Below, piece by piece: positions 1 to 64,000 of a stretch of 64,000 nt of DNA. The first letter of the stretch is position 1. Every line of letters begins with the position of its first letter. The translations under genes were made by a program, and so were the position numbers. Location of the stretch: assembly GCF_000969985.1 (NCBI RefSeq), contig NZ_CP009526.1, positions 1,612,001-1,676,000 on the forward strand, in the 5' to 3' direction. Below the pieces are notes generated by a model, which saw only the letters and a program-made list of their open reading frames with translations, was not told where the DNA came from and searched no databases. Source of the DNA: Methanosarcina barkeri str. Wiesmoor. Its GTDB lineage: Archaea; Halobacteriota; Methanosarcinia; Methanosarcinales; Methanosarcinaceae.

Positions 1-66
1 TTCCATCCCGTTTTGATAGGTTTTTGTAAGATTTTTAAGCTCGATTATTGGGCTTTCTTCTGTCAT
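1..66 (-). CDS. ABC transporter ATP-binding protein, N-terminal fragment
   Basis: Only the first 22 codons are inside the window; the gene runs off the left edge. The start is the ATG whose complement lies at 64-66. The peptide begins MTEESPIIELKNLTKTYQNG, which is the usual first beta strand of an ABC ATPase (I-x-L-x-N-L-x-K-x-Y) just before the Walker A segment. It is the last visible member of a minus-strand set with two FtsX/MacB-like permeases and a secreted protein, so it is probably their ATPase (LolD/MacB type). A 271-bp spacer full of direct repeats separates it from the permease upstream, so it may have its own promoter. Confidence 0.75.
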   Translation of the reverse strand, partial: MTEESPIIELKNLTKTYQNGME

Positions 67-103
67 ACTTTTTCCACGCCTCATCAAAGTTATTGAAATT
101 TAA

Positions 104-151
104 ACAGTCGGGGTTTTATTGACTCTTACAGTCAGGGTTTTATTGACTCTT
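104..151. repeat. 24-bp tandem duplication
   Basis: Two adjacent 24-bp copies differ at one base (gtcggggtt versus gtcagggtt). They lie in the leader of the partial ABC ATPase gene. No coding potential is seen. Confidence 0.85.
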
Positions 152-183
152 TTTGATTTTAACTGCGCAAATTCTCAAATTTT

Positions 184-258
184 ATTAGGTGATTATTAGG
201 TGATTATTAGGTGATTATTAGGTGATTATTAGGTGATTATTAGGTGATTATTAGGTGA
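184..258. repeat. 11-bp tandem repeat, nearly seven copies
   Basis: The unit attaggtgatt is repeated head to tail from 184, with six perfect copies and a partial seventh. The period is close to one DNA helical turn, so every copy would face the same side of the helix. Each copy also contains AGGTGA, a Shine-Dalgarno-like string, but only on the strand opposite to the flanking genes. It sits between the permease (ends 338) and the ATPase start (66). Confidence 0.9.
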
Positions 259-337
259 GCAATCTTAAATTTATAAATAAATTGTACACTAAAATCAGGC
301 CGCAACAGCTTTTTTACACCCATGAAAAGTGACCATA

Positions 338-1507
338 TCAGGCACTTTCTATGGCTTTTACAGGGTCAAGCTTTGCAGCTTTCCTTGCAGGGTAAATACC
401 TGAGATTATGTTGATTATGAAAGCAAAGAAAGCAGCATATACGAAGTTGAGAGGTTCGACTTCAAGAGGAAGTGTCTGGAGCCCGAAATACATCTCCTGA
501 GGAACTGCGATTTTATAACTCTGCAGAGTAATGGTTGCAATATAACCCAGAATAGTACCCAAAACCAATCCCATAGCTCCGAGAATTACAGACTGGAAAA
601 GAAAAACAATCATTATGCTTTTTTGAGAGGCTCCCATAGCTTTTAAGATGCCTATTTCTCGGGTTCGCTGGGCAACAATGGTAATCAGAGTATTTGCAAT
701 CCCGAAACCAGCAATCCCGTAAATAAGGATGTAGAAAACGTTTACGAAAACCTTCTGAGTGTTTAGAAGATTAAGGATTTCTGCATTTGCTTCTATCCAG
801 CTTACTGCGTTAAGCTCGGTTTCTCTTTCAATTGAACTTGCTATAATGTCAGCCTGGTAAGGGTCTGAGACCCTGACCCCTATTGTGCTTACAACTCCGG
901 GTTCATTGAAGAAATCCTGTACCGAGTCCAGCCTTGCATAGGCTGTTACTTCATCTGCCTCAGTTCCTGTGTGAATCAGACCTATAACCTTAAAAGAAGT
1001 TGTTTTTGAGCCAGGAAACACCGCATCTACCCGGTCCCCAGGCTGAACCCCAAGATTTTCCGCAAGTTTATCTCCAAGTACTATTCCGTGCCTTGTATGG
1101 GTAAGCGATAGAAAGCTTCCTTCTATCATATCCTTGCTTACTCTCATAACCTTATCTTCAGCCTCAGGTTCAATCCCCTGAAGTGAAATAGCCTCTGCAT
1201 TATCCTTATATTCCAGGGCTGCCTGACCCAGATATTTGGGAGACACTGCTATAACTCCTTCTTTTTCCATAATCAGGGCCGAATTGGATTTGTAAAGATG
1301 AATGAACCCGTCTTTTTCATCCTGAGGATTGATAACAATATGGGGACTGTTCTCAGTACTGGACTTTATAAGCTCTCCTTGAAAGCCAGAAAGCATCGCC
1401 ATCATTACCGTAATTACGGCTACGGCGAGGGCAACTGCAAGTATGGCAAAAAAGGTTTGCCGTTTTCTGGAAAAAACTTGCCTCAAAGCTATTTTCAATT
1501 CATACAT
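338..1507 (-). CDS. FtsX/MacB-like ABC transporter permease
   Basis: This 389-residue membrane protein has the classic MacB/LolC layout. One N-terminal membrane helix (about residues 15-45) is followed by a large extracytoplasmic domain (about 45-255). Three C-terminal helices follow, with the FtsX-family loop reading REIGILKAMGAS and the ending YPARKAAKLDPVKAIE. I start it at the ATG at 1507 (MYELKIALRQ), because GGAG lies 9 bases upstream and the paralogue next door starts the same way; an upstream ATG at 1534 has no ribosome site. It is the second permease of the operon. MacB/Lol-type systems move hydrophobic or protein cargo across or out of the membrane rather than importing solutes. The cargo here is unknown. 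Confidence 0.85.
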   Translation of the reverse strand: MYELKIALRQVFSRKRQTFFAILAVALAVAVITVMMAMLSGFQGELIKSSTENSPHIVINPQDEKDGFIHLYKSNSALIMEKEGVIAVSPKYLGQAALEYKDNAEAISLQGIEPEAEDKVMRVSKDMIEGSFLSLTHTRHGIVLGDKLAENLGVQPGDRVDAVFPGSKTTSFKVIGLIHTGTEADEVTAYARLDSVQDFFNEPGVVSTIGVRVSDPYQADIIASSIERETELNAVSWIEANAEILNLLNTQKVFVNVFYILIYGIAGFGIANTLITIVAQRTREIGILKAMGASQKSIMIVFLFQSVILGAMGLVLGTILGYIATITLQSYKIAVPQEMYFGLQTLPLEVEPLNFVYAAFFAFIINIISGIYPARKAAKLDPVKAIESA

Positions 1508-1654
1508 CTGAACAAGCTCCTGGAGATGATACATCTTAGGGTTTTTAGTCAGTTGGGAATCTCATAATTTCCAGAATATTCAATCTATTAAAATATTTTA
1601 TTAAATTTAATAATTTAATCTGAAAGAAACCCGGGAATAATCTTAAATCTGTAC

Positions 1655-2824
1655 TTACTTTGAACTGATAGCCTTCACAGGGTCGAGTTTAGCTGCCTGC
1701 TGAGCAGGGTAAATCCCAGCAATAAGATTCAGCAGAAAAACTGCAAGAATAATGACCAGAATATCTCCAGTTCGGACTATAATGGGAATGGTCGCCATGC
1801 CGCCGTAAAGTTCTGAGGAAGCAGCTGGCATTTCGTACTGGCCTAATCCCAGAGATATTACAACTCCTGTAAGAGTCCCGATAAGAGCACCTAGCAAACC
1901 CAGAATACTACTTTGAAGTACAAAGATTGTCCTTATACTGGAAATAGTAGCTCCCATAGCCCGGAGCATACCGATCTGGCTTGTAGCACCGATAACTGAA
2001 AGATTCAGAGCGCTAACCACTCCAAAAGAAGCAATAACTACAATCAGACCAAGGACTACATTATTGGAAGTGCTTTCAACGGCGATCGTCCTAAGGATTT
2101 CAGGATTGGTTTCAGTCCATCCTTTTGCCTTATAGCCGGTCTTTTCTATCTTAGCAGCAACCTCTCTGTCCCTGTTAAAATCCTCAAGCCTGACAGAAAG
2201 ACCGTTAATCACATCCGGAACATTGTAAAACTCCTGAGCAGTATCCAGAGATGTATAAGTAAGGGATTCATCCAGAGGGGAGCCAGTATGGAAGATCCCA
2301 ACTACTCTCAGGGATAGAGGATTTGCATTGGGAAAAGAGACATCAACCGAGTCTCCAGGATTAACCTCAAGCTTATCTGCCAGTTTCGAGCCAATTACAA
2401 CCGTATTTCTCGAATATTCAAGCTCCCTGAAATCTCCTTCAACCATATCAGCTTCAATAGCGCTGATATCGTTTTCCTGTAGAGGGAGAACGCCTTTCAG
2501 CTCGGCGTTAAGGGAATTTGTCTTGAACTTGAAGGAAGCTTTTCCCGTAAGAAACGGAGAAACTGCAGTAACACCTTCGGTTTTGCCGATTTCATCAATA
2601 AGAGTCCTGTAAAGATAAATGTAATCTTCACCTTCCTGCGGAGACACCGAGACCTGAGGAAGTTTATCTACTGTAGTATCATAGAGCTCGCCAGTAAAAC
2701 CAACCATAAGAGCCTGGGAAACAGTAAGTACCATCACAGCAAGAGCTATAGCTCCAACTGAAAGAATTGTCTGGAATTTTCTTGCCCTAATCTGCCTGAG
2801 CGCGATAAAGAGTTCATAACGCAT
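1655..2824 (-). CDS. FtsX/MacB-like ABC transporter permease (paralogue)
   Basis: This is a 389-residue paralogue of the neighbouring permease, with the same N-terminal helix, large external domain and three C-terminal helices. The FtsX loop reads QIGMLRAMGAT and the end is YPAQQAAKLDPVKAIS. Two related permeases in tandem suggest a heterodimer, as in LolC/LolE. The start at ATG 2824 (MRYELFIALRQ) aligns with the paralogue; a GTG at 2833 is an alternative. It follows the secreted-protein gene by about 25 bases and precedes the second permease by about 150 bases, so the three are probably co-transcribed. Confidence 0.85.
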   Translation of the reverse strand: MRYELFIALRQIRARKFQTILSVGAIALAVMVLTVSQALMVGFTGELYDTTVDKLPQVSVSPQEGEDYIYLYRTLIDEIGKTEGVTAVSPFLTGKASFKFKTNSLNAELKGVLPLQENDISAIEADMVEGDFRELEYSRNTVVIGSKLADKLEVNPGDSVDVSFPNANPLSLRVVGIFHTGSPLDESLTYTSLDTAQEFYNVPDVINGLSVRLEDFNRDREVAAKIEKTGYKAKGWTETNPEILRTIAVESTSNNVVLGLIVVIASFGVVSALNLSVIGATSQIGMLRAMGATISSIRTIFVLQSSILGLLGALIGTLTGVVISLGLGQYEMPAASSELYGGMATIPIIVRTGDILVIILAVFLLNLIAGIYPAQQAAKLDPVKAISSK

Positions 2825-2848
2825 GGGACTCACAGCCTTCGATCTGGT

Positions 2849-3997
2849 TCAAATTTTATTTCTGAAAAGGATATAAATTGCAGCAAGCCCTGAAACTAAA
2901 GCTGCCGCAGAAAAACCTGGGATTCCGTTTTCACTTGAAGCTTCTGTTTCTGAAGTTGTATTATTTACCAGGCTAATGCTGGAATTCTGGGAGATCTCGG
3001 ATTCGATAACGGTTTCTCTGTGCTCAATAATGTCACCGTCGTTTCCCAGAAGTTCGATCTCAAGCCTGTAGATCCCTTCCAGAAGTCTGTGATTCCAGGC
3101 TACTTCAACGGTTTCGTCATCATTATTCAGCAACACTGGAACTTTTTGCTGGACAGATTCAATAAGATTTGTATTCCCTTTTTCAGAATTTGAGTTCAAT
3201 TTGTATACCGAAAAAACCAGGCTCCCTTCAAAAGGCACCTGAGAACGCCCATAAACAGTTGCACTTGCTCCAGTCTCGTCTTTGTAGATATCAGTAATTT
3301 CTGCATCGTCTCTGGCAGTAAACCGCTCGGCTGAGCTTATAACCTCCTTTTCAGGGGAATAAACCTGAACCTTTATTCTTCCAGTATACTCTTTATTGTT
3401 TTCAAGAAGTGTACCCCAGGGAGCGGAAAAAATATCTGGAATGCTGGTAAGTGATAATTTTTCAGCTTTTGTTGTATAAACGACATCCGAACCATTTACA
3501 AGCATATATTCGATATCAAAAAGTGAGGCTTCTTTTGGAGAAAGTGCAACGCTGATTCCCTGGGAGTTAGCAACCAGGTCATTGACCTGAATTCTTGAAG
3601 CAGAATTGGTGCCATAAGCAAAATTATATTCAGCCTCTGAGAGATCCTTGTTTCCTTCAAGAAGCCTGGCCTTTATTTTATAAGCTCCACGTTCGGAACT
3701 TCCTATATTCCAGAAACCAACCTTCATTACCTGTTTATTTGCAGGAATACTATCAACTGAAAATACCTGTCTGTCAAGTGTTTTCTCTTTTGTTCCCACG
3801 GGTCTGACAAGAAGCACCTCAAGACTCAAGTTGTTTTCTGGTTGGTCCGAGTAGAGGGTTACATCAAAGGACTTAAGATCACTATAAAGATCAGCTATAT
3901 GGACTGTACTCGTTTCTCCAGTGTGAGAATTCTCGGATGCAGAGGCCGGAAAAACTGATATAAGGTAAAAAGTAAGTAAGAAAAGTGCAGCTTTCAT
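2849..3997 (-). CDS. Secreted protein with PGF-CTERM-like sorting tail, in ABC operon
   Basis: The 382-residue product opens with a signal peptide (residues 1-21, ending ASAS). It continues with beta-rich domains without a recognised enzyme signature, and then a Ser/Thr/Asn-rich linker (about 335-358). It ends with GIPGFSAAALVSGLAAIYIL and a short basic tail. A PGF motif, one hydrophobic helix and terminal basic residues match the PGF-CTERM signal processed by archaeosortase A, so a lipid-linked surface protein is likely; that part is inference. It is the first gene of the permease operon, so it may be the external partner or substrate-binding part of that transporter. I do not recognise the body of the protein. 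Confidence 0.7.
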   Translation of the reverse strand: MKAALFLLTFYLISVFPASASENSHTGETSTVHIADLYSDLKSFDVTLYSDQPENNLSLEVLLVRPVGTKEKTLDRQVFSVDSIPANKQVMKVGFWNIGSSERGAYKIKARLLEGNKDLSEAEYNFAYGTNSASRIQVNDLVANSQGISVALSPKEASLFDIEYMLVNGSDVVYTTKAEKLSLTSIPDIFSAPWGTLLENNKEYTGRIKVQVYSPEKEVISSAERFTARDDAEITDIYKDETGASATVYGRSQVPFEGSLVFSVYKLNSNSEKGNTNLIESVQQKVPVLLNNDDETVEVAWNHRLLEGIYRLEIELLGNDGDIIEHRETVIESEISQNSSISLVNNTTSETEASSENGIPGFSAAALVSGLAAIYILFRNKI

Positions 3998-4120
3998 TGT
4001 CTTTTACCCCGGTTCTGTATTATAACAATTATTAAAAAGTATTATTATAAAAATTGTTGAACTGCTTTTAAATTTAGACTTTGAATTATTCCTGGACTGT
4101 GTATAAAATTCTATTAATAT

Positions 4121-4276
4121 TTAATGCATACAACTTATTAATAAGATTTTTGAACATTGTTCACCTGGAGCATTAATGCATACAACTTATTAATAAAGAT
4201 TTCTGAACATTGTTCACCTGGAGTATTAATGCATACAACTTATTAATAGACGTTTTGAATATTGTTCACTTAGGAG
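4121..4276 (+). promoter_or_regulatory. Three tandem promoter-operator repeats before tetR
   Basis: A unit of 52-53 bp occurs three times, starting at 4121, 4173 and 4226. Each copy holds a TATA-like TTATTAATA and, about 10 bases further, an inverted repeat GAAC-ATT-GTTC (4152-4162, 4205-4215); the third copy is altered to GAATATTGTTC (4257-4267). Each repeat ends in a GGAG-type ribosome site. Copies 1 and 2 are followed at 5-base spacing by ATG CAT ACA ACT TAT TAA, a five-codon micro-ORF. The operator lies between the TATA element and the expected transcription start, where a repressor would block initiation. The obvious candidate repressor is the TetR protein encoded immediately downstream. 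Confidence 0.7.
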
Positions 4277-4283
4277 ATATCAT

Positions 4284-4922
4284 ATGCAGGAGAACGAGAT
4301 TGTTCAAGAAAATAGAAAAAGTGTCAAAAGGGACAAAAAGGCAAAAATTATCTCCATCCAGGATGCCACATGCATGCTGATCGAGAAAAGAGGTTACGGA
4401 AAAGTAACCATAAGGAACATAGCTGAAGCGGCCGATGTGAGTATAGGGCTTATCTATAAGTATTTCCCAGGAGGCAAGTTTGACATTCTTAAGGAGATTG
4501 GGAATCAGTATACAGATGAGCTATTGTTGCTAAAGCAGTCAGAAAATATTGATTTTAACGATTTTCCCGGTTACATAAGAGATGTAATTAAAAATATGCA
4601 ACAATTTTACAAAGATAACAGTCCTTTGGTAAGGGCGTTGATCATGGCCTCGCTGTCCGATAGTGAAATCATTGATGAAATCAAAAAAACAGATATCATA
4701 GACTATAAAGCCGCGTCCGAATTTTTTTGCCGTTTCAATGGCATTGATATAGGCGACAAAAATCCTCTGGAAGTCTTTATGTACTGGGGAATCACGATAA
4801 AAAGCATTCTCATCTTCGATGTGATCTATCTCTACAGTGTACCTCTCATAAGCGAGGAGACCCTGACAGATCTAATGGTAGATCTGTCTTTAAATATATG
4901 GGGTTATCATAAGGCATCATGA
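4284..4922 (+). CDS. TetR/AcrR-family transcriptional regulator
   Basis: This is a 212-residue regulator. The N-terminal helix-turn-helix spans about residues 22-70, with the family pattern IIS-IQDATCMLIEKRGYGKVT followed by IRNIAEAADVSIGLIYKYF. The rest is a helical ligand-binding domain without a recognised ligand. The ATG follows TTAGGAG by 7 bases. The gene sits directly after three promoter-operator repeats, so autoregulation is likely. Downstream on the same strand, after a 600-bp spacer, lies a radical SAM gene that may be its target. The same pairing of TetR with a radical SAM enzyme recurs near 30.4-32.7 kb. Confidence 0.88.
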   Translation: MQENEIVQENRKSVKRDKKAKIISIQDATCMLIEKRGYGKVTIRNIAEAADVSIGLIYKYFPGGKFDILKEIGNQYTDELLLLKQSENIDFNDFPGYIRDVIKNMQQFYKDNSPLVRALIMASLSDSEIIDEIKKTDIIDYKAASEFFCRFNGIDIGDKNPLEVFMYWGITIKSILIFDVIYLYSVPLISEETLTDLMVDLSLNIWGYHKAS

Positions 4923-5530
4923 GCTTATCCGTCCAGAGTTGGGCTTGAAACTGGAAAAAATAGACTCTTTAAGTACTTTATTTAATTGAGCGAAAAGGAT
5001 ATTCTGAGAGAAAAAGGAAAGTTTCTGGCTACTACTTACTTTTACAAAGTAATGATACATATAAAAAAATTTAAAAAATTGTAGTGTTGGTTGGATATTA
5101 AAGTTTTTAAGTGGGCTCGGGGTCCTATTAACTACTTGGCTTTTAACGACTTGGTTGGCTCTACAGGCTGCCTCTGTCGAATAGGAAGGAAAGATTTTCA
5201 TTCCTCACCTCCCAGAAACGAACTATGCGCCTTTCACCGCAGTTTGTTCACGCATTTCACAACCCCTTTGTTGGAATAAGAGAACGCTGCAGTTCTTATT
5301 GCAGATTTCCTAGAGCAGTATCTGGCCTTTAGCAACAAGTTTGCTAGCGAATTAAACATACTATAGATAGACTATATAGATAGATTCTTCTTAAGGAATT
5401 AAAATGGCAAGCAATATTTTTGCTTAATGAATGTAAAGAAACAACAATCAGCCAGGACAGAGATCGGCTGATGGCCAAGAATGGATATTCTACTTGTAAA
5501 GAGAATACCGGCGTTTAATGGTGATTTCTT
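4923..5530. other. Non-coding spacer between tetR and radical SAM gene
   Basis: No convincing gene is seen. There is a hairpin around 5276-5302 (TAAGAGAAC...GTTCTTATT) and AT-rich promoter-like sequence at 5360-5395 (tatagatagactatatag). At 5092-5120 a short stretch resembles the 3' flank and acceptor end of the tRNA-Ala gene at 7281, possibly by chance. Confidence 0.5.
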
Positions 5531-6604
5531 ATGGAAAATAATAACGATCTCAATCGCATGGTCAACGATCTCATCAAGAGCATATTCAGCGATGCGCTGA
5601 GCGTCTCTCTGAAGAACCCTGCCATGGCTGCCTTTTTCGTCAGGGTCTCGATGGCACAGAAAAAGGCGGCCTCAATCAGGCAGAAAAACGAGGAGAAGGG
5701 GCTCCATGTGCCTCCAGTGATAATACTCAGCGTTACCAACAAATGTAATTTGCACTGTGTGGGCTGCTACTCACGGCTTGTCCCCCGCGAACAAAAACCT
5801 GAAATGGGCACAGCCAGTCTGACGAGCGTACTACGGCAGGCGAGTGAACTGGGCGTTTCCATTGTATTAATAGTAGGTGGAGAGCCATTGACCAGGCCGG
5901 ACATATTCGATGTTACTAAAAACTTCCCGGATATGATCTTTACCTTATTCACAAACGGTACACTCATCGACGATGCCGTGCTGGGGCAGTTCAAGGTACA
6001 AAGACACGTCATCCCGATACTCAGCATGGAAGGCCACGAGAACATAACGGATTTGCGCAGGGGCGCCGGTGTTTACGGTCGGTTGATAAAAGACATGGTG
6101 AAGCTCCATGAAAGAGGCATCTTCTTTGGTATATCGCTCACTGTCACCCAGTCAAACTACGAAACCGTCACAGACGAGAGCTTCATTCGGCTCATGCGAG
6201 AACACGGCTGCAAAGCGTTTATCTATGTCGAGTATAACCCTGTCATGAAAGGTACGGAGGACTGGGTAGTTACAGATGCACAATGGGATGAAATCCTGGC
6301 TAAAATAGCTGCTTTTAGGGCAAGCCAGCCGGGCGTTTATATCGGGTTTCCAGGTGATGAGAAAGCCTTTGGAGGCTGCCTGTCCTCCGGAAGAGGCTTC
6401 CTCCACGTCAGCGCTTTTGGAGACGTCGAGCCTTGTCCTTTCGCCCCGTACTCTGAATGCAGCATTCTGGACATGCCGCTGAAAGAGGCTCTCAATTCTA
6501 AGCTATTTAAAGCACTGAGAGAGAATCGCGATAAGCTCATGGAATCGAACGGGGGATGTGCACTCTTGAAGAAGCCGGAGTGGGTGAAATCGCTTTTGGA
6601 TTAA
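5531..6604 (+). CDS. Radical SAM protein with SPASM-like C-terminal cysteines
   Basis: The 357-residue protein carries the radical SAM motif C72-x3-C76-x2-C79 (KCNLHCVGCY) and the GGEP motif near residue 118. It therefore binds a 4Fe-4S cluster and S-adenosylmethionine. Cysteines in GGCLSSG, EPCPFAPYSEC and GGCALL near the C-terminus suggest an auxiliary cluster, as in MoaA/SPASM-type enzymes. The substrate cannot be told from sequence. GC content and codon choice look higher than in the flanking spacers. Downstream lie two tiny ORFs (18 and 52 codons), so a peptide-modifying role is conceivable but unproven. Confidence 0.8.
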   Translation: MENNNDLNRMVNDLIKSIFSDALSVSLKNPAMAAFFVRVSMAQKKAASIRQKNEEKGLHVPPVIILSVTNKCNLHCVGCYSRLVPREQKPEMGTASLTSVLRQASELGVSIVLIVGGEPLTRPDIFDVTKNFPDMIFTLFTNGTLIDDAVLGQFKVQRHVIPILSMEGHENITDLRRGAGVYGRLIKDMVKLHERGIFFGISLTVTQSNYETVTDESFIRLMREHGCKAFIYVEYNPVMKGTEDWVVTDAQWDEILAKIAAFRASQPGVYIGFPGDEKAFGGCLSSGRGFLHVSAFGDVEPCPFAPYSECSILDMPLKEALNSKLFKALRENRDKLMESNGGCALLKKPEWVKSLLD

Positions 6605-6623
6605 AGGAGAATGAAAACATAAC

Positions 6624-6680
6624 AATGCTTGTAATTAGAAGCTCGAAGGAAAAGGGCAGCGACTACAAGGTTGTACGGTA
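6624..6680 (+). CDS. Possible 18-codon peptide after radical SAM gene
   Basis: Twenty bases after the radical SAM stop codon an ATG opens MLVIRSSKEKGSDYKVVR and stops at 6680. An AAAGGAG ribosome site is present but lies about 15 bases away, next to a shorter dead-end ORF (MKT). It could be a gene remnant, a leader, or chance. Confidence 0.2.
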
Positions 6681-6720
6681 GATCATGCAAAAATTACAGG
6701 GCAAAAAGGGAGACACGTAA

Positions 6721-6879
6721 ATGAAAGCAATCGTATGCACAAAATACGAACCACAGGTTGGTCTTAAACTCATACATGCGGTAAGGTCGCTGGAGACAGC
6801 ACAGAAATGCCCATGTATAGCCCGGCTGCCCTTCGCAGTTCTGTTGAAAAACCTTATTAGGAATATCATAAGTTGTTGA
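6721..6879 (+). pseudogene. Remnant or decayed start of a zinc-type alcohol dehydrogenase
   Basis: A 52-codon ORF starts MKAIVCTKYEPQVGLKLI, which is the typical N-terminus of medium-chain NAD(P)-dependent alcohol dehydrogenases / quinone oxidoreductases (MKAIVCTKYGPPEVL in many members). After about 18 residues the similarity ends and the frame closes at TGA 6877-6879. A GGGAG ribosome site lies about 9 bases upstream. I read this as a truncated, shifted remnant. The alternative is a small Cys-containing peptide (C6, C30, C32, C52) associated with the radical SAM enzyme. Confidence 0.4.
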
Positions 6880-7280
6880 CGCATGCATGAAGCATAAAAA
6901 CTTTCATTGAGCGGATCCCAAAACTCAAAATTGCTTCTATGAATATCATATTCTGAATAGTTAATCGAGTTTCAGATTATGGAAAAATAGTTCTGAAACT
7001 TTACTGATTTTTGAGAATAAAACTAGGTTTTGGAATGAGCTCTTTCTAGACCTGACATGGGCATTGACTACTGTTTATATTTTTGGGCAGTTTGTCTCAA
7101 AAATGTAACCGTTTCTTTCTTGTAATCTAATTTATAAAATCTATTTATATATTTAAGAAAGAGATGCTCTAAAGGAAACCTAAAAGTTGCTGGATTACAC
7201 CTAGCTATTGAAAGTGACGATTATTGTAAAAAATAAACTTAAAAAAATAGTATTAATCGGGATTATTAAAAGTTTTTAAT
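6880..7280. other. Non-coding spacer, decayed sequence
   Basis: AT-rich, with no sustained reading frame on either strand and no recognisable RNA gene before the tRNA. Confidence 0.5.
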
Positions 7281-7351
7281 GGACTCGGCGGGATTTGAAC
7301 CCGCGGCCTTTACGTTGCGAACGTAACGATCTTCCCCTGATCTACGAGCCC
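7281..7351 (-). tRNA. tRNA-Ala (anticodon CGC)
   Basis: The minus strand folds into a full cloverleaf of 71 nt. The acceptor stem GGGCTCG pairs with CGAGTCC with one G-T pair. The D stem is GATC/GATC. The anticodon stem TTACG/CGTAA encloses loop TTCGCAA, giving anticodon CGC and reading GCG. The T arm is GCGGG-TTCAAAT-CCCGC. CCA is not encoded. A run of T follows the 3' end. Confidence 0.95.
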
Positions 7352-7415
7352 TTTTGAAGAAAGGAGAATATGAAAGATGGTTTTTCCGGACACATTGTCC
7401 GGGTCTTTTCTCCTT

Positions 7416-7685
7416 TTAAATACGATAGACATCCACAACCTGGACGTTTTCAACGCCGGAAACTTTTGCAAAGGCTTCTTCTGCAGGCTCAGTTCCGCCT
7501 TCTTCATCATTAACGATTAATGTTACAATCAGAGCCTTCAAACCAAAAGCGATAGGCTCTTCAACAATATCTCCGTGAAGGTCGGCCCCTGCTGGAATTA
7601 CGCCCTTTATCTTTTCTTTCAGCTCTCCAAGGTCAGTATCAACGCTTTCTGGCATAATTTTAATCTTTGCTGCAACGTCACCCAT
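7416..7685 (-). CDS. ef1b: Translation elongation factor 1-beta (aEF-1beta)
   Basis: This 89-residue protein is the archaeal nucleotide exchange factor that reloads EF-1alpha with GTP. It has the full length and pattern of the family: [19 protein letters not shown] at the start, the central [14 protein letters not shown] strand and the ending [13 protein letters not shown]. The ATG follows AGAGGAA at a normal distance. The zinc-ribbon gene just upstream is a common archaeal neighbour of this gene and probably shares its transcript. The tRNA-Ala gene lies directly downstream on the same strand. Confidence 0.95.
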
Positions 7686-7778
7686 TCTGATTCCTCTTAT
7701 ACTTTTATCTGATCTTTTTGACCGAGTTTTATTTCATTTACATTTTCGGCATAAATCTGGTTCGGGATTATTGCCGAA

Positions 7779-7967
<189 letters not shown>

Positions 7968-8142
7968 TTACTTCAAATAGTAAATTTTGTAATGAGTTGC
8001 CGGTGAATCAGGCGCCTTCCTTAAGCATCGAGCTTCTGCTTTTCCGGGCACCTTTGTTAACATTAGCAGATTTAATGAACTGAATTTAATTAATGCTTTT
8101 GGACACGCTTTGCTTCTGCCCTAGTCATATACGATATACGAT

Positions 8143-8808
8143 TTAAATATTCCCCTTTACCACAGTACCGAGCACAGACTTCCCATATACAGCATGAATT
8201 ACTCTATCTGAAAATTTTCCGTTTATGATCAGGCACTCCATTCGGTTTTTCAGGAGAAATCCCGGTAGGGCAAAATCAATACAGCTTTCGCGACTTCCTC
8301 TATAGCTGACAGCAGAAATTTCCCTGACTAATTTCCCATTTCTGAATATACCGTCCACATCTGTGGCCTTTATTAAAGTTGCCCCAATCTGCTTTGCAAC
8401 CCAGGCCGCGATAGTATCCGAGGTCACATCCCAGCTATGAGGCAGAGGATCCTCCGTTCTTAAGAGTCTGTATGGAAAAAGAACAGACACACCCTGAGGC
8501 AGATTGGCTATTGAATCTATGCCCAGTGCGCGGCTTTTATCCTTAAGATAGCAGGCATACTGTTCCATACCCATTATAGCCATCCAGTGCGCAGCATCCT
8601 CACTCAGGGAAAAGTTCTCATCAGTTTTCCTCACAGCATCAGCAAAAACGCCTCCTCCGGGTACTATTAGAACGGAACAAGGAAGTCCTTCAGATGCATG
8701 CGCTTCCTCTGGAATCGGGCTTCCTGAGCCAAATTCCTTTACAAGCCTATCTACAAGCTCGGGAGCCTCTTTGATAAGGCTTCCTCCTATTTTAATTACC
8801 ACTCTCAT
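8143..8808 (-). CDS. mfnE: MfnE, aminomethylfuran phosphate kinase (amino acid kinase fold)
   Basis: This is a 221-residue amino acid kinase-fold protein with the N-terminal MRVVIKIGGSL phosphate-binding motif and a second glycine loop VPGGGVFAD near residue 64. The archaeal family uses ATP to phosphorylate 5-(aminomethyl)-3-furanmethanol phosphate to the diphosphate that is then joined to tyramine-glutamate in methanofuran synthesis. The start at 8808 is chosen because AAAGGA lies 6 bases upstream; a longer 26-residue extension to 8886 has no family support. The assignment is strengthened by mfnF and mfnD directly upstream on the same strand. Confidence 0.85.
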   Translation of the reverse strand: MRVVIKIGGSLIKEAPELVDRLVKEFGSGSPIPEEAHASEGLPCSVLIVPGGGVFADAVRKTDENFSLSEDAAHWMAIMGMEQYACYLKDKSRALGIDSIANLPQGVSVLFPYRLLRTEDPLPHSWDVTSDTIAAWVAKQIGATLIKATDVDGIFRNGKLVREISAVSYRGSRESCIDFALPGFLLKNRMECLIINGKFSDRVIHAVYGKSVLGTVVKGNI

Positions 8809-8970
8809 ATGTTTCCTTTTAGGCAACCGTTGAGCCACAAAAACTGTTACGATGTTGATCTCGTCATTACTGAAATTTTCGCTCAAGCCTTTTTTAAGAA
8901 GGCTTGTGACACAAACTGCTGAGCCGTTTGATCACGCCTCATGAAGTTTAGATTTAGCAATGGTTTTTTT

Positions 8971-9205
8971 GGTCAAGCCTTTTTTCAAAAGGGTTGTGAT
9001 CACGCAGACCACGTTGCTGCTGGAGTTTTCGGTCAAGCCTTTTTTCAAAAGGGTTGTGATCACACCGATAGGGTTCGGGGATAAGTTTATCAAATTCAAA
9101 CGTTGCTGGAGTTTTCGGTCAAGCCTTTTTTCAAAGGGTTGTGATCACGCAGACCACGTTGTCGCTGGAGTTTTCGGTCAAGCCTTTTTTCAAAAGGGTT
9201 GTTTT
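8971..9205. repeat. Four copies of a palindromic intergenic repeat between mfnF and mfnE
   Basis: The core ggtcaagccttttttcaaaa, followed by gggttgtgatcacg, occurs at about 8971, 9031, 9117 and 9176. Three copies carry a shared leader (gctggagttttc). Inside each core, AAGCCTTTT faces AAAAGGGTT, so each can fold as a short hairpin. A GTGATCAC palindrome ends the first three copies. Related sequence occurs on the other side of the mfn cluster at 11306-11555. No coding role is seen. Confidence 0.85.
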
Positions 9206-10188
9206 TAAAAAGGCTTGCAGGCAAGCAGCCTGGCAGCCGCATATGCCGGAAAAACTTTTGAAATCTCTTTCCCCCAGTGTTCAGATACTGATATATATTC
9301 GAAACCAAGCCTTTCTGCAGCTTCCTTTATCAGAAATTCTCCAAGACCTGCAGCTGCGATTCTTTTAAGTTTGTTCTTTTCCGCAACCTCGGAAATTGCC
9401 TCAGCCAGGACAGAGATCTGCTTTTCCTTTACCTGGTTAGCGATTTCGTAGATTTCTTCCTCCCGGATTTCAGAAAGGTCCGCACATACCAGTCTTGCAA
9501 GTCTGCGCATAGCGTCGGTTTTGCTTCTGCCTGCTCCGTCAGCAGTCTCGCATGTATACATGCTTTCATCAATTTTTCCGAGCAGAAGATAAGCGTCTGC
9601 AGTTGTAGCAAAGAGTTCGGAAGCTGTCCTGCACCAACCTCTTTCAAGCTTTACTTTTTCGAGAAGTGCAGAAAGGTTTGTCCGGAGGGTGCCTGCATAC
9701 ACGAGTTCGCTTCTGACCAGCCGCTCAAAGTCAGTAAGGCCGGCTTTATGTTCGCCTGATAGAATAGGGATAATATCGCTTGTGGTACTTCCCACATCCA
9801 CAAAAACACAGTCTCCTATATCTTCTCCTATCAACCTGGCTGAAGCCGCCCAATTGGCAGCAGCAAGTTCCCTCATATCGTCAGTTTCACTCTGGAACCT
9901 TCCCAGACTGTTTATATAAGACACTTTTGAGAGCCCAAAGGCAGAATCAACACATGACTTTATAAAGCGGATTCCCTGTTCCTTGTCCTCAAAGCAATCT
10001 GCAAGTTCACCGGTCATAACAATTGCGACTTTTTCGGGTTGCAGCTGCTGTGCGATTTCCTTTAAAACTTCCGGAAGCCGTGTATTCTTCCAGAGAGGCA
10101 AATAGTGCAGTTCTACAATAGTTCCGTCCGAGGAGGCAAGTTTAGTATTCGCTCCTCCAATATCAAGCCCGATAATTTTAGAATTCAT
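9205..10188 (-). CDS. mfnF: MfnF, methanofuran biosynthesis condensing enzyme
   Basis: This is a 327-residue ASKHA/hydantoinase-like protein. It starts MNSKIIGLDIGGANTKLA, a phosphate-1 motif of the actin-like ATPase superfamily, and has a second one in FVDVGSTTSDIIPI around residue 135. In methanogens this family couples aminomethylfuran diphosphate to gamma-glutamyltyramine, forming the methanofuran core. The ATG at 10188 has AAGGG upstream; an ATG six codons earlier is possible. It lies between mfnD and mfnE on the same strand, which fixes the pathway. The C-terminal codons run into the repeat array downstream. Confidence 0.85.
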   Translation of the reverse strand: MNSKIIGLDIGGANTKLASSDGTIVELHYLPLWKNTRLPEVLKEIAQQLQPEKVAIVMTGELADCFEDKEQGIRFIKSCVDSAFGLSKVSYINSLGRFQSETDDMRELAAANWAASARLIGEDIGDCVFVDVGSTTSDIIPILSGEHKAGLTDFERLVRSELVYAGTLRTNLSALLEKVKLERGWCRTASELFATTADAYLLLGKIDESMYTCETADGAGRSKTDAMRRLARLVCADLSEIREEEIYEIANQVKEKQISVLAEAISEVAEKNKLKRIAAAGLGEFLIKEAAERLGFEYISVSEHWGKEISKVFPAYAAARLLACKPF

Positions 10189-10211
10189 TTTTGAGCCCTT
10201 TATCATGTTTT

Positions 10212-10308
10212 TTCAATTTATTCTCTATCTTCCAAGCCGCTAGCTTTTCAATCTATTCTCTATCTTCCAAGCTTCTGGCTTTTCAATCTGTTTCCTATAC
10301 CTTTCAAG
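10212..10308. repeat. 35-bp tandem repeat, about three copies, between mfnD and mfnF
   Basis: Copies begin at 10212, 10247 and 10282 with ttcaatYtattctctatctt; the third is diverged. It occupies the gap between the mfnD stop and the mfnF start and slightly overlaps the mfnD C-terminal codons. Confidence 0.75.
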
Positions 10309-11263
10309 CTCTTCCGAAAAGCTCGCCCAATGCATCCTTTGAAAAGCGGTATTCTCCTTCAGTATGTATAGAGTCCGGAAGTTCTCCAAATTTATTTCTC
10401 AAAAGTAGGTCTCCAATTTCCTCTCGCATAACGCGGCTAATGCCGAAAAGCGAGGCTGTAGGTCTGGGGTTTACATCTACTACATACGGAAGATCAGCAA
10501 GTATGATGTCTACACCCACATATCCGAAACAGTCCAGGCATTTAACTGTGGAGATCGCGGTTTCATAGAGTTCATCTCTCCTTGGAGTCTGATAAGGAGT
10601 AAGGCTTCCATTGTATTTTATGCCGGAAGATGCGGCTTTCTCATGTTCTCTGGTTTTAATCTCTTTCTCGCCAAACTCTATAAACTGGCAGTTTACGGTA
10701 AGAGGAAGCGGTTTTTTTCCTGCGATAAGGCTTACGCTCAGAGTTTTTCCTTCAACATACTCGCTTGCAATAAATTCTTCATTGTTCTCAAACTCCGTGA
10801 CTAGGCATGTCGTCTCTGCACCGCAGCCGAACCTGGGCTTTGTAACATACTTTTTGCCTTCTTCAGCTTTTTTTGCGATCTTGGGGGCTTTAATTCCGGC
10901 TTTCGTCAGAATTTCCGTGCACATCAGCTTATCAGCACAGCAGGCTGCCGACTGAGGTGAACATCCCAGGTTTACGGTATTTTCTTCAAGGACTTTATTC
11001 AACTCGGGAAGCATGGAATCAGGTGCAATAATCAGCCCTGCATCACAGTCTTTTGCTTTTCTCTCAATTACCTGCATGAAATTTTCAGCTGTAGATTCGA
11101 TGCACGTGCCTGCGCAGATTTTCGTACCTGCTGAAGGGTAGTATACCTCATGCCCAAGACGAACAAAGCTTTCCGAGAGAGTTTTTAGCATGGCAGCTCC
11201 CTCCGGAATAAGAGACTTTTCAATGTCCGTGCCAACAGCAAATTCTGCAATCAGGATTTTCAT
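10304..11263 (-). CDS. mfnD: MfnD, tyramine-glutamate ligase (ATP-grasp)
   Basis: This 319-residue ATP-grasp enzyme joins tyramine and glutamate with ATP, giving gamma-glutamyltyramine for methanofuran. Visible family features are KYVTKPRFGCGAETT (ATP-binding strand), EFIASEYVEGKTLSV, and the metal-binding end GVDIILADLPYVVDVNPRPT. I start it at ATG 11263 (MKILIAEFAVG), because upstream codons encode repeat sequence. No Shine-Dalgarno is present, but a TAATAAATAA box A is centred about 25 bases upstream, which suggests a leaderless transcript. It heads the mfnD-mfnF-mfnE set. Confidence 0.88.
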   Translation of the reverse strand: MKILIAEFAVGTDIEKSLIPEGAAMLKTLSESFVRLGHEVYYPSAGTKICAGTCIESTAENFMQVIERKAKDCDAGLIIAPDSMLPELNKVLEENTVNLGCSPQSAACCADKLMCTEILTKAGIKAPKIAKKAEEGKKYVTKPRFGCGAETTCLVTEFENNEEFIASEYVEGKTLSVSLIAGKKPLPLTVNCQFIEFGEKEIKTREHEKAASSGIKYNGSLTPYQTPRRDELYETAISTVKCLDCFGYVGVDIILADLPYVVDVNPRPTASLFGISRVMREEIGDLLLRNKFGELPDSIHTEGEYRFSKDALGELFGRA

Positions 11264-11283
11264 CGGAAAGGAAAAACTCGGGA

Positions 11284-11293
11284 ACTTATTTAT
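11284..11293 (-). promoter_or_regulatory. Candidate box A of the mfn cluster
   Basis: The minus strand reads TAATAAATAA. Its centre is about 25-26 bases from the mfnD ATG, so transcription would start at or next to the start codon. Confidence 0.5.
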
Positions 11294-11305
11294 TACTTTT
11301 TGTTC

Positions 11306-11386
11306 CAATCCTTTTGAAAAACTGCTTGAGCGCAATCCTTTTCAAAAATTGCTTGAGCGCAACCCTTTTCAAAAAAGGCTTGACCG
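11306..11386. repeat. 27-bp tandem repeat, three copies, upstream of mfnD
   Basis: Copies at 11306, 11333 and 11360 share caaYccttttSaaaaa and gcttgaScg. They are related in sequence to the palindromic repeats at 8971-9205 and lie just behind the mfnD promoter. Confidence 0.85.
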
Positions 11387-11404
11387 AAAAACCCGGAAAA
11401 CGGC

Positions 11405-11555
11405 GTGATCAATCGTTGCTCCATTTGATCACGCCGACTAAGATCTTTTGCTGGAGTTTTCGGTCAACACTTTTTTGAAAAGGGTTGTGATCACGCCGAC
11501 TAAGACTTTTTGCTGGGGTTTTCACTCAAGCAATTTTTTTGAAAAGCCTTGCTAA
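11405..11555. repeat. Palindromic repeats between mfnD and the next gene
   Basis: Two further units share gatcacgccgactaagatc, ttttgctgg and ttttcggtcaacac, with GTGATCAC palindromes and ttttttgaaaagg hairpin cores. They resemble the array at 8971-9205, so related elements bracket the three methanofuran genes. Confidence 0.8.
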
Positions 11556-11617
11556 AAATGAAATTGAGTATGTAAAAGTTTATATAAATTATACAGTTTA
11601 TACCATAAAGTTAAACG

Positions 11618-12076
11618 TTGAAAAACATAAAGGTACCTGGTAATATTAACAGTATAAACCCAAATTCTCAGTCGATCTTTGAAAACCCATTTGTCAAAAC
11701 TCTTGCTATTGCGGTTTTCATGGGTATATTTCTGGTTGATATGGGTCTTGGGCTCTTTGAGGTTTTTTCCACAAAAGAAAGTCCATTGCCCTCCGCAGTT
11801 GTACTTTTAATCTTTGCTGTAATGTTTATTGCAGGCATGGTTTTTTACGAAAAACATGGACTTGACACCCTGAGTTCCCTTGTTGGAGGAGCTCTTGCAG
11901 GCTTTGGATTTTCCTTTGTTTTTGTGTCGCTTGTAGGCGGCGTACAGTTTGCACTGGGAGGAGGAATTTCAGCCATCGGATGGGATCAGGTTATTTCAGC
12001 AGTCGCGGCTTCCATGATTGCAAGCGTAGTAATGCTCAAAACACTTTTCGATAAACTTCAAAACCACTTTTACTGA
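11618..12076 (+). CDS. Hypothetical four-helix membrane protein
   Basis: This 152-residue protein has four likely membrane helices (about residues 27-50, 59-78, 86-112 and 122-141) with a glycine-rich third helix (LVGGALAGFGFSF). I do not recognise a family. It begins at a TTG (11618) without a ribosome site. A TTTATATAA box A at about 11579-11588 would start transcription only a few bases upstream, consistent with a near-leaderless message. It precedes grpE on the same strand by about 130 bp but probably has its own promoter. Confidence 0.65.
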   Translation: MKNIKVPGNINSINPNSQSIFENPFVKTLAIAVFMGIFLVDMGLGLFEVFSTKESPLPSAVVLLIFAVMFIAGMVFYEKHGLDTLSSLVGGALAGFGFSFVFVSLVGGVQFALGGGISAIGWDQVISAVAASMIASVVMLKTLFDKLQNHFY

Positions 12077-12203
12077 TTTTTCTTTTTCTTCGCTTTCTTG
12101 GGTGATGTGTATCCCCAAACACACGAAAACTATTTATAGAATTACAAACAATCACAGATCAGGACGAGCGAAACCGTTATACTTACTTGATGGGGTTCGA
12201 CGA

Positions 12204-12833
12204 ATGAAAATATTCAATAAAGATGGAAATAAGAATTCTAAAGAAGATACCAAGGCTGGGGCTGAAAATTCTGAAGCCCAAAATTCTGGTTCTTCGGCGG
12301 AAGAGGTTAATAAAGCACGGGAAAACCCCGAAGAGGCTTCTGCCAGTTCGGAAGCTGAGAAAAGTCCTGAGGTCAAGTGCCAGGAGGAGAAACAAGTTCT
12401 CATGGAGAAGTATTATCGACTTGCAGCCGACTTTGACAATTTCAAAAAACGGACCGCCCGCCAGATGGAGGAAAACCGGAAAGCTGTACTTGAGCAGGTA
12501 CTTCTTGACTTTGTTGAAGTAACGGATAATTTCGATCGCGCCCTTAAATCTGCAAAAACCGCAGAAGACATGAGCTCAATCGTCAGCGGAATAGAACAGC
12601 TTTCAAGGCAGTTTTTTTCAATCCTCGAAAAATACGGGCTTGAGAAAATCGAAAGTGAAAAAGCCAGTGAATTTGACCCTCACAGGCACGAGGCAGTTCA
12701 CCATATCGAGACCTCCGAAGTCCCGGACAATACTATAGTAGATGTTTACAAAACCGGGTATGCTCTTAACTCTAAAGTTATCAGGCCTGCTATGGTCTCA
12801 GTGGCCAGAAATCCTGATGAAGCCGAGAAATAA
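12204..12833 (+). CDS. grpE: GrpE, nucleotide exchange factor for DnaK
   Basis: This is a 209-residue GrpE. The first 75 residues are acidic, low-complexity and probably disordered. A long coiled coil follows (about 75-135, with RLAADFDNFKKRTARQMEE). The C-terminal beta wing ends in the family signature GYALNSKVIRPAMVSVARNP. GrpE dimers release ADP from DnaK. The ATG at 12204 is preferred to one 34 codons upstream, because the upstream residues have no GrpE character and a TTATACTTA box lies about 27 bases before it. It opens the grpE-dnaK-dnaJ set, thought to have entered Methanosarcina from bacteria. Confidence 0.93.
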   Translation: MKIFNKDGNKNSKEDTKAGAENSEAQNSGSSAEEVNKARENPEEASASSEAEKSPEVKCQEEKQVLMEKYYRLAADFDNFKKRTARQMEENRKAVLEQVLLDFVEVTDNFDRALKSAKTAEDMSSIVSGIEQLSRQFFSILEKYGLEKIESEKASEFDPHRHEAVHHIETSEVPDNTIVDVYKTGYALNSKVIRPAMVSVARNPDEAEK

Positions 12834-12877
12834 AGGAGAAAAATCTTACTCCTGAATTCAGGCATGCTTACTCTCTA

Positions 12878-12952
12878 ATTAAGCTGAACATAATTAAACT
12901 GAACATAATTAAACTGAACATAATTAAACTGAACATAATTAAACTGAACATA
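12878..12952. repeat. 15-bp tandem repeat, five copies, upstream of dnaK
   Basis: The unit attaaactgaacata repeats five times (the first copy has g for a). It fills the grpE-dnaK spacer upstream of the dnaK promoter region. Confidence 0.9.
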
Positions 12953-13002
12953 ATTATGAATAGTTTTACTATAAATTTACCAGATAACTCAATAAATAAT
13001 TT

Positions 13003-13038
13003 AACTTATTAATTTATTTAAACTTATTAATTTATTTA
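13003..13038. repeat. 18-bp direct repeat, two perfect copies
   Basis: aacttattaatttattta occurs twice head to tail. Each copy contains TATA-like sequence about 80-115 bases before the dnaK ATG, so the duplication may have doubled a box A. Confidence 0.8.
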
Positions 13039-13116
13039 AGTATTTTATTTAACATTGTGATCGAATTAAAAACTGTAGTCGAATAATTTAACCAGATAAT
13101 TTAGTGAGGATAAAAC

Positions 13117-14979
13117 ATGGCAAAAATACTTGGTATTGACCTTGGTACTACGAACTCATGCATGGCAGTAATGGAAGGCGGAGAAGCTGTCGTGATTCCA
13201 AATGCCGAAGGCGCCAGAACAACCCCATCAGTGGTCGGATTTTCCAAAAAAGGAGAGAAACTTGTAGGACAGGTTGCAAAGAGGCAGGCCATTTCGAATC
13301 CTGAAAATACTGTTTATTCCATTAAAAGGCATATGGGAGATGCCAATTACACGGTGACTCTTCAGGGAACACAGTATAAGCCGCAGGAAATTTCTGCAAT
13401 GATTCTTCAGAAGCTCAAGACCGATGCAGAAGCTTATCTTGGAGAGACTATCAAACAGGCTGTTATCACGGTTCCTGCTTATTTCAATGACGCCCAGAGA
13501 CAGGCTACAAAGGACGCAGGGGCAATTGCAGGCCTTGATGTCCTGAGAATTATCAATGAACCAACTTCCGCATCCCTGGCTTATGGTCTCGATAAGGGAG
13601 ATATAGAACAAAAAATTCTTGTTTATGACCTGGGTGGCGGAACCTTTGATGTATCTATTCTCGAACTCGGAGGCGGAGTCTTTGAGGTGAAATCTACAAG
13701 TGGTGACACTCGCCTTGGAGGAGATGACTTCGACCAGCGTATAGTTAATTACTTACTTGCTGAGTTCAGGAAAATCGAGGGAATCGACCTCTCCAAAGAC
13801 AAGGCTGTACTCCAGCGTTTAACTGATGCTGCGGAAAAAGCCAAGATCGAGCTGTCTGGAGTTGCAAGTACAAATATCAACCTTCCCTTCCTAACAGTTG
13901 GTGCGGACGGAGAACCAAAGCACCTTGATATTGACCTGACAAGAGCTCAGTTCCAGAAGATGACTGAGGACCTCCTTGAAAAGACCCTTGTATCTATGCG
14001 CCAGGCTCTCAGCGATGCAAAGCTTACTCCAAATGATCTTGACAAAGTGATTCTCGTCGGAGGTGCCACAAGGATGCCTGCAGTAGTCGAGCTTGTGGAA
14101 AACTTTACAGGCAAAAAGCCCTACAAGAACATCAACCCTGATGAAGCCGTTGCAATTGGAGCAGCCATCCAGGCCGGTGTGCTCGGTGGCGAAGTCAAAG
14201 ATGTCCTGCTGCTTGATGTCACTCCTCTGACTCTCGGAATAGAAACGCTCGGAGGTATAGCAACCCCACTTATCCCGAGAAACACGACAATTCCTACCAA
14301 GAAAAGTCAGGTTTTCTCAACTGCTGCTGATAACCAGCCTTCAGTAGAGATTCATGTCCTTCAGGGAGAAAGAGGAGTTGCTTCCGAAAACAAGACTCTC
14401 GGTCGCTTTACTCTGGACGGTATACCACCAGCTCCAAGAGGCATCCCGCAGATTGAAGTTACATTTGATATCGACGCAAACGGAATCCTGCATGTAGGTG
14501 CAAAAGACCTCGGAACCGGTAAGGAACAGTCCATTTCCATCCAGAAGCCGGGTGGTCTCTCGGATGACGAAATCGATCGCATGGTCAAAGACGCGGAATT
14601 GCATGCTGAAGAAGACAAAAAGCGCAAAGAAGATGTCGAAACCAGGAACAATGCCGAAGCCCTGATCAATGCTGCGGAAAAGACTTTGAAGGAAGCCGGA
14701 GATGCGGCAACCGAAGACCAGAAGTCAAAGGTAACTGCCGCAATCGACGACCTTAAGAAAGCTCTTGAAGGTAAGGACAGCGAAGATATTAAATCAAAAA
14801 CCGAAGCTCTTCAGGAAGCCGTATACCCAATTTCCACTGCAATGTACCAGAAAGCCCAGCAGCAGGCTCAGCAAGCCCAGCAGGCTGAAGGTGAAGCAGG
14901 AAGCCATGATGCACAAGGTCCTGATGAGACAGTCGTTGATGCCGATTATGAGGTAGTTGACGACGAAAAGCGTAAATAA
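13117..14979 (+). CDS. dnaK: DnaK, Hsp70 chaperone
   Basis: This is a full-length 620-residue Hsp70. The nucleotide-binding domain (1-about 380) shows [16 protein letters not shown], the phosphate loop [19 protein letters not shown] near 170, and [13 protein letters not shown] near 315. The substrate-binding domain starts at [14 protein letters not shown]. The lid ends in a Gln/Ala-rich segment and an acidic tail ([17 protein letters not shown]). It binds exposed hydrophobic stretches of unfolded proteins in an ATP cycle driven by DnaJ and GrpE. The ATG follows GTGAGGA. The short-loop NBD form agrees with bacterial ancestry of the archaeal hsp70 locus. Confidence 0.97.
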
Positions 14980-15003
14980 ATAAAAACCAAGGTAATGAGA
15001 AAC

Positions 15004-15025
15004 AGGCCTGGAGATTCTCAGGCCT
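15004..15025 (+). terminator. Hairpin between dnaK and dnaJ
   Basis: AGGCCTG and CAGGCCT can form a 7-bp stem around an 8-base loop. There is no T-run, so it may be a processing or attenuation hairpin rather than a terminator. Confidence 0.45.
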
Positions 15026-15088
15026 TACCGGAAACCTGGCTTTGCAGGCTCCGGAACTTTATCTTTTTTAAAATAACAGGGAATCCTG

Positions 15089-16255
15089 ATGGCCACAACA
15101 CGTGATTATTATGATATTCTCGGATTATCCAAAGATGCCTCATCCGAGGATATAAAGAAAACCTATCGAAAACTTGCGCTAAAGTACCATCCTGACAGGA
15201 ATAAAGAACCAGGAGCTGAGGAAAAGTTCAAGGAGATCTCTGAGGCTTATGCCGTTCTTTCAGATGATGAGAAACGCGCTCAGTACGACCGTTTCGGACA
15301 TGCCGGAATAAACGGGCAATATAGCGCAGAAGATATCTTCCGTGGTGCGGATTTCGGCGGCTTCGGAGATATATTCGAAATGTTTTTTGGCGGGGGTGGC
15401 AGACGAGGTCCTATGGGTCCAAGGAGAGGGTCCGATCTCCAGTATGACCTTTATATCACCTTTGAAGAGGCAGCCTTTGGAGTCCGTAAAGATATCGATA
15501 TCCCTAGAACGGAAAGATGTTCTAACTGTTCCGGAACCGGAGCCAAACCTGGAACAAGCCCTAAGCGCTGTCCCACATGCGGCGGCACAGGTCAAATCCG
15601 CACAACTCGCTCCGGACTGGGTATGCAGTTTGTAAGCACCACAACCTGTAACACCTGTCACGGCAGGGGTCAGGTTATTGAGTCTCCCTGCCCGGTATGC
15701 AGCGGTACAGGTAGAGTCCGAAATACAAGAAAAATCACAGTAAACGTTCCTGCCGGAGCCGATTCAGGCATGAACCTGCGGCTCAGCGGAGAAGGAGATT
15801 CAGGAGAACCAGGAGCTCCATCTGGAGATCTCTATGTCGTGCTTCATGTGATGGAACACCCTTACTTTAAGAGGGTCGATTACGATGTAATTTCCGAGCT
15901 TCCTATCTCTTTTGCCCAGGCTGCACTCGGTACGGATATAATGGTCGATACCCTTCACGGGAAAGTCAAGATGAATATTCCTGCAGGAACCCAGACCCAT
16001 TCCGTATTCAGGCTTAAAGATAAAGGAATTCAGCGCCTTCACGGGAGTAGAAAAGGCGATCAGCTCGTCAGGGTTGTAATCAAGACTCCGAAAAAACTTA
16101 CTCACGAACAAAAAGAGCTTCTCCGCCAGTTTGAGGCCTTGAGCAACGGCAAAAACCCAAATGAAGATGAAAAGGACAGGAACGAGAAATCCACAGAAAA
16201 ATCCCGAAAAAGCAAAGGTTTTTTTGAGAAAGTAAAGGATGCCTTTGAAGGTTAA
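15089..16255 (+). CDS. dnaJ: DnaJ, Hsp40 co-chaperone
   Basis: This is a 388-residue type I DnaJ. The J domain (1-about 70) has the HPD motif at residues 34-36. A Gly/Phe-rich linker follows (about 85-115). Four zinc-binding repeats come next ([32 protein letters not shown]; about 150-215), and then the C-terminal substrate-binding domain. A charged Lys/Glu/Ser tail ends the protein. It delivers clients to DnaK and stimulates its ATPase. AGGGA precedes the ATG. It lies 110 bp after dnaK. Confidence 0.96.
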
Positions 16256-16286
16256 AAGCAGCTTTTAGCTGCATTTTAACCTTTTT
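16248..16286 (+). terminator. Strong hairpin terminator after dnaJ
   Basis: AAGGTTAAAAGCAGC pairs with GCTGC-A-TTTTAACCTT (15 bp with one bulged base, TTTTA loop) and runs into TTTTT. It overlaps the dnaJ stop codon and closes the heat-shock cluster. Confidence 0.75.
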
Positions 16287-16326
16287 AGAGGCATCTTTTT
16301 TCTTTGTAACAATTATAATTTTGTAT

Positions 16327-16680
16327 TTAATGCTCTAGTTTCACGTTAATATTTAATGTTTCCTTATTAATATTTATAATTAGTTCTTTATCTTTATTTC
16401 CATTCTTTTCTTCCTTTTCTTCTTCCTTTTCTTCTTCCTTTTCTTCTTCCTTTTCTTCTTCCTTTTCTTCTTCCTTTTCTTCTTCCTTTTCTTCTTCCTT
16501 TTCTTCTTCCTTTTCTTCTTCCTTTTCTTCTTCCTTTTCTTCTTCCTTTTCTTCTTCCTTTTCTTCTTCCTTTTCTTCTTCCTTTTCTTCTTCCTTTTCT
16601 TCTTCCTTTTCTTCTTCCTTTTCTTCTTCCTTTTCTTCTTCCTGGGACTCTTTCACTTGGTATTTGTTTTTTTGCTGCAA
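16327..16680 (-). CDS. Possible EEEK-repeat protein read through the minisatellite
   Basis: An open frame of 117 codons reads about 20 units of Glu-Glu-Glu-Lys. A short N-terminal peptide (MQQKNKYQVKESQ) and a non-repetitive C-terminal tail (ELIININKETLNINVKLEH) flank the repeat. It starts with TTG and has no ribosome site. A TATATAA element at about 16695-16702 on this strand could serve as box A. The frame is kept open trivially because the unit is 12 bp. It could be a real acidic/basic low-complexity protein or a by-product of the minisatellite; the non-repeat tail is the only hint of a real gene. Confidence 0.3.
   Translation of the reverse strand: MQQKNKYQVKESQEEEKEEEKEEEKEEEKEEEKEEEKEEEKEEEKEEEKEEEKEEEKEEEKEEEKEEEKEEEKEEEKEEEKEEEKEEEKEEKNGNKDKELIININKETLNINVKLEH
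16403..16643. repeat. Pure pyrimidine 12-bp minisatellite, about 20 copies
   Basis: The plus strand contains only C and T for 241 bases, made of perfect ttcttccttttc units. The complement is all purine. It lies between the dnaJ terminator and trkA. Such mirror-rich polypurine tracts can adopt triplex (H-DNA) structure. Confidence 0.97.
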
Positions 16681-16994
16681 AAGTTTGAAAACATTTATAT
16701 AATTGTTTAAGTTTAGAATTTTAACCGCGGTTATATTCCAGTTGTATTTACAAGATCCTGGATCTTACAAACTCTGTTTGCAAAACATTTAACATCTAGA
16801 GATGGTCAACACGCTGATTAATTTTATCACAAACAGTTTATTGGGCCGCGTTTCACAGTTTTGTATTATCTGGGTGTTCTTAACTTTTTATATTTATTTA
16901 ATTTTTCTATCTTACTTATCTCGTGCCTGTTGCTTTTTGTCCGCCAGGTTTCGTATTTTAAGGTTAGTTAAAAACAGTTTTCTGAAGGTGTGCT
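16681..16994. other. trkA upstream region
   Basis: No gene is supported. AT-rich stretches at 16885-16910 could supply the trkA promoter, and a TATATAA element at about 16695 faces the minus strand. Confidence 0.4.
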
Positions 16995-18341
16995 ATGAAG
17001 GTTATAATTATTGGTGGAGGGGAAGTAGGTTATCACATCGCAAAGGCTCTTTCCCCCAAAAATGATGTAATAATTATTGAAAATAATGAAGAAGCATCAA
17101 AACGGGCAGACGAACTTGATGTTCTTGTTATCGAAGGAAATGGGGCAAATGCTGAGATCCTATCAAATATTCTTCAAGATACTGATTTGCTTGTAGCTGT
17201 GACCGGCATAGATGAGGTTAACATTGTAGCCTGCATGACCGCCAAGCTGATTACCCGAGGAAAGCCTGGATGGAAGGAAACTAAAACTATTGCCAGAGTC
17301 AGCAACCCGGATTATATTGATTCGCCTGTAACCTCAAGGGCTCAGGTTGGAGTCGATCTCATGATCTGTCCTGAACTTTCACTTGCCTCCGAAGTTGCTG
17401 AGATTCTGTCAAGTCCATCCGCGATAAGTGCCGAAATGTTTGCCGATGGAAAAGTCCGGATGACTGAGTTTGCAATAAGGCCCGAAAGCAAACTTGTAGG
17501 AAAGCAGATTCAGGACCTCAAGCTTGCTGACTGTTGCATTGTTAGTGCGATTTTTCGAGGGCATGAAATAATTATTCCTCATGGAAACGACCTAATTAGC
17601 GCAAACGACCATATGGTAGTTGTGGGTAAGCCTGAATCTATGGAAGGGCTAGGCAATAGTTTAGGGAGCCAGGTACCCCACAAAAACAGAATTCTTCTCA
17701 TAGGCTGTGGTATTGTAGGATTTTATCTCGCCAAACTGATAGACAAAGACGAAAATGCCGACCTTAAAATTATCGAGTACAAAAAGAGCCGCTGCATAGA
17801 AGTGGCAGAGATGCTTGAAAATGCTCTTATTTTAAATGGAGACGGCACTGACATCAGTCTACTCAGGGAGGAAGGCATTGAGAACATGGACGTTATTATC
17901 TCGGTTACGGACAGCGATGAGAAAAATCTCTTGTGTGCTCTTCTTGGAAAGCAACTGGGTGCAAAGAAAGTGATTGCCAGGGCTGACCGCTCTGACTACC
18001 TGCCCCTCTTTGAAATGGTTGGCATAGACCTGGCAGTCAGTCCCAGGGAAGCTACTGTAAACGAGGTACTTAAGCTTACAATGGGTAGAGGAATACAAAC
18101 CCTGGCGACCATTGAAGGCGAAAAGGCGGAAATCATAGAGTATACGGCTTCCAAGAGCTCAAAAATTGTCGGAAAACCTTTAAATAAGGTAAAATTCCCA
18201 AGGGGAGCTCTTATTAATATGGTAGTTCGTGGGAAAGACACCATAGTCCCTAGAGGGGACTTCGTCGTTCAAGATCAGGATAGAGTGGTTATCTTTTCCA
18301 TGGCTTCTGCAATGTCAGAAATAGAAAAATTTTTTAGATAA
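16995..18341 (+). CDS. trkA: TrkA, potassium uptake regulatory subunit (copy 1)
   Basis: This is a 448-residue cytoplasmic protein with two RCK modules, as usual for TrkA. The first Rossmann fold starts MKVIIIGGGEVGYHIAK and the second near residue 233 (ILLIGCGIVGFYLAK). Each is followed by a TrkA-C ligand-binding subdomain. It binds NAD(H)/nucleotides and gates the TrkH channel. trkH begins immediately downstream. A second trkA of the same length (448) occurs at 24719 with very high similarity, so the pair arose by duplication. Confidence 0.93.
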   Translation: MKVIIIGGGEVGYHIAKALSPKNDVIIIENNEEASKRADELDVLVIEGNGANAEILSNILQDTDLLVAVTGIDEVNIVACMTAKLITRGKPGWKETKTIARVSNPDYIDSPVTSRAQVGVDLMICPELSLASEVAEILSSPSAISAEMFADGKVRMTEFAIRPESKLVGKQIQDLKLADCCIVSAIFRGHEIIIPHGNDLISANDHMVVVGKPESMEGLGNSLGSQVPHKNRILLIGCGIVGFYLAKLIDKDENADLKIIEYKKSRCIEVAEMLENALILNGDGTDISLLREEGIENMDVIISVTDSDEKNLLCALLGKQLGAKKVIARADRSDYLPLFEMVGIDLAVSPREATVNEVLKLTMGRGIQTLATIEGEKAEIIEYTASKSSKIVGKPLNKVKFPRGALINMVVRGKDTIVPRGDFVVQDQDRVVIFSMASAMSEIEKFFR

Positions 18342-18365
18342 TCTTTGGGAGGAAGGTGGTTTCTT

Positions 18366-19796
18366 ATAGATAACAGCGCAGTCTTTAATGCATTAGGAAA
18401 AATTCTTTTCCTTCTGGCATTTACAATGCTTGTTCCCCTTTTAGTAGCCTTTTACTACCGGGAACCTCTTGTCCCCTTTATTGTTTCCTTTTTCATAACA
18501 CTTGTTTCTGGCTTGCTTCTCATGCGATTCAAAGGTCGTGAGGATTGGCAGCAAAAAGAGGCCCTTGCCATTGTGGCTTTGAGCTGGCTTGCAGCAGCTA
18601 TTTTCGGGGCTATTCCTTTTCTTTTTGAAGGAGTTTCTTTTATTGATGCAGTTTTTGAATCAATGTCGGGTTTTACTTCAACGGGTTCTTCAATTCTTAC
18701 GAATATAGAGAGCTATTCAAGAGGACTTCTTTTCTGGCGGTCTTTTACCGCCTGGCTTGGAGGCATGGGAATCATTGTACTTTTCATAGCAGTTCTGCCA
18801 AAGCTCGGAGTTGCCGGCCGTCAGCTGTTCAGGGCTGAGGCTCCAGGTCCTACTGAAGATAAACTGAAGCCAAGAATCCGGGAAACTGCAAGGATTCTAT
18901 GGACGCTCTACATTCTTATCTCTGCTCTTGAAGTTGTGGCTCTATTTCTGGGTGGAATGTCCCTTTACGATGCTCTCAATCATTCTTTTGCCTGTATGGC
19001 TTGTGGGGGATTTTCTACTTATAATGCAGGAATAGAAGCTTTTCACAGTCCTATTATTGAATTTATTCTCACATTTTTCATGTTTATTGCTGGGGCTAAC
19101 TTTGCTCTTTATTACCGGGTGATTCGTGTCAATAAGTTTGCTCTCTTTCGAGACGAGGAATTCAAGGCCTATTCTTTTTTTATCCTCGGTTTCACGGGTT
19201 TACTTACACTGGTTCTATTCAAAGATATGGGATTCTCTCCATTCAATTCTTTTCGTTATGCCATATTTCAGATAACCTCTGTTATGACAGCCACTGGCTT
19301 TGCTTCAACGGATTTTAATATGTGGAAGGACTCAGCAAAAATTCTGGTTCTTTCAGTCATGTTTATCGGAGGCTGTGCGGGTTCTACAGGCGGTGGCATG
19401 AAGGTTGTACGTTTTCTGTTGATGTTAAAATATGCAAGGAGAGAACTCTTCAAATTTGTTCATCCTCGACTCGTCAGGTCTATCCGGTTAAATAATAAAG
19501 CAGTACCGGAAGACATTTTACAGTCAATTCTCTCTTTTGTTGTGCTTTATATAGGAGTTTTTGTTGTAGGTACAGTGCTTCTAACACTACTGGGAGTTGA
19601 TATGGTAAGCTCGGTTACAGCTTCGATAACGACTCTCGGAAATATAGGTCCTGGTTTTAACATTGTCGGGCCTATGGCAAATTTTGAATCAATCCCACTG
19701 CTAGGCAAAATTATTCTTATCAGTAATATGTGGGTAGGCAGGCTAGAGGTTTATACCGTGCTTGTACTCTTTACAAGGGAATTCTGGCACTCATAA
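18366..19796 (+). CDS. trkH: TrkH, potassium transporter membrane subunit (copy 1), likely AUA start
   Basis: This is a membrane protein with the four TrkH pore repeats: SGFTSTGSS, ACGGFSTY, TATGFAS and TLGNIGPGFN. It forms the K+ path gated by TrkA. The only ordinary in-frame start is TTG at 18345, but the ribosome site GGAGGAAGGTGG lies after it. The first residue that aligns with the ATG of the second TrkH copy is Ile encoded by ATA at 18366. That codon lies 6 bases after AGGTGG and gives exactly 476 residues, the same as copy 2. I therefore place the start at this ATA. If only TTG is allowed, the gene starts at 18345. Confidence 0.85.
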   Translation: MDNSAVFNALGKILFLLAFTMLVPLLVAFYYREPLVPFIVSFFITLVSGLLLMRFKGREDWQQKEALAIVALSWLAAAIFGAIPFLFEGVSFIDAVFESMSGFTSTGSSILTNIESYSRGLLFWRSFTAWLGGMGIIVLFIAVLPKLGVAGRQLFRAEAPGPTEDKLKPRIRETARILWTLYILISALEVVALFLGGMSLYDALNHSFACMACGGFSTYNAGIEAFHSPIIEFILTFFMFIAGANFALYYRVIRVNKFALFRDEEFKAYSFFILGFTGLLTLVLFKDMGFSPFNSFRYAIFQITSVMTATGFASTDFNMWKDSAKILVLSVMFIGGCAGSTGGGMKVVRFLLMLKYARRELFKFVHPRLVRSIRLNNKAVPEDILQSILSFVVLYIGVFVVGTVLLTLLGVDMVSSVTASITTLGNIGPGFNIVGPMANFESIPLLGKIILISNMWVGRLEVYTVLVLFTREFWHS

Positions 19797-20106
19797 AGAG
19801 AATTGTGGAAAAAAAAAGGAGTATTAAAATGCTGTTTTATCCTAAAATAATTTCGAGAATTGTGAAAAAAAGATACTGTACAATCTTCGAGGGCTGACCA
19901 TTTGACTGGTTTCAGTGCATGCTGAAAATTTATCTTAGTTCCTGTAGACTACCACGAGCCAGAAAAGTCCCTAACTTTGAGACCCTATCTGAAGATTCTA
20001 TAATATATTTTTTAATGTGGGTAGGATCTAAATTTCTTCTCGTATCTTATATGTCACATTTGTAAAATGACTTTAAATTATTTACTCAAATTGACAAAGA
20101 GTTGAT
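19797..20106. other. Spacer after trkH copy 1
   Basis: No gene is seen. A near-duplicate gagaattgtg(g)aaaaaaa occurs at about 19798 and 19856. Confidence 0.4.
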
Positions 20107-20775
20107 TTATTGCGTGGCTAGATATAGGAAATAAAGGCCGATTATTATAATTGATACTCCTATTACTCTATCCATGAGGTCACCACTCATTCTGGTGGTT
20201 TCCTTAATTTTTTTACCTATTGAACCACCAATAGAGCTGATCACCATAAGAGGAATACTTAGACCAATAGCGTATATTAACATAGTAAGTGTCCCTTGAA
20301 GCGGCGTTTGATACAATCCTATATAAGTTAATACAATTATTAGCATCGGAGCACCTCTACCTATTGTAATTGCCCCAAAAGAAAGCCCAAGTAAGAATGC
20401 TCCCATTATTGTGTAAGAGTTAGGTAATTTAAAAAAATTGTACATGCTTCGTATTGGTGGTTTGTAAACATGTAATAGTTGTAATCCCATTGCAATCATT
20501 AATATACCACCAATTGCCCAAGCGATTGCACTATTTAAAAACAATATATATTTACCAATGTATCCAGCAATAAATCCAAGCGGCAATAGTACTAGCACAG
20601 TGCCTATTGAAAATGAGAAAACTAGTTTAAGTATGTTCAAAAGTGATAAGTTTGTTTTTCCGCTTGTAAGGTAACCTATTAATCCTAAGCATAACACGCT
20701 ATTACATGGGCAGATACCTGCTAGTAGCCCAAAAACAAATATACCAGTTACAGAAGGGTCAAATGTTGCTGTCAT
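20107..20775 (-). CDS. CcdA/DsbD-like cytochrome c biogenesis transmembrane protein
   Basis: This is a 222-residue protein with six likely membrane helices and the family pattern GLLAGICPCNSVLCLGLIGY near residue 17, including a CPC motif. The second half has GRGAPMLIIVLTY. CcdA-type proteins carry reducing power across the membrane by thiol exchange; here the second conserved Cys position is changed (GRGAP), so function as a sulfur-compound transporter is also possible. It is transcribed away from an ArsR-rhodanese regulator and shares with it a spacer containing a 36-bp palindrome. Codon use is more AT-rich than in flanking genes, suggesting acquisition. Confidence 0.8.
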   Translation of the reverse strand: MTATFDPSVTGIFVFGLLAGICPCNSVLCLGLIGYLTSGKTNLSLLNILKLVFSFSIGTVLVLLPLGFIAGYIGKYILFLNSAIAWAIGGILMIAMGLQLLHVYKPPIRSMYNFFKLPNSYTIMGAFLLGLSFGAITIGRGAPMLIIVLTYIGLYQTPLQGTLTMLIYAIGLSIPLMVISSIGGSIGKKIKETTRMSGDLMDRVIGVSIIIIGLYFLYLATQ

Positions 20776-20942
20776 AAGCTCATCCTATTAGATTAATTAA
20801 TTCCGTATCCAACTGTAAATCTATCTCATTTAGGGCGCAACTAGAAAATCCTAAATTTCGTACTTGTCTAGATTTCAGATAGTAAAATCTTAGCGTACGA
20901 TATTTAGAATCTGATGGCAGCATCCCATTTAGGACCTGTAGA

Positions 20943-20978
20943 ATTTAAATATTCAATTGATCAATTGAATATTTAAAT
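20943..20978. promoter_or_regulatory. 36-bp perfect palindrome, candidate ArsR operator
   Basis: The sequence is perfectly self-complementary, centred between 20960 and 20961 on TTGA|TCAA. It lies between the divergent ccdA-like and arsR-rhodanese genes and contains the AT-rich imperfect dyads favoured by ArsR/SmtB repressors. Confidence 0.7.
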
Positions 20979-21060
20979 CATATGGTAAAATTGTATTTAA
21001 GCATAACGATGAATTACGACTTAGAACAGATAAAAAAACGAGATGAATCAGGAAGTTTTT

Positions 21061-21765
21061 ATGGAAAAAGAAACCCGTGTGTTTAAAGATAGCGTTTATG
21101 CGCAGCTCGCCAGAATCGGAAAGGCTATTTCAAGTCCTCGAAGACTGGAGATATTGGACATTTTGATGCAGGGATCCAAAACGGTCGAAACAATCGCCCG
21201 TGAAACGGATATGAGTGTTGCAAATACATCCCAGCATCTGCAAACTCTGCTTGAATCCAGGTTGGTAGAGTATGAGAAGCGTGGAGTTTACTCATATTAC
21301 AAATTGGCAGATCGAAAGGTGGCGAATTTCATCTTATCTTTACAGCTTTTAGCCGAAAAGCGTATTACGGAACTTCAAAAGCTTCGGGAGGAAATTTACA
21401 CTAACAGAGATAATATAGAACAAATAAAAATGAGTGAACTCATTGTCAGAATGAAAGAAGGCAATGTGACTTTAATTGATGTAAGGCCGAAAGAAGAATA
21501 TGAGATGATGCACATTCCAGGAGCTAATTCTATTCCTCTCGAAGATTTGGAAAAGCATTTAGCTACTTTACCTATAAATCAAGAAATTGTTGCTTATTGC
21601 CGTGGTCGTTGCTGCTTACTGTCTGTAGAAGCAGTGGAGATATTAAGAGCTCATGGCTTTAAAGCTGTGCGTTTGGAGGCAAGCGTTCAGGAATGGCTTT
21701 CACAAAATGATGATGAATATAATAACGCTCATAATTGCTGCAACAAAAAAAACAGCATTATCTAA
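21061..21765 (+). CDS. ArsR-type regulator fused to a rhodanese domain
   Basis: This is a 234-residue fusion. The N-terminal half is an ArsR winged helix (about 10-90, with SSPRRLEILDILMQG and VANTSQHLQTLLESRLVEY). The C-terminal half (about 120-225) is a rhodanese domain with VTLIDVRPKEEYEMMHIPGA and the active-site loop YCRGRCCLLS. Such fusions are thought to sense persulfide or reactive sulfur through the rhodanese cysteine. The ATG at 21061 has GGAAG upstream; ATG 21043 is possible. It is divergent from the CcdA-like gene and probably controls it through the palindrome between them. Confidence 0.88.
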   Translation: MEKETRVFKDSVYAQLARIGKAISSPRRLEILDILMQGSKTVETIARETDMSVANTSQHLQTLLESRLVEYEKRGVYSYYKLADRKVANFILSLQLLAEKRITELQKLREEIYTNRDNIEQIKMSELIVRMKEGNVTLIDVRPKEEYEMMHIPGANSIPLEDLEKHLATLPINQEIVAYCRGRCCLLSVEAVEILRAHGFKAVRLEASVQEWLSQNDDEYNNAHNCCNKKNSII

Positions 21766-22286
21766 TGAAATGTTGCATTAATTAACCTAATGACTATAGA
21801 TAATTAGGATATGGCAGTGTATCGAATTTTCTGTAAATTCAGAGTCAAATTTTTGTATACTGATCATAATTCAGTTCTTTCGATGTTGGATTCTCCAACG
21901 ACTAATTTATTAATATTTTTGATTTTACATAAAAATTGACACACTACCACGGATATTTATATGAAGGGTTCTGTTGCATAAAATCTAGATTTTTTACAAA
22001 ATCAGTTAAAACCTTCACAATTAGAAAAGGTAACCGTTCTCACCACTCGGCCTAAACACTTATTTTTCTCGATGTCTGCAGACTCCGAGAAAAATGCCTA
22101 TGTGTTTATCATAGAATTTTTGCATTTGATGAAAGTTTATCGAAGGAATCAAGAAAATTCTGATATGATGTATAACAGCTGGGTTTACACTCTTATAGCC
22201 AAAAAAACGAACCTTTAATAAAAGTTCGTATTTTAGTTCTTATAGAATATGCGAAACCATTTCAGGATAGAACAGGAATAATTACA
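21766..22286. other. Spacer between ArsR-rhodanese and HAD genes
   Basis: Mostly non-coding. At about 21965 the string ggttctgttgcataaaatc resembles a terminal sequence of IS6-type elements (GGTTCTGTTGCA), but no transposase remains. A 48-codon ORF lies at 22072-22218. Confidence 0.35.
22072..22218 (+). CDS. Possible 48-residue hypothetical protein
   Basis: ATG opens MSADSEKNAYVFIIEFLHLM and the frame continues to NSWVYTLIAKKTNL. No ribosome site and no known family. It may be the end of a lost gene. Confidence 0.22.
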   Translation: MSADSEKNAYVFIIEFLHLMKVYRRNQENSDMMYNSWVYTLIAKKTNL

Positions 22287-22976
22287 ATGCAGAAAAAATA
22301 TCTTCTGTGGGACTTTGATAATACATTGGCATATCGGGATGGAATGTGGGGGCAAACTATATACGATCTATTACAGGAACATGGATACAGCAGCATTAGA
22401 CTTGAGGATATTCGTCCACTTCTTACCAGAGGATTTCCCTGGCACACTCCGGAAATATCTCACGAAGAGTTTTTTGGAGGAATCCAATGGTGGGATTACA
22501 TGACATTGCACTTTTCTAAAATAATACATCAACTTGGGATTAATGAAAGATTATCATCCGAAATTGCAGGTCAAATAAAAATAAAATACTTAGATACTAC
22601 AAAATGGCATCTTTATGATGATACAATTCCCTGTTTAGAAAGAGCGATAAGTAAAGACTATGAAAATATAATAGTCTCAAATCATGTACCTGAATTATCC
22701 AGTCTGGTTAGAGATTTAGGAATAAATAAGTATTTCATTCAGGTATATTCGTCAGCACATTTAGGGTATGAAAAGCCAAATATCCAGATGTACAGGAGAG
22801 TGCTTGACAAACTTGAAGATACTAGTGAAGTAACAATGATTGGTGATAGTTACATTGCAGATGTCGAAGGGGCAATAAATGCAGGAATTAAAGCAATACT
22901 GGTAAGAAAAGAGAACACTCACAACTATCAAAACTACTGTAAAAGTTTAGATGAGATCTATGATATCTTGCTATAG
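22287..22976 (+). CDS. HAD-superfamily hydrolase
   Basis: This is a 229-residue phosphatase-like protein with all four HAD motifs: LLWDFDNTLAYRD (nucleophile D9 and acid D11), IIVSNHVPE (motif II), GYEKPN (motif III lysine) and MIGDSYIADVEGA (motif IV). The cap insert after motif I is helical, as in subfamily I enzymes of the phosphoglycolate-phosphatase type. The substrate is unknown. The ATG follows CAGGAA. It stands alone between spacers rich in short repeats. Confidence 0.85.
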   Translation: MQKKYLLWDFDNTLAYRDGMWGQTIYDLLQEHGYSSIRLEDIRPLLTRGFPWHTPEISHEEFFGGIQWWDYMTLHFSKIIHQLGINERLSSEIAGQIKIKYLDTTKWHLYDDTIPCLERAISKDYENIIVSNHVPELSSLVRDLGINKYFIQVYSSAHLGYEKPNIQMYRRVLDKLEDTSEVTMIGDSYIADVEGAINAGIKAILVRKENTHNYQNYCKSLDEIYDILL

Positions 22977-23088
22977 GGAAATGCAAAACCTTAAACAAAT
23001 GTCTGAATATCATTCTTTTAACAGTAGTATTTTACACTGGTAATACACCGCAACGGTGCGCTCTTACTTCTTCCAATAGCTTTCGTTT

Positions 23089-23176
23089 TTCAATTGTTTT
23101 AACTTATTAGGGTTTCTTCCTTCAATTGTTTTAACTTATCAGGGTTTCTTCCTTCAATTGTTTTAACTTATCAGGG
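23089..23176. repeat. 32-bp tandem repeat, about 2.8 copies
   Basis: ttcaattgttttaacttat followed by Yagggtttcttcc, starting at 23089, 23121 and 23153. It lies in the spacer before modA. Confidence 0.88.
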
Positions 23177-23238
23177 CGTCGTCCAGAATCTTGATTCGCA
23201 CTTGATGTAAAAAATCAAGCACATTCAGCGTTGTTACC

Positions 23239-23276
23239 TGTTTAGTGTTTTATACACGTGTTTAGTGTTTTATACA
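23239..23276. repeat. 20-bp spaced direct repeat
   Basis: tgtttagtgttttataca occurs at 23239-23256 and 23259-23276. Each copy includes a TATA-like element, possibly doubling a promoter. Confidence 0.8.
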
Positions 23277-23351
23277 GTAGGGGTTTAATGCTATTGATTT
23301 TTCAATTCAACCACATAAGTTCTATATCCACATAAGTTCTCTATTTACACA

Positions 23352-23395
23352 CAAGCTTGTATCATGTGGGGGTCAAGCTTGTGTCATGTGGGGGT
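23352..23395. repeat. 22-bp duplication covering the modA ribosome site
   Basis: caagcttgtRtcatgtgggg followed by gt is present twice back to back. The second copy supplies GGGGGTG, 6 bases before the modA ATG; the first copy repeats the ribosome site without a start codon. Confidence 0.85.
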
Positions 23396-23401
23396 GAAAT
23401 A

Positions 23402-24220
23402 ATGAGAAAAGAACTGATAATTCTGTTAGTATTGTTAAGTGCATCTCTTGCAATAGGATGCGCTGGTCAGAAAGGTGAAGCTCCAAATACAACGGTGACT
23501 CCAGCAACTCCAGGTGCAGCAGGGTCTGAAGTTATAACTGTTTCTGCGGCTGCCAGCCTTACAGAAGCTTTTACGAATATTAAATACCAGTTTGAGAAAG
23601 AAAACCCTGGAACGAATGTAAACCTTAATTTTGCAAGTTCGGGTAACCTGCGCAGGCAGATTGAAGGAGGAGCTCCTGTCGATGTTTTTGCTTCAGCTGA
23701 TGAGGCTCAAATGAATATGCTTGCAAATGAATCACTTATCGTAAACAATTCAAGAAAAGACTTTGCTCAAAATTCACTTGTGCTTATTGTCCCTGAAAAC
23801 AGTGCTCTTAATATCACTGGAGTAAAAGATCTGGCTGACCCTGAAGTTAAGAGACTCGGCGTTGGAAATCCTGATACGGTCCCTGTTGGAAATTATACAC
23901 GTACAGCATTGACTGAGGCGGGTTTGTGGAGTCAGCTCGAAAATAAGATGGTATTTGCTGAAGATGTCAAACAGGTACTCACATACGTGGAAAGAGGAGA
24001 AGTTGACGCAGGGTTCGTATACACAAGCGACGCAAAAACTGCAGAACCAGGGACTGTCAGAATCATTACAACCGTGCCTGTTAGTATTCCTGTTAAGTAT
24101 CCGATAGCTGTGATTTCTTCTTCCGAACATAAAGAAGAATCTCAGAAGTTCATTGATTTCGTAACCGGGAAAGAAGGACAGGATATACTGAAAAAATATG
24201 GTTTTGTTTCCCAATCTTGA
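23402..24220 (+). CDS. modA: ModA-like molybdate/tungstate-binding lipoprotein
   Basis: This 272-residue protein starts with a lipoprotein signal peptide (LLVLLSASLAIGC, cysteine at about residue 20) and a Thr/Pro linker. A complete ModA domain follows: VSAAASLTEAFTNIKYQFE, then NFASSGNLRRQIEGGAPVDVF, then GNPDTVPVGNYTRTAL. These residues bind the oxyanion outside the membrane. The start at 23402 has an ideal GGGGGTG site. No ModB permease or ModC ATPase gene is nearby, so it is an orphan that must borrow a transporter encoded elsewhere. Confidence 0.88.
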   Translation: MRKELIILLVLLSASLAIGCAGQKGEAPNTTVTPATPGAAGSEVITVSAAASLTEAFTNIKYQFEKENPGTNVNLNFASSGNLRRQIEGGAPVDVFASADEAQMNMLANESLIVNNSRKDFAQNSLVLIVPENSALNITGVKDLADPEVKRLGVGNPDTVPVGNYTRTALTEAGLWSQLENKMVFAEDVKQVLTYVERGEVDAGFVYTSDAKTAEPGTVRIITTVPVSIPVKYPIAVISSSEHKEESQKFIDFVTGKEGQDILKKYGFVSQS

Positions 24221-24226
24221 TGAACT

Positions 24227-24555
24227 GCCACTAAGCTAAAGACTTAGCGGCTTCCTAATTCATAGATGACTATCGGCATCTCCAAAGGCTTTAATTCCGG
24301 CTGAACCATCCGTACTGAGTCTCGCTCTTTCGCTCGTTTCGGCTTTACGTAGTTACTTACGTAGTTACAAGCTAGAATCGAAGGTTTTTCTACGACCTGC
24401 TGAGCCTGATGGCAGACTCTTGACTAAAAGTTGCTTGGTTTTCACATGCCTTAATCTAGTATTAAATTATCCGATGGTCTGTATGAAGTTAAAGAATAAT
24501 GAAAAGAATAAAGGAGAAGTTGATGCTTATATCCCCTGAGCTAAAGACTCAGGGG
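24227..24555. mobile_element. IS200/IS605-like remnant bracketed by hairpins
   Basis: Two hairpins with the same loop CTAAAGA lie at 24227-24251 (stem GCCACTAAG/CTTAGCGGC) and 24533-24555 (stem CCCCTGAG/CTCAGGGG). This form is typical of the ends and guide-RNA tails of IS200/IS605 (TnpB) elements. The minus strand just before the first hairpin reads SVRMVQPELKPLEMPIVIYE and then stops, which looks like a decayed TnpB C-terminus. No intact tnpA or tnpB is present. Family assignment is from memory of such tails. Confidence 0.5.
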
Positions 24556-24718
24556 GTTTTACATTTCGTCATATAAAATACATGTCTAAAACACTCTGAA
24601 CCTTTATTTCTCTATAGAAAGGATGCTCCTTAGAATATGCTCGTTTAAGTTTTCTTTTCCAAAGAATACTTAAGCAGGTTAAACTATCTAGAATCAAGCT
24701 TTTTTTCGAGGGAACCTT

Positions 24719-26065
24719 ATGAAAGCAATAGTGATAGGAGCAGGCGAGGTAGGATATCATATTGCAAAGTTTCTTTCCGCCACGCACGACGTAATCGTTG
24801 TTGAAAAAAAGGAGGAAGTCGCACGAAAGGCAGATGAACTCGATGTCCAGGTTCTTGAAGGAAATGGTGCAAATGCTGATATTCTCGCCAATATTATTCA
24901 CGATGCGGATATTTTAGTGGCTGTCACAGGAATTGATGAAGTTAACATCGTTGCCTGCATGACTGCAAAACTGATCATAAGATCTCATTCCGGATGGAAA
25001 GAAACAAAAACAATTGCAAGGGTTAGCAACCCTGATTATATCGATGTGCCTGTTACCTCAAGATCTCAGGTTGGAGTCGATATAATGATCTGTCCTGAAC
25101 TTGCTCTCGCCTCGGAGGTTGCCGAGGTCCTTTCGAGCCCATCAGCTATAGATACGGAGGTCTTTGCTGGAGGAAAAGTTCAGATGATGGAATTTGCCAT
25201 CCGTCCTGACAGCAAGCTTATAGGAAAGCAGATTCAGGATCTCAAGCTTGATGATTCCTGCATTGTAAGTGCAATCTTCAGGAAGCAGGAAATCGTTATT
25301 CCTCATGGGGACGACGTCATTGACGCAAACGACCATATGGTAGTTGTAGGCAAGCCCAGAGCTCTGGAAGAACTTGGCCGCGTTTTCGGGAATGTGGAGC
25401 CTCACAGAAATAGGATTCTCCTCATAGGCTGCGGTATTGTGGGATTTTATCTTGCCGAATTGATAGACAAAGATGAGAATGCAGACCTTAAGATTATCGA
25501 GTACAAAAAGAGCCGCTGTATAGAAGTGGCCGAGGTGCTGGAAAATGCCCTTATTTTAAATGGGGACGGCACTGATGTCAACCTGCTCAGGGAAGAGAAT
25601 ATCGAAGATATGGATGTCGTGCTCGCAGTTACGGACAATGACGAAAAAAATCTTCTGTGCTCGCTTCTGGCAAAGCAAATGGGGGCAAAGAAAGTGATCG
25701 CAAGAGCTGACCGCCCTGACTATGTTCCTCTTTTTGAAATGATCGGAATTGATATGGCAGTCAGTCCCAGGGAAGCAACTGTAAACGAAGTCCTTAAGCT
25801 TACAATGGGAAAAGGTATCGAAAAGCTTACCATGCTGGAAGGCGAAAAGGCAGAAATTATCGAGTACACTACTTCAAGGTACTCAAAAATCATAGGAAAA
25901 TCCCTCGAAAAGGTCAAATTCCCTAAAGATGCAATAGTCACCACTGTCGTTCATAATGATGATATCATCATACCTAGAGGAGACTCTGTAATTCGGGAAG
26001 GAGATCAGGTAATAGTTTTTGCTCTTTCTTCCGCTGTTTCGGCGGTGGAGAAATTTTTTAAGTAA
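24719..26065 (+). CDS. trkA: TrkA, potassium uptake regulatory subunit (copy 2)
   Basis: This is a 448-residue paralogue of the TrkA at 16995 with the same two Rossmann-fold RCK modules (MKAIVIGAGEVGYHIAK and ILLIGCGIVGFYLAE near 233). Long stretches are identical to copy 1, for example the segments around DADILVAVTGIDEVNIVACM and LKIIEYKKSRCIEVAE. It should gate the TrkH encoded 55 bp downstream. The ATG directly follows a short GAGGGAA ribosome site. Confidence 0.93.
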   Translation: MKAIVIGAGEVGYHIAKFLSATHDVIVVEKKEEVARKADELDVQVLEGNGANADILANIIHDADILVAVTGIDEVNIVACMTAKLIIRSHSGWKETKTIARVSNPDYIDVPVTSRSQVGVDIMICPELALASEVAEVLSSPSAIDTEVFAGGKVQMMEFAIRPDSKLIGKQIQDLKLDDSCIVSAIFRKQEIVIPHGDDVIDANDHMVVVGKPRALEELGRVFGNVEPHRNRILLIGCGIVGFYLAELIDKDENADLKIIEYKKSRCIEVAEVLENALILNGDGTDVNLLREENIEDMDVVLAVTDNDEKNLLCSLLAKQMGAKKVIARADRPDYVPLFEMIGIDMAVSPREATVNEVLKLTMGKGIEKLTMLEGEKAEIIEYTTSRYSKIIGKSLEKVKFPKDAIVTTVVHNDDIIIPRGDSVIREGDQVIVFALSSAVSAVEKFFK

Positions 26066-26120
26066 AAGATATATATATAAAATTCAAAAGGGTCTATCAG
26101 TTTTAAAATCGAGGGCCCAC

Positions 26121-27551
26121 ATGAATTTTAGAGTTGTTTTATATGTACTTGGTGGCTTACTAAGGCTCCTGGGACTAATTATGATAGTCCCTCTCGGAGT
26201 TGCATATTATTATGGAGAGAGTTTAACTCCATTTCTGGTTTCGATTCTCATAACCACACTTACAGGTTTTCTCCTGCTTTCCTATAAAACTGAAGAGGAA
26301 TGGATGCGCAAGGAAGGCTTTGCAATCGTTGCCCTGGGCTGGCTTGCAGCTGCTGTTTTCGGGGCAATTCCTTTCATGCTGGACGGGATTTCTCCTTTAA
26401 ACGCTGTCTTTGAATCCATGTCCGGATTTACGACTACAGGTTCAACAATTCTTACTGATATAGAAAGCCATCCAAAAGGCATCCTTTTCTGGAGAGGCAT
26501 GATTCAGTGGCTTGGGGGAATGGGTATTATTGTGCTTTTCATCGCGATTCTGCCCAAACTTGGGGTTGCAGGCCGCCAGCTTTTTCGTGCCGAAGCGCCT
26601 GGGCCTACTGAGGACAAACTAAAGCCAAGAATAAAGGAGACTGCAAGAATTCTCTGGGTAGTTTACTTTGCAATTTCCTTTCTTCAGGTTATTGTCCTCC
26701 TGCTTGCAGGAGTCTCCCTTTATGATGCCGTTAACCATACTTTTACTACAATGGCATGTGGAGGTTTTTCCAATTACTCTCTGAGCGTTGAAGCTTTTAA
26801 CAGCCCTCTTATTGAGTTCATAATAACATTTTTCATGTTCGTTGCCGGTGCAAACTTTGCGCTTCACTATCGGGCAATTTACATAGACAAAAAGTTTCTT
26901 CTTAAAGACGACGAATTTCGTTTCTATACAGGCCTGGTCCTTTCAGCAACTGGGCTTCTTGCTATTCTACTCTGGCGGGATATGGGCACAGGAATTTTTA
27001 ACTCCTTTAGATTTGCCATTTTTCAGATCGTTTCAATTATAACAACTACAGGGTTCGCTACAGCAGATTTTAATCTCTGGTCCGATTCTGCCAAAATGGT
27101 ACTTATACTGGTAATGTTTATCGGAGGCTGCGCCGGTTCTACAGGTGGAGGCATGAAAGTTGTACGTATCCTTATCCTCCTCAGGTATAGTCGAGCGGAG
27201 TTATTCAAGGTCATTCATCCGAGAGCCATAAGAGCCGTTAAATTTAACAATAAAAATGTGTCCGATGAGATTGTCAATTCTATCGTTTCATTTGTTGTCA
27301 TATATCTGCTTGTCTTTCTCTTAAGTACCCTGATTCTCTCGGTTTTGGGAATGGATATTATAACTTCATTTACCGCGTCCATAGCTACGCTTGGTAATAT
27401 AGGGCCAGGTCTGAATGTCGTAGGTCCAATGAGTAGTTTTGATTCTGTTCCCGCTCTGGGTAAACTGGTCCTGATTGCAAATATGTGGATCGGTAGGCTT
27501 GAAGTCTATACTGTAATTTTACTCTTTACGCCAGAGTTCTGGAGCAAGTAA
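26121..27551 (+). CDS. trkH: TrkH, potassium transporter membrane subunit (copy 2)
   Basis: This is a 476-residue membrane protein with the pore segments SGFTTTGST, ACGGFSNY, TTTGFATA and TLGNIGPGLN, and the invariant AGSTGGGMKVVR loop. The start at ATG 26121 follows GAGGG; a longer open frame to 26019 overlaps trkA and has no support. It pairs with the adjacent TrkA. Sequence identity with copy 1 is high throughout, but copy 1 lacks the ATG found here. A hairpin terminator follows the stop codon. Confidence 0.93.
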   Translation: MNFRVVLYVLGGLLRLLGLIMIVPLGVAYYYGESLTPFLVSILITTLTGFLLLSYKTEEEWMRKEGFAIVALGWLAAAVFGAIPFMLDGISPLNAVFESMSGFTTTGSTILTDIESHPKGILFWRGMIQWLGGMGIIVLFIAILPKLGVAGRQLFRAEAPGPTEDKLKPRIKETARILWVVYFAISFLQVIVLLLAGVSLYDAVNHTFTTMACGGFSNYSLSVEAFNSPLIEFIITFFMFVAGANFALHYRAIYIDKKFLLKDDEFRFYTGLVLSATGLLAILLWRDMGTGIFNSFRFAIFQIVSIITTTGFATADFNLWSDSAKMVLILVMFIGGCAGSTGGGMKVVRILILLRYSRAELFKVIHPRAIRAVKFNNKNVSDEIVNSIVSFVVIYLLVFLLSTLILSVLGMDIITSFTASIATLGNIGPGLNVVGPMSSFDSVPALGKLVLIANMWIGRLEVYTVILLFTPEFWSK

Positions 27552-27552
27552 C

Positions 27553-27570
27553 CGTCCGATGGAGGACGGT
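27553..27570 (+). terminator. Hairpin after trkH copy 2
   Basis: CCGTCC-GATGGA-GGACGG forms a 6-bp GC-rich stem 2 bases after the stop codon. No long T-run follows. Confidence 0.5.
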
Positions 27571-27571
27571 G

Positions 27572-27721
27572 CCCTTGTTTCGCTCACTTCGTTTGCTCAA
27601 GAGGGTTGAATCACCCGAGTTTCGCTTCGGAATTACAAAAAATCGTAGATTTTCTGGGAGTTGCGATGTAATCGCAACAGTACGAAGCCCTTTTCGCTTA
27701 CTTCAGTCGCTCAAGAGGGCT
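27572..27721. repeat. Two related hairpins, TTTCGCTCACTTCG type
   Basis: 27572-27605 and 27686-27721 each contain cgctYacttcRgtYgctcaa inside GC stems (CCCTTG...CAAGAGGG and AGCCCT...AGGGCT). A further copy in the opposite orientation is at 33795-33826. A TTGCGAT-GTA-ATCGCAA hairpin lies between them at about 27661-27677. These look like debris of mobile-element ends. Confidence 0.6.
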
Positions 27722-27930
27722 GAATTATAATGAAGATGCTGAGCTGAGCTATGAGGATGGAATAGTAAATATACTGAGCCAAAAGGACTGCCATGGGACA
27801 GATATTTTACTGACTTTGATTTGTATACGTGTGCACAGCTCTTCGTATTTTTCGTACTTTTCGCGGGTTTATCGGCAGGGTTAAGTTTTTCGATGGCTTT
27901 GGCGGTTATTTGTTCAGATTCTAAAATCTA

Positions 27931-28344
27931 TAGGGTCCTTCCAAATCAGTACTAAAACTAAGGGCATACAATACTTATTTTAGATGATAAGTATGCATTT
28001 AGAGTTCCCCCAATTAAGGTACAGTCTAAAAATCAATTTTTTAGATAAATAATCTATAATACTCTTTTAAATCAAGAAAAAATTGAGATAAATACTTTAT
28101 TCTTTTACAATTTATGTTTATTTATAAATAAGGCATCTGATGTCATTTTCATCCATACAAAATTCAATGTTAAAAGTAAGGATAAATCAACGTTTAATTT
28201 AACAATTAAAGTATTTAAGTCATTTAAACAGCAAATAGATCATTTAATGAATGTACCTTAACTGGGGGAGGGCTGACACTATATTTAATTGGGCAAATAA
28301 AGTTTAATATCCCTTAAAAAACTAATCATTTTTCAAGGGGTCTA
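27931..28344 (+). mobile_element. MITE-like element, copy A, with 8-bp target duplication
   Basis: This 414-bp AT-rich element begins TAGGGTCCTTCCAAAT and ends with the complement of TAGACCCCTTGAAAAAT, giving imperfect terminal inverted repeats. It is flanked on both sides by AAAATCTA (27923-27930 and 28345-28352), an intact target-site duplication. No reading frame survives on either strand. A closely similar copy lies inverted at 57296-57710. It is therefore probably a non-autonomous element moved by a transposase encoded elsewhere. Confidence 0.85.
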
Positions 28345-28530
28345 AAAATCTAAGTTAAGGCTAATTCATGTCAGTTTACTTTTATGAGAAAAGAGATCGT
28401 CAAGGAAAAAAAGTTTGATGACTTCTGATATGGAAATTTCTTAAAGGCAGAATAAAAAAGAAGTCTAATAAGTGGAAGGTGCCTGGGTTTCCAGGCGTTA
28501 CATCTTACACTGCATCAAATTTCTTCTAGG

Positions 28531-29754
28531 TTATGTCTTATTCTTTACCACTTCTTTTGCGGCATCTTTGAAAAGTACTCGAAGGTCCCATAGAAGTTTT
28601 TTATCGGCTTTAAAGAGAGCCTGTAACAGGTCAAGAAGGCTCATTCTTTCAAATTTCACCTTTTCTAGGGAATGAGCAAGCGAATTCAGGTCTTCATCGC
28701 TTAGATTGATAAAGCAATTCTTTACTATAAGGCTCATGTCGATATCGTGCCCCAGGGTTGCTCTCCACGGTTTCTCATAAACTTCTTCGAGTTTTTCGAG
28801 GGAGACATCTCCTGCGGATATAGCTGCATATGCAGCTTCTCCTGCCATCTTTCCAGCATTCATTGCGTTAAGAATTCCTCCGCCTGTGATAGGGTCGGAT
28901 TGGCGGGCAGCGTCTCCTATTAGCATCAACCCGTTAGTGGAAGTTTTCTCAATGCTACCCGAAACCGGAACTCCTCCGAAAACCATCTCGACTATCCTGG
29001 CATCGGGAAATTTATTTTCCAGAAACTTGTTAAGATAGTCTACAGGCCTTGGTTTGAATTTTCCAGTCTTGCTCCCGAGAACTCCGATCCCTACATTGGC
29101 TTTTCCATCGCCTTTCGGAAAGACCCATATATAGCCGCAAGGTGCAATTTCATTACCTATGTAAAATTCGCAGTGGTGCTGGTCTATGTTCGCTCCAGCT
29201 ATCAGGTATTGGGCGCAGGTCTCTATGTCTATCGGCTTTAAGGAAGTATCGATGCCTGCCCATCTGCCTACCTTTGATTCGACCCCGTCAGCACCTATTA
29301 CTATCTTGGCCCGCACATCATACTCTTTTCCGAGATGCATGAGCCTAGCTCCTTTGACAAAGTCGTCTTCAATGATAAGGCCAGTGGCTCTGGTTTTCAC
29401 CCTAACTTCCGCTCCGGCTTCGGCAGCCTTTTCTGCAAGAGCCCGGTCAAATACTTTTCTTTCAAGGACGTAACCTACTTCTCCACCAGAGAGTTCTTCT
29501 GCCATCTCTATCTTTGTACCGTCCGGCGCGTAAATATGGGAAGCACTAAGGTCAGCACAAATCCATCTCTTGTCAATTTCCACGTATTTTTTGAGATATG
29601 CTTTGTTCACGCCTTCAGCACAGCGTACAGGGTCACCTATCTCCTGGCGTTTCTCGATTAAAAGTACATCCAGCCCTTTTTCGGCTGCGGTTCTGGCGGC
29701 AATAGAACCTGCAGGACCCGCACCTATCACTAAAACATCATACATGTCCTTCAT
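28531..29754 (-). CDS. Digeranylgeranylglycerophospholipid reductase (GGR)
   Basis: This is a 407-residue FAD-dependent reductase that saturates the geranylgeranyl chains of archaeal membrane lipids. The FAD-binding N-terminus reads [20 protein letters not shown]. The family features [12 protein letters not shown] (about 160) and [19 protein letters not shown] (about 283) are present. Its ATG overlaps the stop of the upstream ferredoxin gene (ATGA), so the two are translationally coupled; in M. acetivorans the adjacent ferredoxin is required as electron donor for full chain reduction. It lies beside tes, which acts on the same lipids. Confidence 0.93.
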
Positions 29755-29927
29755 TTCATTACCTCAATTGCTCCTACAGGGCAGATGCGACCGCATATCC
29801 CGCATGTAATGCACGTACTTTCGTCTACTTCGACCCAGGTCTCTACAAGTTCGAGTGCTCCCTTAGGGCAGACTCCCACACAGGCACCACAGTATCCACA
29901 CTTATATCTATTTATCTTAAGGCTCAC
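29751..29927 (-). CDS. 2[4Fe-4S] ferredoxin partner of GGR
   Basis: This is a 58-residue ferredoxin with two complete CxxCxxCxxxCP motifs (C10-C13-C16-C20 and C39-C42-C45-C49). It starts at GTG 29927 behind an AGGTGA ribosome site, and its TGA overlaps the GGR start. It should pass electrons to the flavin of GGR during lipid saturation. It is too short for many gene callers. Confidence 0.93.
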
Positions 29928-30425
29928 CAGCTCACCTGTACCTTTTAAAAGTAAATTATATAATATTTAACCAGCAGATATCCTCTTTCTTGTAATTAAT
30001 GTGACATGGACCTAAAAGCTTGACAGTATAATGCCACATTATTTCTACTGACAACTTCAATAGAGTCCTGAAAGTTTTATTTTACTAATTATATTTTTAA
30101 AGTTTTATACTTCTGCCGATGAATATTTTTTTGACTTTCTGAGGTATATTTTTCATACCTGTATTCATCATTCCTATATGTTTCCTCAGAAAGATCATAT
30201 TCGAATTTAGATTTACCCATTTTGTATGGTTACTCTTCCGAATAGTTTTTACAATTAATGTATTTGTCCAGTTAAAGTTATTGTCTCTATTGGACCAATG
30301 TATTCGGTATAAAAATTTCTTTCAGTTAATTTTTTCTCTAATATAAATATTTTGTATTACACCACCATAAATTATATCTTTGCCTTTTAATAAAAATTAT
30401 CATGCTTTTCTTTGTAGAGGAGAGA
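29928..30425. other. Spacer between tes and the ferredoxin-GGR pair
   Basis: AT-rich and without a gene. It probably holds the promoter for the ferredoxin-GGR operon and the end of the tes transcript. Confidence 0.45.
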
Positions 30426-31946
30426 TCAAGCTGCTCCTCTTTCCTTAACGTTCAGGGTTTTCTTCTCAAACTCCATATTTTTCCTATATTGTTTTGAATA
30501 CTTTGCTTCTACTCCTTCTCTGTGAAAATTATTATAAGTGCAGAAGGGAATTATTCTGCCATCAGGGGTGGCATAGTGGATTCCGCAGCGTTCAACCCTT
30601 TCCAGATCCAGGTTGTAAAGGTCCTGAAAGTGCATAGCTCCGAGGAAAAGTGATTTTCGATGAAATTGGGCAGCATGCTCTCTTGTACCATTTTTAAGAA
30701 AATTAGTTATCAGGGAGATTATCTTAAGATCCTTTGGGCTTCTGGCTTCATCAATGTAGCGCGGGATATTATAAAGAACTTTTGCAAGTTTCGTTACGTT
30801 AGAACCTTGCCCCTCAAATTCGGGAGTAACGTTCTCAAGGAACTCAAGGAACCCATCAACATCCACAAATTCATTTATTGGAATTACCTTTCCTTCCTCT
30901 TCAAAAACATATGTGGCAGCCCCACAGATCGGGTGAATTGTAAACTCGGGGAGCGGAACTTTTCGTACCGCACTTACGAATCGGATTATGGGAACTGCAG
31001 CAGATGCAGGATACCAGGCTGAGCTGGGAATCTCTCCTTCGGTTTGTTCTTCCAAAAGTGATATTAGATCGGGAATTGTTATTCTCTGTTCTTTTCGCAT
31101 GGCCTGATCAATGCGGCCTGCAAACGCTACTGGCTGGAAGTTTACACCTCTAACCACGTCCTCATTTTTAACCGCAAAGCGGACAATATCTCCAACCTGA
31201 TGATCATTAACACCTTTTATCAGGGTGGGCACGAGCACAACACTACTCAGGCCGGTCTGCCTGCAATTTTCAAGAGCCTTTTGTTTTACAGGAAGGGCAT
31301 TAAATCCTCGGGTCTCCATGTATGGTTCCTTTGAGACTCCGTCAAAGGATAGATATACAGTATGAAGCCCTGCGGTCCTTAAAGCTTCACAGTATTCCTG
31401 GCTTTTTGCGAGTCTGACACCATTAGTTGCAATCTGGATCTGTGAAAACCCAAGTTCTTGAGCTGTTTCGATAATTTCCGGAAGGTCTTCCCGGACTGTA
31501 GGCTCTCCTCCGGCAAATTGGACGGCATAGCAGGGAACAGGTTCTTGATTTCGGAGAGTAAGCATCATTTCTTTTATCTGTTCAAAGTCCGGTTCATATA
31601 TAAATCCACTTGCTTTGGCATTAGCAAAGCACACCGGACAATTGAGATTACAACGATTGGTAACGTCGATGTTTGCAAGCAAAGTCCCTGTTTTGTGCCC
31701 GGAACAAATTCCGCAGTCCCAGGGACAGCCATCGGAAGAAAGAGTTTCATTACTGTTTGAAACTCCATTACCGACGTAAGAATAGCGCCTGAACCTGTAG
31801 TATAGCTTGCTGTCCGACCAGTAAACATCCGTGAAGGTCCCGTGTTCTGGACAAGTTTTTTTCAGCATTATCTTGCCGTTTTCTTCAAATATAGTGGAAT
31901 CAAGAACTTTTTTGCATTCTGGACAAACAGACTTTATATGTTTCAT
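30426..31946 (-). CDS. tes: Tetraether lipid synthase (Tes/GDGT-MAS), radical SAM
   Basis: This is a 506-residue radical SAM protein of the Tes family, which joins the methyl ends of two archaeol chains into biphytanyl chains (GDGT/macrocyclic archaeol). Visible clusters are a rubredoxin-like CPEC...CPEHG at 8-36, C74-x3-C78-x2-C81 (CPWDCGIC), and the radical SAM motif C99-x3-C103-x2-C106 (RCNLNCPVC). The GGEP motif is near 142, and Cys-containing segments lie near 345 and 465-475. The start has a GGGGAG site. A Tes homologue is present in M. acetivorans even though the genus mainly makes diethers. An adjacent TetR gene and the GGR pair support the lipid role. Confidence 0.85.
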   Translation of the reverse strand: MKHIKSVCPECKKVLDSTIFEENGKIMLKKTCPEHGTFTDVYWSDSKLYYRFRRYSYVGNGVSNSNETLSSDGCPWDCGICSGHKTGTLLANIDVTNRCNLNCPVCFANAKASGFIYEPDFEQIKEMMLTLRNQEPVPCYAVQFAGGEPTVREDLPEIIETAQELGFSQIQIATNGVRLAKSQEYCEALRTAGLHTVYLSFDGVSKEPYMETRGFNALPVKQKALENCRQTGLSSVVLVPTLIKGVNDHQVGDIVRFAVKNEDVVRGVNFQPVAFAGRIDQAMRKEQRITIPDLISLLEEQTEGEIPSSAWYPASAAVPIIRFVSAVRKVPLPEFTIHPICGAATYVFEEEGKVIPINEFVDVDGFLEFLENVTPEFEGQGSNVTKLAKVLYNIPRYIDEARSPKDLKIISLITNFLKNGTREHAAQFHRKSLFLGAMHFQDLYNLDLERVERCGIHYATPDGRIIPFCTYNNFHREGVEAKYSKQYRKNMEFEKKTLNVKERGAA

Positions 31947-32049
31947 TAATACACTCCCCTAAATATAGTATGGAGATGATTTGTTTTTTTGAAAAGGCCT
32001 TCCTTCTCAGGTAACCTTTCACTATTTAATCCAATCACTATTTTTATAT

Positions 32050-32655
32050 TTACTTTTTTATTATATTTTCTGCCAGAAGATCAATAAGAATATCCATTAT
32101 ATCCTGAAAATCCTCATCTTCAATTTCATTCCTGAAATGAACGAGGGAAATAACCGCATATGTGGTTTCAGCAAGAATCCTGGTATTTTTGTCTATTAGA
32201 AGACCGGCAGCTGCCCATTCTTCAAAAAAGGGTAGAATCATTTCCACGTTTTCTCTACGAATATTTTTGATTTCTTCCTCTGAAGACTGGGAAATTGTCA
32301 ACTCAAGGTGCTCTTTTTCAATGTAAACTTTTCTCCAGACTGGGTGTTTATTAGCAATATCCAGTAAACAATGAAGATAAGCTCTTATCGCTTTATCAGG
32401 TTCCTTCCTGTATTTCAGGAAGGAATTTTCTAATAAGTTGTCCTTTAAGGCCTCTCGCTCTTTCTTATATATATGTAGAAAAAGATCCTCTTTGCTATTA
32501 AAGAAAGAGTAGAAAGAACTTTTTGAAATTCCAAGATCTCTGGTAAGATCTTCAATGCTCGTTTTCTTTATTCCGTATATGGCAAAGCATTCTTTACCCC
32601 GATCTATGATTTTATTTCTTATGATCTCTCTTTCTCCAGATGTAAAAGATCTCAC
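32050..32655 (-). CDS. TetR-family regulator upstream of tes
   Basis: This is a 201-residue regulator. The helix-turn-helix is at about residues 28-55 (TSIEDLTRDLGISKSSFYSFF), followed by a helical ligand domain (about 70-195). It lies 103 bp upstream of tes on the same strand, so it is either co-transcribed with or directly represses tes. Two short palindromes in its own promoter region are candidate operators. An effector related to lipids or membrane state would fit the context, but that is inference. Confidence 0.85.
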   Translation of the reverse strand: MRSFTSGEREIIRNKIIDRGKECFAIYGIKKTSIEDLTRDLGISKSSFYSFFNSKEDLFLHIYKKEREALKDNLLENSFLKYRKEPDKAIRAYLHCLLDIANKHPVWRKVYIEKEHLELTISQSSEEEIKNIRRENVEMILPFFEEWAAAGLLIDKNTRILAETTYAVISLVHFRNEIEDEDFQDIMDILIDLLAENIIKK

Positions 32656-32742
32656 AGGCTCGCCTCTTCTGAAAATAGCCCACCCAGATTTTTGCTGATT
32701 CTGTATATCCTTACTTCACTATCCAAGATTAAAACTATTAAT

Positions 32743-32759
32743 CTCAATGAATCATTGAG
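32743..32759. promoter_or_regulatory. 17-bp palindrome upstream of the tes-linked tetR
   Basis: CTCAATGA-A-TCATTGAG is a perfect dyad centred on 32751, about 90 bp upstream of the tetR start. Size and symmetry suit a TetR-family dimer. Confidence 0.6.
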
Positions 32760-32804
32760 TTTTTTATTCATAGCTTAAAGGCACATTACTTATTTAAAGT
32801 TACT

Positions 32805-32820
32805 GATTGATTAGTCAATC
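32805..32820. promoter_or_regulatory. Second dyad upstream of the tes-linked tetR
   Basis: GATTGA-TTAG-TCAATC forms perfect 6-bp arms. It shares TTGA/TCAA half-sites with the palindrome at 32743, which suggests one protein binds both. Confidence 0.5.
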
Positions 32821-32867
32821 TTGAATTTACAAACAAATATATGTGATTCTAGTCAGGAAAGCTGTTC

Positions 32868-33494
32868 CTAAATATGAACCAGTCCGACCCTTCCTCTGCT
32901 CATCTCAAGTCTGAACTTTTTGCTGATATATTCTTTTGCAGCTCCGCTTCCATGTATAAGCAGTTCAACCAGATCTTCGGGCTCATCAATATCAGTACCC
33001 GCAAAAAAAGAATCATATACCTCAACACTCTGTCCTGTTTTTTCTGCAATCGAGCAGTGTGTCAGAAAACTCGAGCCATAGTACCTGACTCTGTAGCAGG
33101 AAGGGTTTTTGATAAATAGTGCATTTGTACCTCCACCTTTTCCCGGGACGATACAAACGTCTTCTTTTGTTGAAGTTATCCCTTTAACATGGTCTGGAGA
33201 TAAAAGGGGAAGATCAGCCATAACAATAATAACCGGCTCCTCAGCCTGCTCAAGGTACCCGTTAAGGGCTTCGTTCAGGTCATTTTTGTCCAGAAGTACA
33301 TTGGCTTTCGTCATATTCTCAAGCCCGTACATAGAAGGACTAAGAATGTCGATTGTTCCCACTCCGGCTTCCTTAAGTGTATCTATCACCTGATTCAACA
33401 TCAGGTCCACAAACTCTTCTCTCTCTTCCCGAGTCAGGACAGGGGACAATCTTGATTTTGCACTGGATTTTTTATAGGGGATTACAGCTTTCAT
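32868..33494 (-). CDS. cofC: CofC, 2-phospho-L-lactate guanylyltransferase
   Basis: This 208-residue nucleotidyltransferase activates 2-phospholactate with GTP for coenzyme F420 synthesis. The N-terminal MKAVIPYKKSSAKSRLSPVL carries the nucleotide-binding lysines and arginine. Further family features are VIIVMADLPLLSP near 90 and GGGTNALFIKNP near 120. It lies downstream of cofH1 on the same strand but separated by 417 bp, so it probably has a separate promoter. Upstream of the tetR-tes pair it marks the border between the F420 and lipid loci. Confidence 0.93.
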   Translation of the reverse strand: MKAVIPYKKSSAKSRLSPVLTREEREEFVDLMLNQVIDTLKEAGVGTIDILSPSMYGLENMTKANVLLDKNDLNEALNGYLEQAEEPVIIVMADLPLLSPDHVKGITSTKEDVCIVPGKGGGTNALFIKNPSCYRVRYYGSSFLTHCSIAEKTGQSVEVYDSFFAGTDIDEPEDLVELLIHGSGAAKEYISKKFRLEMSRGRVGLVHI

Positions 33495-33911
33495 CTTGAC
33501 TCCTGAAAATCTAAGTTTGAAAATAAATATAATGAATATTAACTTAATTCACTGAAATTTATATGAAGAAGCATAAAACCCCCGCGTCCCGGAAAGATAA
33601 ACTCGTTTTCTTTCTAGTTCCGGCTTGCAGTAATTTCAACCTCTCTGACTTACATAAAATCGTTAACCACACTGAGAAGGGCGCACAGGAAAAAGTAACT
33701 TTGCAAAATTCGCCCTCTCAGGAAAAACTCAATTTTTCTATATTCTAAATCTACATTCTACGTTCTAATTTCCAAATTCCAAATTCTAAATTAGTCCGCT
33801 TGAGCGAACGAAGTGAGTGAAACGGACAGCGCTCCCGAGTTTAAACTCGGGTGCCCAACTGGGTGCATGCCGTCCTCCCGAGACGGGACTCGGGTGACGG
33901 GACTCGGGAGG
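33495..33911. repeat. Spacer with hairpins between cofH1 and cofC
   Basis: No supported gene. Features are a hairpin at 33795-33826 (TCCG...CGGA around cttgagcgaacgaagtgag) and an 18-bp perfect palindrome at 33834-33851 (CCCGAGTTTAAACTCGGG). A 13-bp direct repeat gacgggactcggg occurs at 33882 and 33896. The last two lie just after the cofH1 stop and may act as terminators. The first matches repeats at 27572-27721. Confidence 0.65.
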
Positions 33912-35066
33912 TTAATCTCTGCTGCCTATCTTTGTCTTTCCTAAACCGGGAAGGGGTTCTACTCTATTAGCAATAACTGGCTCCACTTTCCGGTACAGAG
34001 TATCCCGCTGCATAGGAGTTCTTCCTGCCCCTTTTATCATCCATTCAAACTCGGCAGGAGATACATATTCTCCGTTACTGCCTCCTGACGCTGTGGAGAT
34101 CTGGTCTTCCATAAGCGTGCCTCCCAGGTCGTTTGCTCCGCACTGCAAGGCTACCTGAGCAAGTTTCTTTCCTAACTTTACCCACGTGGCCTGAATATTT
34201 TTAACGTAAGTATGCAAAATTACACGGGAAATAGCTATGAGCTGAAGATCTTCAAGCCCTGTGGTCGAGAATTTCCCGGATGCAATCATCTTTTCCCCTA
34301 TAGGATTATTGTAAGGCAAAAAGGCCATCGGGATAAGTTCCGTAAACCCGCCTGTCTCTTTTTGGATTTCACGGATAATAAAGACATGGTCCAGGCGTTC
34401 TTCAAGGGTTTCAACATGTCCGTACATAATAGTGGAATTGGTAGAAATCCCTGCTTTATGTGCTGCAGTTATGGTGTCAATCCACTGTTGGGTATTGATT
34501 TTTCCAGGGCAGATAATCTTTCTTACCCTGTCGGAAAGGATCTCGGCCGAAGTCCCTGTAAGGGAATCAAGCCCACTTTTTTTAAGTCTGTGCAGGGCTT
34601 CTTCAACTGACATGCCTGAGAGTCCTGCTGCGTAATTTACTTCCATAGGGGACAGGGCATGAATACACAGGTCAGGGAATTCGGCTTTTACTGACTCTAT
34701 AATCTCAAGATAAAACTCTATATCGGCTTCCGGGATATAGCCACCCTGGATGCATACCTCCACAGCTCCGGCTTTTCTCGCTTCTCCTGCTTTTTCCAGT
34801 ATCTCTTCAACGCTCAGGATATACCCTTTCTCTGTCCTGTAGGCACAGAACCCGCAGTTTCCAACACATTTGTTTGTGATATAGATATTCCTGTTCACCA
34901 CATAGCTGACTGCATCGCCTACTGTACTGGCGCGCAGATCATTGGCGAGCTCAAACAGCTCAAAAGGATTTCCTTCAAGCAGGAGGAGGGCATCCTCTTT
35001 AGTACATTTTCCCCTGTAGGCCCTTTCAATTACATCTTCTGGAATTGTCGGTTTTTTCGTGTACAT
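33912..35066 (-). CDS. cofH: CofH, FO synthase subunit 2 (copy 1)
   Basis: This 384-residue radical SAM enzyme joins the 4-hydroxybenzyl group of tyrosine to 5-amino-6-ribitylaminouracil on the way to FO, the F420 chromophore. The radical SAM cysteines are C67-x3-C71-x2-C74 (KCVGNCGFCAYR). The MqnC/CofH-type segments CIQGGYIPEADIEFYLEI, TIMYGHVETLEERLDH and CGANDLGGTLMED are present. It is a tandem paralogue of the gene just upstream, about 57 bp away. Two cofH copies are known in Methanosarcina; whether both are active is not visible here. Confidence 0.9.
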   Translation of the reverse strand: MYTKKPTIPEDVIERAYRGKCTKEDALLLLEGNPFELFELANDLRASTVGDAVSYVVNRNIYITNKCVGNCGFCAYRTEKGYILSVEEILEKAGEARKAGAVEVCIQGGYIPEADIEFYLEIIESVKAEFPDLCIHALSPMEVNYAAGLSGMSVEEALHRLKKSGLDSLTGTSAEILSDRVRKIICPGKINTQQWIDTITAAHKAGISTNSTIMYGHVETLEERLDHVFIIREIQKETGGFTELIPMAFLPYNNPIGEKMIASGKFSTTGLEDLQLIAISRVILHTYVKNIQATWVKLGKKLAQVALQCGANDLGGTLMEDQISTASGGSNGEYVSPAEFEWMIKGAGRTPMQRDTLYRKVEPVIANRVEPLPGLGKTKIGSRD

Positions 35067-35122
35067 CCGATCATCCTTTTTAAAATTCCATCATTTCCCT
35101 GAGTGTTATTTTACTATCCAGC

Positions 35123-36253
35123 TTATTCTGAGGCTCCACACCCTGTAATCCTTCCAGGGTTCCTGGAAGCCAGTTCACGTACTCCTTTGTAAAGGGTTGT
35201 TCTCTCTTTTGGAACTCTTCCGGCTCCGTAGATCATCCATTCCAGTTCTTCAACAGAAATACTTTCTCCATTAGGAGCTCCTGCCAATCTGGAAATACTC
35301 TCTTCCATAAGTGTACCTCCAAGGTCATTTGCACCGCATTGGAGAGCAAACTGGGAAAGCTTCTTACCCAGTTTTACCCAGCTTGCCTGAATATTATCTA
35401 CATGTCCGTGAAGAAGAATACGTGAAATAGCGTAGATTTTCAGGTCATCGAGGCCCGGAGTAGCATACCTGCCCTCTCGAATTATTTTTTCCCCAACAGG
35501 ATTATTATAAGGCATAAAAGGCAAAGGCACAAATTCGGTAATTCCTCCGGTCTCCTTCTGAATTTCCCTGATAGTCAGGATGTGCTCAATTCTTTCTTCA
35601 GGAGTTTCGACATGTCCGTACATCATGGTTGCAGTAGTAGGAATTCCTGCAGCATGTGCCTGTGTGACTACTTCAATCCATTCCGCAGTCCTGAGTTTTG
35701 AAGGGCAGATAATTTTCCTGACACGGTCAGAGAGAATTTCGGCTGCAGTTCCGGGCATTGTATCAAGCCCGCTTCGCTTCAGCTTTGAAAGGGCTTCACT
35801 TACCTTTATACCACTGATATGAGAAGCATGGTAAACCTCCATTGGGGAAAAAGCGTGAATATGCATTTCCGGAAATTCGGCTTTTATGGATTCTGCAATT
35901 TCCTGGTAAAAGTCCAGGCCCACATCAGGGAGAAGACCTCCCTGGATACAAACTTCGGTAGCTTTTGCCTTCTCAGCTTCTCTAACCTTTTCCATAATTT
36001 CTTCTATGCTGAGGACTTTTCCATCGTTTGTCCTGAATGCACAGAACCCGCAGGTGCCCACACAGCGGCTTGTGAAGTTTATGTTTCGGTTTACTACGTA
36101 AGTAACCGTATCCCCTGCCGTAAGGGACCGGAGTTCGTCCGCAAACCTGAATAGTTCGAAAGGAGGTACCTCCAGGAGCAGGAGCCCATCTTCTTTTGTA
36201 CTCTTCCCCTGGTATGCGCGTTCTATGAGATCTTCGGGAATCCTGTTGTTCAT
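35123..36253 (-). CDS. cofH: CofH, FO synthase subunit 2 (copy 2)
   Basis: This 376-residue paralogue of copy 1 has radical SAM cysteines C64-x3-C68-x2-C71 (RCVGTCGFCAFR). The segments CIQGGLLPDVGLDFYQEI, TMMYGHVETPEERIEH and CGANDLGGTLMEE are conserved. It follows cofG by 27 bp, so this copy is the one most tightly coupled to CofG. Both copies keep the catalytic motifs, which argues that neither is a pseudogene. Confidence 0.9.
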   Translation of the reverse strand: MNNRIPEDLIERAYQGKSTKEDGLLLLEVPPFELFRFADELRSLTAGDTVTYVVNRNINFTSRCVGTCGFCAFRTNDGKVLSIEEIMEKVREAEKAKATEVCIQGGLLPDVGLDFYQEIAESIKAEFPEMHIHAFSPMEVYHASHISGIKVSEALSKLKRSGLDTMPGTAAEILSDRVRKIICPSKLRTAEWIEVVTQAHAAGIPTTATMMYGHVETPEERIEHILTIREIQKETGGITEFVPLPFMPYNNPVGEKIIREGRYATPGLDDLKIYAISRILLHGHVDNIQASWVKLGKKLSQFALQCGANDLGGTLMEESISRLAGAPNGESISVEELEWMIYGAGRVPKERTTLYKGVRELASRNPGRITGCGASE

Positions 36254-36280
36254 TTTTCAATTCCTCCGCATGCCCTCTGT

Positions 36281-37258
36281 TCAGGGCTTTTTCCTGTAAC
36301 CGTCGGTATCAGAGAGTTGTTCTATAAGCCCGCCTATCCTGTCCGAGTACCATTTTTTTCTTACATACTGAGGGTAAATTGGCAGGCGTTCTTTGAGTAA
36401 AATAGGACTTAGTTTCCTTTGCAATTCCTTTATATCTGGCCATTCAGCTTCCGGATTAATCCAGTCAATTGTCAGTGGAGATATGCCTCCCAGGTCAGTT
36501 ACTCCTTTTGCGATAAGGGCTTTTGGGTCTATAAGGTTTGGGGCAACCTGTACTGCTATGTCAGAAGGAAGAATCTGCCTGGCCAGGCAGATAGTGTCAA
36601 TTATTTCTTCTATTGAGGGCGCAGGAAAATTCTCCATGGGTGTTCCGGGCTTTGGGGCAAAGTTCTGAATAATAACTTCCTGAATGTGCCCGTATTCCCT
36701 ATGGAGGCCTGCAATAGCTTCAAGGGACTCAATTCTGTCTTCCCTTATCTCCCCAATTCCTATAAGAAGGCCGGTAGTATAGGGAATCTGGAGTTTTCCT
36801 GCTTCCCGAATGGTATTAAGCCTGAGTTCGGGAAGTTTGCCTGGACAGTCCTTATGGGCATCCAGGGTTGCCGTGCTCTCAAGCATAAGCCCCATGCTTG
36901 CGTTCAAAGGCTTTAAAGCCTTCAGCTCCGTGCGCGTCATAATTCCTGCATTCGTATGAGGAAGGATTCCAATATCGATTGAAGCCTCACAGAGAAAAAG
37001 AAGGTATTCAAGCGTGGAAGAATAACCGAGTTTTTTAAGCCATTTCCTGTACTCCGAAACTTCCTCTGCATACTCCCCGAAGGTGAAAAGGGCTTCGGTA
37101 CATCCTGCCTTTGCCCCGTTTTCAAGCACAGGAAGAATTTCTTCGGGCTTCATGAGCCTGGCACCTGGTTGTCCTGGCTCCCGCCGAAAACCGCAGTAAC
37201 CACAACGGTTCCTGCAAATGTTGGTCACAGGAACGAAAACGTTTTTCGAATAAGTCAC
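36281..37258 (-). CDS. cofG: CofG, FO synthase subunit 1
   Basis: This 325-residue radical SAM enzyme closes the deazaflavin ring to give FO after CofH. The cysteines are C15-x3-C19-x2-C22 (ICRNRCGYCGFRR). The family ending WINPEAEWPDIKELQ and the central QNFAPKPGTPMENF are present. The first ordinary start is GTG 37258, which has no ribosome site. Just upstream, in frame and before the previous stop, lie two ATT codons (37280-37285) preceded by AGGTG, and the extra residues read IIPPKNPNF. The true start may be one of these ATT codons. It lies between the CrtI-like gene and cofH. Confidence 0.9.
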   Translation of the reverse strand: MTYSKNVFVPVTNICRNRCGYCGFRREPGQPGARLMKPEEILPVLENGAKAGCTEALFTFGEYAEEVSEYRKWLKKLGYSSTLEYLLFLCEASIDIGILPHTNAGIMTRTELKALKPLNASMGLMLESTATLDAHKDCPGKLPELRLNTIREAGKLQIPYTTGLLIGIGEIREDRIESLEAIAGLHREYGHIQEVIIQNFAPKPGTPMENFPAPSIEEIIDTICLARQILPSDIAVQVAPNLIDPKALIAKGVTDLGGISPLTIDWINPEAEWPDIKELQRKLSPILLKERLPIYPQYVRKKWYSDRIGGLIEQLSDTDGYRKKP

Positions 37259-37315
37259 AAAGTTGGGATTTTTTGGTGGAATAATAAAACACCTGCTGGG
37301 TTTTTTTCTGGGATT

Positions 37316-38593
37316 TCAACCTAAAATTTTATTCATAGTAGCAACTACACCGAGAGCTACACCTTCGACTTCAATGCCACCTTTTCCTTTGGCTCCATCC
37401 CCTACAACATAAAGTCCGGGGACAGGAGTTTCATTACCAGGATCTGTGCCTGATGCTGCCCTGTTTACCGGCCAGTTGTCGTGGTATGACTGTATAAGCA
37501 GTACCTCGTATTTTTTGTTGGGAAAGAGTTCTTTAAGATCTTGAAGCCCGAATTCAATTTCAGCTTCGAGATTTTTCACGTTCTCAGGAGCTACGTACTG
37601 ATGAGACATTGTAAGATGTTTGCCAGGTGGAGCAAGTTTCGGATCGATCTGCGTAACCTCGTTTATCCCATTAACTCTTTTTGCATATGGGGTTAGAAGA
37701 ACACCCGAATGCCCTACAAGTGGCTCGTCTGCAGCAAGACAAATCTTTATGCCGGCAGAAGGCTTCAGGGCTTCAAGTCTTCTGAGGTATTCTGAAGCTT
37801 TCTCACCTGAAAGGGCCTCCTCGCAAAGACATGCCGTTGCAGCATGCCCTAAATTGCTGATGACCAGGTCTGCTTTATGGACTTCCTCACCAACAAGTAC
37901 GCCTGCGGCTTTTCCGTTTTCCACAAGGATTTTTGAAACCTCGGTATTGGTATGAATCTTCCCGTCGTGTGCAGCAATCACACTTTCCAGAGCATCGATA
38001 ATCCCTTTGCATCCACCTATGGGAACTCCTGGGCCGCCGAATCTGTACATGTTTTCAATTATTTCAAAAACTTCTTCCACAGGAACTTCGTCACTTCTTA
38101 GGCTCAATGCCCAGCCGCAGAAAGCATCGGCAAATTTCACAAGCCATTCGTCCTTAAACTGGGACCTGATCCATGCCTGCAAACTGCTTCCTGCCGGGCG
38201 GTTCTTTCGCGTGCTCACTATGAGAAGAGCGATCTTCAATCGGTCTTTATGCGAGAGAAGTGTAGAAAAATCAGTAAAAGAAATGTCTTTGAAGCCTTTT
38301 TCGTAATCCTTGCTGCCTTTTTTCAGGGGCACGCGTACAGTTGTAATATCTGACCTCACGATCTTTACATCGGCTCCGACTTCGTTGAGAAACTTAGCTA
38401 GAGGGCCTGCAGGTCCATGGGGCAGGATATGGAAAGCTCCGCTCGAAAGCTGGAATCCTTTGTAAGGGAGATTTGTAAACCTTCCTCCTGTGATGGGAAG
38501 CATTTCAAAAACGTCTACCTGGTATCCTGCTTTTGAGAGTCTGGCCGCACTCAAGAGTCCTCCGAGTCCTGCACCAATCACAATCGCTTTCAT
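37316..38593 (-). CDS. CrtI/phytoene-desaturase-like FAD oxidoreductase
   Basis: This is a 425-residue flavoprotein with the N-terminal dinucleotide fold MKAIVIGAGLGGLLSAARL. The CrtI-type GGRFTNLPYKGFQLSSGAFH follows near residue 36, and the C-terminal FAD motif is VPGLYVVGDGAKGKGGIEVEGVA. Relatives desaturate or reduce isoprenoid chains. Its ATG overlaps the stop of a ferredoxin gene (ATGA), just like the GGR-ferredoxin pair, so the ferredoxin is the likely electron partner. Its place before cofG is not explained by F420 chemistry. A role with a prenyl chain such as that of methanophenazine is a speculation. Confidence 0.8.
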   Translation of the reverse strand: MKAIVIGAGLGGLLSAARLSKAGYQVDVFEMLPITGGRFTNLPYKGFQLSSGAFHILPHGPAGPLAKFLNEVGADVKIVRSDITTVRVPLKKGSKDYEKGFKDISFTDFSTLLSHKDRLKIALLIVSTRKNRPAGSSLQAWIRSQFKDEWLVKFADAFCGWALSLRSDEVPVEEVFEIIENMYRFGGPGVPIGGCKGIIDALESVIAAHDGKIHTNTEVSKILVENGKAAGVLVGEEVHKADLVISNLGHAATACLCEEALSGEKASEYLRRLEALKPSAGIKICLAADEPLVGHSGVLLTPYAKRVNGINEVTQIDPKLAPPGKHLTMSHQYVAPENVKNLEAEIEFGLQDLKELFPNKKYEVLLIQSYHDNWPVNRAASGTDPGNETPVPGLYVVGDGAKGKGGIEVEGVALGVVATMNKILG

Positions 38594-38751
38594 GACACCA
38601 CCTCTATAGCCTTAACAGGGCAGTAGAGGACGCAGATTCCGCAGTCTACGCAGGCGTCAGTAGCTCGTGCCTTTCCTTTTACCTCGATTGCTCCTTTTTT
38701 GCAAAAAGAAGCACATTGGCCGCACCCTACACAATTGTCATTAATCTTCAT
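38590..38751 (-). CDS. 2[4Fe-4S] ferredoxin coupled to the CrtI-like protein
   Basis: This is a 53-residue ferredoxin with two CxxCxxCxxxC motifs (C7-C10-C13-C17 and C34-C37-C40-C44, the latter followed by P). Its TGA overlaps the ATG of the CrtI-like gene. The ATG at 38751 is preceded by GGTGGAATCGC. It is the first gene of the minus-strand set running into cofG and cofH. Confidence 0.9.
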   Translation of the reverse strand: MKINDNCVGCGQCASFCKKGAIEVKGKARATDACVDCGICVLYCPVKAIEVVS

Positions 38752-38921
38752 GCGATTCCACCAGTTTTTCTATCATGAAAAGACTTATTATAATGTATTG
38801 GTACAGTGTGTTCTCAGGGTCATACTAAGAAGCATACTATTCTCTTTGTCGTGAATGCGGCAATTTGTTGTACTTGATAATTTGTAATTTATTACTACGG
38901 GAGCGCAGAGGGTCACGAATA

Positions 38922-39140
38922 CCCTATTCTTTAGATTGGGGATGAAGTGAACCCTCGCCTCTTTTTGGTTTCGTTTAAACCTCTGTACCGTTGCTTCTTT
39001 GTAAAGTAGGTTTCTTAGTCTCATGGTTACATAAGTTGGTAATGAAACTCTGCATCAAGGAAGTCTTGTAAATGGATACTTAACTATTCCCCAGAAACCG
39101 GGCGGGAGGCCCGAAGCATACCCCATCCTTTAGGGTGGGG
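38922..39140 (+). mobile_element. IS200/IS605-like terminal remnant with guide-RNA-like tail
   Basis: Two hairpins with TTTA loops, CCCTATTC-TTTA-GATTGGGG (38922-38941) and CCCCATCC-TTTA-GGGTGGGG (39121-39140), flank about 180 bp. The second follows GGGCGGGAGGCCC and the tail ...gaagcat. Hairpins of this form close TnpB guide RNAs (omega RNA) and mark IS200/IS605 ends in archaea. No tnpA or tnpB frame remains between them, so this is a scar or a stand-alone RNA. The call rests on remembered pattern, not alignment. Confidence 0.5.
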
Positions 39141-39159
39141 TGGCCGCACGCAATTTGAT

Positions 39160-39997
39160 TTCTTTTCTGCCAACTATATTTATACTGCTTCACTGGTGAT
39201 TTTGCTATTTATTTTGTTCATATCTCGTAAAATATACAAGTGGGCTTCCATCCCAGATTCTGCAGCAGGATTGCCCAATTTTTATTAATTCTTTATTATT
39301 TTTATTTCATGCGAGGTATGAAAAACCTTTTATTCTGAAAATTTCTCATGATTATTTATGTTATTATATATGAATGTTTTATTCAATCTAAAATAATTAA
39401 TGTATATATATACTTATTGTGTTTATATGACGCTTACTTATATATATTATAAATAATATTATTTATGTTTGGGGAACTGGAGGAGAATAACATATACATA
39501 ACTTATATAATTCCGCAAACGGACCATAACTTTATCTATATTTTTAAAATAGATCCATATTCCAAAAACAGATTTTAATTATTTGAACTTAATATTTATA
39601 TATTATTAATTATCTAGCAAATAGCGATAAGTAACTCCTCTCGTTTGCAGCAATTATTATGGAGTTCTGTAATTTTAAGCAATTATAATTATTATCTATA
39701 TTAATCTCACTCGATTGGACCTAAGCTGCCTGAAGCAGGAATTTTCCTGAACTTCTGGCAACTATCGTATAATTCCGGGCAAAGAAATCTAAATATTCAA
39801 AGCCCAAAAGCAAATGTCTGTATACAGGGATACTTTTATTGAAATTAAGGATCTGTGAATTCAGGCATTTCCAAAAGGACCTGTGTCTGGACCGAAAGCA
39901 ATTTTCCTAACCCGGTTGCTTGGACGCAGTTTTTTGTCCGAAAACCCAAAATTCATGTCATGTAATGCTGCAATTTCAGGTTGCTGCACTTTAATAG
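39160..39997 (+). promoter_or_regulatory. Long AT-rich upstream region of the fpo operon
   Basis: About 840 bp without a gene. TATA-like tracts are dense between 39340 and 39620 (for example tatatatattataaataata at about 39433), and another box-like ctaaatattc lies at 39790. The ribosome site of fpoA is AGGTGA, 5 bases before the ATG. Either the operon has a long leader or several promoters. Confidence 0.5.
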
Positions 39998-40381
39998 GTG
40001 ATATTAATGTCTGAAATAATTGATAGCTACATACCAGTTGCAATATTCCTTGTCGTGGCACTTATTATGCCTCCAATGACAATGTTTATGGTAAAGCAAC
40101 TGAGTCCAAGGAGCAAGGCAGCCGGCAAATACACGACATATGAGTCGGGTTCGGTTCCCACAGGAACTGCAAGGATCCAGTTCAATGTTGAGTATTATCT
40201 TTATGCGATCGCTTTTGTGCTCTTTGATATAGAGGTGCTTTTCCTTTACCCATGGGTTACAGTCTATAAGGGGCATGGGATCACCTCTCTTGCAGTGGTT
40301 GAGATGTTTGCCTTTATTTTTATACTGCTCTTCGGATATATTTATCTCTGGAAGAAGGGGGCCCTTACATGGGTGAAGTGA
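39998..40381 (+). CDS. fpoA: FpoA, F420H2 dehydrogenase subunit (NuoA-like)
   Basis: This 127-residue subunit of the membrane F420H2:methanophenazine oxidoreductase matches NuoA. It has three membrane helices (about 10-32, 66-88, 97-118) and the conserved YESGSVPTGTARIQFNVEYY and LFDIEVLFLYPW. It belongs to the proton-pumping membrane arm. The ATG follows AGGTGA at 5 bases. It overlaps fpoB by 13 bases. Confidence 0.95.
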   Translation: MILMSEIIDSYIPVAIFLVVALIMPPMTMFMVKQLSPRSKAAGKYTTYESGSVPTGTARIQFNVEYYLYAIAFVLFDIEVLFLYPWVTVYKGHGITSLAVVEMFAFIFILLFGYIYLWKKGALTWVK

Positions 40382-40923
40382 AGGAGAAAAAAACGAGTAA
40401 ACCCTATGAAACTTCGGAAGAAGAAATTCCTGGAGTTATCACAACAACAAGCAATGCGATCAGTGAATTTCTCAAGAAAACTAAGGTTCAGGATATAATC
40501 AACTGGGGAAGGAAAAATTCTCTATGGTTTATGACCCAGCCAATGGGCTGTTGCGGAGTCGAGATGATTGCCATGGGTTGTGCTCACTATGATACGGACC
40601 GCTTTGGGATCATTCCGAGAAACTCTCCTAGACAGGCTGATGTCATGCTCATAAGTGGCTACGTGACAAAGAAGTACCTGCCTGCTTTAAAAAGACTCTG
40701 GGAACAGATGCCTTCTCCGAAATGGGTCATCGCTTTCGGAGACTGTTCAATTAGTGGCGGCCCGTTTTATGAATCATACAGCACAGTCCAGAATATTGAT
40801 GAAATATTTCCAATTGATGTCTTCGTTCCAGGATGTCCTCCAAGGCCAGAAGCAATGCTTCAGGGATTTGTGGAACTACAGGAAAAAATCAAAGCCAAAA
40901 AAGACCTGGGCTCGGAGTATTAA
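40369..40923 (+). CDS. fpoB: FpoB, F420H2 dehydrogenase Fe-S subunit (NuoB-like)
   Basis: This 184-residue peripheral subunit carries the terminal N2-type 4Fe-4S cluster. Its ligands are visible as C61-C62 (MGCCGVE), C126 (GDCSISGGP) and C156 (PGCPPRPE). It passes electrons to methanophenazine at the interface with FpoD and FpoH. The N-terminal 20 residues are charged. The start lies inside the fpoA end, with a run of G as ribosome site. Confidence 0.96.
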   Translation: MGEVKEKKTSKPYETSEEEIPGVITTTSNAISEFLKKTKVQDIINWGRKNSLWFMTQPMGCCGVEMIAMGCAHYDTDRFGIIPRNSPRQADVMLISGYVTKKYLPALKRLWEQMPSPKWVIAFGDCSISGGPFYESYSTVQNIDEIFPIDVFVPGCPPRPEAMLQGFVELQEKIKAKKDLGSEY

Positions 40924-40970
40924 GATTACTGAGGTTCTTTTGAAATTTCAGAGTTATTCGAGGGAAAATT

Positions 40971-41447
40971 ATGGATGTCACAGAAATTCTCAAGTCATTA
41001 ACAGGTGCATTTCCTGAGGCAATCTCCGAAACAACTGCCGAGTCTGAAATCCGTGCCAGGGCATATGTGGAAAAGGAGAAGACGAAAGAAGTCTGTCAGT
41101 ACCTCAAGGATTCCCTTCAATTTGACCATCTCTGCTCAGTCTGCGGAGTAGACTACATAAAAAGGAATGAGCTTGAGGTAGTCTATCATATAGCATCATA
41201 TAACCATCCTGTGGTTCTGACACTTAAGGCCAAACTTCCAAGGGAAAATCCGGAAATCGAGTCTATTGTATCGGTGTACTGGAATGCAAACTGGTATGAA
41301 AGAGAAACTTACGAACTTTTCGGGATTCTATTTAAAAACCACCCTAACCTGAAGCCACTTATACTTCCCGAAGATATGCTTGGAGAATGGCCACTCAGAA
41401 AAGATTACGAGGGCTTTCCGAATAAGACGGCCAGAAATCTGGTGTGA
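40971..41447 (+). CDS. fpoC: FpoC, F420H2 dehydrogenase subunit (NuoC-like)
   Basis: This 158-residue subunit of the connecting module has the 30-kDa-subunit signature WYERETYELFGILFKNHPNL and LGEWPLRKDYEGFP. It has no cofactors and ties FpoD and FpoB together. GAGGGA precedes the ATG. It is separate from fpoD (not fused as in E. coli NuoCD). Confidence 0.95.
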   Translation: MDVTEILKSLTGAFPEAISETTAESEIRARAYVEKEKTKEVCQYLKDSLQFDHLCSVCGVDYIKRNELEVVYHIASYNHPVVLTLKAKLPRENPEIESIVSVYWNANWYERETYELFGILFKNHPNLKPLILPEDMLGEWPLRKDYEGFPNKTARNLV

Positions 41448-41456
41448 GGGTGAGAA

Positions 41457-42581
41457 ATGGAAGAAAAGCTTGAACCAAATGAGATGATTGTACACCTGGG
41501 CCCTCAACATCCCATGCAACCCGGCCCATTCAGGCTAAACCTGAGGTTGAAAGGGGAAACAGTCGTGGATGCTGACATAGAACTGGGTTTCATTCATAAA
41601 GGTATTGAAAAGATTCTGGAGAATAAGACGTACCTCCAGGGAATCACAATCGTGGACAGGATCTGCTATCTTGTAGCCCTTGTAAATGAAGAATGTTTTG
41701 TAGGTTGTACCGAGAAATTACTTGGCATCGAACCGCCTGAAAGGTCTCAATATATCAGGGTTATTCTTGACGAGCTTACAAGAATTCAGAGTCATCTGCT
41801 GGGTATGGGAGAGTTTGGGGAATTCATTGGTTTTGTCTCCATGTTCATGTACACGATCAGGGAAAGAGAAGAAGTCCTGAGCCTGATTGATATGATCACA
41901 GGAGCCAGAATTACTCATAGTTATCTTAAGTTTGGAGGAGTACGCGACGACCTTCCGGATGGGTTTAAAGAAAAAGCACTCTCTGTCCTCAACAACCTCA
42001 AAAAATCAGTTGACGATTTTGAAGAAATGTTCCATACGGACAGGATCTACAGGGAAAGGACTGTTGGAGTTGGTGTCCTGACTGCTGATGTCGCAAAGAA
42101 TCTTGGAGTCTCAGGGCCTCCTTTGCGTGCAACCGGTGTGCCTTTTGACATCCGGAAAAACGAGCCTTATCTGGTCTATAAAGACCTTGACTTCAAAGTC
42201 TGCACTGAAACCGCAGGAGACTGTTTTGCAAGAGTCCAGGTCAGGATTAACGAGATCAGAGAAAGTATCTATATCCTGGAACAGTGCTTCGACCAGATTC
42301 CAAGCGGCCCTCTCTTCCCTGAAGGTTCCCTGTACGGCAGGAGAACCCCTGTGATGAGAGTTCCTGCTGGTGAGGTATTCTACAGGGTGGAAGACCCAAG
42401 AGGGGAAATGGGAATGTACATGATTTCCGACGGTTCGGACAAGCCATACAGAGTAAAGATTAGAGGACCTTACTATCCTACCCTGCAAGCTCTACCTCCC
42501 CTTATAATAGGCACGACTGTTGCAGATGTGGCAGCAATCTCGGGCAGTATGGACGGGTGTACCAGTGAAGCGGACAGGTGA
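41457..42581 (+). CDS. fpoD: FpoD, F420H2 dehydrogenase subunit (NuoD-like)
   Basis: This 374-residue homologue of the 49-kDa/NuoD subunit shares ancestry with NiFe hydrogenase large subunits. Conserved segments are HLGPQHPMQPGPFRL, GFIHKGIEKILE, DRICYLVALVNEE and the C-terminal GTTVADVAAISGSMDGCTSE. It forms the methanophenazine-binding pocket with FpoB and FpoH. It starts 10 bases after fpoC and its stop overlaps the fpoH start. Confidence 0.96.
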   Translation: MEEKLEPNEMIVHLGPQHPMQPGPFRLNLRLKGETVVDADIELGFIHKGIEKILENKTYLQGITIVDRICYLVALVNEECFVGCTEKLLGIEPPERSQYIRVILDELTRIQSHLLGMGEFGEFIGFVSMFMYTIREREEVLSLIDMITGARITHSYLKFGGVRDDLPDGFKEKALSVLNNLKKSVDDFEEMFHTDRIYRERTVGVGVLTADVAKNLGVSGPPLRATGVPFDIRKNEPYLVYKDLDFKVCTETAGDCFARVQVRINEIRESIYILEQCFDQIPSGPLFPEGSLYGRRTPVMRVPAGEVFYRVEDPRGEMGMYMISDGSDKPYRVKIRGPYYPTLQALPPLIIGTTVADVAAISGSMDGCTSEADR

Positions 42582-43627
42582 TTCTGATGACAGTAGTAAT
42601 TCCTGAATATATAACTCCTTTAATTCCCTGGGTCCGTGGAATAGTTGGCCTTGTTCTGATTGGAGTTATTTTCATGGGAGCAATGGGAGCTGTCTGGCTT
42701 GAACGGAAGCTTTCTGCTGACATCCAAACCAGGATGGGCCCCTGCCGCGTAGGAAAATATGGGCTTCTGCAGCTTGTAGCCGATGCAATCAAACTTTTTA
42801 CAAAAGAAGACTTAAAGCCGCTGAATGCTGACAGTTTACTTTTTAATAATGCTAATATTTTCATGCTTGGTTCGGTTTTCCTTATGCTTGTTGCTCTTCC
42901 TGTGGGCGCGGTCTTTATTAATGGGGTCGAATACCCGCTTGCGGTCACCCAGATGGACATTAGCGTGCTTTACATCGAAGCGGTATCCGCATTATCCATT
43001 TTCGGAATTTTCATGGTGGCTTACGGCTCAAATAACAAATATTCTCTGCTAGGAGCTTTTCGAAACTTTGCTCGAATGGTAGGATATGAAGTACCTCTTG
43101 GAATAACTGTCATAAGTGTAGCTGCTATGACAGGTTCGCTTAATATAGTAGACATTTCGACTGCGCAGGGCCTGCACTGGAATATTTTCCTCCAGCCCCT
43201 TGGATGTTTTGTATTCTTTGTATCACTTATGGCTGATATGGGAAGACTCCCCTTTGACCAGAACGAGTCCGAAGAAGAATTGATAGCAGGGTGGATTACG
43301 GAATACTGTGGAATGCGTTTTGGGCTTGGTTTCTTTGCCGAGTACATCCACATGATCCTTGGTTCTTTCCTTGTAGCCCTTCTCTTCCTTGGAGGCTGGA
43401 ACGTACCAGGCTTTATTGCAAACAACTCCTTCTTTGGCATTATTGTTCCAACAGGATTCCTGATTGTAAAAGTTGTCTTTGTACTTATGGTAATTATAGG
43501 GCTCAGATGGGCTGTCCCAAGGTTCAGGATTGACCAGGTTGTTGACCTGAGCTGGAAAAAACTGCTTCCTCTTGCCCTTTTAAATCTTGTCTGGGCTGTA
43601 GGGCTCGGACTCTACCTGGGGGCATGA
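42578..43627 (+). CDS. fpoH: FpoH, F420H2 dehydrogenase subunit (NuoH-like)
   Basis: This is a 349-residue membrane subunit with about eight helices. It shows the NuoH hallmarks RMGPCRVGKYGLLQLVADAIK and RLPFDQNESEEELIAG, a Glu-rich loop that links electron transfer to proton pumping. It anchors the peripheral arm. The ATG overlaps the fpoD TGA (ATGA). Confidence 0.96.
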   Translation: MILMTVVIPEYITPLIPWVRGIVGLVLIGVIFMGAMGAVWLERKLSADIQTRMGPCRVGKYGLLQLVADAIKLFTKEDLKPLNADSLLFNNANIFMLGSVFLMLVALPVGAVFINGVEYPLAVTQMDISVLYIEAVSALSIFGIFMVAYGSNNKYSLLGAFRNFARMVGYEVPLGITVISVAAMTGSLNIVDISTAQGLHWNIFLQPLGCFVFFVSLMADMGRLPFDQNESEEELIAGWITEYCGMRFGLGFFAEYIHMILGSFLVALLFLGGWNVPGFIANNSFFGIIVPTGFLIVKVVFVLMVIIGLRWAVPRFRIDQVVDLSWKKLLPLALLNLVWAVGLGLYLGA

Positions 43628-43630
43628 ATC

Positions 43631-44041
43631 ATGGTCCTTAAAAACATTAAATATGCAATTAGAAACATCACAAGGCCTCCCGTAACCAGGATGTACCCGG
43701 AAAAACAGAGCGAGCTTTCCGACCGGTTCAGGGGGCTTCAGATACTTGATAAAAGTAAATGCATAGGCTGTGGCATCTGTGCCAATACCTGTCCCAATGC
43801 CGCAATCAAAATCGTAAAAGCCCCGATTGCACCAGGTAGCACAAAACAACGCTGGTTCCCTCAGATTGACATCGGACACTGCCTTTTCTGCGGGCTCTGT
43901 ATTGACCAGTGCCCGAAAGGTGCGCTTTCAAGCGGCAAGGAATATGCTAAAGGTCTCGTAAAATGGAAGCACAAAGACCTGCTCATAACCCCTGAAAAAC
44001 TTGCAAGGGAAGTCGATCTTGAGGAAGGTGACGAGAAATGA
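43631..44041 (+). CDS. fpoI: FpoI, F420H2 dehydrogenase Fe-S subunit (NuoI-like)
   Basis: This 136-residue subunit has two 4Fe-4S motifs, CIGCGICANTCP and CLFCGLCIDQCP, equivalent to clusters N6a/N6b. It receives electrons from FpoF, whose gene is not in this window, and passes them to FpoB. It ends in a TGA that overlaps the next ATG. Confidence 0.96.
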   Translation: MVLKNIKYAIRNITRPPVTRMYPEKQSELSDRFRGLQILDKSKCIGCGICANTCPNAAIKIVKAPIAPGSTKQRWFPQIDIGHCLFCGLCIDQCPKGALSSGKEYAKGLVKWKHKDLLITPEKLAREVDLEEGDEK

Positions 44042-44328
44042 TAGAACTTGAAACAATAGGAGAAGCTCTAAAAATGGCTGTCTTCTGGGTTCTTGCCATC
44101 TCTACAGTATTCTTTGCAGTCTTCGTGGTAACTGCAAAAGATATTGTCCGGGCTGGGCTTGCCCTGATCATGTGCATGTTTGGAATTGCAGCTCTCTACA
44201 TCCTTTTGAATGCCCAGTTCCTTGGAATCATTCAGGTACTGGTTTACATCGGAGCAATCGGAGTGCTCATCCTCTTTGCGGTTATGCTAACAAAGCACGA
44301 GATAGGAGGTGAACCCGGTGAGGATTAA
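44038..44328 (+). CDS. fpoJ: FpoJ N-terminal part (NuoJ-like, split)
   Basis: This 96-residue protein corresponds to the first three helices of NuoJ, including VVTAKDIVRAGLALIMCMFGIAALY, and ends after LVYIGAIGVLILFAVML. The rest of NuoJ is a separate gene directly downstream. The ATG overlaps the fpoI stop and its own stop overlaps the next start. Confidence 0.92.
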   Translation: MIELETIGEALKMAVFWVLAISTVFFAVFVVTAKDIVRAGLALIMCMFGIAALYILLNAQFLGIIQVLVYIGAIGVLILFAVMLTKHEIGGEPGED

Positions 44329-44569
44329 CCGACCTTTAGCCTTTCTCGTAGTTTTGCTCTTTACAGCTATTGTGGTAATCGGGGCTTTTGGGACTTCCTG
44401 GAATACGGTTTCCGAACTCCCCCAAAGCCCGGCTGACCAGAGTAATATAGAGGGCATTGGCATGCTGATCTTTACTCAGTATGTAGCGCCTTTTGAAGTC
44501 CTTTCAATTGTCCTGCTCGCCTCCCTCATAGGAGCAATTTACCTGGCAAAAGGGGAGGGCAACCGATGA
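44318..44569 (+). CDS. fpoJ: FpoJ C-terminal part (NuoJ-like, split)
   Basis: This 83-residue protein has two membrane helices and the NuoJ ending PFEVLSIVLLASLIGAIYLA. I start it at GTG 44318 because GGAGGTG lies exactly 6 bases upstream; a GTG at 44309 is inside that ribosome site. The last codons, TACCTGGCAAAAGGGGAGGG..., are the source of one side of the tandem repeat that follows. The stop TGA overlaps the first repeat ATG. Confidence 0.9.
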   Translation: MRINRPLAFLVVLLFTAIVVIGAFGTSWNTVSELPQSPADQSNIEGIGMLIFTQYVAPFEVLSIVLLASLIGAIYLAKGEGNR

Positions 44570-44700
44570 TTCCTTTAATCTTTTACCTGGCAAAAAGGGA
44601 GAGCGACCAATGATTCCTTTAATCTTTTACCTGGCAAAAAGGGAGAGCAACCAATGATTCCTTTAATCTTTTACCTGGCAAAAAGGGAGAGCAACCAATG
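44566..44700 (+). repeat. 44-bp tandem repeat: fpoK start region copied, three micro-ORFs
   Basis: ATG codons at 44566, 44610, 44654 and 44698 are spaced exactly 44 bp apart. Each is followed by ATTCCTTTAATCTTTTACCT, and the last three are preceded by AAAAAGGGAGAGC. The first three ATGs each encode [13 protein letters not shown](D/N)Q and stop at a TGA that overlaps the next ATG; the fourth continues as fpoK. The unit joins the end of fpoJ (YLAKGEGNR) to the start of fpoK (MIPLIFYLG), with TTACCTGG shared by both. An original duplication across this 8-base homology followed by expansion explains it. Confidence 0.95.
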
Positions 44701-45000
44701 ATTCCTTTAATCTTTTACCTGGGGCTTGCAGCCCTGCTGTTTTCAATAGGACTCTATGGTGTAATGACACATAAAAACGGCATCAGAATGATTATGTGCA
44801 TTGAGCTCATGCTCAACTCCGCAAACCTGAACCTGGTAGCTTTCTCCAGCTACACGGATACCCTAAACGGGCAGGTTTTTGCCGTATTCTCAATTGCCCT
44901 TGCAGCTGCCGAAGCAGCAGTCGGTTTTGCAATCCTCATGGCAATCTACAGAATGCACGATAAGATCAACCTTAATGAGCTCAAGAGCCTGAGGTGGTAA
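44698..45000 (+). CDS. fpoK: FpoK, F420H2 dehydrogenase subunit (NuoK-like)
   Basis: This 100-residue subunit has three helices and the NuoK pattern [20 protein letters not shown] and [19 protein letters not shown], with Glu residues in helices 2 and 3 used for proton transfer. The ATG is the fourth in a 44-bp tandem array of near-identical start regions, so ribosomes may arrive by termination-reinitiation through three micro-ORFs. Confidence 0.95.
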
Positions 45001-47012
45001 AAACGGCTTTGGAAGAATTCGCATTTTTAATTCCCCTGCTTCCGGCACTGGCTTTTGTGATCACCTTCTTTTTTGGCAGGAAAATGCCATCAGGTGGCGC
45101 CATTGTTCCTATACTGGCAATTGCCGCCTCCTTCGTAATCTCTTTAATGATTACTCTCAGGCTGCTGGCAAACCCAGACGAGGTTATAAGCCAGTCCTAT
45201 CCCTGGTTTGCAGTGCTCAACATAGGAGTGTTGATTGATCCCCTGGCTGCAGTAATGCTGTCAATGGTCTCTTTTGTGAGCCTGTTGATCCATATCTATG
45301 CAGTTAGCTATATGTCCGGTGACCCAGGAGAAGCCAGGTATTTTGCAGAAACCGCACTCTTTACCGCAGCAATGCTTTCCCTGGTGCTTTCGGACAACAT
45401 CCTTCAGCTCTTTGTTTCCTGGGAACTTGTAGGGCTCTGTTCTTATCTTTTAATTGGCTTCTGGTTCGAAAGGCCCTCGGCTGCAGCGGCTGCCAAGAAG
45501 GCTTTCCTGACAACCAGGATAGGAGATGTGATGTTCCTTACAGGGATAATTGTACTGACCTCCGATATCCTGAAACTTGCAGGCGGGTTTCAGGACGGGA
45601 CATACCTGCTCCGTTTTGACGAAATCTTCAGTTACATTCCACAACTGTCTGCGCTTCAGACAAACATTTTCGGTTTTGAAGTAAGTCACCTTACCATCAT
45701 CACCCTGCTCTTCTTCGGAGGAGCTGTAGGAAAGTCCGGGCAGTTCCCGCTGCATGTATGGCTGCCTGACGCAATGGAAGGTCCGACAACGGTTTCTGCC
45801 CTTATCCATGCTGCGACAATGGTTACTGCCGGTGTCTACCTGGTCGCAAGAACCTTCCCCATGTTTATTGCAGCCCCTGACTCCCTCATGGTAGTTGCTT
45901 ATCTTGGAGGATTTACCGCACTTTTTGCAGGCACGATGGGAATCGTAATGAACGATCTCAAGCGTGTGCTTGCTTACTCGACCATAAGCCAGCTTGGATA
46001 CATGATGCTTGGCCTTGGCCTCGGTTCGGCAATCGGGCTTGAAGCAATAGGCATTTCTCTCTTCCACCTGATCAACCATGCTTTCTTTAAGGCTCTTCTT
46101 TTCCTCTGTGCAGGCAGCGTAATCCATGCAGTAGGCACCCAGGACATGAGAGAACTCGGAGGCGTAAGAAAGGTAATGCCAGTTACGGCTGCTACTATGG
46201 CAATTGCAGCCCTGGCTCTGGCAGGCTTCGGAATACCAGGGACCTCAATAGGAACAAGCGGTTTCTTCTCAAAGGATGCGATTATTGAAGCCGCCTATCT
46301 CTTTGGAGAGAACAGCAACAACTGGATTCCCTATGCATTCTCAATTGCGGCTGCACTCCTCACTTCTATTTACATCTTTAGGCTGATCTTCATGACCTTT
46401 ACAGGGAAGCCGAGAAGTGACTACCACGGACATGAGTCCCCCGCTATTATGACAATCCCCCTCTCAATTCTGGCAATCTTTTCCCTTGTGTTTGGGGGGC
46501 TGACAAAAACAGGGTTTATGAATTTCCTTGAAGAAACATTTGCAAACGGCTTCGTGAATCTTAACATAGGAGGCCTTGCAGCCTTAGGCCGAAACGAGCT
46601 TGTAGGGACAGCGGGGAGCGAATCTCTCTTTGTCCAGTGGCTTCCGATGATAGTCGCCGTTGCAGGCCTTGCAGTTGCCTTTGTGATCTATTATCTGAGG
46701 ATAATTAAACTCGGGCCGCTTGCTTCCATGAAGAATCCGGTTTACAGGTTGCTTTACAAGCGCTATTACCAGCATAAAATTTATACTGAGTTCTTCTCAC
46801 TTGGAATCGTATACGGAGTCATTGCTCTCCTTTCTCAGGTGCTTGATGTGATCATTGATAGTATCGTGGAAGGAATCGGAATTCTTACAGTCGGTGTAAG
46901 TGAGGAACTCCGGAGAGTCCAGACCGGAGTTGTCCAGACTTATGCAATTGTAGTAATTGCGGGTGTGAGCCTGCTGATAATACTTGTTAAGTTAATAATG
47001 GAGGTACTCTGA
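44994..47012 (+). CDS. fpoL: FpoL, F420H2 dehydrogenase antiporter-like subunit (NuoL-like)
   Basis: This is a 672-residue membrane protein of the Mrp-antiporter family with about 16 helices. [20 protein letters not shown], the lysine-containing [19 protein letters not shown] and [15 protein letters not shown] are clear NuoL segments. The C-terminal extension forms the lateral helix. The start is GTG 44994, overlapping the fpoK stop; a TTG at 45009 behind GAGGTGG is an alternative. The stop overlaps the fpoM ATG. Confidence 0.95.
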
Positions 47013-48499
47013 TGCTGCCGGTTGCATCACTGTTGATTCTGGTGCCGCTGATTTTCGCAGCAGTGACCTTTTTCACAAAAACGAAAGAACAGGCTGCAGG
47101 ACTGGCTTTTTTAGGGTCCCTTGCGACTCTTGGTCTTACCCTGTATGCCTACCTGAACTTTGACAGCAGTACGGCTGCCATGCAGTTCTTTGAATCGATA
47201 GACTGGATTCCCTTGCTAGGAGTCAAATATTCGGTTGGTATTGACGGCATCTCCATGCCTCTTATCCTCCTGAATGCAATAGTTATCCCGTTCCTGATCC
47301 TTTATAGCTGGAAGGAAGAAAGAGAAGACTCGAACAGGTTTTATGGGCTGATCCTGACCATGCAGGCTGCAGTTATAGGAGTCTTCGTAGCCCTTGATTT
47401 CGTGGTCTTCTATATCTTCTGGGAGCTTACTCTGATTCCTCTCTTCTTCATGGTAAACATCTGGGGAGGAGAAAAGCGGGCCCATGCGTCTTATAAATTC
47501 TTTATCTATACGCATGTTGCCTCTCTGGTAATGCTTCTTGGGATCTTCGGGCTTTTCTATGCCTCCTGGCAGCAGACCGGGGTTCCTACCTTTGACATAA
47601 GGGAGCTGGTTGGACAGTTCCAGTTCTTAGGGTCCGGCCTGTTAAGGAATGCAATCTTCCTCTCAATCATTTTCGGGTTCCTGGCAAAGCTGCCAACTTT
47701 CCCCTTCCATTCCTGGCTTCCGGATGCTTATACCGAAGCCCCGACTGCAGGTAGTGTGCTCTTTATTCTGCTCAAGATAGGAGGATACGGGCTTTTCAGA
47801 ATTTCACTTCCGATGCTTCCGAATACTGGTAACCCTGAGCTTATGATTACTATTCTGGGCCTGCTTGGAGCTTTCAGCATATTGTACGGGGCGCTTCTGG
47901 CTCTGAGACAGAAAGACCTCAAGCGTATGATAGCGTATTCCAGTTTAAGCCATATGGGATATGTTTTATTGGGTTCGGCAGGCTTTGTCGCCCTTTCGGT
48001 TTCAGGTGCTATGTTCCAGCAGTTTTCCCACGGGCTTATAATGAGTATCATGTTCATGTCCGCAGGAGCGATCCAGACCAGCACGGGAACAAGGATAATA
48101 AATAATCTTGGCGGGCTTGCAAAGAAGATGCCGACGCTGGCTGTACTTATGATGCTAGGGTTTATGGCATCCCTTGGCCTGCCAGGGTTGACTGGCTTTA
48201 TTGCCGAGTTCCTGGTGCTGGCCTTCAGCTATGTCAATCTGCCTGGATTTGTCTTGCTTGCCCTTCTGGCAATAGTGATTACTGCAGGCTACCACCTCTG
48301 GGCAATGCAGAGGGCAATGTTTGGAGTTTATAACGAGAAACTCGGAGATGTCAGGGACATTAACTCTCTTCAGGTCTTTTCCATGGCAGTAATTGCACTG
48401 CTTGTGGTATATTTCGGCTGGAACCCGAATCCAGTGCTTAATATGATGATCACGAATTCGGAAGCAATAGTAAGCCTTGCGGCTGCTCTGGGGGTGTAA
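47012..48499 (+). CDS. fpoM: FpoM, F420H2 dehydrogenase antiporter-like subunit (NuoM-like)
   Basis: This is a 495-residue membrane protein with about 14 helices. NuoM features include IFWELTLIPLFFMVNIWGG (the key Glu), FGFLAKLPTFPFHSWLPDAY and LKRMIAYSSLSHMGYVLLG. It forms one proton channel of the membrane arm. The ATG overlaps the fpoL TGA; GGAGGT lies upstream. Confidence 0.95.
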   Translation: MLPVASLLILVPLIFAAVTFFTKTKEQAAGLAFLGSLATLGLTLYAYLNFDSSTAAMQFFESIDWIPLLGVKYSVGIDGISMPLILLNAIVIPFLILYSWKEEREDSNRFYGLILTMQAAVIGVFVALDFVVFYIFWELTLIPLFFMVNIWGGEKRAHASYKFFIYTHVASLVMLLGIFGLFYASWQQTGVPTFDIRELVGQFQFLGSGLLRNAIFLSIIFGFLAKLPTFPFHSWLPDAYTEAPTAGSVLFILLKIGGYGLFRISLPMLPNTGNPELMITILGLLGAFSILYGALLALRQKDLKRMIAYSSLSHMGYVLLGSAGFVALSVSGAMFQQFSHGLIMSIMFMSAGAIQTSTGTRIINNLGGLAKKMPTLAVLMMLGFMASLGLPGLTGFIAEFLVLAFSYVNLPGFVLLALLAIVITAGYHLWAMQRAMFGVYNEKLGDVRDINSLQVFSMAVIALLVVYFGWNPNPVLNMMITNSEAIVSLAAALGV

Positions 48500-48502
48500 A
48501 AA

Positions 48503-49948
48503 ATGGAAAATTTAATGTTTCTTGCACCTGAAATTGCAATCGCTGCAACCGGTCTGATTATACTGTTTATAGGGGTTTTCATGTCTTCCCGGACTAAGAA
48601 TGTGCTGGGTTACCTGGCAACTCTTGGAATCCTTGCAGCTCTGGTCCTGACGATACAGAGTTTCGGGACCGAAGCTACGATGTTCTACGGCACTGTCAGC
48701 ATTGACGCCCTTTCCCAGTTCTTCAAACTGGTCTTCCTGGTAGTTGCACTGATTGTTTCAATTGCTTCAATCAAGTATAATGAAAACAGTGACCACACCG
48801 AAGAGTTTTATTCCCTGGTGCTTTTCGCAACCCTCGGGATGATGGTTGTTGCCTCTTCAAACGACTTTATTCTGCTCTTCTGTGCCTTTGAGCTGGCAAG
48901 CTTTGCTACCTATGCCCTTGCAGGTTTTGAGAAACAAAACCCAAGGTCCCTTGAAGGAGCCATGAAGTACTTTATGATGGGTGCGGTTTCTTCAGCGCTT
49001 ATGCTGTTTGGGATCTCTTTTGTGTATGGAGCAACAGGCACTACCAGCATTCCAATGATTGCTGAAAATGTCTCCCTCCTGGCAGAAAACCCTATAGGGC
49101 TTGTTGCAGTCGTGCTGCTAATTGCAGGTTTCGGCTTCAAGATGGCTCTTGTACCTTTCCATATGTGGGCTCCGGATACATATCAGGGTTCACCTTCAGT
49201 TGTCTCTTCCCTGCTTGCAGCCGGGTCGAAGAAAATGGGGTTTGTGGCAGCTTTCAGGGTTTTCATCCTGGCGCTTGCTGCACTCCAGCCTGACTGGCAG
49301 TTTGCTTTCACAATCCTTGCAGTCGTAACCATGACCTTCGGAAACGTGGTTGCAGTCTCCCAGACCAGTGTAAAACGCATGCTTGCTTACTCTTCTCTGG
49401 CTCAGGCAGGATACATTGCAATGGCTTTTGTGGTAATGACCCCTATGGCTCTTACAGGTGGAATCTTCTATACCCTTGCCCATGCCTTTATGAAAGGAGG
49501 AGCTTTTATTGCAGCCGGCGCAGTTGTCTGGATGATAACTACCCAAAGAACAGGGGACCTGCAGGTTCCAGACCACCTGGACAACTTCAGGGGCCTTGGA
49601 AAGAGAATGCCGCTGGTAGCTCTTTGCATGACGGTTTTCGTCTTTGCCCTTGCAGGGATCCCACTGACTTCCGGTTTCATGGCCAAGTTCGTGCTCTTCT
49701 CTTCAACCATTCAGGCAGGCATGACCTGGCTTGCGGTAATTGCAATTCTGAACAGTGCCCTTTCATTGTTCTATTATGCAAGGCTTGTAAGGTACATGTA
49801 CTTCCTTCCCCCTAAAGGCAAAAAGATCGGCTTGCCTTTCCCATATGCAGCAGCTCTCCTGCTTGCAACAGCCGGCGTGCTTGTAATGGGACTCTGGCCT
49901 GAACCTTTCTTGCAGTGGGCAATGGAAGCAGCAAAGGTACTCATCTAA
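48503..49948 (+). CDS. fpoN: FpoN, F420H2 dehydrogenase antiporter-like subunit (NuoN-like)
   Basis: This is a 481-residue membrane protein with about 14 helices. It shows FCAFELASFATYALAGF, GFGFKMALVPFHMWAPDTYQ and VKRMLAYSSLAQAGYIAM, the NuoN versions of the antiporter motifs. It is the innermost antiporter-like pump. It begins 4 bases after fpoM. Confidence 0.95.
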   Translation: MENLMFLAPEIAIAATGLIILFIGVFMSSRTKNVLGYLATLGILAALVLTIQSFGTEATMFYGTVSIDALSQFFKLVFLVVALIVSIASIKYNENSDHTEEFYSLVLFATLGMMVVASSNDFILLFCAFELASFATYALAGFEKQNPRSLEGAMKYFMMGAVSSALMLFGISFVYGATGTTSIPMIAENVSLLAENPIGLVAVVLLIAGFGFKMALVPFHMWAPDTYQGSPSVVSSLLAAGSKKMGFVAAFRVFILALAALQPDWQFAFTILAVVTMTFGNVVAVSQTSVKRMLAYSSLAQAGYIAMAFVVMTPMALTGGIFYTLAHAFMKGGAFIAAGAVVWMITTQRTGDLQVPDHLDNFRGLGKRMPLVALCMTVFVFALAGIPLTSGFMAKFVLFSSTIQAGMTWLAVIAILNSALSLFYYARLVRYMYFLPPKGKKIGLPFPYAAALLLATAGVLVMGLWPEPFLQWAMEAAKVLI

Positions 49949-49961
49949 GGAGATATGAGAT

Positions 49962-50348
49962 ATGACAGATTGTGATCTTTGCGGACGTGCACTCCCGAGC
50001 GTTATTCCTGTCCGGGTTTTCCGTTCCCGCCTCAAATTCGCCTATCCTGAGGGTATCTGGAAAGGTCTCTGTGAGGCCTGTCTCGATTCCGCACAGGAAA
50101 CCTATTTAAGCATCAATAAAGACGAAATCTCCTGCAGAAGAAACAAATGCGTTCTGTGCGGTAAAAAAGGCAGGGTTTACCCTGTGGAAATTCAGATTCC
50201 CGATTTTTCAAAGGGAGTCGTAATAAAAAAGGTAAATGTCTGCACAAAATGCCTGGATTCTATCAATGAGACTTATATCAGGTTCAAAAGAGAGCAGATT
50301 GAGGGTTCGGTTTGTGAACACGGGCATGGGAACGTTCCTGAGCATTGA
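49962..50348 (+). CDS. fpoO: FpoO, Methanosarcina-type F420H2 dehydrogenase accessory subunit
   Basis: This is a 128-residue soluble protein with four Cys pairs: CDLC (4-7), CEAC, CVLC and CTKC. They could hold a zinc or Fe-S centre. FpoO has no counterpart in bacterial complex I and is known from the Methanosarcina fpo operon; its exact role is unclear. An ATG lies 13 bases after the fpoN stop, behind AAGGAG. A hairpin terminator follows it. Confidence 0.92.
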   Translation: MTDCDLCGRALPSVIPVRVFRSRLKFAYPEGIWKGLCEACLDSAQETYLSINKDEISCRRNKCVLCGKKGRVYPVEIQIPDFSKGVVIKKVNVCTKCLDSINETYIRFKREQIEGSVCEHGHGNVPEH

Positions 50349-50356
50349 ATTTGAGT

Positions 50357-50392
50357 AAAGCTGCATTTTGCGGCTTTATTTTTCTTATTTTT
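50357..50392 (+). terminator. fpo operon terminator
   Basis: AAAGCTGC pairs with GCGGCTTT (8 bp, one T-G pair, loop ATTTT), followed by ATTTTTCTTATTTTTT. It starts 9 bases after the fpoO stop. Confidence 0.75.
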
Positions 50393-50881
50393 TGATCTAG
50401 GTGCTTCTATGAAGACATTTCATTGAATTTACTCATTCCGGACACTATTTTTATTTTCCTATATTGAGACTGTTCTTTCGCTCATGTTTTTACAAAACAT
50501 CTCTATCATACCAATTCTTACGTCAGTATTTTAAAAGGTTATTTTTATAAAGAAGTCAAAAGAACTTTTAAAAAAATGTTTTTTAAACATATCTAATAAA
50601 AAAATAGAAAGTTTTATATGTTTTTCTTGTGTTTAAACTGTTGTATATTTTTTATTAATTATATACATGTTTTTTATATGTATACTGTAGGCATGGTTCC
50701 CAAAATACCAGGATGCAAAGGCGAGGTAGGGAAAGGAATTTGGTTCCATAGAATTCATGGTTTAACGGGAAAAATAGGTGTGGTTTTCGGAATGAATCTT
50801 GAATAAGAGGTTTCAGCGAATTATTGGTTTGAGAATCCAAAACTGAGATGGTTAGAATTTGAAGGCAGGGGTGTAGATTTA
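50393..50881. other. Spacer before the giant RHS gene
   Basis: AT-rich, with TATA-like tracts around 50640-50690 that probably include the promoter. A 62-codon frame at 50618-50806 has no ribosome site or family and is not called. The ribosome site GGCAGGGGTG lies 9 bases before the ATG at 50882. Confidence 0.45.
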
Positions 50882-53800
50882 ATGAAAATAAGTAGGCAAA
50901 TCATTTGCTCATTTATATTTATTGTTTTTTTGATGATGATTACAGGAATTTCGGCAGCAGAAAATACTAACATGAGTTTCGTGGGTCACACAGGTGGTTG
51001 GATTAGTAATGTTGCCGTGGCTGAAAATTATGCATATGTTGGAGAAGGTCAGGACTTTGTTGTATTGGACATTAAGGATGTTAATAAGCCAAAAGAAGTG
51101 GGAAAAGTAGCTATTTCAGGCTTGGTAGGTGACATCGCTATATCAGGCAACTATGCCTATATAACGGAAAACATCAGTCTAGTGATTGTGGATATTTCTA
51201 ATCCATCATTGCCAAAAATCGTAGGTAGCTATAGTTTGACCAACAGTTTGGCTAGCGGTGTTACAGTATCGGGGAATTACGCTTATGTTAGCTGTCTTAG
51301 GGGTTTTGTCGCTTTGGATATTTCCAACCCGTCAATGCCAACATTAGTAGGGAGGTATACTTATAATACTTATCCTGCAAGTTATACGTCTGATATTATC
51401 ATATCAGGCAACTATGCCTATGTGCCTTTCAGAAACTATGGCCTTCACATTGTTGATATAAGTAATCAATCGTCGCCAACACGTATAGCTATGTTTGATA
51501 CTATAAATGTGGTTCAGGTCGCAATATCAAGCAATTACGCCTATGCAACCAGTGGTGATAACGGTCTTGCTATAATTGATATCAGTAATCTTTCATCTCC
51601 AACACTTGTGGGGAGTTACAATCCCACTGATGCACGTCCAACTGGTATTGCAGTATCAGACAATTATGCGTATATAGCCAATGCAAATAGTGGAGACAAT
51701 GGGTTCACAGTCCTAGACATCACTAATGTTTCTTCTCCAAAATTAGTGGGAAAGTATGCGACAGGGTCTTCGGATTATGTTACGCTTTCTGGCAACCAAG
51801 CTTATGTAATTAATGACCAAACAGGTCTTGCTATTATAAGCATAGCAGATAAATCGTCCCCAACGCTTTTAAGCAGCTACAATTCCATCGGTGGAGCGCG
51901 TGATGTTGCAGTATCGGGCAATTATGCATACGTAGCTGACGAATCAAAGGGTCTTTCGGTTATCGACATTACAGATCCATCTTTGCCAAGATTTGCAGAC
52001 AGGTATTATAATAGTGGGACTACATATGCCGTTGCAGTATCAGGCAATTATGCATACTTGGCTAGCGGAGATAACAAACTTGTGATTGTCGATATTTCAA
52101 ATTTATCTTCCCTCAAATTTGCGAGCAGTTGTTATACCGGTTACTCGTTTTATTCTACAGATATAGATATAGTAGGCACTTATGCTTATATAGCCTATAA
52201 CGGTGGTATTGCAATTGTAGACGTCGCGAATCCCTTGTTACCAAAACTGATAAGCAAGTATGATGTTGGTGATATTGTGACCGGTATTGCCGTGGAAGGT
52301 GATTACGCCTACATAGCCGATAACGCTGGTCTCATTATAGTTGATATCACAAATACTTCTTCACCTAAACTTGTAGGCAAGTATATTACTGGTGCAATTA
52401 CATTTGATATTGCTGTAGCAGGTAATTATGCATATATAGCCAACATGGTCAATGGCTGGAATGGGATTTTAGTTGTTGATGTCACAAATCGTTCCTCACC
52501 AACGCTTGCAGGTAAGATTTCTGTTCCTGCTGAAGGCATTAGTATATCAGATAACTGTGCATATGTAAGTTGGTTTGATGGTCTTTACGCTGTTGATATC
52601 ACTAATCCTTCCTCGCCAATAGTTGTAGGTCATTATGGCACTGCTGGTGTAGCATCCAATTCTTGCACTCAAGATAGTTATGTCTATGTAGCTGATGAGA
52701 GAAATGGACTTGTTATTTTAAAGACAGATATTCAGAATCCTGAGCCAGTGCCGCCTAAGAGTGATATTCCAAGCTCTACTTATGGTTCTCCAAGTTCCAA
52801 TCCAAATGGGGCTTATTCCAAAGAACCAGTAAATTTGGGAACTGGCAGCTATTTCTACCAATATCAAGATTTGTCTATTCCTGGTCGTGGCTTACCTCTG
52901 ACAGTTTCTCGTTCCTATAATTCTATGGATAATCGCAGTGGGCTCTTCGGTTCTGGCTGGACATTCAATTATAACATGAATTTAACTGTTGATAATAACG
53001 GTAATGTAACTGTTTTGGGAGGAGATGGTCACACTGACACATATATTCTAAATCCAGATGGTACTTATTCTCGGCCTTTGAGTGTTTTTGATGATTTAAT
53101 CAAAAATTCGGATGAGACTTACACTTTAACCAAGAAAGACCAAACTAAGTATAACTTTTCCTCTGAAGGTAAACTGGTCAATATAGTAGATAAGAATGGT
53201 AACCAAATTAATTTCACATATACTGGCGAACAACTTACTAAAGTGACTGACGCTTCCGGAAGAGAACTGATTTTAGCTTATGATCACAATGGTCACATTA
53301 TCTCAATTACTGATCCAATGGGCAGGGTTTGGAGTTATTCCTATGATGATCAGGGCAATTTGATACAGTGTAAGAACCCGATAGGCGGAAAATTGAGTTA
53401 TACATATGATGAAAATCACTGGATGACCTCGATAACTGATCCTCGAGGAAACCATCCCATGAAAAATACCTATGATGAGAAAGGGCATGTAATCAGCCAG
53501 AGTAATTCTCTCAATGCAACTTATACCTTTAATTACGACTCAGAAAATCGAAAGACTACTGAAACGGATCCATTTGGCAAGAATAAAACTTATTCATTCG
53601 ATGAACATTTCTGGGAACTGAATGAAACTAATCAATTAGGATATACGATTTCTTATGCCTATGACGAAAACGGTAACAGGATTAGTGTTACTAACGAAAA
53701 CAGTAAGACTACCAAACTTGCCTACGACGCCAATGGCAATATCATTAAGACAACTAATCCCTTGGGCTACAGTAAATCAATGACTTATGACTCAAAAAAT

Positions 53801-56800
53801 AATCTGATTAGCCAGACTGATGAGTTGAGGCATAAAACCTCTTTTGAATACGATGATAATAGCAATCTTATTAAGAGTATAGACGCTCTTGGCCATGAGA
53901 CTGTTTTCAGTTATGACAAATATGGGCAAGTTATAGGCGAGACTGACTCCAACAAAAAAACCGCAACTTTTAGTTATAACAATAACGGTGATCAAATTAC
54001 AATCACTGATGCTAATGGAAAAACTTCAGCCTTTACTTATGATACTGTAGGCAGAGTAACTACCAAAACTGATGCAAAAGGTAATAGATATACATTTCAG
54101 TATGATGCCCTTGACAATCTCCTAAGCATCACCGATCCTATGGGACAAACTACAAGTAACAAATACGATGCTGCTGGAAATAAAATTAGTTTTACAGATG
54201 CTGAAGGTAGATTAACAAAGTATTCTTACGACTCTTTAAATCAGTTAGTTAAAGTAACGAATGCAATGGGTGGAGTAGTTAGGTACAAATATGATGCCGT
54301 TGGCAATCTGGTTTCCACGACAGACGCAAAAGGGCATAAAACAAGCTATGATTACGATCCACTAAATCGCCAGGTCTCTGTTACTAATGCATTAGGGAAA
54401 ACTACACGTAACAAATATGATGCGATTGGCAATAAAATTAGTATTACTAATGCATATGGAAAGTCAACAAGGTATTCTTACAACTCCTTAAATCAGTTAG
54501 TTAAAGTAACGAATGCAATGGGTAAAGTAGTTAGGTACAACTATGATGCTGTTGGAAATCTGATCTCCACAACAGATGAAAATGGGCATAAAATAAACTA
54601 CGGTTACGATTCCCTAAATCGCCAGGTCTCTGTTACTGATGCATTAAGGAAAACTACACGTAACAAATATGATGCGGTTGGCAATAAAATTAGTATTACT
54701 AATGCATATGGAAAGTCAACAAGGTATTCTTACAACTCCTTAAATCAGTTAGTTAAAGTAACGGATGCAATGGGTGGAGTAGTTAGGTACAACTATGATG
54801 CTGTAGGAAATCTGATCTCCACAACAGATGCAAATGGGCGTAAAACAAACTATGGCTACGATTCCCTAAATCGCCAAGTCTCTATTACTAATGCATTAGG
54901 GAAAACTACACGTAACAAATATGATGCGGTTGGAAACAAAATTAGTTCTACTGATGCAAATTGGAGATTAACAAAATATTCTTACGACTCTTTAAATCGG
55001 TTAGTTAAAGTAACGGATGCAATGGGTGGAGTAGTTAGGTACACCTATGACGCCGTAGGAAATCTGATCTCCACAACAGATGCAAAAGGGCATAAAACAG
55101 ACTATGGTTATGATTCATTAGATCGTCAAGTTTCTATTACTGATCCATTGGGAAGAACTGCACGTAACAAATATGATGCGGTTGGAAACAAAATTAGTTC
55201 TACTGATGAAGATGGGAAGACCACTTCTTACGGTTATGATGTTTTAAATCGCCTAACAAAGGTTTCCTACCCTGATGATCAAAAAGTGAGTTACAACTAT
55301 GATGCCGTAGGGAATCGCTTGACGATGAAAGATAGCCATGGAACAACTGCATATAAGTACGATAAACTGAATCGCTTGCTTAGTGTTCTCAACCCCGATG
55401 GCCAAAAAGTGAGCTACACGTATAATAAAGTTGGGAATCGCGTTAAAATGACGTATCCTGATGGCAAGACGACTTCTTATTCTTATGATGCTGTCAATAG
55501 GTTAATAGGTGTAATTGATTCGGATGGTCATATTACAAGTTATTCTTATGCTAAAAATGGTAATTTGAAAACTATGAACACTCCTAATGGGGTAAAGACA
55601 GAATATTCCTATGATAAAGCCAACAGATTGGTTGAATTAATTAATAAAAACACAACTCAGGTTGTTTCAAGTTATAAGTACACCCTGGATGCTGCAGGCA
55701 ATCGTTTAAAAGTTGATGAGCAACTTGCGGAAGGGGTCGAGTCTGGAGATTCAGAGTTAAAAGAGTCACAGCTTTTGACTACTACATATGGATATGATAA
55801 GCTCTATCGCTTAACCAAAGTCGATTATCCTTCTAACAAGACTGTAAGTTACAAATATGACTCTATGGGCAATAGAATTAGCATGACTACAAATGTTGAC
55901 GGGATCGGCTCGACTATTAGTTACAAATATGATGCTGCTGATCAACTTTTGCAATCAGGGAATATCTCTTATTCATATGACAAAAAAGGAAATCTAATAA
56001 AAAAGAGAGTAAACTCAACACAGTTTATGTCTTACAGTTATGATGAGGCAAATAGATTAAAAAATGTTTCCGAATTCGTAAGTAACACTAATACTCCAAA
56101 ATCTTCGTATAATTTTGAATATGATGGAGACGGAAACCGCATCATAAAAACGACAATAAACGGCGAGAACGCACAGTCCACCAAATATGTATTGGACATC
56201 AACAGCGCTTTACCCCAGGTGCTCACCGAATCAGATACAAAAAACACAACCTGCTACACTTATGGAACAGACCTTATTTCCATGACCAATTCTGAAAACG
56301 CAGAATACTATTACCATTATGATGGACTGGGAAGTGTACGCAGTCTCAGCGACAGCAAAGGAATAATTAAAAATACTTACTTGTATGATGCTTTCGGACA
56401 GGTACAGAAGGAAATAGGTACAGTTGACAATGAATTCCGTTTCACAGGGGAACAAATGGATGATGAAACTGGGCTGATTTATCTTAGGGCAAGGTATTAT
56501 GACCCTAGTGTTGGAAGGTTTATTACCAAGGATGTAATCAAAGGTAGAAGGGTAACTACGCAGAGCATCAATCGTTATGTGTATACAACAAATAACCCGG
56601 TAAATCTAGTCGATCTAACTGGTTATTGTGGAGATAAGGTAAATAGTAGAAGTTCCAATCAAAGAGATACGTTTTCAGATTTATTAAATTTAGCTACTGA
56701 CATTATGCCTTTGTATCTTGAATCGTTAGTAGTTCTTGGAAGACCAGAGATTGCCACGACAGGACAGCTTAACCTTTGGGAAGGGGCTTTTTTAAATCAA

Positions 56801-57172
56801 AATAACGATCTACTGGATTATGCAGACAAAATTGCAACTCCTATTAATTTACTACAAGCTGCTTTCGATGCAGGTATAACCCCAAAAGAAATGGCCAACG
56901 TATGGTTTAATTCTCAGGAAAGGGATGAATCAATAAATTGGTTGCTAGAAAATCCTGATAAACTGGGAGATGTTTACAATGAATTTACTACCGATTTTTA
57001 TGCCACTGCTTCAAACGCTTTCTTGGAAGATACACGAATCGCTCCTGTTGTGTATTATGCTACACAAGGTCAGGTAGATTTACGTATCACAGGAGAGGAG
57101 GTGAGAGAAAACTTTGTGAAGCCTATCTCAGATGGACTAGCCGACTGGTTATATTATCATAATTTGTATTGA
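50882..57172 (+). CDS. Giant secreted LVIVD-propeller / RHS-YD repeat protein, polymorphic-toxin-like
   Basis: This is a 2096-residue protein. A signal peptide (1-25) leads into about 14 LVIVD repeats (about 30-615; pattern YAYVA...GL-IVDISNPS-P-LVG-Y), which fold as beta-propellers. After a Pro/Ser linker comes a DUF6531-like entry domain (PVNLGTGSYFYQYQDLSIPG, about 655), then some 50 YD repeats (GNLISTTDANG type). The RHS core ends near residue 1910 (FRFTGEQMDDETGLIYLRAR, then DPSVGRFITKD and NNPVNLVDLTGY). The last 180 residues are a different, mainly helical domain that I do not recognise. This is the layout of RHS toxins, whose tip is released at the core. No membrane anchor is seen, and no immunity gene is recognisable next door. 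Confidence 0.9.
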   Translation: MKISRQIICSFIFIVFLMMITGISAAENTNMSFVGHTGGWISNVAVAENYAYVGEGQDFVVLDIKDVNKPKEVGKVAISGLVGDIAISGNYAYITENISLVIVDISNPSLPKIVGSYSLTNSLASGVTVSGNYAYVSCLRGFVALDISNPSMPTLVGRYTYNTYPASYTSDIIISGNYAYVPFRNYGLHIVDISNQSSPTRIAMFDTINVVQVAISSNYAYATSGDNGLAIIDISNLSSPTLVGSYNPTDARPTGIAVSDNYAYIANANSGDNGFTVLDITNVSSPKLVGKYATGSSDYVTLSGNQAYVINDQTGLAIISIADKSSPTLLSSYNSIGGARDVAVSGNYAYVADESKGLSVIDITDPSLPRFADRYYNSGTTYAVAVSGNYAYLASGDNKLVIVDISNLSSLKFASSCYTGYSFYSTDIDIVGTYAYIAYNGGIAIVDVANPLLPKLISKYDVGDIVTGIAVEGDYAYIADNAGLIIVDITNTSSPKLVGKYITGAITFDIAVAGNYAYIANMVNGWNGILVVDVTNRSSPTLAGKISVPAEGISISDNCAYVSWFDGLYAVDITNPSSPIVVGHYGTAGVASNSCTQDSYVYVADERNGLVILKTDIQNPEPVPPKSDIPSSTYGSPSSNPNGAYSKEPVNLGTGSYFYQYQDLSIPGRGLPLTVSRSYNSMDNRSGLFGSGWTFNYNMNLTVDNNGNVTVLGGDGHTDTYILNPDGTYSRPLSVFDDLIKNSDETYTLTKKDQTKYNFSSEGKLVNIVDKNGNQINFTYTGEQLTKVTDASGRELILAYDHNGHIISITDPMGRVWSYSYDDQGNLIQCKNPIGGKLSYTYDENHWMTSITDPRGNHPMKNTYDEKGHVISQSNSLNATYTFNYDSENRKTTETDPFGKNKTYSFDEHFWELNETNQLGYTISYAYDENGNRISVTNENSKTTKLAYDANGNIIKTTNPLGYSKSMTYDSKNNLISQTDELRHKTSFEYDDNSNLIKSIDALGHETVFSYDKYGQVIGETDSNKKTATFSYNNNGDQITITDANGKTSAFTYDTVGRVTTKTDAKGNRYTFQYDALDNLLSITDPMGQTTSNKYDAAGNKISFTDAEGRLTKYSYDSLNQLVKVTNAMGGVVRYKYDAVGNLVSTTDAKGHKTSYDYDPLNRQVSVTNALGKTTRNKYDAIGNKISITNAYGKSTRYSYNSLNQLVKVTNAMGKVVRYNYDAVGNLISTTDENGHKINYGYDSLNRQVSVTDALRKTTRNKYDAVGNKISITNAYGKSTRYSYNSLNQLVKVTDAMGGVVRYNYDAVGNLISTTDANGRKTNYGYDSLNRQVSITNALGKTTRNKYDAVGNKISSTDANWRLTKYSYDSLNRLVKVTDAMGGVVRYTYDAVGNLISTTDAKGHKTDYGYDSLDRQVSITDPLGRTARNKYDAVGNKISSTDEDGKTTSYGYDVLNRLTKVSYPDDQKVSYNYDAVGNRLTMKDSHGTTAYKYDKLNRLLSVLNPDGQKVSYTYNKVGNRVKMTYPDGKTTSYSYDAVNRLIGVIDSDGHITSYSYAKNGNLKTMNTPNGVKTEYSYDKANRLVELINKNTTQVVSSYKYTLDAAGNRLKVDEQLAEGVESGDSELKESQLLTTTYGYDKLYRLTKVDYPSNKTVSYKYDSMGNRISMTTNVDGIGSTISYKYDAADQLLQSGNISYSYDKKGNLIKKRVNSTQFMSYSYDEANRLKNVSEFVSNTNTPKSSYNFEYDGDGNRIIKTTINGENAQSTKYVLDINSALPQVLTESDTKNTTCYTYGTDLISMTNSENAEYYYHYDGLGSVRSLSDSKGIIKNTYLYDAFGQVQKEIGTVDNEFRFTGEQMDDETGLIYLRARYYDPSVGRFITKDVIKGRRVTTQSINRYVYTTNNPVNLVDLTGYCGDKVNSRSSNQRDTFSDLLNLATDIMPLYLESLVVLGRPEIATTGQLNLWEGAFLNQNNDLLDYADKIATPINLLQAAFDAGITPKEMANVWFNSQERDESINWLLENPDKLGDVYNEFTTDFYATASNAFLEDTRIAPVVYYATQGQVDLRITGEEVRENFVKPISDGLADWLYYHNLY
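54170..55190 (+). repeat. 252-bp (84-residue) repeat, four tandem copies inside the RHS gene
   Basis: The segment around ggtattcttacaactcctt recurs at about 54220, 54472, 54724 and 54976, exactly 252 bp apart. Each unit holds four 21-residue YD repeats. Copies 2 and 3 are nearly identical at DNA level, so the array expanded recently or is kept uniform by gene conversion. Confidence 0.9.
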
Positions 57173-57295
57173 GATTCACATTTCGACCCCTCCTCTCAAA
57201 AATAAGGTGAATTTTGCAACAACTGAATCAAATTGCGGATGGCCACTCCACCATAAAAAGGCTGTCCGACAATTACGTTCAGTAATAAATGAATT

Positions 57296-57710
57296 TAGAC
57301 CCCTTGAAAAATGAGTAGTTTTTTAAGGGATATTATATCTTATTTGCCCAATTAAATATGGTATCAGCTCTCCCCCCGTTAAAGTACATCCATTAAAGGA
57401 TCTATTTGCTGTTTAAATGATTTAAGTACTTTAATTGGTAAATTAAACGTTGATTTTTTCCTTACTTTTAGCATTGAATTTTGTATGGATGAAAATGACA
57501 TCAGATGCCTTATTTATAAACAAACATAAATTGTAAAAGAATAAAGTATTTATCTCGCTTTCTTCTTGATTTAAAAGAGTATTATAAATTATTTATCTAA
57601 AAAATTGATTTTTAGAGTTTACCTTAATTGGGGAAACTCTAAATGCATACCTATTATCCAAAATAATCACTGTATACCCTTAGTTTTAGTACTGATTTGG
57701 AAGGACCCTA
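57296..57710 (-). mobile_element. MITE-like element, copy B
   Basis: This 415-bp sequence is the reverse complement of the element at 27931-28344 with few differences and matching ends (TAGACCCCTTG at 57296, GGAAGGACCCTA at 57710). The flanks (aatgaatt and tttacttt) do not form a target duplication, so this copy is older, recombined or inserted differently. It lies just after the RHS gene, where an immunity gene would be expected. Confidence 0.85.
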
Positions 57711-57841
57711 TTTACTTTGTGAATCTTGATACGAATTTTACAGCATAAAAAGCAAATTTATTAAAGTCTTTCAGACTTTTAATAAGTAATTTTCTTATAT
57801 CTGTATAAACTGATTATGTATATTTGCCGGATGTTGTCAAA

Positions 57842-58339
57842 ATGAATTTTGAATTGCGAAAGTGGAACAAAACCGATGTTGAAAGCTTTTTCAAGTATTC
57901 CCACAATACAAAAATTGCAAAAAACATGAGAGATTCTTTTCCCTCCACTTTAGATGACTGCAGAAAAACTGTAGAAAGCTTTAGCTGTAACGATGAAACA
58001 CAACAGTGTTGCAGAGCAATTGTTGTGAACGGAGAAACTGCAGGGTGCATTGCATTATTCCTTAAAAGCGATGTTTATTGTAAGAATGCAGAAATTGCAT
58101 ACTGGCTTGGTGAACCTTTTTGGGGCAGGGGAATAATGAGCGAAGCAATAAAACAACTTTGTCGGACAGCTTTTGAACAGTATGATATTGTCCGGATATT
58201 TGCAGAGCCTTATGCACAAAATATCGGCTCAAGAAAAGCTCTTGAAAAAGCCGGATTTGTTTTAGAGGGCATAATGAAGAAAGGTGTCTATAAAAATGGT
58301 AATTTTTTTGATTATTGTATGTATGCTCTTGTGAAATAA
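57842..58339 (+). CDS. GNAT acetyltransferase (RimJ/RimL-like)
   Basis: This is a 165-residue N-acetyltransferase. It contains EIAYWLGEPFWGRGIMSEAI, which includes the acetyl-CoA-binding loop (G-x-G in WGRGIM), then RIFAEPYAQNIGSRKALEKAGFVLEG, a typical RimJ/RimL ending. Substrates of this class include ribosomal protein N-termini, antibiotics and polyamines; none is indicated. ATG 57842 is chosen over a TTG six codons earlier. It is the first gene after the RHS gene and the MITE copy. Confidence 0.85.
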   Translation: MNFELRKWNKTDVESFFKYSHNTKIAKNMRDSFPSTLDDCRKTVESFSCNDETQQCCRAIVVNGETAGCIALFLKSDVYCKNAEIAYWLGEPFWGRGIMSEAIKQLCRTAFEQYDIVRIFAEPYAQNIGSRKALEKAGFVLEGIMKKGVYKNGNFFDYCMYALVK

Positions 58340-58457
58340 CTTGTGAAATAACTTCTGACTTATCACTGGTACCAACATTCTCAAATCCGAATTTTAGAGA
58401 AACTTTAATTTCTAATTGATCAACAACTCAAGTGTCCTTCGAAGGAATTGAGTGTGC

Positions 58458-58949
58458 TCATAATTCACGGTTATGCTTTTTTTCATTTCCTAATCGAATG
58501 GTCCGTACGATGAAGAATATTACTGTGCCAAATATGATTATCATAAAAATAGGTAAAAAAATGGTTGATAAAGGCTGTGCAGTTACAGTATGATAATTTA
58601 GGTAAAAGAATATAGCTAAGATCTCAACTTTAATGAATATAATTAGATTCTTTGTACTGAGGTACACAGCTTCTTTGTTTTCATCTGTTATTTGAACAGG
58701 AACATTCCAAATCTGTGGAAAAAAAGATACTACAGTAATGAAGATATAAAGCAAAATACCTATGGTTGGTAAAATAAAGGTTTGATATTTACTTCCCCAG
58801 CTATCGATTTCACCCAGTGCATTATAGTGCATAGGAACTTGTTGAGGAATTTGATCCCACTGAGTGTAAATAAAAACGATCATCCCGACTAAAAATAGAA
58901 GTCCTATAGTTTCCAAAGCAAGCTGGAGTTTAGTATACTTCAATTTCAT
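58458..58949 (-). CDS. DUF1648-domain membrane protein
   Basis: This is a 163-residue protein with four likely helices (about 12-33, 60-82, 102-122, 130-150). The DUF1648 stretch reads QWDQIPQQVPMHYNALGEID, as found in the N-terminal part of SdpI-type immunity proteins and other Firmicute and archaeal membrane proteins. ATG 58949 follows GGGAGA by 8 bases. Given the SdpI link and the nearby RHS toxin candidate, an immunity role is worth testing, but DUF1648 alone is not diagnostic. It is not in an operon with the RHS gene (opposite strand). Confidence 0.75.
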   Translation of the reverse strand: MKLKYTKLQLALETIGLLFLVGMIVFIYTQWDQIPQQVPMHYNALGEIDSWGSKYQTFILPTIGILLYIFITVVSFFPQIWNVPVQITDENKEAVYLSTKNLIIFIKVEILAIFFYLNYHTVTAQPLSTIFLPIFMIIIFGTVIFFIVRTIRLGNEKKHNREL

Positions 58950-59170
58950 AGTGAGATTCTCCCTAATAAGTAAAACACAAGCTTCTATTGCTTGTATTAT
59001 CTGTCTTTGGCACATGCTCTACTTTATAGTAAAAGGGGGAAAATTCTTCAATTGTACAAAATATATAGAGGCGGTATATAGCGTTAATGTACTTATAACT
59101 TACTTTTGCGAAAAGCTAATAATAGAAGAGGAGATCGTTTTAGATCTCCTATTCAATAGTCCTTTTTTAA

Positions 59171-59207
59171 GTATTTCCACCGTGGTGTATTTCCACCGTG
59201 GTGTATT
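59171..59207. repeat. 16-bp tandem duplication with internal dyad
   Basis: gtatttccaccgtggt occurs twice, followed by a third partial gtattt. CCACCGTGG inside each copy is a near-palindrome. It lies upstream of the DUF1648 gene. Confidence 0.8.
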
Positions 59208-59395
59208 TTGAAGAAAGATATCAAAGTCAACTGTGAAATTCTAAAAATTACTGAAGAAAATTTCAGCATTTGGGTTTATACTAATGAAATTTGTTATTTT
59301 AGAGGATTTCTATAATGCTGAAAACTCAAATATTTCATAAAGAAGCCTGAAAAAAGAGAAAATATACATAACTAAAATAATTTAGCTATGTGTTT

Positions 59396-59839
59396 TTATA
59401 TATCTTCGGACTGCCAGAATTTCGATTTTTTGATGTACTTTTCAATCTTTTCAGCGTCCCATACACCTTCCATTCGGGACAAATTAGAAGTGCGGTCAGC
59501 AAATTTTAAGACGACTCCGCGTATAGAATGCAAATGAGGGAAATACCATCCTGTATCATCTTCTTTTCTTTCATGTGTGACTTCACGAACGAGATTAGCG
59601 ACATCTTCGCCAAAAGTAGTAACTAAATTTTTATATGTTGTGTCGGTGTATTCTAACGTGTCGTGAAGTAGAGAAGCCGCCTGAAGTTCAAAGTCCTCGG
59701 GGTAAAGTATTTTAATAATTTCATAGACCTGCCAACAATGGGCCATAAAATAATTATTTCCTGCATCATCAAGTTGATCAGCATGTGCTTTTGTGCCAAA
59801 TTCTATTGCTTGCCTAATTGTCATATTTATGCTGTTCAT
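59396..59839 (-). CDS. HD-domain phosphohydrolase (RelA/SpoT hydrolase-like, single domain)
   Basis: This is a 147-residue HD protein. AHADQLDDAGNNYFMAHCWQ, ASLLHDTLEYTDTTYKNL (the HD pair) and FGEDVANLVREVTHERK match the hydrolase domain of SpoT and the small alarmone hydrolases (MESH1 type). VLKFADRTSNLSRM matches the KxADRxxN motif. It lacks synthetase and regulatory domains. Alarmone hydrolysis (ppGpp) is the family-based guess, but other nucleotides are possible. It stands alone. Confidence 0.8.
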   Translation of the reverse strand: MNSINMTIRQAIEFGTKAHADQLDDAGNNYFMAHCWQVYEIIKILYPEDFELQAASLLHDTLEYTDTTYKNLVTTFGEDVANLVREVTHERKEDDTGWYFPHLHSIRGVVLKFADRTSNLSRMEGVWDAEKIEKYIKKSKFWQSEDI

Positions 59840-60045
59840 TCACATCACTTTCGTGATATTAGTTAGTAATTCGCTCATATATATGCCTCCTATTCAATAA
59901 TCAAATCATCAAAGATCAGGAAATAATCACAGACTCTATATAAGTATGAAAATTGAATAGCTTGAGAGTTTACACAGAAAATTTATAAACTTTTAACAAG
60001 ATGTTTGTAGGGTTTAAATCTAATTTCCAAAATTGCTCTAATCCA

Positions 60046-60079
60046 GTAATCACCCCAATTCTGTAATCACCCCAATTCT
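60046..60079. repeat. 17-bp tandem duplication
   Basis: gtaatcaccccaattct occurs twice in the promoter region of the secreted-protein gene (60178). The rest of the 59840-60177 spacer is AT-rich and without a gene. Confidence 0.85.
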
Positions 60080-60177
60080 GTAAAACAGGCTTTAAAAGGC
60101 ATGATTATGTTAGCTTTGGGAATGTTTAAGATTCTTAAACTTGCTTCTTGGTAAAGCACATAGGAGTAATTTAAACG

Positions 60178-61089
60178 ATAAAAAAGAAGAAATTTCGAAT
60201 AGAAAGTTTGCTTTTAACAATATTACTTCTATGCATGGTATTTGTGCCGACTGCAAGTGCACAAGATAGTTTAGCAACGAATGTTAAGCCTTCTGAAATA
60301 GAGCAAGGTCTAATAGATGCACTAAATTCTAATACAAAAAACCTGGCTGCAGACTATGTGATTGCTAATTATTGTAAAGCAAACAACGACAATATTTCAA
60401 TACCGGAAGACAATATTTCAATAACGACAGACGATATTTCAACACAGGAAGACAATAATGTTCCAGGCAAAAGTAATTCAAGAACATATCAACTGGAAGA
60501 TGGATCAAACATAACTTTTACTAATCGGGGTCATTTTTTAATTGAGAATTTGAAAGTTAACAATAATACGGTTCAACCAGTTAATAAAGAAAATGAGATG
60601 AACTTACAGTCCGAGAATAATTTACTTTATACTCCTCTTCTAATATCTTCTGTAAGTGAATACAATTCTTTTGGTTGGAAATTGTTTACTATCTACACAA
60701 AAGGGTATTTCAGGTATGATAATAAATCTGTACAACCTTATCATGTAGATTCATGGTATGTACATAATATGCCTTTCAATCTCTGGCAGATTTCTAACTG
60801 GAAAGAAGGTGAGGACATCATTTCCAATAGTACTGCAGAAGTTTATAGCCAGGGGAACTTCCATTATGGTTTTGGATACAAAGGTAACAGCTTAACCGTT
60901 CAGAACTATTACGTTAAGGTTTATTTATCGTGCGATCAAAATGGAAATTACGGAGCTTACTATTCTGTAACTGAACTTATCCCAACACTCAAAATTGGTT
61001 CTTTGAATATGAGTTTTGGATCATCAGCCGAATTTCCGAGGATAAAGAATGGCTCTGGAACTCTTACTGTACAGGACAACTTATTATGA
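60178..61089 (+). CDS. Secreted protein of unknown function, possible AUA start
   Basis: This is a 303-residue protein with an N-terminal signal peptide. If the start is ATA 60178 it reads MKKKKFRIESLLLTILLLCM and ends FVPTASAQ, a textbook basic-plus-hydrophobic signal. The only ordinary start, TTG 60208, would remove the basic residues. TAGGAG lies about 11 bases before the ATA. The mature part has a short repeat (DNISIPEDNISITTDDIST at about 55-75) and a C-terminal beta-rich region with many aromatic residues. No known family. Its stop overlaps the ATG of the next gene. Confidence 0.65.
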   Translation: MKKKKFRIESLLLTILLLCMVFVPTASAQDSLATNVKPSEIEQGLIDALNSNTKNLAADYVIANYCKANNDNISIPEDNISITTDDISTQEDNNVPGKSNSRTYQLEDGSNITFTNRGHFLIENLKVNNNTVQPVNKENEMNLQSENNLLYTPLLISSVSEYNSFGWKLFTIYTKGYFRYDNKSVQPYHVDSWYVHNMPFNLWQISNWKEGEDIISNSTAEVYSQGNFHYGFGYKGNSLTVQNYYVKVYLSCDQNGNYGAYYSVTELIPTLKIGSLNMSFGSSAEFPRIKNGSGTLTVQDNLL

Positions 61090-61268
61090 TGAAAAAATCA
61101 AGTTATGAGATATTATTTATCGCTTGCTTTGCCTTTTTCTTTATTTTGAATTATATAAATGTGATTGGTCAACCTGATTTACCACTTCTTATAGCGATAA
61201 TTATTGGAGCTTTAATAGAATCTATAATTCTATATCTAATTATAATTCTAATTAAATCTAAATTCTAA
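61086..61268 (+). CDS. Small two-helix membrane protein
   Basis: This is a 60-residue protein with two hydrophobic segments (about 8-27 and 33-56) and charged ends (MMKKSS, KSKF). ATG 61086 overlaps the stop of the secreted protein (ATGA), with a second ATG directly after, so the two are translationally coupled and may act together. No family recognised. Confidence 0.6.
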   Translation: MMKKSSYEILFIACFAFFFILNYINVIGQPDLPLLIAIIIGALIESIILYLIIILIKSKF

Positions 61269-61668
61269 TTATACATATGAGAACCGCAACAGTAGAAAGT
61301 TTTAGTAAGTTGTGACAGCAAAAAGTATTAAAATAACTTGAATTTGTCAAAGTATTTGGCTTAACATCTTACAAACAAGAACATAATAATGGCTTTTTTC
61401 CAAATAATCTCAAAATGATTGAAAAGGTATTGACCGTAAACTCTGAATCTATTTAAGTAAGTTTGCATTAACTGATTTTCAACATATGTTGGATGTTTTC
61501 GGTATCAATTGATTTAAGGTAGCCTACCGGGAGACACATTAAGTTCAGTTTCCGAATTATCTTATCGGTTGCTTTCACTCAAAATCTACCCTTCGCTACC
61601 CTCTCGATTAAACGTATCTCTTTAGTCCCAAAATTACTAAAAGTAATGTTGGTAAACCACAAGCAAGT
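61269..61668. other. Spacer between the small membrane protein and QueG-like genes
   Basis: About 400 bp, AT-rich, with no supported gene or RNA. Confidence 0.4.
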
Positions 61669-62358
61669 TTACTGTGGACAGACTTTAACACAGAGCCCAC
61701 AACGCAGACCTCCCAGTACATTAAACATGTACTGTGCGCACTTCTGCCTGTCAATTTTTCCATCCCGAGAGATAGCGCCAGCCGGGCATACTTCAATGCA
61801 TTTCATGCAGTTGCTGCATTTTTCGTTGATAAACGGTAGTAAGGTACCCTTTTCTTCTTTATCTAGTGGGGCATCGGTCAGTATTGCGGTCATTCTAACT
61901 CTGGGGCCGAAGTCATTTGTAATAAGGAGGTGATTCATGCCGAAATTTCCCAGTCCTGCATGGTATGCGGCATATTTGATAGACAGATTTGCTTTAAGTG
62001 TCTCGCGGTCAGCATACCAGTATCCAAACTCACTTCCCTCTGTAGGCACAATAGTTGCTTTGTATCCTTCCTTCTCAATAAGTTTTGCAATTTGAAAAGC
62101 GACTATTCGAAGGGTTGCAGTTGCTGCCATAAGAGTATTGGTATATTCTGCCCGCCCGGCTGGAAGTGTCTCAAAAGCTCCTCTTGGTATGCCAACTCCC
62201 AGAACTATAACTGATTGAACGCCTGCCATCACGTCCTGAGGTTTGTTTCCTGTATATTCCGGGTTTTCAAAGCAAGCTGCATCTGCAATCCCAATAAAAT
62301 CCGCGTTCATTTTAAAAGCGGTGTCTTCTATCTTTTTTGTAAGAGCAATTTTCCTCAT
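61669..62358 (-). CDS. QueG-like 4Fe-4S protein (epoxyqueuosine reductase-related)
   Basis: This 229-residue protein has an N-terminal domain like that of QueG (GVQSVIVLGVGIPRGAFETL, then GLGNFGMNHLLITNDFGPRVRM). Two 4Fe-4S motifs lie at the end (CSNCMKCIEVCP near 182-193 and CGLCVKVCP at the very C-terminus). Classical QueG is about 350 residues, so this is a short form that stops right after the second cluster. Archaea make archaeosine rather than queuosine, so the reaction is probably different. It could be a corrinoid-linked reductase. Confidence 0.75.
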   Translation of the reverse strand: MRKIALTKKIEDTAFKMNADFIGIADAACFENPEYTGNKPQDVMAGVQSVIVLGVGIPRGAFETLPAGRAEYTNTLMAATATLRIVAFQIAKLIEKEGYKATIVPTEGSEFGYWYADRETLKANLSIKYAAYHAGLGNFGMNHLLITNDFGPRVRMTAILTDAPLDKEEKGTLLPFINEKCSNCMKCIEVCPAGAISRDGKIDRQKCAQYMFNVLGGLRCGLCVKVCPQ

Positions 62359-62657
62359 ACTTATCTCCTGTTAAAGTTAAATTTCGGTTAAACCAGGTCC
62401 TGCTTTGTTTTCTTTTTATGGTTATAACTTTTGAGGTTCAATTTATATCTACTTGTAAGGTTTTTCTATTTACAGGCTCGGGTTTCGTGTAGAAACAAAG
62501 AGATATTTAAAAACAAGGAAACAGTTAATATATAAATTATTGATTTCATCTGTATATTAACAAATTATCTTCATTACAAACAATAACTGTCGGCTTAAAG
62601 TTATTGTTAAAGTTATTGTATTCTAAGCCGGAGGGGCTATGTAAAGTTTCTGGGGGG
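62359..62657. other. Divergent promoter region
   Basis: About 300 bp between the QueG-like gene and the beta-helix gene. AT-rich tracts near 62500-62550 (aatatataaattattga) could be a box A for the plus strand. No gene. Confidence 0.4.
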
Positions 62658-64000
62658 TTGGTTCTGAGAATTGTACTTATCGGAGATTGTAGCAGCAGGC
62701 GGAGGTTAAATGCCGTGCTGATTGTTATTTTATTTTTACTTTCGGCAGGCGTCGGAAGTGCAGAGGTCATTTATGTAGAGCCTGGAAACTCGATCCAGGC
62801 TGCAGTAAATAACTCTACGTCCGGAGATATAGTTATCGTGAAAGCCGGGGAATATCAGGAGAATATTGTTGTCAATGTTTCAGGTATAAATATCAGTTCG
62901 GAGTTTGAGAACCCTGAAAATGTGCTTATAAGGACGAGGGATGAAAATTCCAGTGTGTTTCAGATTAAAGCCGATAATGTAACTGTCAGCGGCTTCAATA
63001 TAACCGGGTCAGGGGAAGTTTCCAACGTCTCTGTCTCCAGCATCTCTAATGTTTCAGGTTTTTCAAACGTTTCCGAAATGGGCAATGATTCCAGTGGCTT
63101 CAATAATTCCAGTGATTTTGAGAGTGCCGATCCTGAGCAGGCTTTCAGTTCAGAGCCAGATAAGCCTACATACCAATGGGATGGGTTTGGTTGTCCCTCA
63201 GCAGGGATTTGCCTTGAGCAGGTTAACAACTGCACAGTCGAGAATAACATATTTTTCGAAAATAGGTACGGGGTTTATCTGCAGGATTCCAAGAATAGTA
63301 CAGTCTTGAAGAATACTTTTTTCCGCAACGGCATCTGGCTTGACGAAGGGTGCGGCGAAAACCTGCTAATAAATAATGCTATTGAAGAGAGTAACCTCAT
63401 TATTGGGGCCCACTGCTGGGATAATATAATGTTCCAGAACAGGGTTTCAAACGGTGAAGGAATAAGTATTGCCTGTTGTGGTGGAAACAATCTTGTCTCA
63501 AGAAATGAAATTATAAACTGCAGTAATGGAATTGACATCTATGACGTTCAGGCAAGGACCGTCCTGCGTGACAACCTGATTCTAGGCTGCGAGAAAGGGA
63601 TTTATCTAACTTTCGTCTTCGATTCCAGAGTTTATAATAACACGATTTCAAACGGAAGCACAGGCATTTTTCTAAGAGAGGACTGCCACGACAATGAGCT
63701 GTCTAACAATACAATAACAACGAGTAACGAATCTGGCATTTACCTGCTGGACTACAGTGCAGATAACCGCATTTATAACAATTACTTCAATAATCGCGTA
63801 AATGTTAAAGCCGAAAATACTAAAGGAAATATCTGGAATACTACACAGTCGCCAGGGACAAACATCGTAGGAGGACCAAGCATGGGAGGAAATTTCTGGG
63901 CGAATCCGGAAGGGACCGGCTTCTCTCAGGTCTCAAATGATTCAAACTCGGATGGGATCTGCGATTTACCATTCCAGATTAATGGAAGCGATTTCGATTA
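62658..64000 (+). CDS. NosD-like secreted beta-helix protein, 3' end outside window
   Basis: The open frame continues to the right edge (over 440 codons). A basic stretch (SSRRRLNAVL) and a hydrophobic core ending VGSAEV form a signal peptide. VEPGNSIQAAVNNSTSGDIV starts the PbH1/NosD right-handed beta-helix, and many N-x-I/V-x-x-N type rungs follow (NNTISNGSTGIFLRED, NNYFNN). Near the edge GGNFWANPEGTGFS and SDGICDLPFQI are typical of Methanosarcina NosD-type surface proteins. The start may be TTG 62658, or GTG 62715 behind a good GGAGG. Probably a cell-surface or S-layer-associated protein. Confidence 0.8.
   Translation, partial: MVLRIVLIGDCSSRRRLNAVLIVILFLLSAGVGSAEVIYVEPGNSIQAAVNNSTSGDIVIVKAGEYQENIVVNVSGINISSEFENPENVLIRTRDENSSVFQIKADNVTVSGFNITGSGEVSNVSVSSISNVSGFSNVSEMGNDSSGFNNSSDFESADPEQAFSSEPDKPTYQWDGFGCPSAGICLEQVNNCTVENNIFFENRYGVYLQDSKNSTVLKNTFFRNGIWLDEGCGENLLINNAIEESNLIIGAHCWDNIMFQNRVSNGEGISIACCGGNNLVSRNEIINCSNGIDIYDVQARTVLRDNLILGCEKGIYLTFVFDSRVYNNTISNGSTGIFLREDCHDNELSNNTITTSNESGIYLLDYSADNRIYNNYFNNRVNVKAENTKGNIWNTTQSPGTNIVGGPSMGGNFWANPEGTGFSQVSNDSNSDGICDLPFQINGSDFD

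What the first reader, a model, noticed from the sequence alone, without database searches (positions are those of the whole stretch)
50882..57172. Archaeal LVIVD-propeller plus RHS protein with a distinct C-terminal tip
A 2096-residue secreted protein joins about 14 LVIVD repeats, an RHS/YD shell and a core ending near DPSVGRF, followed by about 180 residues unlike the rest. In bacteria this layout delivers toxins. An archaeal version with a propeller targeting module and a Sec signal instead of secretion-system markers would be a different delivery design. The tip domain is not one I recognise and shows no obvious nuclease or deaminase residues.
Basis: partly seen in the sequence, partly recalled or inferred. 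Interest (0 to 1): 0.72.

Follow-up and report, generated by a model that had tools for sequence, protein, structure and literature searches.

The report
Methanosarcina surface Rhs protein, swapped tip
A methane-producing archaeon encodes a giant secreted protein that joins a beta-propeller to an Rhs cage of the kind bacteria use to carry toxins; its C-terminal tip has been exchanged relative to its nearest relatives, but it lacks the neighbouring immunity gene that true Rhs toxins in the same archaeal family carry, so toxicity is plausible and unproven.

Summary
In detail: an intact 2096-aa ORF with a Sec signal, 14 LVIVD repeats, DUF6531, 25 RHS/YD repeats, an Rhs-associated core ending at residue 1915, and a 181-aa C-terminal tip without database relatives. 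The tip is swapped: the two nearest core relatives (Methanosarcina sp. KYL-1 and a Methanosarcinaceae MAG) are 63-65% identical up to the core, and their tips are unrelated at shuffle level. The protein is a chimera: its propeller is 71% identical to a non-RHS surface protein. It fills a variable slot behind fpoO that holds other giant propeller proteins elsewhere in the genus. Archaeal Rhs toxins are not new: 25 of 112 family genomes carry Rhs cores, mostly Tc-like genes with nuclease tips and adjacent immunity genes (33/38), a type reported for M. acetivorans in 2012. The LVIVD-linked clade differs: no immunity-sized ORF follows (0/3), and the window's cleavage motifs are partly degenerate (DLTG for DPxG; E for the N-plug D). 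Best reading: a Sec-exported Rhs cage with exchangeable cargo on a generic surface propeller, possibly an effector aimed at other species; a non-toxic adhesin-like role stays open. No usable tip structure was obtained (pLDDT 36).

The parts
50882..57172 (+). whole gene, 2096 aa secreted LVIVD-RHS protein
50882..50956 (+). Sec-type signal peptide, residues 1-25
   Evidence: sequence: basic n-region, hydrophobic h-region, SAA end
50957..52756 (+). 14 LVIVD repeats, residues 26-625, probably two 7-bladed propellers; 71% identical to the propeller of a non-RHS surface protein in another genus
   Evidence: four-strand repeats in a low-to-moderate-confidence AF2 model; the two-propeller count is inference
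52823..53044 (+). DUF6531 (Rhs N-terminal plug region), residues 648-721; the aspartate expected before the PV motif is Glu (EPVNLGTG)
   Evidence: motif from PMC8636562
53159..56383 (+). RHS/YD repeat shell
56384..56623 (+). Rhs-associated core, residues 1835-1914, ending ...NNPVNLVDLTG; the putative autoprotease Asp (D1911) is kept, DPxG is changed to DLTG
56627..57169 (+). exchangeable C-terminal tip, residues 1916-2096, acidic (pI 4.2), mostly helical in a model too poor to use, no detectable relatives
50582..50861 (+). upstream region homologous (72-77%) to the sequence before giant propeller genes in the same fpoO slot of other species and before the G007 propeller gene
50393..57734 (.). 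variable insert between fpoO and the GNAT gene; in G094 the same interval is 43 nt
49962..50348 (+). fpoO, left border of the slot
   Evidence: name from position in the fpo operon and family knowledge
57173..57823 (.). no sense ORF over 47 aa with a start codon: no adjacent immunity gene
57824..58339 (+). GNAT acetyltransferase, right border of the slot, conserved in species without the RHS gene, so not an immunity gene

Best explanation
A chimeric secreted Rhs protein with exchangeable cargo. It is exported by Sec (inferred from the signal) and held at or near the cell surface through its LVIVD propellers, a generic extracellular module in this family (inferred). The RHS/YD shell forms a hollow beta-cage closed by an N-plug (DUF6531) and the core, as in solved Rhs proteins (homology), and encloses or displays the C-terminal tip. 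The tip is a swappable unit: shell and core are inherited while the tip is replaced (shown). Most likely the tip is an effector delivered to neighbouring cells of other species, for which no kin immunity gene is kept (inferred). Cage opening is uncertain, because the cleavage motifs are partly degenerate.
For: Rhs family markers and sequence matches to solved Rhs cages, E down to 3e-75. Tip exchange: 63-74% identity over the last 300 residues before the tip among three proteins, tip alignment z-scores -1.3 to 0.4. Chimera: propeller 71% identical to a non-RHS protein, RHS part nearest to KYL-1, the MAG and then Anaerolineae proteins. Tips are variable among 27 Anaerolineae relatives too. The same archaeal family holds Rhs genes with recognisable toxin tips: colicin D, colicin DNase, WHH, barnase-type ribonuclease, GIY-YIG. 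The slot carries giant secreted propeller proteins in other species, which fits surface display. No VgrG-type spike in the genome.
Against: No toxin family matches the tip. No immunity-sized ORF within 250 nt in any of the 3 members of this clade, against 33 of 38 in the other Rhs loci. The cleavage motif is DLTG instead of DPxG and the N-plug Asp is Glu. One Rhs copy and no cassette array in the genome. Only three members of the clade are known, one truncated at a contig end.
Confidence: 0.5

Rival explanations
1. A non-toxic surface adhesin or recognition protein: the RHS cage serves as a rigid extracellular scaffold, as in teneurins, and the tip is a fast-changing binding or self-recognition domain. 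This needs no immunity gene and no cleavage.
For: No immunity gene in 0/3; degenerate cleavage motifs; location in a slot otherwise filled by giant propeller surface proteins; teneurin-like proteins are among the sequence matches; propeller shared with PKD/LGFP proteins.
Against: Whole-domain replacement at the core boundary is typical of toxin tips rather than gradual divergence of a binding domain; D1911 and the core are kept.
Confidence: 0.32
2. A classical Rhs polymorphic toxin with kin immunity, like the M. acetivorans loci, whose immunity gene lies elsewhere or has been lost.
For: Rhs core plus variable tip; true Rhs toxin-immunity loci in the same family.
Against: No immunity ORF in any of three loci and no cassettes; different N-terminal architecture, LVIVD/DUF6531 instead of SpvB/TcdB-mid.
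Confidence: 0.1
3. A decaying Rhs gene whose tip is a meaningless leftover.
For: Degenerate cleavage motifs; orphan tip with no relatives; species-restricted.
Against: 2096 codons intact, no stops; similar GC3 in tip and shell, 0.27 and 0.32; conserved upstream region.
Confidence: 0.08

Closest known systems
Rhs polymorphic toxins of bacteria (e.g. T6SS Rhs1/Tre23, Tse5, RhsA)
   Same: DUF6531 plug, YD shell, Rhs-associated core, C-terminal domain exchanged at the core boundary
   Different: LVIVD propeller and Sec signal instead of PAAR/TMD N-terminus; no immunity gene; DLTG instead of DPxG; tip without a known fold
Tc-like (SpvB/TcdB-mid/FG-GAP) Rhs toxin loci of Methanosarcinaceae; Rhs toxins with cassettes were reported for M. 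acetivorans by Zhang et al. 2012 (PMC3482391)
   Same: archaeal family, RHS repeats and core, variable tip
   Different: those have other N-terminal domains, often a shared pretoxin segment, nuclease tips, adjacent immunity genes (Imm64, barstar, SUKH, Imm26) and cassette arrays
RHS proteins of Methanosarcina sp. KYL-1 (L093/L113) and Methanosarcinaceae MAG Zod_Metabat.786 (L109/L114)
   Same: 63-65% identity over the last 300 residues before the tip, no immunity gene; KYL-1 also has LVIVD repeats and lies among fpoO copies
   Different: unrelated tips; KYL-1 has seven LVIVD repeats plus NosD/beta-helix; the MAG protein is cut off at its N-terminus
LVIVD surface proteins of Methanosarcinaceae (the repeat was defined in PMC2447325)
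   Same: propeller 71% identical to that of the G007 protein; Sec signal
   Different: they carry LGFP, PKD or M6-peptidase-like regions and no RHS
Teneurins
   Same: extracellular YD-shell protein used without immunity genes
   Different: eukaryotic, other domain architecture; weaker sequence matches here

Membership tests
Rhs/YD-repeat proteins | YD repeats plus Rhs-associated core above the curated cut-off | tested here: met
   PF05593 E 3e-186 with 25 stretches; TIGR03696 86.5 bits against 32.5
Rhs polymorphic toxin system | C-terminal domain replaced between relatives with a conserved core | tested here: met
   63-74% core identity, tip z-scores -1.3 to 0.4, three proteins
Rhs polymorphic toxin system | adjacent immunity gene | tested here: not met
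   no ORF over 47 aa in 57173-57823; 0/3 in the clade against 33/38 in other Rhs loci
Rhs polymorphic toxin system | standalone tip cassettes | tested here: not met
   one Rhs core in the genome
Rhs polymorphic toxin system | tip belongs to a known toxin family | tested here: not met
   no Pfam match; nothing significant in PDB or PHROGs
Rhs polymorphic toxin system | aspartyl autoproteolysis motif before the tip | tested here: inconclusive
   D1911 kept but DPxG is DLTG; N-plug Asp is Glu
Rhs polymorphic toxin system | tip is toxic | not testable with these tools
   needs an expression assay
T6SS-delivered Rhs effectors | VgrG-type spike in the genome, PAAR N-terminus | tested here: not met
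   no PF04717 match in the genome; no PAAR match in the protein
LVIVD repeat surface proteins | tandem PF08309 repeats after a signal peptide | tested here: met
   14 repeats, E 1e-137
Teneurin-like adhesins | cell-cell adhesion role of the YD shell | not testable with these tools
   no experiment; sequence cannot decide

The most novel reading that the evidence does not exclude
A Sec-exported, propeller-mounted Rhs cage that delivers swappable effectors without kin immunity, used by methanogens against bacterial neighbours or partners and shuffled through a dedicated surface-protein slot behind the fpo operon; the tip would be a new effector fold.
Probability: 0.25. Interest if true: 0.68.

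Novelty: new variant of a known kind. Interest (0 to 1): 0.42.

Why it matters
Weapons and recognition systems of methanogens are poorly known. This clade of Rhs proteins differs from the archaeal Rhs toxins already described in its N-terminal module, in lacking immunity genes and in its genomic slot. Whether a cage with an exchangeable tip can work without immunity, as an adhesin or against distant species, is directly testable here.

Tried and rejected
Tip structure by AF2 without an alignment: pLDDT 36, not used for fold search. Tip homologues by peptide-pattern scans of GTDB species and viral contigs, by tblastn in plasmids, in 393 genomes of the phylum (the best hit lies in a prolyl-oligopeptidase-like ORF by reading) and in 396 genomes of the class of the Brevefilum relative (best E 0.0025 per genome, chance over 396 genomes). 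By eye the window and KYL-1 tips looked alike (acidic, helical), but shuffles gave z 0.2-0.4. The downstream GNAT gene as immunity gene was rejected: it is a conserved neighbour in species without the RHS gene. LVIVD-RHS fusion in the Anaerolineae sample: not found (LVIVD ORFs were separate from Rhs cores). A shift in base composition at the tip was not seen. The 2019 mBio paper on archaeal toxins (PMC6509191) is not held, so it could not be checked for this clade.

Full report
The ORF is real and intact. Window 50882-57172 encodes 2096 residues. Pfam and NCBIfam give 14 LVIVD repeats, DUF6531 at 648-721, 25 RHS repeats and the Rhs-associated core at 1835-1914. The best PDB sequence matches are Rhs cages (Salmonella bongori Rhs core, other Rhs-family proteins, Tse5, Tre23, Tse15), with teneurin-like proteins weaker. 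The N-terminus reads as a Sec signal. The genome has a single Rhs core, and LVIVD repeats above the cut-off occur only in this gene apart from one orphan repeat at C2:2169519.

The organism is a Methanosarcina. The fpoN product is 94-97% identical to those of three genomes of the genus.

The tip varies while the shell is conserved. The nearest core relatives are KYL-1 (L093) and a Methanosarcinaceae MAG (L109). Over the last 300 residues before the tip the three proteins are 63-74% identical in pairs; over the tip, alignment scores lie inside the shuffle distribution (z -1.3 to 0.4). The change falls within about ten residues of the DPxG position. The tip has no Pfam, PDB or PHROG relative and none in family genomes, plasmids, GTDB species or viral contigs at the sensitivities used. 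It is acidic (pI 4.2). A single-sequence AF2 model is helical but unusable (pLDDT 36).

The protein is a chimera. Its propeller region (residues 26-623) is 71% identical to that of a G007 protein that continues with LGFP-like and PKD-like segments and no RHS, whereas its RHS half is nearest to KYL-1 and the MAG and then to Anaerolineae (Chloroflexi) proteins. KYL-1 has seven LVIVD repeats, a beta-helix and the same RHS half. In G075 (a 5.8-Mb Methanosarcina) an LVIVD propeller is fused to an M6-peptidase-like protein (named by reading the sequence). So LVIVD is a generic surface module here, not a toxin-specific targeting device.

Archaeal Rhs toxins were already known, and the family survey shows two types. 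25 of 112 family genomes have Rhs cores. Many loci are Tc-like: of six full-length proteins scanned, five have TcdB-mid and FG-GAP, three of these also SpvB, before the RHS repeats, and no LVIVD; the sixth is the LVIVD protein of KYL-1. Many share a pretoxin segment (YVETAIDLAFLAMD...), and tips match colicin D, colicin DNase, WHH, ribonuclease and GIY-YIG. Downstream genes include Imm64, barstar, SUKH and Imm26. Short core-plus-tip cassettes lie in arrays. Zhang et al. 2012 (PMC3482391) had described Rhs toxins with cassettes and immunity genes for M. acetivorans. An ORF of at least 100 aa starts within 250 nt downstream in 33 of 38 loci outside the window's clade, and in 0 of 3 inside it (Fisher p 0.005, but loci are not independent and the 38 include a few atypical loci). 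In the window the 650 nt after the stop hold no ORF over 47 aa.

Cleavage motifs are partly degenerate. In Rhs1 the catalytic Asp lies in the second DPLGL motif, and an Asp before the PV..(T/S)GE signature is needed for N-terminal cleavage (PMC8636562). The window has KDVIKG and VDLTGY (D1884, D1911) in place of two DPxG motifs and E648 in place of the N-plug Asp; KYL-1 keeps DP at all three places and the MAG protein at the two C-terminal ones.

The gene sits in a variable slot. In G094 fpoO and a GNAT gene are neighbours; aligned with the window, 50393-57734 is replaced by 43 nt. Other species have different inserts here: beta-helix proteins, YVTN-type propeller giants, a DUF3800-like gene, and truncated fpoO copies (names other than fpoO and GNAT by reading). 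About 260 nt upstream of the start are homologous to the sequence before propeller genes in the same slot of G083 and G097 and before the G007 propeller gene. This suggests an expression slot for giant surface proteins. In KYL-1 the Rhs gene is also flanked by fpoO copies.

Mechanism. Shown: architecture, tip exchange, chimera, slot, lack of an adjacent immunity gene. Inferred: Sec export, surface association through the propeller, a cage around the tip, delivery. An effector aimed at other species would need no kin immunity; Zhang et al. made that argument for PVC toxins lacking immunity genes. A non-toxic adhesin or recognition role explains the missing immunity gene and motif decay equally well and explains the slot better. 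I put the effector reading at 0.5 and the adhesin reading at 0.32.

Limits: three members in the clade, one truncated; one genome per species, so within-species tip variation was not tested; no metagenome scan; tip fold unknown.

Noticed in passing
window 49962-50392; L093, L111, L125, L129-L132, L135: fpoO, often with its 3' flank of about 45 nt, is repeatedly duplicated (many copies lack the first 14-33 codons) around inserted genes in many Methanosarcina species: an insertion hotspot directly behind the fpo operon.
   Followed up: partly
L097, L101, L102, L104, L105, L112 and others: Tc-like (SpvB/TcdB-mid/FG-GAP) Rhs genes with nuclease tips, immunity genes and tandem core-plus-tip cassettes occur in several genera of Methanosarcinaceae.
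   Followed up: partly
L111:5524-11871: A 2116-aa protein next to fpoO copies joins an LVIVD propeller, LGFP-like segments, an M6-peptidase-like domain and a PKD-like domain.
   Followed up: no
G000:C2:2169519-2169617: A lone LVIVD repeat in a 40-aa open frame elsewhere in the genome, possibly a gene remnant.
   Followed up: no
L093:801-1841 and L127:3442-4554: A similar minus-strand gene (DUF3800-like by reading) sits beside or between fpoO copies in two species and may be part of the inserted element.
   Followed up: no
L161-L180: Anaerolineae genomes hold many Rhs proteins with highly variable tips and, separately, LVIVD proteins; they are the nearest bacterial relatives of the window's RHS half.
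   Followed up: partly
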